Below, in pieces: positions 1 through 64,000 of a stretch of DNA of 64,000 nt (the first letter of the stretch is position 1; each line of letters opens with the position of its first letter). The DNA comes from Escallonia rubra (taxonomy: Eukaryota; Streptophyta; Magnoliopsida; Escalloniales; Escalloniaceae). The notes under the pieces were generated by a model that was not told where the DNA came from, made no database searches, and saw only the letters and a list, made by a program, of their open reading frames with translations. The stretch is taken from contig JAVXUO010002348.1 in NCBI GenBank assembly GCA_033065855.1, positions 186,001 through 250,000 on the forward strand, written 5' to 3'. A program made the position numbers and the translations under genes.

Positions 1-174
1 ATCGTCCTCCAACCCCATATATAGTGACAATTAATAGTCACTAAATATTTCTAGTGGCTTTTTCGCTAATACTTTCAATGACAATTCTTAACAGTATTTT
101 TTTAGCGTCACTAATTAAAAGTCACTAGAAACATATGGCAACCATTAATCGTCGCTATATGAGGGGTAGGAGGA
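1..174. mobile_element. Foldback MITE-like element at window edge
   Basis: The first ~60 bases (TCCTCCAACCCC from 5) match the reverse complement of the last ~60 (GGGGTAGGAGGA ending at 174) along most of their length. The shared part includes TATAG(T/C)GAC(A/G)ATTAAT and TTTCTAGTG. The two arms nearly meet in the middle. The left end may continue beyond the window, so no target-site duplication can be assigned and the superfamily is open. Confidence 0.6.
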
Positions 175-1523
175 AGATTCCTTCAACCGGGGTAGCAGCC
201 AATTTTTTTCCATAATAATAATGGTTACTTCTAAATGGTGATAACGAGGGGGGTGTGAAATCGCCAGTTCTTCTGAAAGTTTAAGTTAGAATTTTCACGC
301 GAATAGATAAATCAATAAGATATTAATTAAGGTGCACCTCCAATCCACCAACTACACAAAAAAGGGATTAATTACGCAAGTGGACAGAAGAGAACCGAAA
401 AACTCGTGTAAAGAGAGTTTTGATACCATTTAAGTTACTAGTTACTCTCAAAATTTAAGTTACTGGATAATTGACCAAATAATGTTATCATACTCTAACA
501 AAGGGGTGTTACAATCCTTTTTCGAAGAGAAAAAAAATATATTTAACATATTTAAAACTGTAACGTACATTATTGGCATCATTTTTTAATTACTTAAAGA
601 ACTTCGATCTTGTAAGGTCTTGGTTTCATGTAACTATGCATAAAGAGCCTCGACTTCCTGTGGTCTTTGGTTTGTCTTTTCAAGTACAAACGGTGCTCAC
701 ATGTGAGGGAGCATTTCAATTATTTGATAGCTTTCTTTACCTTCCTACAGAGAAGTTTACTATTACCACCATTTTCTTGCATTTCATTGGTCAAAACGAT
801 CATATAAGACCTTCGGAGAACTTTGTATACAACAGTTCTAGACGGTCGTAATCAATGGTATAAAACCACCCAACCGGGCAAGACATAGTTGAATTTTCAC
901 TTGCTTTTTAAGCATCCTCCCTTGTCACTTGTGGCAGTTTTCTTCACACAGTTGTTTACATAAAAATTGTCAGCATTTCAGTAATCCAAAGAGAACCCAC
1001 GAGTGGATCACTTGAGTAAGTAGCAACTTTCAGTTTATTTTTCGGTAGGTTTACAGTAATTGAAACTCAGTGCTTGACTCCCGGAAAAAGACTTTCAACT
1101 TGGCAAATTAATGCACATGTTTATTGACAGGGGTGAGCAGTGAAGTGAAAGCTGCACAACCAAGCTCCACGAGAATCAAATCTAAAGAGGAAATGCATCA
1201 AAAGTGTTCTACATAGTTAAGAGCAAGAACATTTGTAACTTCTGATAGTTGTCGCACTCAATCCGCCAACTACAGTCTACAGTGATAAGTAACAAAAAAA
1301 AAAAAAGTGTCTTCTGTCTGATACATCTCCAAAACCTCAAGAAAAGAACGGGGGAAGAAGGATAAATAGCAAGGGAAGTTTCACAAGCATCATACGGTAT
1401 ATAAGTGGATGAAATGGGTTTGAACCTATTATACAGCAAGCTCGGAATATGATCCTTTTTATTGCAAGCTGGTGAACGGCAACTTGGAATATAGAATGGA
1501 CAGTGACAAGAGAAATGCTTGGC
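175..1523. other. Intergenic, downstream of VHA-C; no gene recognised
   Basis: This stretch includes the VHA-C 3' untranslated region immediately below 1524. The open frame at 573-851 has no recognisable domain and no splice or family support. No RNA gene or repeat structure was recognised. Confidence 0.5.
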
Positions 1524-4500
1524 TCAGATGAGATTTATAGTGAAGGAGACATAAGGATGCGCATCAGCATCACCTCCAAAACCGCCCATGCCTCCTTCGT
1601 CGTCAGTTTTCCAGAACGTGCTGCAGTTGCATTGTATTAAACAGATAGTATCAACAGAATAAACCAACAGTCATTAATTTTGACAGAAGTCAGACAAGTT
1701 CTTGTGGCCTTAAAACAACTGAAAGAGTGGGCCAACCCTCAAAACTCGTCTTCAGGAGAGAAAGAGTGGCACAGGGGACAGTTATCCAGAACTTTCAGCC
1801 TCAGAGAGAGACTCCCAACTGTATAGAACACCTATGGACCACCTAATAAGTAGGCGATATGGGATACTGAACCAAAGGCAGGGCACAAGATTAATGTTCT
1901 CTGCTGTTGAGCCTTCTATAAAGATGGGAAACGGTCTATATGACTAATCTCTTAACAAGACTATTTCGTGCTTATCACTGCTTAAGATAGAATAACAGTC
2001 AAGAATGCCAATGCTAAGAGGTAACAACAAGGATATCAATTATCTATACTAAGAGATTGCTCCACAACAGACCCTTAAGGATACTTTAGCCTGGCTCATT
2101 GTGTTATTCCACCATTGTTACTTTCTGCAATCTATCATTGCTATTTCAGCTGGCTTAATCTTTATAAACTAACGATAAGCAAACTAGAAAGCACAATTAC
2201 CTGTTTGAACTGTCACACATGCCCTCTAAGATGGATCTTACTTTCTTCTCACTCTTCACAGAAGGCGCCAACACAACAGACTGAAATCGAGCAAAAAATT
2301 GTTTTTAAGCCAAGATATTTAGGTAGAAAACCTAAACAAAGAAGAAAACATTACTTTCCAAATAGATATTAGCGTGCAGCTCGATTACCAAGAATGATGG
2401 CGGCAGCCCATATCTCAAAATGCTCTCTCCAAACACACGTACAGCACAAAAGTGCATCCAAGAGGTGAAAACCTGCAGGAAAAATACATCAAACCGAAAT
2501 CTTGAAACATGCATACTCAATCACTTCTAAAAATGTAAAATAATAGAAACGATGTAATGATCACAGAAGTGATTCGAAAGAGGAAGCAACACTCTGGTGA
2601 CAAGAACACGAGTGTTATCATCATCCTTGTAATACAGGCATTTAACTGTCTTTTGGGTAGCGCAGTAGCAGCAGGTGTTATTCCATGTTTTTTTGGCAGG
2701 GCAGACAAGTGGTGAGGTGGCAGTACATGTGTCTTATTTGCAGATGACACGCTGGTCTTATTGGAGGCGGAAGAGTGGGGGCTGTGTTATCTTTGGATGG
2801 TTTGCTCCTCTTCGAGGCATGCTCCAGTCAGAAGCTCAGTATTTGGTTGCGAAATTGGTTCCCTATCTTAGACTTCCTTTGGGTGCACCCCTAAGGCCAT
2901 GGCGGTAAGGGTCCTGTTACTGAACGCTTTGAAAGGAAATTTTTGGAGCGGAAGTGCCAATATCTGTCCAAAGGACGTCGGTCAACTTTAATCAAGAGTA
3001 CCCTTTCAAGTTTGCCAACTTAAAATCTTTCCATGTTGCCTATTCTAGTGCCAGTGGCAAAGAGCGCCTTCCCAAGTGAAAACAAAAAGTACCACCTAGT
3101 GAATTGGAAGACTGTATGTTCCCCCTTTCAACGCGGGAGGGAGGAGAGAATGAGACATTCAATGGTTCCTTGCCAGGTAAGTAATTATGGTGTTTACATG
3201 AAACAGAGTGGAGCTTTATGGAGAAAGGTGCTTGTAGCTAAATATGGTGAAGGCGCAGGATATTGGGAGCCCAATGAGGTTCCAGTTGCACTATGGGGCA
3301 AGCCTTCTAAAGGGCATCTCCAACGAATGGGAAGTGTTTCACCATTTTTGTTCGTTTTAAGGTGGGTGATAGGACAAGGGTGGGTTTTGGTTCCACGACT
3401 GGTGTGGTGTAGGGTGCTTAGGAGCGAATTTCCCACTCTCTTTTTGCTGGCTAGGATAAAGATGCCTCCATCAAAGATTTGACTAGGGCTTTATGTAATG
3501 CTAGAGTTTGGACCCTTCTTATCAGATGGAATCTTCAAGACTTCGAGATGGAGCCGATGAATAGACTGTTTGAATTAATAAATTCTGTGCAACAGGCGGG
3601 AGAAGGCAAGGATGTGGTCGTGGAAAATAAGATTCCAACAGATGCTTTGAGTTGCACTATTTGTTTGGTAGGCTTCTTGGTCTTGGATTTTGACAACTAA
3701 TAATCTGTGGAAAAGAATGAAGTATTATATATCTACGTCAACATTGTGTTTCCAACAGAAAGGACAACCCGCTCTTCAGACTCCAGCTTGTATAAGAGCC
3801 GTGGCAAACTGTCTTTGTCGCCACGTGTTTCCCCGCATAGCAATACTCATGTTATCCTATTTAGCTCAATAACTGTCTTTGTTTGGTCAAACGATTTAAT
3901 GCCTTCGAATGATGATGGAGTGGCACGTCTGTGATTGAGTTGGTAAGCTTAAACTTTTGGTTTCCTATGACATTGTCAGGAACAGACACCCTCCAAAGTC
4001 CAAACTAAAGTTGTTATAAAACCCTCTCACCCTCTGTGGCTACTGGATTGGAATGCACCAATCTAAACCCTTGCCGTTTGGCCTCCCGACAACTCAGCCA
4101 ACTAATGGCTGTTCAATTGACTTGTGACCTTCTCAGGAACCCACACCCTCCAAACTAAAGTTGGTATACAACCCACTCACCCTGTGCATCTGCAGGAATG
4201 GAATGCACCAATCCAAACCCGCGCCGTTTGCGTCAAGACAAACATAAAAGGGGAAAGAAAACTACAAGAAAGTCCAAGTTGAAAACTAGCTTAGCTTAAT
4301 CAATGATCCCTAGAAATCCAGCTTTTGCATTCCCTATTTCTGAAGTTAGGAAGTTGTTTAAAACTGTTGCATATATATGGTTCTTAAACGTGCCGCTGGT
4401 CTGCCCTTGACCAGAATCTCCCCAGGAACTGTGCAAAATTAATAGCTATGAGATGTTCTTAGAAAAGCATTTTCTTCACAATTCCTTGCAGAAAGCCATG

Positions 4501-7500
4501 TACCAATAAACTCAGCCAGCATTAGTTTTGTGGACTAGAAGCTTATATGCCCACTTAGTAAATAGTCTAATTGTAGTACAACCATAATACAACATCACAC
4601 AAATAATTCAGATGCTTCTCAGATAACGAAAGTACCTCGCCATAACTGGTATAGCACCATTGCAGAAGGGAGCTTCTTAATGAATCCTGGTCTTGCATCA
4701 ATTTTTCTAGCTCCTGTTTGCGAGTTTCTTGTGTCTCTGAATTATAATCAAAATCACGAATCTGAAATAACACATGGAGGGTCAAATACACGCCCTATAA
4801 GAAGAGACCTTCCCCAATTTGCTACAAGAAGTCACAGATGCACTTTATTAGAAGACACCTTCCACCAAAATTCATGTTCTTCAGATTTGCTAAACAAGTA
4901 CAACGACATAGCAAGATACAGCAAGAAAGTGCAAACAATGACAGACAACCAAATTTTAGGAATATTCTCCAGCAATGGGCAAATTGAAGGACAAACTCAC
5001 CTGAAAACCTCTTTCGCGCGCCTTACTTCGAAAGTTATCAGCATCACGGTGGAATAATGTCACTGTATAAAGAGCATATTCATTGTCCTCGTGTAGCTTC
5101 TTGGAGGATCTGGGGACCTAAAACAATTAGTTCAATCAAAAAGTAGAATTTGCTGAGCTAAAACAACTACTTCTGCCAACAAACGAAAAAAGTTAAAAAG
5201 ACCACAAGTCTCGTATTCTGGAGTAAGGAAGAGACAAAACTCTTAACTTCTGGCAGATATGCAGCGCATCTACCACACCCCTCCGCAGAAAATACGAAGG
5301 ATCGTTGACAACAAAATGAGTTTAACACTGCAAACAGTATTTAGATTTTTACCACATAGGACGTGAGTGTCTCATAACTGGATAACCAATCCTTCTGAGA
5401 ATACTTGGGAACAACAGCAAGGAGTGTCACTAAGTGTTCTGATGTAATCAGATCCTGTGGCTTGACTATTCCGGAGAGGTCACGAACAGCTAAGCTGGAC
5501 AAGCAAAACATTAATCAGCCACAATGTACAGAAGTATTACAGTGCATAACAATCTTATGCACAAACCAAAAAGGAAATGAAAGTCATCCCGAAAAAAATG
5601 CTGTAAACCACCCACAGTCCCACCTTCAGGAGAACAACATAACACCCCCAAGTTCCAACCCTACCAAGGCGTGGTTATCGCTCAGTGCTAAACACTCGAA
5701 CACCAATAATTGGCAAGCCCTTAGTACCAATGATTTTCCCACCAACCTTCAATGATTTACATGATTGGTTAATCTGATGCATGATCGAGGAATTTCTTTT
5801 CTAGTGTTATAGGGGCTGAGTTGGCAGGCTAGTTGATTTCTCGTTGTGATCACCAGTCTCCTCCGCCTATGTTGGGCTTTTATTGTCATAACCTTTATGC
5901 ATAGCCTATCCCAAGCCCAGATAAAGGAGGACGGTTGTAATTAGGTTGACAGCCAGCGTTAAACACAGTCATATTCCATGAACATGAAGACCAACTAGTT
6001 TGGGACATATGCTTTGATATGATAATCACCATCTTTCCCTCTTCTTGTAACCGTGACGCATGTTCTACGAGATTTGGCTGTCTCAGGGTAGGTCAGTCAA
6101 AATTATCCTTAAGATCACATTGCCTTTCGTTATTCCTTTTCTCTCTTCGGCAATTCGGTTGCTCTGGCAACTGGCATATTGCCTTTTGTTACTGATAATA
6201 TTTTGCTGACAATTTATAAATATTCTAGGTAAGCGGAATACGTGTAGAGTCTTGTCCATGGGCTCCCTAGCTTCTTTCCTCTTACTCTTGGTTAGTTGAG
6301 GCATGTCACTGGCATGAAGGGGCATACCCTGATGATACATGTAAACATCTAGCTCTACAGACCACAACTTCTTCATTACCTCGCAGTAATTGCCGTCAAA
6401 GAAAATGGAGATAAATTTTAAAATTGATATTGCAATGATATCTAACCCCCTCCCTTGCTCGTTCTCAGAGACAAGCATACAAACCAACCAGTGTGTAAAT
6501 GCTGTATTAGCACATGAATGAACGGACAAAAAGTAGCATACCAAGCACCAGATCCCATAACATATATACAGCATAATCATGGCACTCATGTCATACCTTC
6601 CTGTCTGCTTTCTATTTATGGCGTTGAGTTGACTCCGCACATTGTTATGCTCAGCAACACGAACCTATGACAGATGATCCAGATAATCATTAACTGCATG
6701 GAAGAGGCTCCAGAAAAACAGAGTCGTACTTATTACAACCAAAGTTTGTATATTTAGCCAGGAAGATTATGTAGCAAATATTCCTTTCTACCAGGGAAAA
6801 AGCATTCAGGTTTTTGACCTAACGCAGAACTCCAACTAAACCCAACGGTCACCACTAAATGAATTAATCATACAAAATTGAGCAGGGCTGGCAAAAAATC
6901 ATCTATAATGAAGCATCACCATGCCACAGATTGTAATCAACAACATTGCACATAGTGAGTGACTTTTGAGTAGCTCTTCAAGCAATAGCATAATTGGCAG
7001 CATAAATGCTAAAACCAAGTATGTCGACTCAAAAAGTGCCGTCTCTTCGTCCAAATAAACCAGATATTGATGTTTACTGGTAGCATTCATTTAGAGGCTT
7101 CAGACATGGACTTTGATGCATCTAACTGGCAAAAACTGCCTCAAGTTTCAAGTTCTCTCCAATGTATGCACTTCCTATTCATATTTCGCTGGAGACGGAC
7201 TTCTTGATCACAACTAAAGCTTCATGAAAAACATAGACTGCGCAACAACTGGTTTGGTAGCATTTTGGGGTGACAGAAACACAAAAGACAACGGGTGTAC
7301 ATCTCTGTGTATATGTAAATCTAATCTTGAAGGTTGCTGTATATATCTCCAATTCTCTTAAACGTCCTTTACATATCCAACATTTGGAAAACAATTCTTT
7401 TTAAGTAGGTAGTCAACATCTCCAACACTCTGAACTTATCAATAAATGGTTTCACTTTATGGAGCGGGAAGCCAAAATGATGAAACCTGTTGAATGATTA

Positions 7501-10500
7501 GTGATTACGGCTATATTGCCAAGCCCTCACTACCAATCAGGACGCAGACGACCATATCCCTTTTTTGAGTCTACCCCCTAATTTCTACATAATGAGCATG
7601 ATTGCTGAAATGCCCATTAATTTCCTATCCTTACGGTACTCTGAATTGGTGTTCTGGGAGAATTGACTATATCCACAATTGTACCCAACCTCAATGGCTG
7701 CCATTTTCATCAAAACCAACCTCAACCCATCCAACATGATGATACTAGCTTATTGACGTAGAGGGAAAATAAAGAGGGCCTAGGCCTATTCCTTTGATAT
7801 GCAGAGTCGTTGCCTGTTTGATCTTTTCATTCCTAATTGTTTGAATGCTACACATCAGACTTGCTCAATGACGGACACGCCATGCAATTTGCCACTGTGC
7901 ATTTTTCTCTTTCATTCTATTATTTACCATTACTCCTTTTCCTCTGTCCTAATTTCTCATTGTCGTCGTTCTTGCTGTGACATGGTTGCCGAAGCTCATC
8001 TTCCAACTAGGAATGAAGACCTTCGAATTTTTTACGAGGGTCGCATGTTTCGGCTGGTGGGAAAAGGCACAGGGGTTGTCGGAGAGGGAACAAGCTAGAG
8101 TGCTCCATTAGTTATGATGGCAAGAAGAAAGGGGAGAGGAGTTTGACGGTGAAAGGGGAGGGTGTATCTGGAAAAATTCTTTTTCAATATGCGGTCTGGA
8201 GCATATCCTGAAATGTGTGGGGCCTTAATAGCAGGAGAAAAAGAAGAGTTTGCATTCAAGAAACAAAAACGGAAGTTATGACAGCCACAGATAATCGGAG
8301 GAGGTGGAGGGGCTGATCCGGTCTCTTTAGATGTTGTTGGGGCTTCAGGCGGTATTTTATTGATGTGGGACAGGAGCATATTCTCAAGAGTCAATGTTAT
8401 GCGTGGCTTGTTTTCGGTTTCATGCTTTCTAAAATCGGTTGATGAAGATTTCACTGGGATTTTCTCAGGTGTTTATGGTCCGGGCAATGTGATTGATAGT
8501 GTAGTTTGTTGTTAGAATTAGAAGCAATACATTGTAGATGCAGAAGACCTAGGTGCATTGGAGACTTCAACGTTATAGGATTTCCTGGCTAGAGAATTGA
8601 TACCAATTCTTTCTCCCGCAATATGCTAGAATTTGATTAATTTAGTAGGGTGGAACTTGTTGATCTTCCATTGGAGGGAGGCACGTTTACTTGATCTCGC
8701 GGCACTAGGGATCCCTCTTGTTCCAGAATTGATAGATCTCTTAATTCACCCAAGTGGGAAGAGAGGTTCCTGAGGTTACTCAAACGTGCTTACGCAGAGT
8801 GATCTCTCATCATGTACCTTTGCTCTTGGACAACGGCAGTGTTCGGCGAGGTAAGTCGCCCTTTAGATTTGAAATATTTAGCTTCTTCAGCTAGGTTTCT
8901 TGGACTTGGTCCAGGGATGGTGGGAATGGTATGAGGTAGACAGAAATCTGAATTTAGGCTTGGCCGGTAAGCTGAAACTTTTGGAGAATGATCTAAAAAA
9001 GTGGAATAAGGAGGTGGTAGGCAGGTGGAGTCAAGATTAGCAAGAGTTTGAATGCTATTTAGAACCTGGACGCTTAGAAGGGGGTTCATGTGTTGCACGG
9101 GAAGGAGATGGATAAATGATTGGAACTAAAAACCTAAGCTAATAGATCGTTTCATCAGAGAAAATTTCTTGGCGACAAAAATCTAGAGGTTTTGGGTACA
9201 AGCATGAGACAGACACTAAATTCTTTCACAAAAGAGCAAACTCACATATGAGGTCTAACCAAATTAGGAAGATCATTGTTAGTGATATGGAATTTCTGGA
9301 TGAGAGGGCAGTGAATGAGACCATTGTTGGTATCTATCGGAGTTTTGTTTCAGGATGAAGATCACGTAAGGCCGAATTTAGATGGCCTTGATTTCAGTAT
9401 TCTTGGCTGAGATGATGCTGTGATTACCGAATACCCGTTTATCGAAGAGGAGATTGTGACAACATTGGAACCTATGTGTAGGGATAAGGAGCCAGGAACT
9501 GGTGGCTTTAACGTGGCGTACAAGCACTGCTGACAGGTGATAAGGGCTGATGTATTAGACATCTTTCATGGATTTTTTTAACTTGGAAGATTTGACAGAA
9601 GCCTTAACACAACTTTCATTTCATTGTTCCCCCAAAAGGGAGATGCGGTGGAATTAGAGGTTTTCGTCCTATTAGCTCAGTTGGCAAGGTAAATTAACTT
9701 ATTTCCAAGGTTTTCGCAAGCAGGCTCAAAGGGTGATAGCCTCGGTAATTTCCGAGTCTCAAAATGCTTTTGTCGGGGGTAGACAAATTTTAGATGTGTT
9801 TTTGTTGTGAATACAGCAGGTGCTCCTCCTGGTTTGATTTGCAAACTGGATGTGGAAAAGGCATATGATCATGTTAACAGGAATTTCCTTTTATACTTGC
9901 TTGAGAGGATGGGGGTTTGGGACAGAGACAGGGGCTGGGTTGGAATTTGCATTTCTTCTACCAGATTCTCTATCTCTCTATCTTGATCAATGGTCCACCA
10001 GCAGGTTTCTATCCTTCTTCTAGAGGTATTTGACAACGATACTCCTTGTTACTTCCTCTTTTCTTAACCGTTACTGAAGCTCTAAGCAAATTTCTCAAAG
10101 TTGCAGTGATGGGAGGTTTCTTTCAGGGTTTTCTCGCCGGGCAGGATGCCTCAATTAGGGTGGTAGTGTCACACCTTTTATTTGCAAATGATACCACTTT
10201 GCTTTGTGACACTGATATGTCTCCATTAGATTATATTCGACTGCTGCTTTTATTCTTTTGCACGTGCTCACCTCTGAAAATCAATGTAGCCAAGAGTGAA
10301 ATTATTCCCGTTGGGATTGTCGCGAATGTTCAGTCCTTGACCATGTCTTTTGGCTGTAGAGTTGGGAGGCTTCCATGTACTTACTTGGTACTTCCTTTGG
10401 GTTAGTTGTTTAAAGGTAAAGCCTGTTGGAGTCCAGAGGTGGAACCCTTTGAGAAGAGATTGGCAGATTGGAAGAAACAGTACCTTTCCAAAGGTGGTCG

Positions 10501-13230
10501 CCTTACAGTTGTTAAGAGCACCCTTTCCAGCCTCCCGTCTTACTTTATGACTTTCTGGTGATTCCGGTTGCTGTTGCAAAAAGCTTAGAGAAGCTAGAGA
10601 GAGACTAAGAAGCTTTGGAGAAAACGGAATACCATTTGGTTAAATGGGAGGAGGTCTACTTACCAATTCGCTGAGGGGGGGCTTGGGGTAAAGAACTTGG
10701 TTACCTCCAATATGGCAATTTTCCGGGAATGGTTATGGAGGTACATGAGGGAAAGAAATCCATTTTGGAGGAAGCTTGTTGAGGGAAAGTTCGGGACGGG
10801 TGTGAATGAGTGGTCTCCAGATATGGTTTGTAGATCTCGTGGTTTGAGCTTAAGGTGGCATTTGCAAGGGGTGGCTAAGCTGTAAAGAGCACTTCGTTTC
10901 TCCATTGGACATGATAGTCGGGTTCGTTTTCGCAGATGTATGATGCAGTGATGAAGAGCTGTATATGCTTTCCCTGCCTCGTTCTGTACTGCAGCAAATA
11001 AGGAGGCTTCTGTGGAGGACATGGTTCTATATGTAGGCAGTGACTTCGTGTGGAAATTGGAATCTGCTTTTTAGAAGAAACTATAATGGACTGGGAGCTT
11101 GATTCGATCCTCTTTCCTTGAGCGCTTACAGCCTGTGACTTTCTCTCGAGGTGAATTAGACAGGGTGGTACAGAAAGAAGACAGCAGGGGTTTTTTCTCG
11201 GTTCCTACTTTCCTCTCGTGATAACTCTTCTTTTCCATAGAAAGAGATTTCACGTTCGACAAACCCTCTTAGAGTGTCTTTTTATTTTATTTTTCCTTTG
11301 TAGACTGCTAGAAATTCCGTGTTAACTGGGGTATATTGAGGAGGAGAAAAAAGGTTTGTGTGAACTGGCATTTCAAGTGCAAGAAAAGCTGGTGCATCGG
11401 TGCTCTTAAATTGTCCAATAGCCAAGCTTGTGTTGGGTTTGGTGTTCGCTCTATTGGGGGTTGCATGGGTCACGCCAAGATCTGTTGGTGATATGTTAAA
11501 GGCTTGGTCCCTGTACAAAAAGAGACGGTGTCCGCAAGCTAACCTCTTGATGTTAATTCCTCCGTGCATTTTTTCGTGTTTATGGAAGGAAAGCAATAAC
11601 AAAGCTTTTGAAGGGTTGGAGAGTTCTATTTAGAATCTAAAGGCTATTTTTTTTTTTTTTTTTGTAATTTAGCGTTCTAGGCTGCAGAAAGTGTTACTTC
11701 CAAAATGAGGGCTTTCTAGATTTTTTGGATATTTTTACGCTTTCTATAGGTGGCAGATTTCTTTATTGTTTGGGTACATGGGTTTGCCCCCTATGCCATC
11801 TTTTTAATATACTCTTCACCTATCAAAAGAAAAAAAAGAAAAAGAACTTTTATCTTAAACACTAAGCAAGTTTCGCGCATCACTTGCAGATTCAAAACGG
11901 AACTTTACAAAATCAGTGGTGACAGATGGAGCTGCTATCAAATCGCAGAGTTTCTTAGCCTCTAGCTACCCTGACATTCTCGAGTGGCCAACCAACGTAA
12001 AGACTGGCCCCAAAAACCTAAATCCAGAGTAATTCAAATGCTGACTAAATATCCTTATCTTCATTCTCACAGACACCCAAATTCAAGTTAGTTCTCTGTT
12101 ATATGTCTAACAATTCAAGTGCTTCATCTTTGGCCTATCGCTACCTCTTCTATCCCATTAACTTATCCTAGTGACTTCCTCAGTAGAGCAACCAAATGCC
12201 TAAACTGAATACAACCGCCTCATCTTCTCCTGAGTTGGTGCCACACCTGCCTTACAAAATACACTCATTTCTCATCCTATCATCCTCTGTTTGTCTACGT
12301 ATCCACCTTAGCCTTCGCATTATATGCAAGTAACTCTAAATTGTAAAGTTTCAGACAATTGTGTCAATAAGAGTGGGCAAATAAAACTAACATGTGATAG
12401 AATCCTATATAGGAGTGTAATCATTTAGAAAGTGTTTTTTCCCTTCCAATAAACAGATATGGACACGCATTAGGCAAAAGCACAAATCAACATATATACA
12501 ATAATAACGCAATAAAATGGCAGGCATGACTTGATATACCTTAAGATCGTCCTCTATCTTGGCTACTTGTACGTGAATTCCATCAACAATCTCCCTAAGC
12601 GGCGACATTGTCGGAAACTTCGCCTCATCCCACACAAATCTACAATGATATTTACGTTAAGGAAAAAAAAATTGTTAAGAAAAAAAAAAGACGAAAATCC
12701 TTCATTCGAAATTGAGATCATTATGATGCCATTACCTGGTGAGGTAAGAGTCAACCGGGACCCCATCGACGGACAGCGAGCTACTGAGGATGCCGGAGAC
12801 CTTCTCCAGATCCTCGATCTGACGTCGTATCTTGTGCGACACCCCTTCAATGAAGCTATTCGACTGCACAATTACACCAATCAAGTCACATTAACTTATC
12901 AGCAGTTCAATAATGCCATAAACAAGAAAGTGAGGGACCGAAATGGAAATTTCACCTTCAAGAGGTCATCGCTGAGTGCGAGGAGCGAATCGAGTGTTCC
13001 CACACGTAGATTTGGGATGTTGAACTGCCAAATTCGGTCAAAGAAAATTCTTCAAAATTCAGAGCAGATCTCTTAATAAATTACTCTGTGTGTGTGTGTG
13101 TGCGTGCGAATTTTACCCGGTATAGAGGGGTGTCGAAGGAGTGCTTGGATATGGATTCCTGGAGGCGGCTCCAGAGGGAAGAAGCAGAATTTTGGACGGG
13201 GAGAGAGACTACCCAGTATCTTGTCGCCAT
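1524..13230 (-). CDS. VHA-C: V-type proton ATPase subunit C (VHA-C/DET3), 11 exons, 374 aa
   Basis: Exons in transcription order: 13230-13117, 13024-12956, 12863-12736, 12639-12540, 6664-6597, 5494-5353, 5117-5001, 4761-4636, 2472-2389, 2280-2201, 1620-1524. All introns have GT/AG ends and phases close, including codons split as Arg104, Ser160 and Ser343. The product begins [12 protein letters not shown] and ends [11 protein letters not shown]; 374 aa matches the ~375 aa of Arabidopsis DET3. Recognisable blocks are [12 protein letters not shown] (~107-118), [15 protein letters not shown] (~151-165), [11 protein letters not shown] (~278-288) and [11 protein letters not shown] (~292-302). From family knowledge, subunit C is a peripheral-stalk/collar subunit whose reversible release controls V-ATPase assembly; partial loss in Arabidopsis gives the det3 phenotype. 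Intron 4 (5.9 kb) and intron 8 (2.2 kb) each hold an antisense LINE. A possible AATAAA signal lies at 1463-1458. No frame break was seen in any exon. Confidence 0.96.
2665..3700 (+). mobile_element. 3' fragment of an L1-type LINE in VHA-C intron 8
   Basis: The reverse transcriptase core is readable as [17 protein letters not shown] (~2730-2780), with the F-A-D-D catalytic motif intact. YLRLPLGAP and [19 protein letters not shown] (~2870-3020) follow, then the C-terminal block [13 protein letters not shown] (~3215) and LRSEFPTLF (~3420). Several frameshifts separate these pieces. The endonuclease and 5' RT are missing, so this is a truncated copy of the same broad family as the intron 4 element and in the same antisense orientation. 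End points are approximate. Confidence 0.82.
3960..4240. repeat. Imperfect direct tandem repeat in VHA-C intron 8
   Basis: Two ~120-bp units occur at about 3975-4085 and 4130-4235. Both contain CAGGAAC, ACACCCTCCAAA, AACTAAAGTTG, CTCACCCT and GGAATGCACCAATC in the same order. The copies differ by scattered substitutions and small gaps. The unit is not recognised as a known element. Confidence 0.65.
8100..11846 (+). mobile_element. Degenerate L1-clade LINE in VHA-C intron 4
   Basis: Translation in shifting frames gives plant L1 ORF2 in order. The endonuclease shows [11 protein letters not shown] (~8338) and GVYGPG (~8470). Reverse transcriptase shows FRPISLVGKV-like sequence (~9660), [13 protein letters not shown] (~9757), [11 protein letters not shown] (~9846) and [11 protein letters not shown] (~10170), where the catalytic F-A-D-D motif has become F-A-N-D. 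A region like the RT zinc-binding C-terminus ([20 protein letters not shown], ~10480) follows. Many stops and frameshifts make it inactive. The 3' end is probably the A-rich tract at 11826-11846, after a short sequence typical of plant L1 tails. The 5' end is not sharply defined. It lies antisense to the host gene. Confidence 0.88.
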
Positions 13231-14158
13231 TGCTGCTGCTTCTGCTGCTGTTGATTGAAATTCACAGGTTAGTTATAGTTTGCAATGACAGATTGAACAA
13301 TTTGATTTTACAGAAATTGGAAATAAGTTGTTTTGCCACACCCGAGCCCGGATACTAGCAAAGATGTTTAGCGACATCTTAATGTCGCTTTTATCCAAAG
13401 TTTTTGCCACCTTTCTCGATTTGTTGCCACAAACTTATAAGCGACAACTTATTTGTTACATAAGGGAATTTCATGGCCTATTAGCCGTAACATTTGCATA
13501 ACACCTATTTATTGCTACTGATTTTTTTAGTGAAGTGGAAATATTAGTTTTTATTCAATGACTAGTGCTAGCCCCTTCCAAGTCTACACACGTAGCCGTG
13601 TCGGGAACTCAATTTATGAGACACGTCAATAAGTACATCGGTTAGAGCAATCAATAAAGTCAACCCGGTCGAATCAAAATGCACATCCACTGTGCACGAA
13701 ATGAGAAAATTGTCTAAAGCATAAAGCAAGATTGCGTCAATCACGTATTGCGATGGCAAGTTCGCGGCCATCGGAGTTGTGACCACCCAAGTCTGTTACC
13801 TCGGTTGCTTTTCGTTGCGTTGTAAGTCTCCATCTCCATATGCTCATCGGCTCAAACACCTTGCTTTTGGGCACGTCTCGGTCATCGTTTTGGACACTTC
13901 ATTCCCGGACATTATCTCGTTGGTTGTATGAAAAATTAGTTCTAGGCCATCCAGCGTCATGCCCGCCATTGAAGGCGTATGTGCACCTTAAATGCAAAGG
14001 GTCCATAAAGCTTAAGCACAAGGTTCAGGCGTACGCTTTCTTAAAGCGAGGTGTAACATAAAAATTAGTGTATATGAATCATGTTAAACTTTCCAAACAT
14101 GACGATTTAACAAACTTTCAGCACTTGAAAATGTTTCAAACCAAATAAGAAATACTAA
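13231..14158. other. VHA-C upstream/promoter region with short inverted motifs
   Basis: This is the 5' flank of VHA-C. CAG/CAA-rich sequence in the sense direction sits just before the ATG at 13230. Around 13360-13460 there are alternating GCGACA/TGTCGC and TTGCCAC motifs resembling the decayed cores of the MITEs at 1-174 and 38335-38520. No gene was recognised. Confidence 0.4.
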
Positions 14159-15525
14159 GAGTGTGTTTGGAACCATGGAATTGATGGGATTTCATTTCAA
14201 ATCCTCAAATTTTGTTGTTTGGAACATTAAAAAAAGTAATTGGAATTGGATTTCATAGAATTTGACTGGATTTGTTTCTTTAGTGTGAAATCCGATGAAA
14301 AATGGTCGGATTTCATGGGATTTCGATTTACTTGAATTAAAAGTAATTATTTACCTATCTTACCCTTTTTCTGGATCTCTCTAACAATGAACCAACCACC
14401 ACCATCTTCATTGCCGCTACCGCCACACCACTTTTACTACCACCACCGGTACCACTACTGCCACCACCACCACCGCCACCACTACTACCACCACTACTGT
14501 CTCCACCACCACCGTCATTGTCACCACCACTGCCGCCACCATTACCACTGTCGCTGCCGTCACAACCACCACCACTAACACTACCGCCACCACCTCAAGC
14601 ACCACTACAACCACCACCACCGCCACCACTACCGTCACCGCCAACACCGCCAGTAGTGCCATAACTATTACGTCGCTGCCATCACTGTCACCATTACTGC
14701 CACCACCATCGCCACTGCATCCCCCACCACTATCGCCACCGCCACCACCGCCAATACTGCCACTAACACTGTCACCACCGCTACTGCCACAACTATCATC
14801 GTCACCACCACTATTGCCACCATCATTGCCACCACCACCACCGTTAGTACTGCCACAACTACCACCATCACCATTGCCACCACCACCACCACCACTGCCA
14901 CCACAACCACCACTATCGCCGTCACAGCCACTATAGCCACCAATAATGCCACCACCACCACCACCGTCACCACCACTACTGCCACCACCACTGCCACCAC
15001 TATTGCCACCATTGCTTCCACCACCACTACTGCCACCACCGCTACCATCATCGCCGCCACCACCACCATCACTGCCGCCGACATCACTACTGCCACCGTC
15101 GCCGCCACCCGTATTGCCACCACTACTGCCACCGGCATCACTATTGGTGTCAGTTGACGACCACCAGTTACACCTTGTGACACCTCAATACCACAACTAC
15201 CATCATTACCATCACTTGACCACCCCACCACTTCCACCGTCGATGTTGCTACCCCGTGCAGTGCTGCTGCCACCACCACCACCATCATGTGGTGGCACTA
15301 GTACACTTGAAACCACTTACCGTAATATATTTTTCATCGCAAGTCAAGGATATAATTGTCTAAAAATTTATTATCTTTCCATTTCATTTGTTCTCCAAAC
15401 ACAAAATTGGAATTCCGTGATTTGAATTCCCTTTCGTTCCAAACAAAAAAAAAAGTGAATTGAATTTCAAATCTAATTCCAAATCTAAAATTCAAATCCT
15501 AAAAGAATTGGTTCCAAACGGATCG
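14159..15525. mobile_element. Tourist-like (PIF/Harbinger) element with CCA-repeat core
   Basis: The left end GAGTGTGTTTGGAACC at 14159 matches the reverse complement of the right end GGTTCCAAACGGATCG ending at 15525. TAA flanks both sides (14156-14158 and 15526-15528), the 3-bp duplication typical of PIF/Harbinger. Subterminal AT-rich sequence is also inverted (GGATTT, TTTGAAATT and TTTGGAAC motifs on both sides). The core from ~14387 to 15300 is a decayed CCA/CCACTG/CCGCCA array, which explains long open frames on both strands encoding only V/A-rich or P-rich runs. No transposase is present. Confidence 0.82.
14387..15300. repeat. CCA-type trinucleotide repeat array (~0.9 kb)
   Basis: Nearly continuous CCA/CCG/CTA/CTG triplets with hexamer and nonamer variants such as CCACCACTG, lying wholly inside the Tourist-like element at 14159-15525. 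It is compositionally unlike its flanks. Confidence 0.95.
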
Positions 15526-16559
15526 TAAGTTTATCTTGAGTGAACATGGCCCCATCGTATTCATCATCGCTAAGGGCCAAGGTAGTAATGTTTTCTTCAA
15601 AGAGAGTTATAGGCTTTAAGCAAAGTAGAGATTTCTCATGAACTTCACCTTCTTCATCTACGCGGTGAGCTGAATGAGCAGATCTACTTGAAAGAGAGCA
15701 GTAGTAGCGATGGGACACAAGCACAGTAAGAAATAGCAAATAAATCAATTGGAGATTTGGGATTTTTAGTTTTTAATTTAAAAATCGATTTTACAATTCT
15801 ATGAAAGAAAGAATTAAAACCCATCAAAATTTGAGATGATGTCATGATGGCAACAATCATAAATTTTTATTTTCTGGACTTCTATTTGCACCTTCACCGA
15901 GTCCTTTGCCTTGCGCCTGAGAGCGTAAGGCATCTGCCTCTTTGAAAGGTGTTGCGCCTAACCCTAGGCAAAGCGTTTTTCCTGCACAAAGCTAAATCTA
16001 GGCGCGGTTTTGATAATACTGGTCTCGTCTATATACCAAGCCTCTAACTCAAGTCTAAAACATGTACGTTGCGTGCTCTCAACTCGAGGACTAGGCTCGA
16101 GGTAGGCATGTTACCCTCAAGGTGCTACCTCCACCTAAGGTGTCGCTTAATGTTCCCATCACGTTGTCATTAAGCCGCTTGCACTAATGACCCTAACGCT
16201 CAACACCATGAAAGGATAACGAATGCCAAGTCATTTTCAACATGAGTAGGTTTTTATACTCGTATCGCGCGTAATCTCCATACCATCGAATTGCGTGAGC
16301 CCATGGGGAATATTGAAAGGGTATCAATGGAGGTTGAACCAAGGGCTTATGCTATCACACTGACTTTCACAGTCGTCCCTCCTGTGTGTGTGGACCTCGT
16401 GAGCAGACTGAGTGAAGCGATGTGTGGCAAGGCAAGTGAGCATGGTCGTACATCGACATTTGGGTGCACCTTTGATGATATGTCACTCCGAGGTACCACC
16501 ATGTGTCACACAAAGACAAATTACCCCCATCATACTATAGAGATAAAGGGTTCAGTAGT
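15526..16559. other. Intergenic; fragment of hAT-tail-like sequence, no intact gene
   Basis: At 15530-15700 the minus strand reads HRVDEEGEVHEKSLLC, then an acidic NITTLALSDDEYD-like stretch. This resembles the repeated tail module at 37440-37920. Around 15905-16015 lie several GCGCCT/AGGCGC motifs common in plant repeats. The open frame at 16291-16569 has no recognisable domain. Confidence 0.45.
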
Positions 16560-16564
16560 CTTGA

Positions 16565-18502
16565 TGTAACGCCCCGAATTTTCGGAGCATTAATATTAAA
16601 TAAACAGAGTCAGAAAACCTCAAATTTCCAAAAGTCTCTCAAATAAGTTATTCAGAGCATCTAATCAGAAAATCTCCAATTTACACAATTAAATGTCAAA
16701 TAGGCCTAAACAGTAATTTAATCCCGAATTTACTCCTACCAGGAGTTCCAAATGAAACATCGAAATCCAAATATTTCCTCTTATTATAATTTCTAAAAAA
16801 AATAATAATCAAAGTAGCTCTGAGATTAAACCGCTAGCTCTCAGTCAAATTTGCTAGGCCCGTAATCCAATCCGCTCTACTGATCACCTGAAAGTAAAAT
16901 AATAAGGGGGGTGAGCCAAATGCCCAGTAAGGTCGCTCAACGGACCAATCAAAATGGGATACAAAGATATTTGAGAAAACAAGATCGGACGTACAGAATT
17001 TTAACAGAACGTATACGAACCAGAATTGTCAAAATACAAAATATGTTTCGTAGAAAGACAAATTTTCAAAATGTATTCTTATACAGAAACTGACACTAGA
17101 GAGCCATTCAGAATAAGGTCACACATGCCATCACTGGCACGTGGAACCAGGTTCAGATAATAAGATTGCAATCTCTAGCTCATCTCACTGAGCTAGCCCA
17201 CGTTCCAATCCACGTGAGTAAGTCAGAAAACAGAAAAGTCACATAAACTGTGACATGGCTCATAGAATTAATCACACACAGATTCAATAATTTACCACGA
17301 TACCGATGAGTTATTTAGACGATGTGATACAGAACAAAAACAAACAGATATTCACAATCACTTTACGAATTATATTCCAAACAATTTCATAAATATCTCA
17401 ATATTGGGCTCGAATCGAAGATGACGAAACGACGGACTCAACAAAATGTATATTGCTGAAATATGAACGCAAGATGACCATAAAATGATCGAACACAAAA
17501 ATATGCACATAAACTAGAGTTAATGATTCAAGATCAAGCTACAATTAAAACAAGAAGACACAAGCCTAGTCAAAACAAGGCCTGTACGGTCAAGTGACCA
17601 AAGAATATTGGATAGTAGGTAATGATGACATGCATGCTACAAATAAGAAGAAAAACTCATGCTTGTCCATGGCATGCAAGAAACTGTATGGCATGCGGGG
17701 ATGTTGGAAAATTCATGAATCTAAATGCATTGGAATTACAGAATGATAAAGGCCAACTGACGCAGGAGTAGCCACTGGATGGGCACGCTCGGCGAGGTTA
17801 ATAGCTATTAAACACGAAGACAAAATGCAAAGGACAACTACAATTGAGCAGTCATGGTGACGGTTGAAGGATTTAACGGCACGAAAATCAAGACTGCTAT
17901 AACAATCAAATATGGACGGTGCTAGAGCTGAAATCGAGACGGCAAAGGACGATCTGCTTCCGATCAAAACTGCATTCGGACAGTAGTAAAAGAAAATCAA
18001 ATTGATCGACAGTATTATTTGAACGGCAATTAGATTGAACAAGTAAACCATTAGTAGATGATTGGTCCAACGCTAATTTAGATTTCAAAAAGAATAAACC
18101 CTTACCTTCAATTGTGCAAATCGACCAAAAACTTTGATCTTCTAAATCAATTCCATCAAAATCCCAAAAAAATTAATATACCCAAAAGCTATAATTAGGG
18201 TTCCAACAATAACAAAACTTCGTCAGGAATCCAACTACAAACCGCAACCTGCTACCCAAAAATAAATTCTTATCTCGAACAATGATCAAACTCTCAAAAG
18301 GCTCTTCCTAATGATTTCCTGGAGACTTTTCTGAACTTTGGTGTGCTCCTATGAATGTACGTAACGATCCGACACCAAAATAATATATATATATTTATAT
18401 TCCTAAAACAATTAAAATTTCAAAATACCCATTATGTCCCAAACTTTATAATTTATTTATTATTATTATTTTTTTAAACAATCAAATATGAGGGGTCTAA
18501 CA
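16565..18502. mobile_element. Solo LTR, 1.9 kb
   Basis: Begins TGTAACGCCCCG and ends GGGGTCTAACA, giving the TG...CA termini of an LTR. It is flanked by a perfect 5-bp duplication, CTTGA, at 16560-16564 and 18503-18507. There is no gag/pol and no second LTR, so this is a solo LTR left by recombination. Its TGTAACGCCCC start and a GGTGAGCCAAATGCCCAGT-like motif (~16911) resemble the LTR beginning at 62784, and suggest a Ty3/gypsy-type element by analogy only. Confidence 0.85.
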
Positions 18503-18507
18503 CTTGA

Positions 18508-19556
18508 GAACACCTGGTCCCTGATATTCGACTCAGAATGTGTACGTACTGATTTTGCGTCTTTTTCCTGCGACAAAAATGAAAATACTTCAGGCTCTGC
18601 CCAAGTTGTCTTGACCTACCCTTGTTTTGTCCCGTGCATATCCCTATTTGTATCCGACTCGAATTAAACTCCTCTTGTGGCACCTCTGCATATACTCAAA
18701 CCCACTTCGTTGAGGACAATGGCACATTGGGCTTTTTTTGGGCCTCTGATTATATTTATAGTAGCTTTTGAATGCATGTACTCTACCTCAAGTTACTCCA
18801 TATGTTGATTTTTTGGTTTACCAAAGGGTTAAAAACGGAAGGGGAAATTTGTACGGAACCAATTTTGTTTTGCTGGCAATATTCATATGCAGTATAAGTC
18901 ACACATAGTGCTACTAGTAAAAAAGTGTCGTGTCTAGAAAAGATTTATGTGCCAATTGTTGTTATCAAGTACTTCTAGTGTGGTTACATTCCTAGCCATA
19001 TTTGTTTTATCACTGACTTTTTGGCGCTTTATCAGTTAACCATTATTGCTGTTAAATTTTATAAGAAACAAACCATTAGAGTCGGTTGTTTGACTGTTGG
19101 TTTATAAAATCCGTTAAGATTTGTAATAGGATCCAGCTTGAGCCTTGAGCGCTTGTTTTACAACAATATATTAACCTTAGCTCGACATATTAGGTAACTA
19201 ATTTTACTTTCTTTTATGAAGGGAACAAGCTTAAAAAAATATTTCAAGCATTGGTTCATCTTTCACAAAAATGCATTAAACCAATGCTAACACTAGCTAG
19301 TTTCATTTTGAGCGTCTTATTAGTGATATTAGGTACCAAATGCCGCTATAGCCTTCACTACCTGTCACCGAGCATGCTCGAAGTTCAATTCAGACTCTCT
19401 GATCTCCACTTCGACGGTTTTCTCAATTTGCCTTTTGCCTCTCCAGATCTGTAAAGATTCTAGGGCTCCAATTTTGGGAACAGATTATCTCCTTGAAAAG
19501 GACTTATCGGAAAATCCTTTTGTAATCACATCACTGAATTGTCAAATTGGTGTTAG
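18508..19556 (+). other. Upstream region of the sialyltransferase-like gene
   Basis: This holds the promoter and 5' untranslated region of the next gene. The open frame at 19251-19454 has no recognised domain. A 5' untranslated intron is possible but cannot be placed. Confidence 0.4.
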
Positions 19557-22500
19557 ATGAGACTCTTACAGTTGGCCTTTGCAGTTGCCTTAGCATCTGG
19601 ACTAGCAGCCATTACCATGTACATTACCGGCGTCTCTTATCCAGGTAATCTGTCACTTTACGCGGCAGTAACATGTGCATGTGTATGAGCACGAGTGTAA
19701 AATATGTTGGCATCCAGTTGCCCAGTTTTGCCGATTTGATGGTGGTTGTTATTTTTATATAGATGGGACAATTCCACTTTCGGCCGAAGATTTGACTGCG
19801 TTGCAAGCTCTGCAGAGTGGCTTTCAGAAGTGTGTGGTTAGTCTATGTTCCTTATGCTACTGAATTTTTGAAATCATGACTTAATCTTGCTTTGTAGGTT
19901 AGTATATTGAAGTAGTGATTGCTCCCTTTGTCTCATATTTTTATCCTTTTTGTGACCTTCTAACGTAAAAACTTGAACATCTAAGCTTTGGCTTGAACTC
20001 AGGGTATTGGTTACTGATCGAATAAGAATTATTTGACAAGTCAAACTAGCGTAAGAAGAATGAGCAAAGTCTCATTCTAGGGATCCGCAAAAAAATGATG
20101 AAACGGAGGGAGCACATGCTTTAAAAATAGGCAAATTAGATGATGGAAGTTTGAATTTCTGTCCTAGTTTATTAGATCTTTATTTCCCTAGTTTTAAAAG
20201 GGAAAGAAACTTAGTTTCTTTATGTAAAAGCATGACGATGAACTGGGCTGGATTTTATGGGATATGCGACCAAATGGGGGCAATGCTGATACTGCGTTTC
20301 AGAACTACGATGCTGAAGAATGGATATTGTTGGATGCACTGATTCTGCATATATTTTCACTGTATTACTGGGCTGGATGTTCCACCAGTCCTTTTTGATG
20401 AATACTATAGCATAGGGCACTTGTTAGGTACGTGCCACAATGCAGAGCTATTTTCAACTTGTGAGTAGAAATTAGATATACAAAATCATAATAATCTTTT
20501 TGTGGCATTCTGAAGCTCCTTTTTAATTAGTCATTCTGTGAAGTGGTCTCACTGTATTATTTGTAAGTTGCCCTTTTCTAGAGAGGGTGCAGAGATAAAA
20601 TGTAGTGGTCACAAATGCTGTTTCCTCAGCTCTTCTCAGGGTGACAAAAGTGACATGCTATAAACTAGGGCTAGTTGCAAATTTGGTGTATCTTCAGTCA
20701 TGAACATAATGCCATCCAAAGCTTCTCGTAGTTAGTTATCTCTATTTTCCTAGAAGATTTAAGTGCAGGCAAACACTATTTTAGGCTGCTCTAATTATGA
20801 TTTGGGTCCTACAAGTTCGATCGCAGGGGAAAGGGTTTGGTCCTTTTGAAGTTTTGCCAATTCCCTGCTATGCTTTTTAAATTCATATGAGATAACTTCT
20901 GTGTGTATATTCAAGATTTTACATTGCAACCGTGTAAGAGTGAAGTTGGCCTTTCTCATAATGGTTTCACTACTTCTAATGTACGATGATGCAGAGGTCA
21001 AATGGATTAGGATTACAAGCCGTGAAAGGAAGAGATTACTGCGAAGTTACAATGCAGTTTCCCAGTGATACCATCCCCAAATGGGTAGGTCTTTCTTGCA
21101 TGCTTTGTATAGTTTTCTTCTTTTATGATTCAGGTAAATGTCTGCCAATGTGTATTCTTCTTTTCGTGCCTTTGGCAATTATGCTATAATATGTTCTTGC
21201 AGATGGATACATAATACAGTGTTTACCAAATCTATGAAGTCCTACTTCGAGTTCATACATGGTTATTCAGCCTATTGTACTTCTCTAATTTATAATTGAA
21301 CTTGGTCCAACAATTGTACAGAAAGATCCCAAAACAGGAGAACTTGAGGGCTTGTCGTTCGAGCTTAATCTCTGTGAAGCAATAGCTACATGGGAGCAGG
21401 TAGCAATTGATTATCTGTAACTCGTTTTGTTTCTGATTCCTTGTCCAAATTTGAAGCACTATTTTTGATGGTACGAGAGTAGACTTTAAGGTATTAGCAT
21501 ATGCTGTTTGTTTGGCAGTACTGCTGAGCATACATGTCATCGCAAAATTGAAGTAACTTCCTCTTGCTTTTCAGAGAGAATATTGGCAACTTCAGTAAAG
21601 ATGTCCTTTATTTAGCTTCTATACTTTTAGTTCTGCATGGTGTTCCTTCATACTCTACAATTGATTTGTTATATAGTGAGTTGAAATTTTCAGGTGCGTA
21701 ATAGTACCACAATACTCACTAAAGAGTTCCTTGATGCTTTACCAAATGGATGGGAAGATTATGCCTGGAGGAGGATCAATAAGGGGATACTTCTGTAAGT
21801 ACCTCCTTACCGTGCTCAATAAACTTTTGTTCAATGTAGACACACACGCACACACACACACACACATATATGCAGAGAGAGAGAGAGGGAGGGGGGAGAA
21901 GGAGAGGGAGGGAGGGAGGGAGGTGAGTTCCCAGTCATTACTGGTTAAGAAGATGTTGAAGCGCGTCTCTATCTTTAACGACGGTTAGCTAGGAGGTTTT
22001 AGATGGATGAGAAAGGCCACAATTAAGGTTTTGAATCAGAGACGTGGACTTCTCCATTTTGATTGCATTTTGAAGGAGTTAGAAGGATAAAAGGTTTTGA
22101 GCTCGTGGCATGAAGCTATCTGTTCTTCGGGACATCCCCTGCATTACTGTCACTGCAGTAGACTTGAATTGCCAAATTTAGGATGGTTTGGAACAGTTCC
22201 GTATATCCAGGAACCATTAGTAAAGAAGGCAAGAAACCTAAGCATATTGGGTATCGATTTGTGGCCCCATTTTTTTTCTGGAGTGGACAAAAAACTGTGA
22301 GACATTTATAATATTGCTAAACTTTGATAGAAAGTTCAAATATCAAAAGTTATGCGAGATTTTCTGGGATACTGATACACGTATCCTGTGTGTTGCATTG
22401 AGACTATTGTCTTTTGCTTACCAGAAAGTTCTCACATCCCTGACGGCCCAGAATTCTCCTTGCCTGCAATTTTATGTTCAGCTACTTTGTTTCATTGTGT

Positions 22501-25500
22501 CAATGCATTGATAGTTGGAAGCTGTTTAGGGCTCTACACAGGTGTATGCATCTGATATAGTGAATTCTTGATGCAGTAACCGCTGCGAAAATAAGACTCT
22601 CTGCATGGAGAAGCTCTCTTTGGTACTTCCTGAAACTCCACCATATGTTCCACGTCAATTTGGCCGCTGTGCTGTTATTGGTAACTCCGGAGATCTTCTG
22701 AACACAAGGTTTGGGAAGGAGATAGATAGCTATGATGCTGTTGTCAGGGAAAATGGTGCACCAATCCAGGTTTGCTAGTCATTGTATTGAGTTTCAAGTG
22801 CTATCTCTACACTTTTATCTTGAAATTGTTCAACCCTTCTTCTTGACTATTGGATGCGCTGCAGAACTACACAGAGCATGTGGGCAAGAAAAGTACTTTC
22901 CGCCTCCTTAATAGAGGCTCTGCAAAAGCGCTTGATAAAGTTGCGGAGTTATACGGTAATATCATCACAGTTGTTTTGTATGCAGTCTCTCTTAACTACA
23001 AGGATACCAAAGATTCTCATTTCTACAGAAACTGGGAAGGAGGTTTTGCTGGTCAAAACGACAATACATGACGTAATGAACCAAATGATTCGGGTTGGTA
23101 CATTATTTTTCCTTTAGTTTCTCTCCACATAACTGCTTCTTGTTGCACTCTGTAATGAGGCAAAGTTGGTAACACTGCTTAGACTTTAGAGATCAAGCAA
23201 GCATTTGTGGCTTTGAAAAATAGGGTGGTCCAGAGGACTTGAAGTTCCACAAAAAGTGTGGGCTGATACATCCAATCTATATGCTTACCTCCTCCACCTT
23301 CCCTTTTCATTTCCTTTCCTTTTTGGTTCTCCCCCGTAAGTTCAGAAATGCATAATATTGTTGATACATGAATTGCACACATTAATTTTTATTAAGAGAC
23401 GTTTAAGACTAGAATTGAGTGCTTACCAAAAACAGAACCAAAAATTAATGCTGTTGTCATTTTTTAGCCTGAGAATGCTATTATGGTACATGTTTTTCTT
23501 TAATTAATTTCATAGTTGTTATTCTGTTTGTAAGTTTCGTCACCTTCACACTAATTCTGCGTACTCGTATATACGTGTATTCAGAGGGCAAACTATATAC
23601 TGTAATATTACATGTTCTCTTGTGAAAACCTCAAAGAGCACAAGTGTCAATCGGTTGTCTTAAAAGCAAATTGATTTGACTGCCTCTTTGCAATAGGTTA
23701 ATATTCATGTATAAGTATACAAGCGTTTCAGCAATTAGAAGTGTTTTTGAATGATGGTGTTGGAAATATGCAATATACCATATCTCGTAGATTCTCATAT
23801 CAGCACGTGAATTTTTTCCCATGGATCATATATTTGGAGATCATAGGTGGTATTTTAAACTTAAGTTTGATAGGGAAGTTTTGGCAGATGAATGTTGGGG
23901 TTTTTGAGGGACTTTGATGGTTTATTGGTTTGAAGTGACCAGTCTACCGAAGTCAAAAGTATGCCGAAGTTGTGACCCTTTGGCATATGCTAACAAGTAA
24001 CAAGTTAGGAAGTTGCTAATTTATCAAGGACTGTGAAATATCATTTCTGTTAAGGGAGTTCACTAAAAGACGTCCTTTCATGGTATTTGTTATCTTCTTG
24101 ATAAGGCATCATCCTTTCTATTCCCCTTATCTTGTGTATAAATTTACCTACTTTTCAATTCAATATTTGATTACTTATTTTGCTTGTCAAATTTTTTTTC
24201 CCTCAGAAAATTTGATTTTGCTTCCATGCCTGTGTGATGGTTGTGTGTGATAAACCGTTTTCCCTACAGGATAATGATTAAGATTCTCCATTCAAATTAT
24301 AGAGGTAACTATACGTGGCGTCAACAATTATTCAAGGGTTAGACTGACTAGTCGTTCCACGCATCTTTCTTTGGCATTGTATTGCTCCATAAATTTATGC
24401 ACTCCTACTTCTACCTGTTGTGAAACGTGAATTGAAAGAAGGACAAAGTTGAAAATTTTGGTCCAACTGCCATGGTTTTGATGCACAATGACAACTGAGA
24501 TGTAGCTAGGCTAATTCTCATTTCAATGCCAAGATACGCACACTGAATGAGAGAAGAAAGGGAGAAAACAAAGTAAGTTCAAGTTCTTCAGTGGAACATT
24601 ATCATTCTCAGAACAGAATGAGTGCATAGGGAGTAAGCAATATTCCATAAAAGGAGATATTCACTGCTGGCTTTAAGTCAATTTATTGCAATGACACTTG
24701 CATCCTTTTTCTTCCATAATTGATTTTTTCTTGGGACTTGTTGGTAACATCCAGGCCTACCATTTACTTTCTTTTAGTGATATAATACTATATATGTTTC
24801 TGTCTTCAGAATTTTCACCACCAAAGTCTCAAGTTTTTGGCTTTCTGTTTTGCAGGAAATTCCAATACTGAATCCTGTATATCTATTGTTAGGTGCATCC
24901 TTTGGTTCCGCAGCTAAAGGAACTGGCCTCAAGGCTTTAGAATTTGGTCTCTCCATCTGTGACACCGTTGACATGTATGGTTTTACCGTGGATCCAGGTT
25001 ACAAAGAATGGTAATGATTTTTCCTTTTTCTGTTTTAATGTTCGACAAGTGAGTCAATTTCCTCGTGTAGTTATATACACAATCTCAAAGCATGTATCTG
25101 ATATATAGAGTAAGAATCTTTCTTCAGGACCAGGTATTTTTCGGAGTCCCGACAAGGTCACACTCCTCTGCAGGGTAGAGCTTATTACCAGATGATGGAA
25201 TGTTTGGGGGTAAGTCGACGACTTTATCTCTTTTTTATTGTACTGAAGCTTTTATTAGTGATATTAGAAATTTGGCATCGTGAAGGTAGTTAGGCACGTG
25301 ACTTCCTTTCCCTGCGTAAGTGGTGAAGAAAATGTTATGGATCCTTGGTGCCAGTTTCCTGGAAAAAAGCGCTAAAGTCAAACTATTATTGCATTCCCTA
25401 ATTGTTTCCCCATGTCGTTCATCTGTTATTTCTGAGCGTAGAGATCAATGTAAAGATAGCATGTTATTGTACTCTAACAAGAGGAGGCTCCATCACCCTT

Positions 25501-26576
25501 TTTTGCGTCCTTCGTGACATCCGTCTTGCATCATTGTGTATTATTTCCAGATTTTAACATAGTTTGCACTACTCGTTTTGCTGAATAGCTTATAAAAATT
25601 CATTCCCCGATGCGAGCCGATCCAAACCGTGTCGTAAAGTGGGTACCCAGTCGCTCTACAGTTACTGCTGCCAGACTTGCATCAGAGAAATTGTTAAGGT
25701 GATTCATCTTCATTTCCTTTTTATTCCTTGCCTCGAAAATCAAGCATCTCCTCTGATGCAACATAATATATTGGTAACTTTGTGGTATCTGTTATTACAT
25801 TGATCTTTGCCAATAAAAGTTGGTGTAAAAAAACAGACCGTGGATAAAGCTGATCTTCTAATTTATGCATATGCCTCCATTTTGTTGTTCTAGTTTTTCA
25901 AGGTTGACCCTAAATTAGTAATCTTGCAAGTAATCACTTAATATAAGCGTTTATAGCCTGATAATTAGATATCTTATCGTGTCTATATCTACATATGTAT
26001 TGAAGGATATATTTTTCCTGTTGCCGCATGCACTGCCAAAATTCTCTTTCTTTGCTGAATGTTCGTCATGTGACCTTGTCTCTGTCCCTGTCGGCATAGA
26101 AGCTTGTTGGTGTTGGTGTTGGTGGGCATCAACTGGATGGTTGTTCTTAGAGAATAAAACTAGAGGATAGTGCTGATAGGGCGGCAATGTGTAAGTTTTA
26201 GCTGCTATAAGTTTTTTCCTCGTGGTCAATGTTGCACAGAGATGGCGAGTTCATCCTCTTACCCCCCTCCCCATTCACAAACATGAGAGAGAGAGAGAGA
26301 GGCTTCTGCATATCTTCTAAAATATATTTTCGTACTTGCCTTATAGACCGACTCTCTAAAGGTTTCTTATATTTTAATAGGAGGGTTGGAGCAGGATCTG
26401 CGGATCCACTAGGCGCATGTTCCATCATCAAGAAACAACTCAAAACAAAGCTTACAGGGGTCCTGGGCCTTAGAAAGGCTGCTGTTGAGCATCAAAAATA
26501 TGTGAAGGAGTCAACTATGTATCCTTTGGAGCATAATCCTAGACATGGTCTACTTTGCACGGTGCCAGCCGGTTGA
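19557..26576 (+). CDS. SIA2: GT29 sialyltransferase-like protein (SIA2/MGP2 type), 12 exons, 440 aa
   Basis: Exons: 19557-19644, 19763-19836, 20995-21084, 21322-21399, 21694-21794, 22577-22769, 22865-22955, 23029-23093, 24856-25010, 25128-25209, 25589-25698, 26381-26576. All splice sites are GT/AG and phases close. The N-terminus [19 protein letters not shown] is a single signal anchor, as expected for a type II Golgi protein. The L-type sialylmotif is [20 protein letters not shown] (~174-193) with [10 protein letters not shown] (~197-206). The S-type region is [18 protein letters not shown] (~267-284). [12 protein letters not shown] (~298-309) and [14 protein letters not shown] (~323-336) follow. 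Plants lack an established sialic-acid pathway; family members affect pollen tube growth (MGP2), and GALT29A acts on arabinogalactan glycans, so substrate is unknown. SIA2 is preferred over MGP2 because of length and neighbouring genes. Confidence 0.93.
21838..21922. repeat. Compound CA/GA microsatellite in an intron
   Basis: ACAC repeats (about 21841-21865) run into GAGA and GGGA repeats (about 21875-21922) in intron 5 of the sialyltransferase-like gene. Such tracts are length-variable. Confidence 0.9.
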
Positions 26577-28011
26577 AATCATCCGATTCTGCTTCATGGT
26601 TCGCCAACATATATATATATGTAAATTGCTCGAAAAGGACTATTCAGGAAGCATTTACAGGCCTGGTACCTTCGTCTTGTTCTTTGGTACTGAGTTTAAA
26701 TTGAAGGAAAGGAGATGAAAAATCGTACCTGAAACCAGGATCGCCCATCATCCGCGAATTATTCGTTCCGGTCAGTAGCTCTAACTAAATTCTTTGAGAC
26801 TGTAACATAGCTCATAGATGGTCAACCCGTTTTTGACTCAGGGTTGTCACGGTAAGCTTCACTTGTCTTTACTACATTGTGTATCATGTGTCTCCGAAAG
26901 GCCTGATATAGTTGGAATGGATGTTGAATCACATTTTCACGCAGTAATACAAATTATTGTTGCTTTTACTTTCAATCAATTGTGTTGAGTGGGGTGCTGC
27001 TTGTAGCTTTACCTGGTTAAAAGGAAATCATTTGATAATCATTTTTTTGGGTGTTCAAAGTATTGGAGCTTACTTCCATATTCTTCACGAAAGCTATGCC
27101 GGGTAGTGCATGTGTTGGTGTTAGAAACAACATGAAATCCCCAAAATTCCCTCTATCTGATAAGCGTCAGTTTTTACTTGAAATATGAAATAAGAAATAT
27201 TATTGTTGCCACTCATCTAATCTCTGTTAAAAAAAAAAAAATTGCAAGTCAGAAATCATAATGTTTTAGGTGTTTGCGCCCTGTTTCTAGAGTTCCACTA
27301 TCCACAAATATGCAGCATGCATTCATACACACTATTTCTCGTTTAAAAAATTACGAACCAGTCTTTTCTCTCGTAGTAGCATAATATTTGGGCTTCAATC
27401 TATATTTGTACTATATATAAAGTCCAACACCGCCTTTGGTATATAACAAGGTAAATTTTGGTGTTCAATTTCTATTTTTATGACAAGTGCCAAGAAGTTA
27501 CAAGAGAATAAACATCACGAGTTTGAAGCTAGTTATCCATTTTTTAATTGGAGATTATTAAATTATTTTGATATAACCACAGCATGACATAATATGTGAA
27601 GTTGAATTATCAACCACACCAGACTGTAACCATAATTATAACCAAGCCTTACTATATGAAGCCGTAAGATTACATATTAAATGAACGAAGTTTATAGTAA
27701 TTCTACTTTAACTCGAGATAATAAAAATGTCATGCAAATTTTATTACTGTCCCGTTTTTAAATATATCTCTTCAACAATTTTTTGTGAAGGACCACCTTA
27801 ATTTCTTACCACTGATGGCGGCAAAACATGCCGCCACAGCTTTCAGTTGGCGGCCGATAGTAGAGGAGAGCTCAGCTCGATTAAATCCTACATTTTTGCC
27901 GAGTTAATCATCTGTTTGCGAGTGGATATTCCCTCAAAACCACACGTGGCACACCCTTACCTAAAATAAAAGCAAAACTCCCATGAGAAAGTAATGAAAC
28001 AACTCTTCGCT

Positions 28012-28045
<34 letters not shown>

Positions 28046-28185
28046 ATCGCTTCAACTTTCACTTCATTCAATTCCCAATCTCACTTCACTTCAGTCTCAT
28101 AATTCACATGACCAAAGACAACACCACATAGATACAGATTCTGCGTAGCATCTATCTCTGTGTATCTTGCTCTCCACCTCCGGAA
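26577..28185. other. Intergenic between sialyltransferase-like and SAM genes
   Basis: Probably includes the 3' untranslated region of the upstream gene. A 24-base CT tract at about 28020-28044 lies in the likely 5' leader or core promoter of the SAM gene. No other gene or element was recognised. Confidence 0.5.
28020..28044 (+). promoter_or_regulatory. CT-repeat tract upstream of SAM gene start
   Basis: An uninterrupted CT dinucleotide run about 145 bases before the ATG at 28186. Pyrimidine (CT) tracts near plant transcription starts are common core-promoter or leader elements. Function here is inferred from position only. Confidence 0.45.
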
Positions 28186-29007
28186 ATGGCGGAGCCACAC
28201 TCACTGGACAACCAGCTCAACGGCGGCGGCCCGCCGCCTCCACCGCCGGTAACCGCCTCCGCCGAGAACGTCGGGGCCGCCGCCAAGCGCCAACGCCGCC
28301 CCAGCGTTCGATTAGGCGACATCGGCCACCAGCCCCTGGATTCCCAATTCAATCGAAGACTCAAGCCCTGGAAGCACCCTCTCAAAGACTCCACCACCAC
28401 CAAGTCCTCCAAAACCCGCCCCTTAACCAACCTGAACGCCGGAGGCGGCGGCGGCGGAAACGGCGGAGGTGGCGGTGGAGATTACCACGAAACCCTAGAT
28501 GGCGAAGATAAGGATAACAATCTGGATAGTGTCGCGATTGGGAGCTGGAGAGTCAAAGATTCTGTTTCCAAGTCAAAGAGGGGGCCCACCACGAAGCGGA
28601 TTAGGTCAAATTGGGCTTCGAATGCAGATGTGGATGACGACGGGTTTAGGGGTTTTGAATACGAGGGCTCCGAGAGCCCTTTAAAGGACCCGAGCCCGAG
28701 CCCCATACAGTCGTTGGATAGGGGGGAGGGTAGGGAGGAGCAGCAGGATTGGGGGGCCGATTTAGATGGGCCCTCGGATACGGACGCGAGGAATTGGAAT
28801 AATGGGCCGGAGAGGGATGGGGTGAGGGTGTGGCTCAACCAGCTGGGGCTGGGGCGGTACGCCCCCGTGTTCGAGGTACATGAGGTGGACGATGAGGTGC
28901 TGCCCATGTTGACATTGGAGGATCTGAAGGATATGGGGATAAATGCGGTGGGGTCGAGGCGGAAGATGTACTGCTCGATTCAGAAGCTCGGTAAAGGATT
29001 CTCGTGA
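28186..29007 (+). CDS. SAM-domain protein, single exon, 273 aa
   Basis: Starts MAEPHSLDNQLNGGG and ends IQKLGKGFS. The N-terminal two thirds are low complexity: a proline run (~16-21), a basic patch AAKRQRRPS (~32-40), a glycine run (~87-98), a second basic patch SKSKRGPTTKRIR (~128-140) and acidic, S/D-rich sequence. The C-terminal ~60 residues (~212-271) form a sterile alpha motif, with VRVWLNQLGLGRYAPVFE, LPMLTLEDLKDMGI and GSRRKMYCSIQKL. SAM domains mediate protein-protein or RNA contacts; this plant-specific family has no firmly known function. The basic patches suggest nuclear location (inference). The GC-rich coding sequence differs sharply from its flanks, which is usual for its G/P-rich composition. 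Confidence 0.93.
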   Translation: MAEPHSLDNQLNGGGPPPPPPVTASAENVGAAAKRQRRPSVRLGDIGHQPLDSQFNRRLKPWKHPLKDSTTTKSSKTRPLTNLNAGGGGGGNGGGGGGDYHETLDGEDKDNNLDSVAIGSWRVKDSVSKSKRGPTTKRIRSNWASNADVDDDGFRGFEYEGSESPLKDPSPSPIQSLDRGEGREEQQDWGADLDGPSDTDARNWNNGPERDGVRVWLNQLGLGRYAPVFEVHEVDDEVLPMLTLEDLKDMGINAVGSRRKMYCSIQKLGKGFS

Positions 29008-31702
29008 GAGTAGTTTGTGTAGTGGTGTTAGTTTTGTTGGAAGCGTGATTCTCAGCCATGGCAAATGGAAGACAGAATGTCTTTTGGTGGTATGAGGGTT
29101 TGGTGTAGTTCCCCGCAGCCTAAATGGTCTTGCAATGAAAAAGGTTTTGTTTCGCTGTTTATATGTTTCTTGTTGTCTCTACTGATGCAGTTACGTAGTG
29201 AATAGTAGTGCTCTTGTTAGTTTTAACTTTGCTGATGTTAACTTTAGAGCAGGCTAATAAGATTGTTGCAATGTGACAAAGAGATGGTTAGAGGACGAGT
29301 TAGAATTGTGATGTAACTTGAATCATGTTTTCTGACTATTGCAAGGAGGCCTCAACTTGCATTGATGTTGGTATGATGAGTTCATTTTTGGGTTACTTTG
29401 TAGAGCATGCTTTCTGCTTTCTCGAGGATATATTGCTTATTGGGGTGTTTTTATCGTTTAAAAGTTGCTAATGAATGAAGCGAAATCAGAAGCAATTTAC
29501 GAAACCTGATAAAAAAGAGGAATGATAAGGAAGGGACTAAGTTTACCTTCGACCTCTATCTTCCTTTTAATCATCGCCTTTGTTTTTGTGTGATGAAAGT
29601 AGTAGCTCATAAACGGCCCAAAAGACTTCTTTGTCTATGTTTACTAACTGCGGTGGAATGCTCCTTAAAAATAGTGTCTAATAAAAACAGCCCTTAAACA
29701 GACTGAAAGGGGCTTGTTTCACGATGTCAGAGACAGTTAACGTGCTGCTCTTGGCGATTCTGAGAGATACTCAGCACCTGGTGGAGTAAAATTGGTTTTA
29801 TGCATTCTGAAGTTTTGGAGTTTTGTTCTTTTAGTAGCTATAACTGACAGATGTTGAGAAAGCTTAATGAAAGGCTCTTGTGCACATTTTGTTCTTTTAG
29901 TAGCTATATTTACTGCTTCAGTTTAAGCAGTCTATTGAGAAATGTTTAGCTCAATCTTGTGCCATTTGAATGCACCAGAATGATTCTCATGTTTACAGAG
30001 TTGAGTCTCGAGGTGAGGAGATATTGTCTGGGCGCTCCAATGTTTTGATAGTGAGCCGAGTATGTGGCTGTCATCTAACTGAGTTTGGAAGACTTACTGG
30101 ACCCCCTTACCGTGAGATGTTATTTGCCAAGCTGATAAAGCAATCCCTTGTAAATAGTCATAGTCTTTTTGTCAGGGAAGTATGAGCTTGGTAACAAATT
30201 TAACAATCGTTCCTATGCTAGTAAGTATCATAAAGAAAGTCGAACTAGTGTCCTAAGAAAAATGTACTTGTGCTAGTAGTTTTACCGTATAAATTTGGGG
30301 ATGCAGTTGCCTAATCATGACCGGTACTCTGAGGAAAATAGCTAGTACCATACTATATCCTGGAAAATTGTGCCCCTTATTTCGGAAATAATCGCATTCC
30401 ATAAGAAGACATGTCAAGTTAGTTGCTTTCAGTTACTCTGTCTGGGAATTATGCTGTGTCGAAACTTGGTCTGTAACTCTGATATAACCGAGTATGTGAT
30501 GTCTGTTTGTACAATAAGCAAACACGATGCAATGCTCTCGGGTTCCATTGGAGAGCTAACTTGACTCTACTTGGAGAGCTTACTAGCATTGGAGAGCTTA
30601 AAGTGGGTTCCATCATCTAAAGTTGTGGCTCTTCACCCTACTTGATGCAATGCCCTCGGGTTTTAAGCTGCTAATCTCGAGGCCATCTTTTGTTATGGAT
30701 GTTATCTTGTAGATGTGGACATTGAATACTATCGACTCCTGAGGTTTCTAATTCTGGTGTTTCCGCTCCCAAACCTAAGTTCGTTTAATGAAATAATAGC
30801 TTTCAAGCCGATACATGAAGACGTAAGCTTCACTTTAGACAGCGTGTTCACCCCCACTTTTGACTTGTTCGGAGCTTAAATAATCTCGACATCCAGGAAC
30901 CTGTGGAGATGCTTCTATTTGAAGGAAGACAATGTGATCGCAAAAATGGTTAGTTCTGCGATCACTTCCTACAAATGAGGGTTGGTGTCCATATTTTATG
31001 ACGCGGAGCTGGAAAAATCTCCGGGCTCAACTACTAGCTAAGTTACCAAGGTTGCATTTCGGTAACATATTCCTTAAAGGGCATCATTGCGAGTTCTTTC
31101 GACAGAAATGTTGTTTTGACCTCTGTAGTATGACTGGCTAGTGTAGTGCTCATCAACCTTTTAGTATGTTCCTGTCGAGTGGCTGTAACCACTTAAACTC
31201 CCTCCCTCCCTCCTTTTGTACCACTTAACCTTTTAGTATTGTTCACAGCCATCTTTGATTGGAGTCCTGTACATTTGTTGTTTGGTAAAGAGGCCTTTAC
31301 TTGTACCTTGCACTTCGTAGGGCAAACCTAACGCAGGCTTGTTCAAGTTGCTTACTATTCTAAGACACCAGATAGAAACACGGCAGTTACCACTTTACAG
31401 AAAGAGAAAAGATCAATATTTCAGTGTCTATGCTATTCAATACAAAAAAAAGTGGTAGAGCAAAAGCGTCGTACAATGTGTTCTACAGAAAACATTCTGG
31501 TTCCCTTCTTTGGGTTCAGCAATCCCAGTAAACGTAGCGATTGGATACGCATAATCACATGTAAGGCATTACAGCTGCATATGTACATAGAAGACAACAA
31601 AATCTAGCCTTTAACTATCAAAGCCCAACAAGAAGTGATACTTGAACATCAACAGAGACAACTCTAAATCCCCTTCTGGAAAATACAAGCCAAAGATTAT
31701 CT
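29008..31702. other. Convergent intergenic region between SAM gene and LCB2
   Basis: This 2.7-kb stretch holds the 3' ends of two convergent genes. Short repeats of TTGGAGAGCTTA and GCAATG(C)CCTCGGGTT occur near 30530-30665. Open frames at 29970-30185 and 30370-30564 have no recognisable domain. No element boundaries were seen. Confidence 0.5.
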
Positions 31703-34700
31703 TCACTCCAACTTAACCCTGTTTTCCTCCAGCTGCTCTTTCTTGGGCTCAGCTGGAAAGTACTTTATGCCCACCATATCGCCAACTCTGCTTATTACCT
31801 GAAAAAAAGAAACTCCCAAAATAAGGACACTTCTAAGGACATCACGGGGAGAGACACCTCCATGTGTCATTCAATATTTTGTTCTTGAATGGCCGAGATA
31901 TCAGGTACTAATGTTACAGGAAAGTCGGATGTGGGTTTTTATATCAAATTTCAATTCATTGTTCACGTGTGGAAGCAGCATCGCCTCATCAGTACATGAT
32001 ATGTACCCTGGTTTAAGAAACTTCAACCGCAAAAAATGTGCGAGTATGCAATTCAATGAATGACAGGAATATACCAGTATTCTTGTCTACAGCATCACGT
32101 GTGCTGTCTCAACACATATATCTTCAAACCCAAAATATGTACGTTTCTTTCTATAGCCATGACATGTAGAAGTGGAAGATCTCACAACCATCATCTAAAA
32201 ACTAGTATGCATTATCCTTTGGCAGAGTAAAACTGAAAGGGGGGTGCAACCATCCTACTACTACTCTTGCCATATCACACAAAACTAAAATGCATGTATC
32301 GAGAAGCAAGTCATGTCCAGAACTTCAATGTAGTACACCAAATAGCAATCATCTCTACGTGTTCCTTGACTATTTATTTATACTGGCAGAGCAGCTCTTA
32401 GGTACATCTACTAATTCAAATTATAACAATGTAAATTAACAACTAAGAGAAAAATATACAGATAGGTCATAACCTCTAGAGCTTTGATCATGTCTTCCCT
32501 TGAGTGAGCAGCAGATATGCAAATGCGTGCTCTGGCCAAGAGTAAAGGGGTGGCTGGAAAAGCAACTGTCACTACAGCTACCTGTAAAAAAAAAGTTTAT
32601 TTCAGTAAGCATCACCTATTTAATAGTATTTAAGCAAAGAAAATCTTGGCATAAAGCAAGTAAAGTCCTCGTATAAACGAACATAAAAAGTGATAAGGGC
32701 GATTAAAGAAGGAACTTACATTTTGTTTGAGGCACTCCCTTGAAAAGGCAGGAATTTTTGCAGGATTGTAGAGCATTATAGGCATCACAGGTGAGTCATT
32801 GTCACCTAGAACCTCAAAACCCATTTTCTGAAGTTCTGACCTGAAGAAGTTGCTATTCTCCCTTATTCGAGCAAGTTTTTGAGCCCCTAGCGGCACAAAC
32901 AGCAAGATAAGGTTAGCACTAAATAGATAGGCATTCAGGTTTAATCGGCTCGATGGCACGTCATGGAAGTCAAAAGTGTTGAGGAAAAAAACAACTAATT
33001 TGTACCTCTACTCGAACCATCCTCTCCAAGAATGACCTTTATGGCTGAAATTATCTGTTGAGCAGCCGGAGGCGATATTGATGTGGCATACAGATGAGCA
33101 GGACAAGAATACTTCAAGTATTGAATAAGGTCCTGAGAATATAAACGAGTAAGGAACAGAAATGGAAAACCAATGTCCTAAATAGACTCTCATCACATGC
33201 AGACTTCTGAATGCCAGCTAAAAGAGGAAATGAAAAGCAAAGTTAAAGCCGTATTACTATAAGGCTTTATCATATAACACCACTATCGCGAATTGCATCA
33301 TGCAGTATCAGGGATACAGCTAAATTATGAGGTAAACTTTGTAGCTTTCATCTGAGCAATGGCTTTGATTTGAAGCCAAATCCTAATGATACAGAAGATA
33401 GTGAAGCAGCAAAGAAGCAAATGAACATGGTTCGAATTATGATGGACGGAAGGACCATATGTAGACCAAATATGACAACCTTTGTCTTGTGTTGTTGCGT
33501 TTTCATCCGAACTTTACATTAAAACTAGAAACCATTGCCCTTCTTCCTGTTCTGCCAATTGTCTTACTTATCTGGATCTAAACCTTATTAATACAATGGA
33601 AACATGACTAGACATAGAATGCCATCACCTAGCTGTTTAGTTAGTCAGAATAACATTCTTAAGAAAGAGGTTGACCATATTACTTATAACTCCAACAACC
33701 CAGATATAATTTGCGGTAACCACCCCTCAACCCCACTCCACCCCCGCAAAAACAAAAAATGAAAAAAACAATCCCCAAAAGAAGGGGAAGAAGAAACCTA
33801 TTTTATCACTTCAAGGAGAGAATGCTCCCTGGTACTTGCCACCTTTACTAGATGGTTCAACAAAGCATGCACACAAAACAACGTTACACAAGGGTTTTGC
33901 CCGTCTCAGGCTCTTCGCATTGAGTGAAATTTTGAAAAAGGAACACAAACAAACCAACCAACCAACCTTGGATCCTGCAATATAACCACCACACGATCCA
34001 AAAGATTTTGTAAAAGTTCCCATCATGATATCCACATCGGCAGTATCCACTCCTAAAAGCTCACAAACACCCCTTCCTGATTTTCCAACTGCTCCAATGC
34101 TGTGAGCCTCGTCCAAATAAACATATGCCTGTGACAGTAGAGTAGAACATAAAACGAAGCCAGCGTCAATGCCGAATAACAAGCACATGCATATTACAGA
34201 AGTAGAAGTAAAATTTAGCAACAGAGTGAAATAATGTGGCACTCAAGGAAACCTTATATCTAAAAATGACAAATAAACATATAAGACGCAACCATAGATA
34301 CAAGTGAATATATGCCAGAGAAAAATAAGAAATACAAATACATGCAACCATTGAGCTCGACAATATTTTGACTTTCTAAGATTTAGGCCCGACAAAAGGT
34401 AATAACTAGAAACCATTTCAACCGAGTACATTCAATGATAGGTTGGAGATGGTAATATTGAAGTAACATGTCACCACATTCAACTTATTCTTGGAAAAAT
34501 GATATCATAACATTTATAGTCCATCAACTACATACAATGTCCAAAGCATATCCAACAAATGCACCACCTTATATTTCTTGGATATGGCAACAATTTCTGG
34601 AAGTTTGCAGAGTTCCCCTTCCATGCTGTATATCCCCTCCACCACAATGATAATTTTTTTCCATGGTCTATGTGTTCTGGGTTGCCCCTCAGCTATATGT

Positions 34701-36834
34701 TCCCTCAGAACTTTCTCCAAGTGGGATGGTGCTGGAAAAGAAAAAGGCGTTTGGTGATAAAAGAGGGATGCATCAGAAACCTAAATTACACATTTGAATA
34801 ATACATTTTGCTCAAAAAAAGATCGGAACACCTTCCCCCTCGGAAGGAAAAAAAAAACCTACTGTTGTGTTGGAAAACTCTAACAGAAGCTCCCGACCCT
34901 CGAGCACCATTGACGATAGAATTGTGATTGAGAGAATCACTAATTAGTAACCCTCCCTGTGGATAACAGATTCAAGAGTAAGAAACTTAAATAGGACGAT
35001 ATACAAAGACCATAACATCAATGATGCATATTTATGTCACTTAACATACTTTTCCAATTAGAACGGGAAGGATGGCGGAGTTTGTTACGTAGCCCATGCC
35101 AAAGACCAAAGCAGCTGGCTTTCCGACAAAACTCGCCACACAGTCCTCCAATTCATTGTGCAGTGTTGTAGTACCTGATTGCATAACCTGTTAGACATCA
35201 AGTATAGAACGAAGGCAATCTTGTACTATAATGCACCTACCTCCATCAACACGAGTACTGCACGTGCTTGGAGAAAATCTCTTCATCGACTCAACCACAC
35301 GGGGCGTGCAGTATTCATCTGATGCAGCAAAGCCAAGGTAATTGTATGATCCCAAGTTAAGGCACCTACTTACTTTTGTGGTTCGCCTGCACAAGATGTC
35401 ACTCTCATCAGCAGAGATTCTTTACATAAAAATTCTTCTAGAAGTCATGCTATTTGGTAAGGAAACACTGAAATCTTCAGTTGGCAAATGCCAGTATCTC
35501 ACTTATGGTGGCTATAGTTTTCAGCTGCTAACTAGTTGAAATTGGTAAATAAAATAAGCTAATGGATGCAGAATATCATTTGCACATGAGTTATAGGGAA
35601 TAACTTGGAAAGAGAACAACCATATAAAGGAGTAAACCCACTATAAACCATGAAAACCTGTAAGTGTGCATTGGAATACTTACTTAAGCGTCTTGTTATT
35701 GTCATTGGAGACACGCTCCACCACATCAAACCAAGCATCTGGAGGACTCGATATAGGTCTTCCAAAACAGTCCTACATATCAAGGGATTTAAGGTACTTA
35801 AACTACCAACTCAACCATATAAATGCAACGCTAGAACTTGAAATAAAGGTAAACATCAACACTAAGATACTAAGATCGGGAGGCTAGAAGGCACTTATCA
35901 TTCTCATCAGATAAAACCAGGTTGCCAAATGAGGGGCAAAAGTATTAAACTCACAACAACGAACAGATACAGGGTACAAAAAAATCCAACTGTCTTATAC
36001 AATGATTCTACATCTTGCATTAATCATTATGTCTATCCCACAGTACACTTTACTGCATGTATGTACCTAGGTGTGGGTTCTTCTTTACATGTCCAATTCT
36101 GATCAAAACTGACGCCACCTCGAGTTCATATACCGACATTACCATCAATTCATCTCTCTGTGTATATGATCCACATATCTGTGACACCCACCAGCCCGCT
36201 CACCAACACGGTTGTCCAACTACATATTCCAATCAAACTCGCACAGTCATGGACTAATCTTTCCACTTAAACTCATGTCCCCCTCCCTCCTTTTCATAAA
36301 ACTTTCTCCATTAACTTGTATTGAATCTCTAGGATAATATCTGACTAGGTAACCATCGGGTTCACTCATTCTTTTTACCCTGGTTTGAATTGTCAAACAA
36401 CTCTTATTCCATCACTAATATTTATTTGTCATTCTATCCTAAGAATTCACAAAAGGTGAAAGCGGTCGATTTTGGTCAAACGAATACGAAACTGAGGAAT
36501 AACTAAAACAAATCAAAATCAGCACACAAGTTAATCCAACCAGTTTACCTGAATACGAAGATACAACCGCCGGATGTAAAAGTCCTCAAGCCCTAAGCAG
36601 ATTGGAGCATAACCCTAACAACACCAAAACAAACATCTAACCACATAAAAATTTACAATCCAAGACTTCAAATACACAGAATTGGCAACATTTCCTTGAA
36701 AACGGGACCTGAAGATTGCCGGCGTTCCACCAATCGATAAGCTTCCTGAAGAAATCACGCAACTGACCAAAGGCGAACAGCAAACCGTAGCTGAAATACG
36801 TCGTCAAAGCGGTCAAGTACGGGATTGTGATCAT
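31703..36834 (-). CDS. LCB2: Serine palmitoyltransferase subunit LCB2, 12 exons, 489 aa
   Basis: Exons in transcription order: 36834-36709, 36614-36549, 35772-35684, 35386-35241, 35174-35050, 34956-34863, 34731-34568, 34128-33967, 33132-33006, 32886-32720, 32581-32474, 31798-31703. GT/AG sites and phases all close; 489 aa equals the length recalled for Arabidopsis LCB2. A hydrophobic N-terminal segment ([19 protein letters not shown], 2-20) anchors it in the ER membrane. The alpha-oxoamine synthase fold follows: [11 protein letters not shown] (~103-113), DEAHSIGA (~276-283) and [13 protein letters not shown] (~307-319), with the PLP-binding lysine at 311. With LCB1 it condenses serine and palmitoyl-CoA in the first committed step of sphingolipid synthesis. 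No frame break was seen. Confidence 0.97.
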
Positions 36835-37430
36835 CTTGATCCCGGTGATCTAACTGGATCTGGGGGCGGATAATCACCGGTGGAGAATGACGCGTGATTT
36901 TGGAGGAGGCGGCACTGGATCAGAGATCGGTTATCGCGTCGGGAGAGAGTAAGCAGGAGGAAGGGGGAGGATTGGTCAAATCCAATCCCCACTTTCCGGC
37001 TGATTTTCGTTTTTTGAATTTTTTTTGGAGTTGGGGGATTTTATTTATTTATTGGTGATTGACTCAATTATGAATGTTCTTCTGATGTCAGAAACTTTTT
37101 ATGGTTTTAAAATTTTAATACAATGCTTTGGCCCGGGAAAAAAAGACAAGTTGGAGTTGGGGGGCTGATATTTGGATCAGATGTGTCCGGCCATTATGGA
37201 TCTTAGAAAATATTCCCTTTTACCTATTTAACGGGACACGTGCCATTTAAACCGTTACACTTGTTTACTTATTTAAGGCATAAATAAATAAATAGTGTCC
37301 GGAAAATCCGATCAGGTACATGCCGTTCCGAAATGAGGCGTAAAATTAAAAAAATTAAAAATCAATACATCAAGCTGATAAAATTTCGGAACATGTCAAT
37401 TTAACAAACTTATAACACTAGAAAAAATTT
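36835..37430. other. LCB2 upstream region
   Basis: This is the 5' leader and promoter flank of LCB2, purine-rich on the plus strand near 36900-36970 and AT-rich beyond. No distinct element was identified. Confidence 0.4.
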
Positions 37431-37439
37431 CGAAATCAA

Positions 37440-37925
37440 TAGAACAAAAACTAGTTAATGCTAAGTGAACTTGTCATCCTTGTCATTAGTCTGGGCCAAT
37501 GTACTAATGCTTTCTTCAGAGATAATCATAGGCTTCTGCTCCACATCTTGTAGAGATTTTCTGTCAACTTTAAAACTAGAAAAAATTTCAAATCCAATAA
37601 AACTAGTTAATCCTAAGTGAACTCGTTACCCTCGTCATTATTAAGAGCCAATGTAGTAATGTTTTCTTTAGAGGAAATCATAAGCACGATAAATAAATAA
37701 AAAGTATATTAAACTAATCAAATTCGGAATATGGCAAGTTAACAAACTTTAAATATTAAAAAAGTTCAAAATTCAATGAGTACTAGTTAATACTAAGTTA
37801 ACTCGTCATCCTCGTTATTAAGGGCCAACGTAACAATGTTTTTTTTAAAGGAAAGAATAAGTTTCAGCTGTTCCACATCCTGTAGAGATTCCTCATCAAC
37901 TTCATCTACAAGATAAACTTAAGGA
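37440..37925 (-). repeat. Three tandem copies of a hAT-tail-like acidic module
   Basis: Related segments of ~120-170 bp begin near 37440, 37610 and 37780. Each contains AAGT(G/T)AACTCGT-like sequence, then GCCAA(T/C)GTA and AATG(C/T)TTT(C/T)TT. The clearest copy (minus, ~37920-37800) reads VDEVDEESLQDVEQLKLIL, then KKNIVTLALNNEDDELT. This looks like a C-terminal acidic tail next to the hAT transposase remnant. A similar fragment lies at 15530-15700. Confidence 0.6.
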
Positions 37926-38334
37926 GTAGATATGTTTGAACTAACAATCTTTTGTTCACCTTGAATGGTAGTCTGCTTTCACGTGAGAGTTATCTTCAAT
38001 AACCAACTCATCGCCATCGTCTACGTCTTCAGCGGGCCTCCCAAGCAACATGTCATTACTCTCATCAATGTTATACAAGAGAATATGATCAATCGTGTCA
38101 ACTAAATTGTATCATCTATTTAATGCTTAATTGTACATCGCCAACACCAAATCATCTAATCAACTTCTTTCAAGCATATGTATTTTCTTTTTCTTTTTTG
38201 CTATGAAAGTGCAAGATATAATATGTCCATCGATTAAAAATGTGAAATGTAAAATTAACATACTGTTTTAGTGTAACTTGAACTTACATGCTCAAAAGCA
38301 CTCAATTTCTACTCACAACTAGATGCACTACAAG

Positions 38335-38520
38335 TAGGATCAAGATCCTCTGTTGTACAGCAGAGGTGCTGTATAGCATTTAGCGACAAAAGATTGTCAT
38401 TTAAAATGTTTTGTCGCTGTTACTGAAATTTATAGTGACAATTTTTTGTCGCTAAAAAATATTTAGCGACATTTTGTGGGTACAGCACCTCTGCTGTACA
38501 GCAGAGGATCTTGATCCCTA
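38335..38520. mobile_element. MITE with internally palindromic terminal inverted repeats
   Basis: The left end TAGGATCAAGATCCTCTG matches the reverse complement of the right end CAGAGGATCTTGATCCCTA. Inside each arm sits CTCTGCTGTACAGCAGAG (left copy with one change), itself a perfect palindrome. The core repeats TTTAGCGACA/TGTCGC motifs. The element lies within the decayed hAT gene. A target-site duplication could not be defined with confidence, so the superfamily is left open. Confidence 0.72.
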
Positions 38521-39076
38521 CAATTAAGGCTCGAAACGTTTATTGCAAACTTTTGCAGGTTAGGTGCAGATGAACCATATAAAATCCAACATTCCGTTGT
38601 TCAATTAAGTAAAAATTATAAAACTAATAAGTGACTGCTAATTGATTTATGAATCGTAATGTGTACCATCAAAAGATAAGAAGAAAATACTACCCGGTTC
38701 TTTTCCATCTCTTTTTCTTTTTGACACGGAATTCTCATGGAGACCTTCCGCTCTCCTATACTTGGTAATGTTGCTATCAATTGCATCTTGTATCGTCATA
38801 TATGGGTTTAATCTTTGAATACATTCATACAAATCTGCCATAACTCGTTCGCCATTCTTAATGTCCGGGGTAAAATAATATCACTATGGGTTCAAGAATA
38901 AGTCCAGGGTAAAATAATATCACTTTGGGTTCAAGAATAACTAGCTGCATGCAAAGAGTGATGGAGTTGAACACTACATTTTCTGTCAATAATCTCATAA
39001 ATTTCTTTGTATTTTGACACGTTACCTTCGAAAGCAACGACAATAGCATCTTTAGATTTATCCATAGCCCTATAGA

Positions 39077-40295
39077 TAGACCTGGCAAACGGGTATACCC
39101 GTCGGGGTACGGGTAAAACCCGGTCGGGTCCGGGTAAAAACGGTTCGGGTAATTTTTACCCGGGTTTTTACGGGTAGGAATTTTCAGGATCCGTACCCTA
39201 CCCTTGCGGGTAGGGTAATACCCGCGGGTAAACAATTTAAATATTAATTTTTTTATAAACAGAATTTAATTACTATAAAATAATAAAATACCAATCTAGG
39301 GCTATTTTTTTCTCTTTTATTTCTTGTGCTTTTTCAGCTTCCTTTTGCTTTTTCAGAATAACATGTTCGGTGTTTCCTCATTTCACCAAAAAATAAAAAT
39401 TATACATATCCCATTCCCCTCCCACAATCCAAAACAAAGCAAATTAAATTTCCAATATATATACAATCCTATTTCCTACTAAGTACTAACAATCTAAAAT
39501 ACAACAACTACAACTAAAATACAACAACTAACAATCTAAAATACAACTACAACTAAAATACAACAACTAACAATCTAAAATACAACAACTACAACTAAAA
39601 TACAACAACTACATGATCATATCATAATTCATATGCACTTCTCCTAAAATAAAATAAAAAATTATATGCATAAATAATGAAAAATTAAATCTTCCATTCC
39701 TCGCAGAATTGGTGACGATCGACGGTGAATAGCGGCGTCGCGGTGGTGATGCAACTTCAGATCGGCGTTGCTATGCAACTTCAGATCGGCGGTGGTGATG
39801 TAACTTCAGATCGGCGGTGGAGGCGGCGGCACAGATCGGTGAGGTGGCGGCGCAGATCTGTGAGGGGGCTATGGAAGACGGCGTGATGGCGGTCGACTGA
39901 GAGGGGAGGCGGCGATGGTAGAGAGGAAGGGGACGGCGTGATGGCGGTCGACGGTAGAGAGGAAGGGGACAGCGTGATGGCGGTCGACTGAGAGGGGCGG
40001 CGGCGATGGTATAGAGGAAGGGGAGGGGACGGCGTGAGAGAGAGAGAGATGGGAGTCTGAGAGTGAGGTGAGAAGTGGAAAGAAGGGAGAGTGAATGTGA
40101 TTAGGGCACAAACACCCTTGTTATATACGAATGAAACCGGGTAACCCGCAACCCGACTCGGACCGATCCGAAAATTACGGGTCGGTTCGGGTCCGGGTCC
40201 AATTTCAGCGGGTAGGGAAAATGGCTACCCGTACCCGGGATTTTGGACCGGGTACGGGTCGGGTAACGGGTCCGGGCAACATTTTGCCAGGTCTA
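39077..40295. mobile_element. Non-autonomous hAT element, 1.2 kb
   Basis: Termini TAGACCTGGCAAACGGG (39077) and TTTTGCCAGGTCTA (ending 40295) are inverted, and both sides carry the 8-bp duplication CCTATAGA (39069-39076, 40296-40303). Subterminal regions (39085-39235 and 40135-40280) are packed with CGGGTA/TACCCG motifs, probable transposase-binding repeats. The interior has an AATACAACAACTA minisatellite and a GC-rich segment with repeated GATGGCGGTCGAC, but no transposase. It interrupts the decayed hAT gene exactly between pieces of the IYRAMDKSKD block. Confidence 0.92.
39498..39612. repeat. AATACAACAACTA minisatellite
   Basis: Tandem variants of CTAAAATACAACAACTA and CAACTAACAAT, inside the hAT element at 39077-40295. 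Confidence 0.9.
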
Positions 40296-40659
40296 CCTAT
40301 AGATGTATCACATTGGAGGCTTTCTCTCACCATCGATGAATCTAAGTACAAGAATAAATGGACTAACTACCTTTAAAGTATACACAATATCATTTCAAAA
40401 CGAAGGCTTGCCCCCCCCCCCCCGTCCATTTGCTTTTTGGCCCACATTTTTCTGAAATTATTATGTTCTTCACGGATCCTTTACAAAGTGATAGTGGCGG
40501 TTGCGATCTCGTGTTGGCAGGCCTAAGCAATTCTCTTCTTACAAATTCCGTAAACAAGATTACTACACTTGGGCCATTATGTATGCGACCATTAAAAACA
40601 ATAGTCCTTTGAACAGTAGACTTCCTCTTAAGTAACTTGAAGATATTGTCCAAGATTAA

Positions 40660-41131
40660 GGGCCAGTTTGACAAAAAATTTTTTTTTTTTTTTTTTCAGT
40701 TTTTAAAAACTGAAAAAAAAGGAGCGTTTGGTAACCATTTTTTTTTCAATTTTAAAAACCAGTTTTTAAACTGATGAGTAAAAAAAAAAACTCCAGAAAC
40801 TGGTTTTTTTTTCTTAGACCACCACCACCACCCTCGCGCCGCCGGCAGACACCTCAGGCGACCACCGCCGGCGACCACCTTCGGCCGCTGGCGACCACTG
40901 CCGGAGACTACCGGCAGCCACCTCCGGCCGCCGGCGACCACCGCCGGAGACTGCCGGCAGCCACCTCCGGCCGCCGGCCACCACCAAAAAAAAAAAAGTC
41001 AAAATAAAAAGGGTTCCCAAACAAAAAAAAAAAAAGGGGTTATCAAACACCCACTTGTTTTTATATATAAAAAAATTAAGCTGCTCTTTAAAAACTGAAA
41101 ACCAAAAAAAAAAAATTTGTCAAACGAACCC
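40660..41131. mobile_element. Short Tourist-like element with GC-rich repeat core
   Basis: The left end GGGCCAGTTTGACAAA is inverted relative to the right end TTTGTCAAACGAACCC, and TAA flanks both sides (40657-40659, 41132-41134). Poly-A/T-rich arms with TTTTTAAAAACTG surround a CCGCCGGCGACCACC-type repeat core (~40830-40985). It splits the conserved hAT motif HCIDL-ILDNIFKL exactly at the duplicated TTA codon. No transposase is encoded. Confidence 0.85.
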
Positions 41132-42257
41132 TAAGTCTATGCAATGGGTAACACATGGTGTCCAAACACATGTATTGATCATCACGGTCCAATAACCTGC
41201 TTCTTATGCAAATAAATTCATAAATCAAACTACAAATGTATGTACTAATAATTAATGTCATAAGTTATAAAGACATGAATGAGATAAATCAATTTATTAG
41301 TAGGAATAGCCTACCTTTGACAAATTGAAACATATTTTTCTGTCCAATTTTCTTAGTAGTCGTCGTCATCAAGTCCCCAGTTTTCAAATGTTTGGAAGTA
41401 TCAATGGACTCAAGACACAAGTTGTCTCGAAGACTAATCTAAATCCTTTTTATCTTGTCCCTCCAACCATTGCACATAATCTAGCAACCAGTTTTCTTCC
41501 ACTCTTCTTCATGATCCGTTATCAACTTTCGTGTATTATCCACCTCTTTTTTAGTAAGGTAACCCTCACCTCGTGATAACTTTGTGTCTTCAAACCTAGA
41601 CCATATTGCCCAATAGCCCCGTCTATATAGTCGCAAAGCTGTCAAAGTTCACGACACTAAATGCAAAATTACCGCATCATAAAAAATTCTTAAGCTCGAT
41701 TTCTCGTCTCCTCTTTAGCTTCTTCACTTTCAAATACCGTGGCCTGCTTCATCTTTCTCGACCTCAATACCTTTTCAGGGTCCAAGGCAACGAATAATCT
41801 TTTCACAAGTTTAGCTGTCAAACAGTTGTAATTTATGACAGATTATGGTGTAATGTTTATGCATTTTGAGATTGAAAAGATTAATCTGCTGAATATAAAA
41901 AAGAATCAAATTCGTCAGGATTACTTTTTGATGAATGATCTCCCATGCCTCATCCATCTGCAGTTCATGACAGGTTAATGTAACGTTTTTTTTTTTTGTT
42001 AGGTTATGATATTTGCACATGATCGTTGCAAAGATTAAGCGTGTATTATGCGTATTGGCCGTTCAGAAGATTAAAATCCTAAATAGAAAGGAGTCAAACT
42101 TTGTCACCGAATTGGTGTGGCTTGCATTAGTCCACAGCCTCCTTGTATGACTTATTCTTGGCAAGCAACATTTAAGCTAGGCTTGCACAAAAAAAAATAA
42201 AAAAACATTTAAGCTAGGTTAGCGGTTGCACGAATGCCAAGGTTTCTAACTATCTTA

Positions 42258-43730
42258 GAGAGTGTTATCTTCATTTTGTTGAATTCTTTAGAATTGATTA
42301 CATATCAAATCAGTTTTAAAGTGTTTGACAAAAAATTAAAAATAAATAATTAAATTAAATTCGCTTTAATGTGCTCAAAACTGATTAAATTCAGAATTCT
42401 CATCTTCTTGAATTCTAATTTAGAGAATCGCATTTCAAGAAGAGAATTACCAAAATATCCTTACATTTAAAACTAATTATCTAAATTTAAAGACACTAAA
42501 TGATAATTTTGCCACACTAAATCTAATTTCATATTTTTTTATCCAAACACATTCAATAGCTTTTAATCTATTATGTTTAAAATAGAATAAAATTAATTCT
42601 AAAAACTGATTCCGATTAAATCAAAACTTACTTTTGAGAATCAAACACAAACATCTTAGAGGGTGTTTGTGATTGATTATGAGATGATCAAACCTGATTT
42701 AATCTAGATTAAATCAGGTATGTGGGTGTTTGGCAAAAGAGATTAAGAGATTTAATCAATAATCTTCAAAAGAGGATTATGAAATAATTACTTTTTCATA
42801 ATCACGTTTGACCTTCTAATTCAGGGAAAGTTACTTCACGAAAGCTGTTTTCTCTGGAAATATCGACAAATTCTTGCGGAGTCCAACCAAATGAAATGGA
42901 TCTGTTTATCATAAAGAGATTCATCGTTCCTGACCTTACCATCCTATCCCCATATTTTTCACAAAAAGATATCTCATACCCCTTAATTAATTATCTTAGA
43001 TAGTTTTTAGAGTTTATCTCTTTTCTTATTGCTAAACTCTTCTCCTACAGCTAGATAATCTTTTATTTTGTTTGCTTAAGATAAACTTTATTTTTAATTT
43101 GAGGATGTTTATCGTGCTATAAGCAATAACATGAGATTATTTGTGTTTTTAATTTTAAATAAAAAGTAACAACTTCTGTAGGTGAGTGAAAATAGTTATT
43201 TTAATAATTTATTTGGGCATTATAGTTACTTACGAATAAAAGTTACGTTAACGCTGCTTGGATATTAGAAAATTGTTTATTGAGTGTCATCTTTGATCAT
43301 TTTGTCATAATGAAACTGATTTAAGTACTTTTTATCCAAACACTTTTTATAAATTTAATCTAATTTACAATTACTTTTTTTTTGTGCTTAGTTTACAATT
43401 ACTTTTACCAAACAACAAACTGATTCTAATTAAATCAGATTTTAAAAACTGATTAAAATTTAAGTTGAATCTGCTTTTTTTAATCAATCCCAAACGGGCT
43501 CTTAATCGGTCTTGGAGAATCAAGTGTTCCCTAAAAAAAAAAAAAACTATCAATATATCCTCAAATATAAACAGATACTAATTACCCTCTTTAAATATTA
43601 CACTAAATCCCCTTTCATCCTAATATATTCACCGAGTTTTAATTTATTCTACTAAAATTAATTAAAGCCAAAGAACTTATATATTGATTTAATCAAAATA
43701 TACTTTTAAGAATCAATCTTAAATGCCCTC
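42258..43730. mobile_element. Cluster of Tourist-like elements absent from copy B
   Basis: TTA sites bound AT-rich elements. The clearest unit, 42659-43501, begins GAGGGTGTTTGTGATTGATTA and ends with the inverse of GAGCCCGTTTGGGATTGATTA, with TTA on both sides. The flanking pieces 42258-42655 and 43505-43730 share a GATT(A/T)AATCAAAA...AGAATCAA right end and outer GAGAGTG/GCCCTC termini. At the matching place copy B reads straight through ATCTTAGACTGG, as expected of an unoccupied site. Confidence 0.7.
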
Positions 43731-44120
43731 TTAGAAAAGGAAGAAAAACCTATCTTACTTTCATTCGAAGATGTCACCGCGAGGAAAAATTAGTTATTAA
43801 GACCGAAATTGGTGGTGATGGTAAAAGTCTCTAATTACGGTCAACAAAACCCCATTCATTGTCATGCTTTTCGCAGAAACTTGTGTGTGAGCGTGTGCTT
43901 GTGTAGGAATATTAAACCTGCATGCTAATAGCTACATGCTTTTACAGAGTACAAATTTGACTAAGCAGACCACTCTGCCTTACGAGAAAAGCAAAATTGT
44001 GGGGGAATTTGTTCGCTAAGTATATCTCTTTAAGTAGAATACTACATCAGAGCGCTAGATGTTCTTTTTGGTAAGAAACAGAATCCGACCAGCTTCCTGG
44101 CAAACTTTGCAGATCTAAAC

Positions 44121-46399
44121 TCAGTGCCTTTTATTGTTTAGTTTTGCAGTGCTTGATTTCGACGGAGCAGCAATAAGGTGTGCAAACGCAGCAACAATGG
44201 CAATAACTGATATTTGGGAACCATACTTTGCAAGCAAACTCTGCACAAGAAAGTCGATAGTAAGCAAATGAGAGAACATTAAGGAAGGTGACATTAAATC
44301 ATATGTAGGCAGCGGCGGGCTACACTTTGTGCCACAGCATGAATTCAAAAGGAAAACTAGACCAAAAATACATGTAAATCCGAAGCAACGTGGTGGAAAC
44401 AGACCAGAAAGAAAACGTCATTTGAGAATTGCAGAAAATAAGTTGGAAGACTGAATATGTACGGGAATTATTTCTTACCTTCACCTAAGAGCATGCAGCC
44501 ACCACGAGGTGATTCCATGGGAAGACACAAAAGAAAAACATTATAGAGTCAAAGAAATTCATCATAACCTTATAAACAGGCATAAAGGAGAACAAGAGTC
44601 GTGATAACAATGTGTTTGCTTATAATTGGACGGAAGAGGTTACCAAATCAAACGTCTTTTGAGGAGCTCTATCTGCAAGAACATCCAGTGGCAGGATTGG
44701 GGTTGAATATGCTTCCTACCAATCAGCGAAGTATGACTTAGTACATTATTAACACATCAGTATAGATCATTAAGCTATTAGCAGTTTTTCCAAAATGTTA
44801 TACCTGCAGGTTGGCCTTCATGGGAACACGAAATGTGATGAGAGCAGGTGCGCCATAGTAGATGGTTTTCACTCTTGAATCCAAATCAAAAGAATGCGCT
44901 ACTAGAGATCCACTAAACATGTAAATATAGAAAACAAATAGACAAGAGAGTTTATACACTAGAAAAGAAGGTTTAAGTTAAAGCTTGGAAGATTAGAGGC
45001 TAGAGAGTGTTGTAACTTACGCATCAAGTTTGTCCCATGACTTCGAAGTGTTGCCAATGATGGAATCAAAGACATCGTGACTCCAACTATCATCAGTAAG
45101 GCTTACATCATATGCAGTTCTGAAAAGTTTCGTGAAATCAAGGTTGGCTACATCTCAAACAACCATATTTCGACAGTTTTACAAACCGAAATGTCATTGT
45201 TTTCCACAGAATTAGCAATGCAGCTGGCAAGTGATAATCACAAGTCAACTAAGATTCCTACATAAACCACATAGATAAAACAAGAAAAAAAAAATGAGTA
45301 CATTGCTGGGATAGCATATACTGTATCATTGTCTATGTGAGTTCGAATGTGTGTGCGAGCACGCGTGTCTGTGTTTCTCTGTGCAAGCGAGACCTTAGAC
45401 TCCAATCCAAGCACTTAAACATATATCATCAAGCAGTTTGTCCTAGGGCATTTCAGCTTGCTTTCGTGAGTCAGAACACACAACAAAGCACTGTGCTTTC
45501 AGAGCGTATGTGGCGTTCAAACTTGCAAGTACCAGTCAGTTTTTCAACAGTAAATTCAGGTGGTGTATCAACTAAATGAACTATTATGAAAAATTCTGGG
45601 ACAACGTAGACCAAGTCAACTTTAAAATCCCCCTTTTCAACTTTCCTCGAGGAGCCTCCAATCGCAGCAACTATAGACATTGGAATCTACTGTCCTTCGT
45701 ATTAGCATCCACTCGTCTATCAGCATTTGCCGCTTATCCATCTCACCGTATAACTAACTTCTTGATGCCACTTGACACAGGAAATACATGAAATAGGACA
45801 GGAAAAAGAAAATTATAGCTGAGCCACAGCCGATCTCTAGCATTAGACTACAAACCACCAACCGCCCCCCACCCCAGCCAACCCCGGTCTCCTCTTTCTT
45901 CAACCTGACATAGACGTAGACACATTACCCATCCGAAAGGCGTAGTAACTGTAGCTTCTATTTCGATCCAAAAAGGAGTTTATTGCCAAAGCATCTCAGA
46001 CATGTGAAAACAAATCATGCAAACATGTTTACAATAAAGAGCAGCAAGTCCGCTGATCAGCACATGAAGTGCGCACAAGAGCAACACAATCACAAGCATA
46101 ACAATGCAAAATTGCGACATATGCCCCCAGTTACAAACGCATGCAGGACAGGAGGATCAGACAAATGAAACGTACCAAAAGCTAAATCGCAACCGGGAAA
46201 TTGCTTACGCTGATCCGCGGTTGTAAATGTCGATGACGACGGAGACACGTTCCGTCGCGGGGTTGAGCTTTTGGAGGGCGACCTTCTTGTGGGCGACTAT
46301 GAACGGTGAATCAGAGGCAAATGCGGTGGCTGAAATGGAAAGCAGAGCTAATAGAAGAGCGACTACCTTCAATGGAGCATTTTTACTGGGGCTCGCCAT
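44121..46399 (-). CDS. TRAPB: Translocon-associated protein subunit beta (TRAP-beta), 198 aa, with microexon
   Basis: Exons in transcription order: 46399-46209, 45119-45021, 44912-44804, 44715-44644, 44484-44479, 44240-44121. The product has an N-terminal signal peptide (KVVALLLALLSISATAFASD, 11-30), a lumenal TRAP-beta domain (SPFIVAHKKVAL, VSVVIDIYNRGSATAYDVSL, ITFRVPMKANLQ, ILPLDVLADRAP), one C-terminal membrane segment (ISVIAIVAAFAHLIAA) and a short basic cytosolic tail ending NNKRH. Size fits Arabidopsis (~195 aa). TRAP sits beside the Sec61 channel in the ER and assists translocation of some precursors. A 6-nt exon (GTGAAG, Val-Lys) is needed to align FDLVKSLLAKYG with family FEWAKRLLAKYG; without it two residues are missing, though frame is kept. 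Exons are intact. Confidence 0.93.
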
Positions 46400-47379
46400 T
46401 TGATCAGTTGGTAATCGAGATTTGACGTTTCGGATTGGATGGAATTGCCGATTGAGAGCGAAAGAACTGCCTCTCTGAACACTGAACAGACGGGGGCTTG
46501 TTTATGCAGAGTTTGGGCCTCAAGTGTACCACAGTTGCCCAAAATCAATTTGAAGGCTGGGGCTTCATGTTGGTCCTGCAAATGGGGCTTTAAGACGGGC
46601 TGGACTATCAATTTTGATAAGATCCCTCTATATATATGGACTAAGAAATGAATGCAAACTTCCACGCCTTATATAACTTCTAATTCTACATAATTTTTTA
46701 GTGACGAATGAGAATACGGAAAAACATAACCGTTGTGAAAAGTAGACATTCTTTTGAGCAAAATATAACGAGTTATGTACTTAGTTTTAAGGATTTTTTT
46801 GTTGGTAAGGATGGACGCCAATTAATATTTTGAACCAACTACGTCACATAAGCAAATTCAAGATGTACAAAAACGTAATTGGTCATATGGGGTGAAAACT
46901 ACACCTTCAGTAGAAAAGAACAACTAGGGTATGTTCGAAACTTCTGTGGTTTCTCGTTTTCTAAGAAGTACGTTCCGTTTTGGTTTTTATTTTTCAAAAA
47001 AACAAGCATCTATTTGATTATGAGTTTCTACTTATGAGTTTTTCTTTTATTATTTTCTTTTATTTTTTTGTTTTCCTTTAACCGTTTCATATTTCTTCCT
47101 TCCCCAACACAACACCTCATGACCACCACCACAATCAATTCCCCTCCAGCTACTACCACTTCGAACTAATTTATTGCAAGATCTTCACTGACACCCATGA
47201 CTACGTGACCTCCGCCCTCAATTACCATAAACCTAATTGCTGTGGAGGCGGCGGAAAAGGGAACTTGATGGTGTTGGCGTAGAGCTATGGTGACACTGAT
47301 GACGAGTTTAGATGGGGTTTCTGTAGTTACCGGAGGTGAATGGTGACAATTGCGAAAATAAGAAATGACTTTTATAAAT
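46400..47379. other. TRAP-beta upstream region
   Basis: This is the promoter and leader flank of TRAP-beta. It is absent from copy B, which explains why that copy has no exon 1. No further gene was recognised. Confidence 0.45.
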
Positions 47380-48118
47380 GGGTTAATTACACTAGGCACC
47401 CTCAAGTTATCACTGTGTAGCGCTCCGCACCACAAAGTTTTTTTTAGCTATCTGTCACCCCAAATTTTCATAAGTGTGGCACCCAACACCCTCCGTCCAA
47501 ATTCCGGCCAATAGCCTCACCGGATAAGTAATTTAACTTAAACAAGGGGGCTTTTTGGTAAAAAAGATTGCAATGGGTTTGTCAAGCGGCGGCCCGAGGC
47601 TGTTGCCGCTGTGGAGGGCGGGGGAGAGAAGAGGAAGGAAGAGAGGGGCTCGGCATCGCCGATAGGGGGAGGGACGTTGCCGACGGAGAGTGCGGCACCG
47701 GCCTAAGATGCGAAAGACAAGGGACAGCGGCGCAGGGCTATTGCGGCCGTGGGGTGGGAAGAGACTTTACCGGCGTGAGATGCCGAAGGAGGGGCGCGGG
47801 GCGAGGGGGAGAGAAGAGAAAGGAAGGCAGGGGAAGAGGTCGGCATCGCCGACGGGGGGAGGGGCGCTGCCGGAGGAGACACCGGCGTGAGATGCCAGCG
47901 CAAGGGGGTTGGCGGCGCAATTAGGGTTTCTGTGATGTTCCAAAAATGCCCTCCAAAGTTCAGCTTATTAATTTTTTTTGCCGAAATTTGGCCGGAATTT
48001 GGACGGAGGGTGTTGGGTGCCACACTTATGAAAATTTGGGGTGACAGATAGCTAAAAAAACTTTGTGGTGCAGAGCGCTACACAGTGATAACTTGAGGAT
48101 GCCTAGTGTAATTAACCC
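47380..48118. mobile_element. Mutator-like non-autonomous element, 739 bp
   Basis: Long terminal inverted repeats of ~120 bp start GGGTTAATTACACTAGGC (47380) and end GCCTAGTGTAATTAACCC (48118). They are flanked by a perfect 9-bp duplication, TTTATAAAT (47371-47379, 48119-48127). The core is GC- and purine-rich and carries an internal duplication (GGCATCGCCGA and CGGCGTGAGATGCC each twice). Long TIRs with a 9-bp duplication are diagnostic of Mutator-like elements. The GC-rich core could be captured genomic sequence, but no protein was recognised. Confidence 0.93.
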
Positions 48119-48127
48119 TTTATAAAT

Positions 48128-48412
48128 TGTGAATTATCAATTGCTACCAATAAAGTTTGAAAGTTGTATCTTCTTTATTTCATTTCAAATTGTTCTCTGG
48201 ACTTTTTATCAAGATGAGGTGATCGTAGCACAATATATAACTCGTGATTCAAGCAATCCAATCTTCTGTGTGCGCACGGGAAGCAAAATAAAGATAGATG
48301 AGCACTACCTATTGTAAGATTATGACACATCATTTTTTTTTCCAGTTTTCAAACTTGAATAAAAACTTTGTCAAACATCACTTGTCGCTTGCATCCTTCA
48401 ATGTTTTTAGAA

Positions 48413-48456
<44 letters not shown>

Positions 48457-48965
48457 AATTTATTCTCAACCGTTCTTAACAACGATGATGAACATAGTCC
48501 ACGGCATCAATATTTGAACATCAAAGTTTTTCATCGAGACTTCAGTTGTTGGCGTTTTGGTAAAATAAGACTTTATTTTTTATGGGGCTATATTCAGCTT
48601 TATTCGCTTCCCAAACCTAATTTGCATGCAGAGGAAGACATGAAAAGAGATGTAACATTCTAATCTTATTATAAAACTTGATTCAGCAAAGAAAAATGTA
48701 GCCAATCTTTACGGACAAATGCTTAGATGACGACGATGGATGATGATGATTATATTAATTTTGAGAAGAAAAATGGCAAGATTTTAGGGATATATAGAGG
48801 AGCTGGATTGAGAATAGCAAGATAAAAGATGTAACAAAAAAAAGGTGAAATATGTTATATTGAATTAATTTTTTTCTATTCACGTGGCAAAATGAGAGAG
48901 CGTCCACGTAGGCAGTAACGTGACAATTTTTTTCTCAACTTTGGCTTTCAAATATATATATATAT
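48128..48965. other. Copy A-specific non-coding stretch
   Basis: AT-rich, with a GA dinucleotide run (~48416-48452) and a TA run (~48953-48970). The open frame at 48298-48663 includes the GA run as an RE repeat and is probably not coding. Confidence 0.5.
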
Positions 48966-50019
48966 ATATATTTGGACATAACGAATATAATGACCCTGAG
49001 AGAACGGTCATCCTTATGACTTGTCCGTCCTTAACGGAAAAATCCTTTCATCTCTCTACATTTCTGATCATTATTATTTAGCATCTTACCAAAAAAGCTC
49101 TAAACACATATATAAAAAAAAAAAAAAGTCCCCCAAAGCAAGTAATTCAATTGGTAAAGTTTTCAAGCTACATGTGATTGATTCGCGACTACATAAGAGA
49201 TGTCAGAGGTGGGAGTACTTTAGCATGGAGGGAGGGTGTGATACCCCATTAAGCATGGGGAACCCCACCCTTATTAAGCAATGTTTGGAGTCATTAAATT
49301 AACAATTATCGTAAAAAAAATTGACAAGAAGTACCAACTTTCATGTCTTGTCCAACGATCTTAAATGTTTGGTACTGAAGTGAACGATTGAAGTAAAAAG
49401 AGAGTGGCACCAATGGAGCGTGATTGTGTAAGTACCTAATATGCCTAACCCATGGTATGACAATAGTCCCTTAATATCTACCTATGCCTTGTGCATAAAT
49501 ATAAAATCACTTTAAAAGGGAAACCAGACACAAGTGATCGTGTACCTCTTTAGTGCTTCTGATTCTGAGAGCAGGGCATCAGTAAACCATGCATGGAAGA
49601 GAAGGCCTAGCATGGAAGACAAGGGCCAATCTGGATAGCAAGGATGACAAGCCTAGAAACCACTGCTAAGAAAGGCCAGTGATAGCTAGCTGGGTAAATG
49701 CTTGCACTACGTACCCTAGTAGTGAGAATTTAGGCAAGTCAGTGAGGATTTAAGCAAGTCATCCTTGGCTACCAAACATGACTCTGTGTTTCCATACAAG
49801 GCCACTCTTCCTCTGACTGACACTGTGTATTGCCATGACCTAATCTCACTTACAAGGCATCTATATATAGGAGAAGACTGAACTAGGGACGAGGAGATAG
49901 TAAGATTCCCAAGTTGACAACATATATCTAGCTCAACTCCCCGTTGCCTCGTAATAAGTCTCTCCAGAAGCAAAAGCATCTTATCTAGAAACATTTCTCG
50001 TGGAGGTTCAATCTTTAAT

Positions 50020-51423
50020 GGGATAATTGTAAATAATACCCTTGTGGTTTGGAGTAATTGTAAAAAGACCTCTATTGTTACAAAAATTGCAAAGGCCTCC
50101 CTCTAGCCCTTAGTTTGTTGCAATTGTTAGAAAAATCATCCAAATTTAACGGGGCGTGCTTTTCACGCTCTTGAAAAATGCACGTAGTAAAAAATTTATA
50201 TACTAAAAGTACCCTCCATCTTTTTCTCTCTCCCAAACAAGTCCCAATTCACCAAAACCCAACCCTAGCCACCACCCTCACCACCACCGCTCTAGTTTGT
50301 CACCTGCGCCACCCACAATCGGTGCCACCACCACCTCGGCCCTGTGCGCCTAGCAGCCACCAGCCCCGTCACCGTGCGCCGCCGGTGTAAGCCACTTCAC
50401 AATCCCGACTCCACCACCATGTCTGCCACTTGCGCCACCCACAATCGCCGCCACCCTATTTCGAGTTTTTTCCCTAAACAATACTGTTTTAAAACTTAAT
50501 TACCAATCTACTCCATTTTGAAACTTATTTACCCGAGTACCAAACTTTTGAAAATCGTTATTTGAAATCACTACTTCAAAGTAAAAATCGTTGTTTGAAA
50601 CAGTGATTTCTACCTTAAAGTAGTGGTTTCAAACAGCGATTTCTACTTTAAAGTAGAAATAAAGTACAAATCGCTGTTTCAAACAATGATTTTTACTTTG
50701 AAGTTGTGGTTTCAAATGGCGATTTTCAAAAGTGTGGTATGCGGGTAAATAAGTTTTAAAATGAAGTAGATCGATTGGTAATTAAGTTTTAAAACAGTAT
50801 TATTTAGGAAAAAACTCACCCTATTTCTCATACAATCTCGCCGCTGCCAACTTCTGCACACAATCCCAATACCGCCAACAGCCCACGCAATCTCGCCGCC
50901 ACCATCACCGCAAACCAATCTCACAACAATTCGATAATCGAAACCCCAAACTTTGATCAAACCCTAATCAAACCCCCAAACTTAGATTGAACCCTAATGC
51001 CGCCGCTGCGGCCACCAATAATTCAAACCCTAATCGCACAAACTAAAATCTGAGGGTTTCAAATCGCACATTGCGATTTGAAACCCTAAATCTGAATTTG
51101 TGCAATTCGGGTAAACAATCGAATCAACATCTTACGCCACCGCCAGCCCCATTGATCCCCGCTTGCGTGCCCGCCATCGATCCAAGGCAGTTGGCCTTCG
51201 TGCATGTCCAGATTTAAGAATCTCGTGAAGAAGGAGAATCATATAGGAAAAGAGAAGTGGAAAGGGCGTGCCATTCTCATTTATATAGACATTTTTGCCA
51301 TTCTGTTACAGAAAGTTTACGGTGCAGCACCTTTGCAATTTCATGTCTTTATGCAATTTTTGTAACAATAGGGGTCTTTTGGCAACTACCCCAAAACACA
51401 AAGATATTTTTTGCAATTATCCT
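50020..51423. mobile_element. Mutator-like non-autonomous element with dated empty site, 1.4 kb
   Basis: The left end GGGATAATTGTAAATAATA (50020) and right end, in reverse AGGATAATTGCAAAAAATA (51423), form inverted repeats of about 80-100 bp. Both contain CTATTGTTACAAAAATTGCA. They are flanked by the perfect 9-bp duplication ATCTTTAAT (50011-50019, 51424-51432). In copy B the same site reads TTCAATCTTTAATCCACCC once, with no insert. The core holds C-rich (CCACCACC, CGCCGCC) sequence and a nested palindromic element at 50463-50817. No transposase is present. Confidence 0.95.
50463..50817. mobile_element. Nested palindromic MITE, 355 bp
   Basis: Two arms of ~170 bp are near-perfect inverted copies and almost meet in the centre. 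They begin GAGTTTTTTCCCTAAACAAT and end with the inverse of GAGTTTTTTCCTAAATAAT. A 10-bp duplication, ACCCTATTTC (50453-50462, 50818-50827), flanks the element, most like a Mutator-type target. It interrupts the C-rich core of the larger Mutator-like element. Confidence 0.88.
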
Positions 51424-52311
51424 ATCTTTAATCCACCCATATGGGCATATATTCCATAAAAGGAATTTCAAGTGTCAATAGTGTGTCGATCAACAACTTG
51501 AATAGGAGTAGGAGTGACACCAAATTGATCAAAAACTTGGCACAAAACTTCAACCAAGCAACAAGCATGTTCTGTATATGTCATTGTTTCGTGAAAGTTG
51601 CAATTTATTGTCCGTCCAAAAAGTTATTAAGAGTTGACAATCACAATACATTCGCTAGCCAGGTAAGTGGATTGGGTGGACACATTCTCACATAGCTATG
51701 AGTGGGAAGCTTTGAGCTTCCCAAAAGAAGAATCACAGAAAATGAGATTTTGCAGCTTTTGTGGATATCATGTTGGCTACTGTCAAATAATAATTACCTT
51801 TTCCAAATATTCTTCGAGAAAATTGCATTTTACCATCTAATCAGTAATGTTCGTGGTTATCGTATGTTAACCATATCTCATGATTTTTCACTTTAAGCCA
51901 AAAAGAAAAACGTGCTCAGTCATGAAAGATGAAAGTCAATAATCTTCATCACCAAGTTTGTAGCTTTTATTCCATTTGACCTCAAAGCATTCAATCAACT
52001 TGCGGTTGATCGATACTCAGTTAAACTAGGGTGTGTTTCAGGCTAAATGCAATGTCTCTCCCAACACCAAAAAATAATTTTTTCAGTGTATCTATACAAA
52101 GAGTTAGAATATCAAAATAAATAATATTTCAAATTCTATGATGGATCCAAGTAAAAAGGAGAGAAAGAGAGAAAATGGCAAGATGGTGAGTAAAAATCAA
52201 AGAGAAAATGAGTTATATGCAGTTACAAATGGGTGAGGAAAATGAGTTATATGTAGTTACGTACAAGTAGGAGGTCGGGTTATTATTTAAATTATTTTTA
52301 TGACTATTGTT

Positions 52312-52905
52312 GTAACATCCTGTACTTTTTCAAGCTGTTAGAAATAATTATCAGTTAGTCCGAAAAATAAAAGGGTGATAATTTTGAGCGATAGTCGGGA
52401 ACTAGTAGAGTATGAAAGGTTAAAATGGTTTTTGGGGTCAAAATGTAACTTTGTAAAGTTTTGGAGCCATTTTGTAATTATGGGTTTTGGAGGCTATTTT
52501 GCAATTATGAAAAATAGGTATGACATGTGTCAAATTTTTAAAAAAATTTGTCTTAAGAGTGGCCACCTTCTGCTTATGGAGTGGTGACTAATGAAGATAA
52601 ATTATAAGAAAATAGATTAGTGTATCGGTGAAAATGGGCTCTCGATTTATTTAATAAAGCATATCAGATCATTTTTATCCAAACATTTTAGGAGAACCTT
52701 ATAATACTGATATGTGTCAGTGTCTAAAATTTCGATCCGTTTTGATACCGATAGCTATTTTTAACGGAACCAGCCTTTGAGCGCTGGATCCGAATACCGG
52801 TTAGGGATTTTCGAGTGAAAAAAATTTGCGATATATTTTTTTAGTCCAAAAATTATTTCAGGTTTAAAATGTTGTTCCTGTTCAATTTGTATACTATATA
52901 AATAA
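52312..52905. mobile_element. Possible truncated LTR fragment
   Basis: Starts TGTAACATCCTGTACTTTTT, an LTR-like beginning. It continues with TTAACGGAACC and GAATACCGGTTAGGGATTTT, sequence reminiscent of Ty3/gypsy LTR interiors. No matching 3' terminus or target duplication was found. It lies between duplication copies A and B. Confidence 0.35.
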
Positions 52906-53924
52906 ACATGAATGAGCTTTGAAGAGAACGAACCACGAGCCGTTCATGAACAACTTGATTCATTTACAGCCCTGTCTAGGAGTATTAATCAAAGTCCTTT
53001 CTTTTTTGTCCCTCCAACCATGGCACAAAATCTTGACAATAGTTTTCTTCCACTCTTCTTCATGATCCACCCCTACCTCATGATAACTAGGTGGCTTCAA
53101 ACCTAGACTATATTGCTCATAGCCTTATCCATAGTCGCAAAGGTGTCAAAGTTCACGATAATTAATGCAAAATTCCCGCGACATAAAGAAATCTTGTTAT
53201 TGCACTACAAACCCGATTTCTCGTCTCCTTTTCAACTTTTTCAATTTCAAAAAATGGGGATGGCTTCTTCTTTCTTGGCCTAACTGCCACTTCAGGTCCA
53301 GGGCAAGAAATATCCTTTTCATAAGTAACAGTTGGAATTTATTACAGATCATTGTGTAATGTTTATGCATTTTGCGATTCAAAGGATTGATCTCCTAAAT
53401 GTAAAAAAGAATCAAATTCGTAATGATTACTTTTCTATTTTGATGAATGATCTCCCATAGTCTGATCTCTCTGTCGAACACTTGCAGTTCATGGCAGGTT
53501 ATGGCGTAATTTTTATGTGCAATTATTTTTTGGTAGGTATTTTAGGTGCACTTGATCGTTGCGAAGAGTATGCATGCATTATCCATATTGGCCGTTCAGG
53601 AGATTGATATCCTAAATAGGAAAGGGTCAAGCTTTGTTACCGAGTTGGTGTGGCTAGTGTTAGTCCATCAGCCTCCTTCTATGACCTTTATTCTTGACAA
53701 GCACCATTTACCAGTTATGAAAGCTAGGTCAGCAGTTGCATTAATGCCAAGGTTTCTAGCAATCTTAGACTGGTTTGCTGCTTAAGAAAACCTGCAAAAC
53801 TCGAGGGGTATTCATTCGCTAAGTATATCTCTAAGTAGAAGACTTCATTAGAGCGCCAGATGTTCTTGTTGGTAAGAAACAGAATCCGACTAGCTTCCTG
53901 GAAAACTTTGCAGATCTGAACTCA

Positions 53925-54945
53925 AATGCCTTTTCTTGTTTAGTTTTGCAGTGCTTGATTTCGACGGAGCAGCAATAAGGTGTGCAAACGCAGCCACAAC
54001 GGCAATGACTGATATTTGGGAACCAGAGTTTGCAAGCAAACTCTGCAAAAAGAAAGTTAATATATAGGAAGCAAATGAGAGAACATAAAAGAAGGTGGCA
54101 TTATTAAATCGTCTGTAGGCAGCGGTGGGCTACACTTCGTGCCACACCACGAATACAAAAAGGATAACTAGACCAAAATCTACGTAAACACGAGCGCACA
54201 GTGTTGGAAACAGACCAGAATAAAACATCACTTGAGAATTGCAGAAGATAAGTTGGAAGATGGAACGTGAACTGTTTCTTAATTTCCTTCACCTCAGAGC
54301 ACGCAGCCACCATGAGGTTCTTCCATGGAATACACGAAAAAAAACGTTGTAGTCATAGAAAATCATGATAACCTTGTAAAATGGCAAAAATGAGAACAAG
54401 AAATCGTGATAACAACGAATTTGCTTATAATTGGACGGAAGAGGTTTCCAAATCAAATGTCTTTTGAGGAGCTCTATCATCAAGAACGAACATCCAGTGG
54501 CAGGATTGGCGTTGAACATGCTTCCTAGCAATCATCTAAGTATGACTTAGTACATTATTAACTCATCCGTATAAATTAAGCTATTAGCAGTTTTTTCCAA
54601 ATTGTTATACCTGCAGGTTGGCCTTCATGGGAACACGAAAGGTAATGAGAGCAGGTGCGCCATAGTAAATGGTCTTCATTCTTGAATCCAATCAAAAGAA
54701 TTGAATGGGAAACTAGAGATCCACTAAACATGTAAATATAGAAAACAAATAAACAAGAGAGTGCATACATTAGAAAAAAATGTTAAGTTAAAGCTTGGAA
54801 GAATATTAGAGGCTAGAGACTAGTGTGTGTTGTGACTTACGCATCAAGTTTGTCCCATAAGTTGGAAGTGTTGCCAATGATGGAATCAAAGACATCGTGA
54901 CTCCAACTATCATCACTAAAGGCTTTACATCATATGCAGTTCTGA
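53925..54945 (-). pseudogene. TRAP-beta pseudogene lacking exon 1
   Basis: This copy holds equivalents of exons 2-6 of the gene at 44121-46399. Exon 2 (~54942-54841) has a 2-base net insertion. Exon 3 (~54729-54612) is frameshifted after SLVSHS. Exon 4 has an extra GTTC-type insertion giving a stop after the LDVRS codons, and its GT donor is now GA. The microexon keeps GTGAAG (~54280) but its following GTAAG has become GAAAT. The last exon (54042-53927) changes LLAKYGS to LLANSGS, and one inserted base removes the normal stop. Exon 1 and promoter are absent. Confidence 0.92.
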
Positions 54946-55128
54946 AATGTTTCATGAAATCAAGGTTGGCTACATCTCAAACAACCAGATTTCAACAGTT
55001 TTACAAACCGAAATGTCATTGTTATATAGAAGCTGGCAAGTGATAATCACATCACAGTTCAACTAATATTCCTACAAAAACCATATAGAAAAAAAAATAT
55101 GAGAGCATTCCTGGTATATCATAATATT

Positions 55129-56322
55129 GAGTGGTTGTCTAACACCACGTCATCGGTCTAAGTGGTGTTAGACTTTCACTTATATTTTACCAACTAAGCA
55201 AACTTGTCAAATAGTGAAGTTATTTACCATGGTTAATGAAAGTTTAAAATTCAAAATTTCACAAATTTTAAGCAACCGCCAAGTATTTTTTTACCACCAT
55301 TCTCTTTGTGCTCCTTAATTTCTCCCTCTTCTCTTTCATTTTCATCAACCACCATCACCACCATCATCCACAAAAATCTTGTGCAGCGCTGCTATTAGCG
55401 ACACCACCGCTCCTGAAACTCACTACACGTGTATTCGGCAAGAAAGCCAGTTTACTTTCCATTCTTCTTTTTCATTTCTGACGACAATGCCATGGAAATA
55501 AAGATCAAGATAGAATTACTAGATAGTATGCCTATCCAGTAAGAGTAAAGATCCATTTCCTAATCTCCAATGGTTATAGGTTGAAAAAGAAGAAGTTTTT
55601 GAACATAAAAACAGAAAAATAAAAAGAAAAGTGGCAAATCACATGAGTAACCTTATCTGTTACACTTGGGGTTTTGTCAAAAAAAAATTCCATGATGAGA
55701 AATTCAAAAGTGCAAACAAATCTAAGAATCTGAAATCATAGCCGATTCCTCTAGCTATTTTAGTCGATAAGAGGTAGACGCCTTTTCTGACTTTGTATGC
55801 TTGAAAAATGATGGAAGAGAGCAGATCTGCGCCGAAAATCCTTTGTCTTGAATCAATGCCCGGCAAAGCGACTATTCAGTCAAATGACCGGAGTTGTGAT
55901 GGTGACGACGGTAGCGTCAAGGTGGTGATCATGGCTCCCACCGGAAAATAGTGCCACATCCTTTCCACCACCAAAGGTCTCCACGGCTTCTACCTCCATT
56001 AGTTCAAACAGTCTTTCCTTCTTTTGTTTGTCATCCCAGAGAAGAGGGAATCTAGGTAGGATGCTACTCTGTAGTCATGTGTGTGTCTCGGTGAGTGAGA
56101 GTGAGAGAGAGAGATGAGCTGCTGAGACATGAAAGGATTAGGGTCGGAGATGTGGGTTTTGTATTTTTTATTTTTTAATTGATATATTTTTAATTACTTA
56201 AACATATAACTATCTAGCTGAATAGATGTCTCACTTACTATTTGACAATCTTGCTTAGTTCGCACAATATAAGTGAAAGTTTAACATCGTCTAAGTCAAT
56301 GACGTGGTGTTAGACAACTACT
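55129..56322. mobile_element. TIR element inserted in copy B, 1.2 kb
   Basis: The left end GAGTGGTTGTCTAACACCAC (55129) and the reverse of the right end, with AGTTGTCTAACACCACGTCA, form inverted repeats of ~90 bp. Both contain ACTTTCACTTATATT and ACTAAGCAA. TAATATT flanks both sides (55122-55128, 56323-56329), with ends ambiguous by a base or two. A hAT or Mutator class is possible. The interior contains non-TE-like, UTR-like sequence on the minus strand (GA-rich stretch near 56100, open frame at 55660-55866) that may be captured. No transposase was recognised. Confidence 0.75.
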
Positions 56323-56768
56323 TAATATTTTCTCAGCATATATAGTATCATGATTCGTGTGAGTATGCATGTTTGTGTGGGCGCGCACATGCATGTGTGT
56401 TTCTATGTGCAAGGGAGACCCGAGATTCCAATCCAAGCACTTAAACATTATCAAAAAGTTTGTCCTAGGCATTTCACCTTGCCTTCATCAGTCACAACAC
56501 ACAACGAAGCACTATGCTTTCAGAGCATACGTGATGCTCAAACTTGCAAGTCCCAGTAAGTTTCTCGAAAACACAAGACAAGCATTATGGAAAATTCTTA
56601 TGACTTGTCCGTCCTTTTTTGGGCAATTTTGGACGCAACGAACGAATATGATGAGCGTGAAAGAAAGGTCATCCTTATGACTTGTCCGTCCTTAACGGAA
56701 AAATCCTTCCATCTCTCCAGATTTCCTATCATTATTATTTAGCATCTTACCAAAAAAGCTCTAAACAC

Positions 56769-56787
56769 CGGGGGGGGGGGGGGGGGA
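56769..56787. repeat. Poly-G tract
   Basis: An almost pure run of G residues in copy B where copy A (~49114-49127) has poly-A. A homopolymer this long is prone to length error. Confidence 0.85.
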
Positions 56788-58530
56788 GTTGCCGAAACCA
56801 AGTAATTCAACCAATAAAGTTTTCAATTGTATGTGTGACTGATTCAAGTCTACGTAAAAGATGATAGAAATGGAAGTACTTTAACACAGAGAGAGGGTGT
56901 GATACCCCATTAAACACGGAACCCTGTCCTGATGAAGCGATCTTTGGAGTTATTACTTAACAATTATCGTAAAAAAAATAGACAAAAGGTATTTTCACGT
57001 CTTGTCCAATGATCTTAAATGTTTGGGTAACCGGAGTGAACGCTTGAAGTAAAAAGAGAGTGGCACCAATGGAGCGGGATGACTTGAGTGCCTAACCCAT
57101 GGTTTGACAATAGTCCCTTAATCTCTACCTTTGGCTTGTGCATAAACATAAATCGCTTCAAAAGTGAAACCTTACACAAGTGACCATGTACGTCTTTTTT
57201 GCTTCTGATTCTGAGAGCAGGTATCAGTTCCAACTGTGCATGGAAGAGAAGGTCTAGCATGAAAGACAAGGGCCAATCTGGGTAGCAAGGATGACAGGCC
57301 TAGAAACCACTGCTGAGAAAGGCCAGTGATAGCTAGCTGGCTAAACGCTTGACCTACCCTATCGGTAAGAATTTAGGCAAGCCATCCTTGGCTACCAAAC
57401 ATGACTCTCTGTCTCCATACAAGGCCACTCTTCCTCCCACTGATGCCATGACCTAATCTCCCTTACAAGGCATCTATATATAGGCGAAGACTGAACTAGG
57501 GATGAGGAGATAGTAAGATTCCCAAATTGACAACGTAAATATAGCTTAGCTCCCCGTTGCCTCCTTATCAGTCTCTCCACGAGCAAAAGCATTTTATCTG
57601 AAAACGTCTCTCGTGGAGATTCAATCTTTAATCCACCCATATGGGCATATATTCCACAAAAGGAATTTCAAGTGCCAATAGCGTGTCGATCGATCAACTT
57701 GTACGAGTATGCGTGACTCCAAATTGATCAAAATTTTGATCTACCTCCATCACTTTTAGCACACAATTTCAACCAAGCAACAAGCATGTTCTACATAGAT
57801 CATTGTTTCTTGAAAGTTGCAGAATATTGTCCATCCAAACGATTATTAAGACTTGAGAATCACAAGACATTCGCTAGCTAGGTAATTGGATTGGGTGGAC
57901 ACAAGCTGGGACTTACTACAACATGAGTTGCTTTGAACAGCGACAGCCGGACCCATACTTGCCCTTTGACATTCTCACATAGCTATAAGTGGGAAGCTTT
58001 CAACTTCCCAAAAGAAGAATCACAGAAAATGAGATTTTGCAGCTTTTGTGGCTATTGTCAAATACAGTAATAATTATCTTTTCCAAATATTCTTCGAGAA
58101 AATTGCATTTTAATTACCATGTAATCAGCAATTTGCATGGTTATCATACTTTAAACCATATCTCTTTCTTCACTACTCACTCCAACATTCTCATGGTTCT
58201 TCAGTTTACGCCAAAAAGAAAAATGGTGCTCAGTCATGAAAGACGAAATCGATGATCTTCATCACCAAGTTTGTAGCTTTTATTCCATTTGACCTCAAAG
58301 CATTCAATCAAGTTGGGGTTCATTTATACTTCACTTAGACTAGGGTGGGTTATGGGTTTACTACATGCATTGTCCGTCCTACCACAAATTAAAATTTTGT
58401 TCTGTGGATCTATACAAAGAGTTAAAATATCAAAATAAATATTATTGCAAATATAATATGGACCCAAGTAAAAAAGGGGAGAGAGAGAGACAAAATGGCA
58501 CGATGGTGAGAGAAAATTAAAAAGAAATGA

Positions 58531-59119
58531 GTTATATGCAGTTCCAACTTCCAAATGGGTGGGAAGAAGTGGGTACTGGGGTAGAAAATAGGAGAGCATT
58601 AGGATGTCAGGTTAATATTTTAAATTATTTTCATGACATTTTTAAAAAAAAAAATTAGGAGTGAAGTAGATGGTTTCAAACAGTTATTAAAAAAAAATTT
58701 GAATTGAAAGTTAAAAAAAGGTTCACCATAAAAGTTTTGTCCCTTAACATGTACCAGTAGCTGTGGCACCTGCCAAGAGATGAAGTTAAATGTGAAAGCT
58801 ACCTATATAGCTGGTAGTTATTTGTTGCTGCTTTTTGTTTTTTAAGTTTTAAATTTCAACTCATATTTACCAAGTGACACCATTCAGATATATCACTTGT
58901 CATTGCCGAGGTTCCACGCGAACTTGGTTATTCCCTTCGTAAGAAGTACCAATAATCATGGCAGGCGATTCGTATGAAAAAGTACTATTGCGGTATACTT
59001 TTTTTGCAATATCAAGCATTATTCTTAAGATATGTATTTTTTGGAATGAATTTCAAATTTTGAAAACCATGTATGTCCGCTAGGTAGTTATTTTGCATGT
59101 AAATAATGTTTTTGTGTTG
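58531..59119. other. Non-coding stretch between copy B and solo LTR
   Basis: AT-rich sequence with no recognised gene, RNA or element boundary. Confidence 0.5.
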
Positions 59120-59989
59120 CTTTATGTTGCCGAGGAAAGATGGTTCGCATGCCACGTGAGGTGCCACAAAGGATGCAGTCTGCGTTGGCTTCCAAGTAGA
59201 CAAAGTGGGAGACAGCAAGGATGGAGTAAGGGCTGAGAGCAAGGCTCCCCAGACAGGTCGCGAGGGCTGGCAGCGCCGCGCAGGCAGGGTGACGACGAAC
59301 AGGGCCAGCGGTCGACGGTCCGTGTCAAGGGTGCAGCGTCAAGAGTCCGATGTCAAGGGTCCAAATGTGTTTCTCTCACTAGAACTCCAGAGAGAATGGG
59401 TTTTAGAGAGAGAAAGTGAAATGTGGAAATGAGGGAGTCGTCCTTGAATAAGCTCCAGAATCCACTATATATAGGCACAAATATGCGCGTGTCATCAGTC
59501 GACACGTGTCGTCCTCCGGGAGTGACACGTCGCCGTAGGGGGTCTCGCAGTCTTGATTGTCCGTCGAAGTGCCGGTCCCCGAGTTCGTGCCGCCCTGCCC
59601 TTACAGCGTCCCTCTGCCTGTCTGAGGAGACTGACTACACTGCGGTAGCATGGTCAGAGTAGCCCGTTGCCCCAGCCTCCAGTCCAAGCCCTTACTGAAT
59701 CCCACGAGATGCGTCAAGAGACGCGCCGAGATCCTGGCAGCGGTGAGGGTTGCCCCTGCAGCCAACTGCCAGGCGTGCCGGATACGATGCCTTCCGAGGA
59801 CCTGCTCCCGTCCCGGAGTGGCTCGCGGTTCATTGCCCTGGCGGTGTCGATGATCAATGATAACATGAGCGCACATGCTATGCTTAGGGTCCGTGGCGAG
59901 GGGTCCTCGTGCCGGAGCACTACGAGCGGAGCCCCCCGTGAGTCCGTCGGGTGATTGTGTCAGCGATGGCCTTAGAGTTGTAAGCCCAT

Positions 59990-60330
59990 CCTTGTTGCGA
60001 AGGCCGGAGCCTCCGGTTGATTGTGCCCGCGAGGGCCGGAGCCCCCGGTTGAGTGTGCCCGCGATGGCCGGAGCCCGTCGGTTGATTGTGCTGGCGAGGG
60101 CCGGAGCCCCCGGTTGAGTGTGCCCGCGATGGTCGGAGCACGTCGGTTGATTGTGCTGGCGAGGGCCGGAGCCCCCGGTTGATTGTGCCCGCGATGGCCG
60201 GAGCCCGTCGGTTGATTGTGCTGGCGAGGGCCGGAGCCCCCGGTTGAGTGTGCCCGCGATGGCCGGAGCCCGTCGGTTGATTGTGCTGGCGAGGGCCGGA
60301 GCCCCCGTTAGTTTGATTGAGCCGGCGAGG
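59990..60330. repeat. Minisatellite, ~32-bp GC-rich unit
   Basis: About ten units alternate between GCGAGGGCCGGAGCCCCCGG and GCGATGGCCGGAGCCCGTCG types joined by TTGATTGTGC, suggesting a ~64-bp higher-order repeat. Located in the U3 part of the solo LTR. Confidence 0.92.
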
Positions 60331-60484
60331 GCTTCATGGTCGCGAGCCCGTCCCGCCGCGAGGGCCGGAGCCCCGTCACTTTGATTGAGTCGGTGACAGA
60401 GCGTCGCGCTACCGAAGATAGCGGGTGAGTGTTGTTTGGAGCGAGAAGTCAGTGCCACTCGGCAAGTTCCCCCCTTCGCAGGGC

Positions 60485-60665
60485 AATGGAGGCCGACCCC
60501 TTTGGGGAGGCCGACCCCCTTGGGTGGCCGACCCCCTTGGGGTGGCCGACCCCCTTGGGGTGGCCGACCCCCTTGGATGGCCGACCCCCTCTTTAGGGGG
60601 GTGGCCGACCCCCTTACAAAGTGGGTGGCCGACCCCCTTCTTAGGGGGGTGGCCGACCCTTCGGG
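60485..60665. repeat. Minisatellite, ~18-bp GGCCGACCCCCTT unit
   Basis: Around nine units of (T)GGCCGACCCCCTTGGGG with variants carrying AAGTG or CTTTAGG insertions. Located in the distal U3 of the solo LTR. Confidence 0.92.
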
Positions 60666-60984
60666 AGGGAAATGCACTTTCGATCGCCGTTTGAATGCTT
60701 AAGGCGCGGAGCACTTTGACCGAGCAATCTTGTTGAGCGATGTTGACCGCCAAATGGGTGACGTGTCGTGCCACTAGGATCTCTTAGCGGGCCCCGGGGT
60801 GCGGTCCAGAATAGGTTATGAACACTTTATATATAATTATGTGAGATCAAAGTGGTATTGTACTAACTATCAAACATTGTTCACTTTATATGTAGCATAG
60901 GAAGATCCATAGATAGATACGAGCCGACTGCTAAAGTATAACTATTTAAATACACACTTATATCGTCATGCGAGCCGACTGCTA

Positions 60985-60992
60985 AAACCCTA
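60985..60992 (+). promoter_or_regulatory. Telo-box (AAACCCTA) before ribosomal protein SA exon
   Basis: AAACCCTA lies 35 bases before the ATG at 61027. This motif is typical of plant ribosomal-protein and translation-factor promoters or leaders, supporting derivation of the exon from a genomic gene copy rather than a processed mRNA. Confidence 0.5.
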
Positions 60993-61026
60993 CCTGCAGC
61001 AGCAAAACTTAACCGCCGACAGAAAT

Positions 61027-61159
61027 ATGGCGAGTGGGCAGAAAGTGCTAATAACGAAGGAGGCGAACATACAGATGATGTTGGCCATAGAAGTCCATCT
61101 CGGCACCAAAAACTATGACTTCCAAATGGAGCACTATGTCTTCAAGTGCCGCAACGACG
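61027..61159 (+). pseudogene. RPSA: Orphan first exon of 40S ribosomal protein SA
   Basis: Encodes [20 protein letters not shown] (~9-28), then [14 protein letters not shown], and stops at a GT donor (GACG/GTAAC), where the family continues with IYIINLGKTWEK. The match to plant RPSA is clear, but normally fixed residues differ: family LGTKNC...FQMERYVFKRRND has become LGTKNY...[13 protein letters not shown]. No exon 2 is found before the window ends. A real gene whose intron was filled by the LTR at 62784 and continues past 64000 remains possible; substitutions and the nearby duplicated end favour a decayed copy. Confidence 0.75.
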
Positions 61160-61412
61160 GTAACGTACACGCCCCCCCACCCCAATATTCAATACGTACG
61201 TGTCTTTTGTCGCATAATCTCCTAATGTTGTACCGATCGTTGCGACAATGTGTATGTATCGACGCACGTGCGCTAACATATGGAAGTAATAGCGTGTGAG
61301 TATGAGTCATCTAGAGAAAAAATAACATGGATCATGGAGTAGTTTTGTTTGCAGACATAGGGAATGCATAAGAGCGCTAGTGACAAATTCTTTGGGTTTA
61401 TATGATTACTAG
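61141..61412 (+). repeat. Direct repeat, copy 1 (RPSA exon 1 end plus intron start)
   Basis: Matches 62465-62748 from YVFK..RNDG coding sequence through ACAATGTGTATGTAT, GCGTGTGAGTATGAGTCAT and TTTGGGTTTATAT. Differences are scattered substitutions and a poly-A length change. Confidence 0.9.
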
Positions 61413-62464
61413 CTTTTAACCAGCGTGTTGCATGCGGATAAGATTTATCAAAATTACGACAATCTAAAATAAAAAAGAATGAACAACAATATGTTTTGAA
61501 GTCATAATAAGTTCAACAATGTTTTTACGAAACTAATTTGATGATCATATCCATCCAATCCAAAAAAGTTAATATTCTAGTTATCTTCTCCCCTTTCTCT
61601 TTTAGGAGATGGAGGAAAAAATTCTGATAAAGTAGGTGCTGCAATTAAGCAAAGCAAAAAAAAAAAAAAAAAATCCAATTATGATATTAGACTCAAGAAA
61701 ATAGTTAGATTTATTGCAAAGAAGCGGTTTGACTTTTTGCTAAAGCAAAGTCTACTTTGATTTTGATTGAACACCTGCTTTTAAAACTGTACACTATTTT
61801 GACAAAAAGTTATATAAACTTTGTCACTACGGCTAGCCAAAAATGTTTAAGCAAAGAAAACCTGATATAAGCCATTGAATCAAATTAGTTTAACTTAACT
61901 TCATATCTTTGACTAAAGATTCAAAATTAATCAAAACCAGTATTTAGGCAATGAAATGGTAACAAAAGCCGATAAATCAGTATAAATTTTAAAATCATAA
62001 GCAGAGCTTCCTTCAAACTTTTCTCGTAAATAACTAATAATAATAATATTAACCCTAGGCAACTTAGAGAAATTGATGTAAAAAAGAGCATACACAATGT
62101 TCTTATATGATAGATGGTAAAAAAATTAAAAAAAAAATGCAATGCTTGCCATATCATTTGTAAGAGATTCCATATAATATAAACATCTTCATTTGTAGGA
62201 AAATTACAGATTCCATTTCGCATATGCGCCTGCATTTGAAGTTATTTCCATCGAAGGAAATCAAATATCACAATGTAATACTGGTCAAAGTATAAATCAT
62301 GATATTAAACAAATGGCCCAAAAAAAAAAGCTAATTAAATGCATGGAAATGATCCACAATTTGAGCATGATATTTCTTGCGCAACCTAAAAGCTTGCTAC
62401 AATAGCAACCACAGAGGATTAAAAAGTGGAAATGAAAGTACATCAAATTGTCTAAGGCCACCTA

Positions 62465-62748
62465 AATACGTCTTCAAGCGCCGCAACGACGGTAAATATA
62501 CCCCCCGCCCCCCACCCAAAAAAAAAAATTCAATACGTATGTGCCTTCTGTTGCATAATCTTCTAATGTTGTACTAATCGTTACGACAATGTGTATGTAT
62601 TGATGCACGTGCACTAACAGATGGAAGTAATAGCGTGTGAGTATGAGTCATCTAGAGAAAAAGTAACGTGGATCATGGAGTAGTTTTGTTTGTAGACATA
62701 GGGCATACATAAGAGCACTGATGACAAATTCTTTGGGTTTATATAATT
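62465..62748 (+). repeat. Direct repeat, copy 2 (YVFKRRNDG fragment plus intron)
   Basis: Second copy of the RPSA exon 1 end. It keeps the family-consensus YVFKRRNDG, unlike copy 1 (FKCRND), and has a GT after the exon end. About 1.05 kb of AT-rich sequence without a recognised gene separates the two copies. Confidence 0.9.
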
Positions 62749-62783
62749 ATTCATCAATAACATTCAAGACTTTCAACACCCGG

Positions 62784-64000
62784 TGTCACGCCCCCCGGAA
62801 GGGGCGCAACGCTAAACAGGCTAGTTAACACATATACCTCAAGGATAAACAGAGCTTTACTACAACCTCAAATAGAAACAGCGGAAGCATGCTTAAACAT
62901 TACAGTCGTCCATAAGTGGAAAGACTGAACGAAACATTATATTACAGACCACCTCTCTTCTATACAAGTACTACACTCCAAAATAAACGAAGAACAACGA
63001 AAACGTTGCTCACCCAGCGTAATACTCTTGAGTCTCCCCGAGGTAATCCTCTTCGTCCCTTGACAGATACTCCGACTCCGAACCTAGGGAAAAAAAAAGT
63101 ATCGGGAATGGGTCAGCCTATTGGCTCAGTAGGGTATCTGGTGCTTTTAAGTCCAAACATGACTTGATCATATTATGTGTAGTTAGTATGAACATGCAAG
63201 TGACTTGAACAGATGATACCTACGTACTTAAGAATAATTTAACATATCGAGTAACACATGCAAGCATCTGCTCACACTTGCCTTCAAAAGAAACGAGAAT
63301 AACATATCGAGCAAGATTTGAAATCTTGTAGAATATACACGAGAATGACAAGCAAGACCTAAATATTAACTTGATCTCGCCAAGAATAACCAAACAGTAC
63401 AAAAAGTTCAAGGCAAATATAAGCCAAGTACGAGAATATCAATATGCAAATATGCCCCTCATGCACGAGCCAACCTTCCCTGAGTGCGAGAGACTTTTCG
63501 TATCGCAACCAACTGATGTAGCGGGTTCGATAGAAGAAGTCCAACGTCATCACAGGCACGCCAATAATTCCTTTCGAGAATTAGTACGCATAGCTAGTGC
63601 GCACTATCAAGACATGAACGAGAACGAGAACGAGAACCCTGGCCGGATAACTTCCAACCCCAGCAAATAACACCCTCAACTCACTTTTTTCCTCCTTCTT
63701 CACGTGATATGCATAATCATATACATACGTCAACATGAATGTCATCAAGTACCTCAAAAGAGGTTTAATCCCCTGTCGAGTCATATTTACCATATTATCA
63801 ACAATACATGCCAAACATGTAACCTAATCTGCCCAGTATTTCAAATGGCAGCAGGAGTAGTCTGTACTCCGAAAATCATAACAATTTAATTACAAGGCTT
63901 CTACAGTCAAACTATATATTTATGAAAACTAGACTTAAAGAGCTACATCCCAGTATTTCACTTGACACGAAAATATTGTTTTAAGATCATATTAAGCCCT
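62784..64000. mobile_element. Partial LTR, start only
   Basis: Begins TGTCACGCCCCCCGG, the start typical of a class of plant LTRs and similar to TGTAACGCCCC at 16565. A GGGTCAGCCTATTGGCTCAGTAGGG motif region (~63107-63132) parallels GGTGAGCCAAATGCCCAGTAAGG in the 16565 LTR. The other end lies outside the window. Open frames inside (e.g. 63371-63670) show no retroelement domain. Confidence 0.6.

Follow-up and report, generated by a model that had tools for sequence, protein, structure and literature searches.

A six-base microexon, very probably coding, in a TRAP-beta gene of Escallonia rubra and its counterpart in a diverged paralogue

The six bases at 44484-44479 on the minus strand of the window (the whole stretch of 64,000 nucleotides of Escallonia rubra DNA that was analysed) are, judged from sequence, very probably a genuine coding microexon, that is, exon 5 of the six exons of a plant TRAP-beta gene (beta subunit of the translocon-associated protein complex, which assists the entry of newly made proteins into the secretory system). 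A coding microexon had been proposed for this site in a first-pass annotation of the DNA; it is still the best reading because a six-base exon for Val-Lys is retained in a diverged paralogue, with position and phase unchanged, even though the surrounding introns of the two genes do not align. We infer that GTGAAG is spliced in, and that it is probably present in most transcripts. The gene model is as follows.

46209-46399, minus strand: TRAP-beta exon 1, coding part, 191 nt, with the start codon at 46399 (placed by inspection); no stop in the spliced frame; the paralogue exon has 182 nt
45021-45119, minus strand: exon 2, 99 nt; equal length in the paralogue (locus L006)
44804-44912, minus strand: exon 3, 109 nt; equal length in the paralogue
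44644-44715, minus strand: exon 4, 72 nt, ending ...KTFDL in phase 0, with the weak donor TTG/GTAACC; equal length in the paralogue
44485-44643, minus strand: upstream intron, from exon 4 to the microexon, 159 nt; its paralogue counterpart measures 154 nt
44479-44484, minus strand: putative microexon 5, GTGAAG, Val-Lys, phase 0; GTTAAG at L006:3714-3719 in the paralogue
44241-44478, minus strand: downstream intron, from the microexon to exon 6, 238 nt; its paralogue counterpart measures 464 nt
44121-44240, minus strand: exon 6, coding part, 120 nt with the stop, SLLAKYG..., presumed membrane helix and tail; equal length in the paralogue

Read directly, the minus strand at 44484-44479 is ctcttag/GTGAAG/gtaaga (with its wider flanks, ggctgcatgctcttag GTGAAG gtaagaaataattc), so the bases, strand and coordinates reported previously are exact. 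The same annotation had placed six coding bases (Val-Lys) between ...KTFDL and SLLAKYG; when GTGAAG is joined between these exons, the result is a six-exon TRAP-beta frame of 198 residues that is open to the stop, and all five introns of the model are GT-AG. Exons 4 and 6 are 403 bases apart (44643-44241), an interval that the microexon divides into introns of 159 and 238 bases. The six bases, five of them purines, are in phase 0 on both sides and keep the flanking reading frame. Like other small coding microexons of plants, this one is internal, no longer than 15 nt and bounded by canonical sites (tag/.../gta).

The evidence that carries this reading comes from the second complete TRAP-beta gene (L006), located on contig C2913 of the same genome. 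Its exons 2-6 measure 99, 109, 72, 6 and 120 bases, identical to those of the window gene; only exon 1 differs (182 vs 191 bases). Its exon 5 is GTTAAG, located between aactatctcag and gtataattt, and also encodes Val-Lys in phase 0; thus, the size and phase of the microexon are shared with one diverged paralogue, from the same genome. The two proteins are identical at 122 of 195 aligned residues. In a Nei-Gojobori count the genes are separated by a dS of ~1.5, which is near saturation, with a dN/dS of 0.17; both have therefore been maintained as proteins for most of that period. Between the window gene and the paralogue, the introns flanking the microexon fail to align significantly (best BLAST E 0.73). 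At the C-terminal end (44121-44240), the window gene (AFAHLIAAPSKSSTAKLNNKRH; FAHLIAAPSKS...NNKRH) departs from the paralogue (LFIYLVATPSKSGAAKGSKKKR; FIYLVATPSKS...KKKR); the dN/dS of this part is 0.17, like that of the rest of the gene, and the difference perhaps reflects looser constraint or a changed function. As a separate observation, the motif TGCATG starts 13 bases before the microexon in the window gene (44493-44498) and 38 bases before it in the paralogue (L006:3676-3681), a comparison of two sequences only.

The 198-residue protein matches the TRAP_beta family (PF05753; SSR2) with 149.9 bits (cut-off, 22.4), covering profile positions 5-173 of 178; by this profile match it resembles the family, although its C-terminal end is unlike that of the paralogue. 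By eye, Val-Lys falls after the lumenal domain and ahead of the presumed membrane helix. The Arabidopsis protein presumably has two residues at the corresponding position, where its sequence would be KPLDIAKRLLAKYG. The first-pass annotation had argued from a fixed family spacing that two residues were missing between exons 4 and 6. The paralogue agrees with that spacing; however, the Pfam profile does not, scoring both proteins ~1.1 bits better without Val-Lys than with it (151.0 vs 149.9 for the window gene; 189.3 vs 188.2 for the paralogue). When zero, one, two or three X residues are inserted at the last-exon junction of the paralogue, the scores are 40.0, 39.4, 38.8 and 38.3 bits (38.9 with Val-Lys), so each extra residue costs ~0.6 bit. 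PF05753 treats the junction as a stretch of variable length, and the profile gives the exon no support; since it prefers fewer residues at the junction, family spacing was dropped as proof of the exon. The TRAP-beta chains in the PDB, which we take to be mammalian, were likewise dropped as a yardstick for the spacing because they are too distant. Both phmmer and MAFFT set Val-Lys and its surroundings opposite these chains without a gap. In local alignments with the C-terminal piece of the chains, three of the four forms (either gene, with or without Val-Lys) land elsewhere (scores 21, 21 and 28, all weak), and the fourth, the paralogue without Val-Lys, aligns weakly (score 30) with a two-residue gap near the site. 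No TRAP-beta relative from another species was confirmed in the viral (122 pattern matches) or prokaryote (50) contig collections.

How often would an intron of this kind offer a six-base exon by chance? We defined a candidate exon as a stop-free stretch of 3-99 bases, in multiples of three, preceded by YAG and followed by GTR, that lies 60 bases or more from both ends of the intron. By these rules, the 403-base intron of the window gene holds GTGAAG and no other exon choice; the paralogue intron holds four other candidates (DG, DGV, a 30-mer and a 75-mer), and none is common to the window gene. Two points favor a plain 403-base intron in a family that tolerates two residues fewer: PF05753 makes no demand for the two residues, and a stop-free six-base candidate of any sequence appears in 9% of the dinucleotide shuffles of the window intron (1,866 of 20,000). 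In the longer 624-base intron of the paralogue, such a candidate appears in 5,532 of 20,000. A six-base candidate encoding Val-Lys appears in just one of the 20,000 shuffles of the window intron and in 20 of the 20,000 for the paralogue. The annotators' original case therefore depended on knowing that Val-Lys belongs at this place. What argues against chance is that the paralogue has the same length, phase and dipeptide; when both introns are shuffled, a shared six-base candidate with any one dipeptide occurs in 3 of 20,000 trials. We regard coincidence as the least probable of the readings considered here. The string AGGTNAAGGTA occurs once in the 64 kb window, against an expectation of 0.08, and at least once in 8 of 100 shuffles.

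The splice sites bear on how the six bases would be used. Donors were scored against CAG/GTAAGT (nine positions) and by their pairing energy with the start of U1. The microexon donor of the window gene (AAG/GTAAGA) agrees with the consensus at 7/9 positions and pairs at -9.5 kcal/mol, the best of the gene's five donors; the exon-4 donor (TTG/GTAACC) is weak, at 5/9. The microexon acceptor is TAG, not CAG, so the acceptor and donor, previously called 'perfect', are better described as good. In the paralogue, the microexon donor is ordinary (5/9, -5.7 kcal/mol).

In both genes the six bases begin with GT directly after the acceptor (TTAG/GTGAAG and CTCAG/GTTAAG), which is the arrangement of a recursive splice site: the intron would be spliced to TTAG, GTGAAG would then act as a donor, and no residues would be added. 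The nested donors score 5/9 (-6.8 kcal/mol) in the window gene and 6/9 (-6.6 kcal/mol; CAG/GTTAAG) in the paralogue, where this nested site slightly outscores the microexon donor (6 vs 5 of 9; -6.6 vs -5.7 kcal/mol). In the window gene, however, the microexon donor is the stronger (7/9 vs 5/9; -9.5 vs -6.8 kcal/mol). Moreover, the sole difference between GTGAAG and GTTAAG, G to T, is silent for valine and gives donor position +3 a pyrimidine in place of the preferred purine; unlike recursive sites, the six bases are conserved as codons. Recursive sites are also known mostly from very long introns. A purely recursive function is, on this evidence, very unlikely. It is similarly very unlikely, if a shade less so, that the site is a splice switch, serving either as recursive donor or as microexon so that two residues set the membrane linker of TRAP-beta; this idea comes from the GT that follows the acceptor in both paralogues, and the arrangement would be kept in both.

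If the six bases are a microexon, as we think very probable, they would add Val-Lys just ahead of the presumed membrane helix. Six bases would leave little room for simultaneous binding at both splice sites, and splicing of the two introns is therefore probably sequential. A strong donor on the microexon (AAG/GTAAGA) would favor removal of the downstream intron first, and exon 4 would then be joined through its weaker donor. According to the main text of a survey of plant microexons (PMC8831610), the introns beside them are often spliced late, the upstream more than the downstream; this fits a downstream-first order in which the microexon donor is strong and that of exon 4 weak. As the exon is six bases long and in phase 0, its omission would shorten the protein by two residues and leave the frame unbroken. 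In a variant of the preferred reading, not exclusive of it, the exon is real but frequently left out, so that two proteins would be made, with and without Val-Lys next to the membrane helix. The survival of the frame, the weak exon-4 donor of the window gene (5/9) and the nearly equal scores of the two forms against PF05753 are all consistent with frequent skipping; coding microexons do show alternative splicing, though they are usually in the major isoform (PMC8831610, main text). Steady inclusion fits better with the retention of Val-Lys in a paralogue that is near synonymous saturation, and we consider frequent skipping unlikely, although it deserves more weight than the recursive readings.

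Searches of the genome, which scored the best candidates only, returned at least nine places with DNA like exon 6, the window gene included, so more copies may exist. The exon 4-6 stretch is present in five of these copies: the window gene, a copy on contig C797 that is 98% identical, the paralogue on C2913, a tandem copy in the window, and the counterpart of that tandem copy on C797. GTNAAG is found at the place of the microexon in all five, although only two lineages are truly independent, since two of the five are a pseudogene and its counterpart and one is the 98% copy. In the latter, which may be the other haplotype, the microexon and its splice sites are identical to those of the window gene. 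Four further copies (L028, L030, L031 and L032) match only from 44379 or 44367 on; these matches begin after the microexon and so are silent on its presence. The tandem copy contributes two features.

53785-55141, minus strand: tandem pseudogene, exons 2-6 with introns; 84.6% identical to the gene over 1,398 columns, with frameshifts and two lost donors
54287-54292, minus strand: GTGAAG, intact in the tandem pseudogene, followed by GA where the donor has GT

We call this copy a pseudogene because of the frameshifts in exons 2, 3 and 4 and the two lost donors. It and its counterpart on C797 have frameshifting insertions in exons 2 and 4 and a one-base deletion in exon 3, and in both, GA stands for GT at the exon-4 donor and at the microexon donor. 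A further piece of the pseudogene is located at 56335-56566; relative to the gene, its intron 1 is interrupted by ~1.2 kb. Gene and pseudogene differ at 24 of 405 sites in exons 2-6 and at 130 of 895 sites in introns and flank (gap columns left out; Fisher p 4.5e-6), so the exons were constrained, for some of the time, in the gene, the pseudogene or both. No spliced retrocopy with joined exons was seen among 12 matches of a 198-base spliced query (best candidates scored). Exon 6, together with the end of the preceding intron, is also found as scattered fragments that are ~83-87% identical (C3146:13146-13262, C3147:2278-2394, C797:19215-19331 and C2269:546941-547013); perhaps these have been carried by mobile elements.

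Elsewhere in the window, MIR169, which we take to be a plant microRNA family, is represented by one precursor. This is MIR169_5 (57263-57414, plus strand; Rfam RF00865, 50.4 bits). Eighteen frames of at least 130 residues were found in the window; ten were compared with Pfam and two gave a match. The window holds an open frame with a SAM domain (28132-29007, plus strand) and one with a piece of an aminotransferase class I/II domain (33811-34242, minus strand).

Microexons of 1-15 nt are an established class in plants. The main text of the survey (PMC8831610) counts 2,398 across ten species, between 105 and 454 in each, with an annotated share that ranges from 17 to 78 percent by species; its examples include AP2 and invertase genes, with 9-nt exons, and APC11 and VPS55, with 1-nt exons. 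These figures agree with the first-pass statement that microexons this small are often missing from gene models. The TRAP-beta exon resembles the small coding microexons described there in being internal, coding, flanked by GT-AG introns and fixed in size and phase in related genes, and in belonging to a class that is often unannotated; it differs in the gene that carries it. The main text of PMC8831610, whose table of 45 clusters is supplementary, contains no match for translocon, TRAP, PF05753 or AT5G14030, and the exon may already be listed in those cluster tables or in MEPDB. Nothing on a six-base exon of TRAP-beta was found in the accessible portions of the microexon and TRAP literature (including PMC8138439, PMC6600660 and PMC12409088). 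Plants and algae have a reduced TRAP complex, with alpha and beta only, as stated in PMC10279528.

The six-base exon of TRAP-beta is thus a further example of an exon class already known from plants, and it leaves our knowledge of splicing and of the TRAP complex unchanged. Its value lies in correcting a gene model on which automatic annotation could readily err, and in providing a clean case in which a six-base exon has persisted in two paralogues although their introns have diverged beyond alignment.
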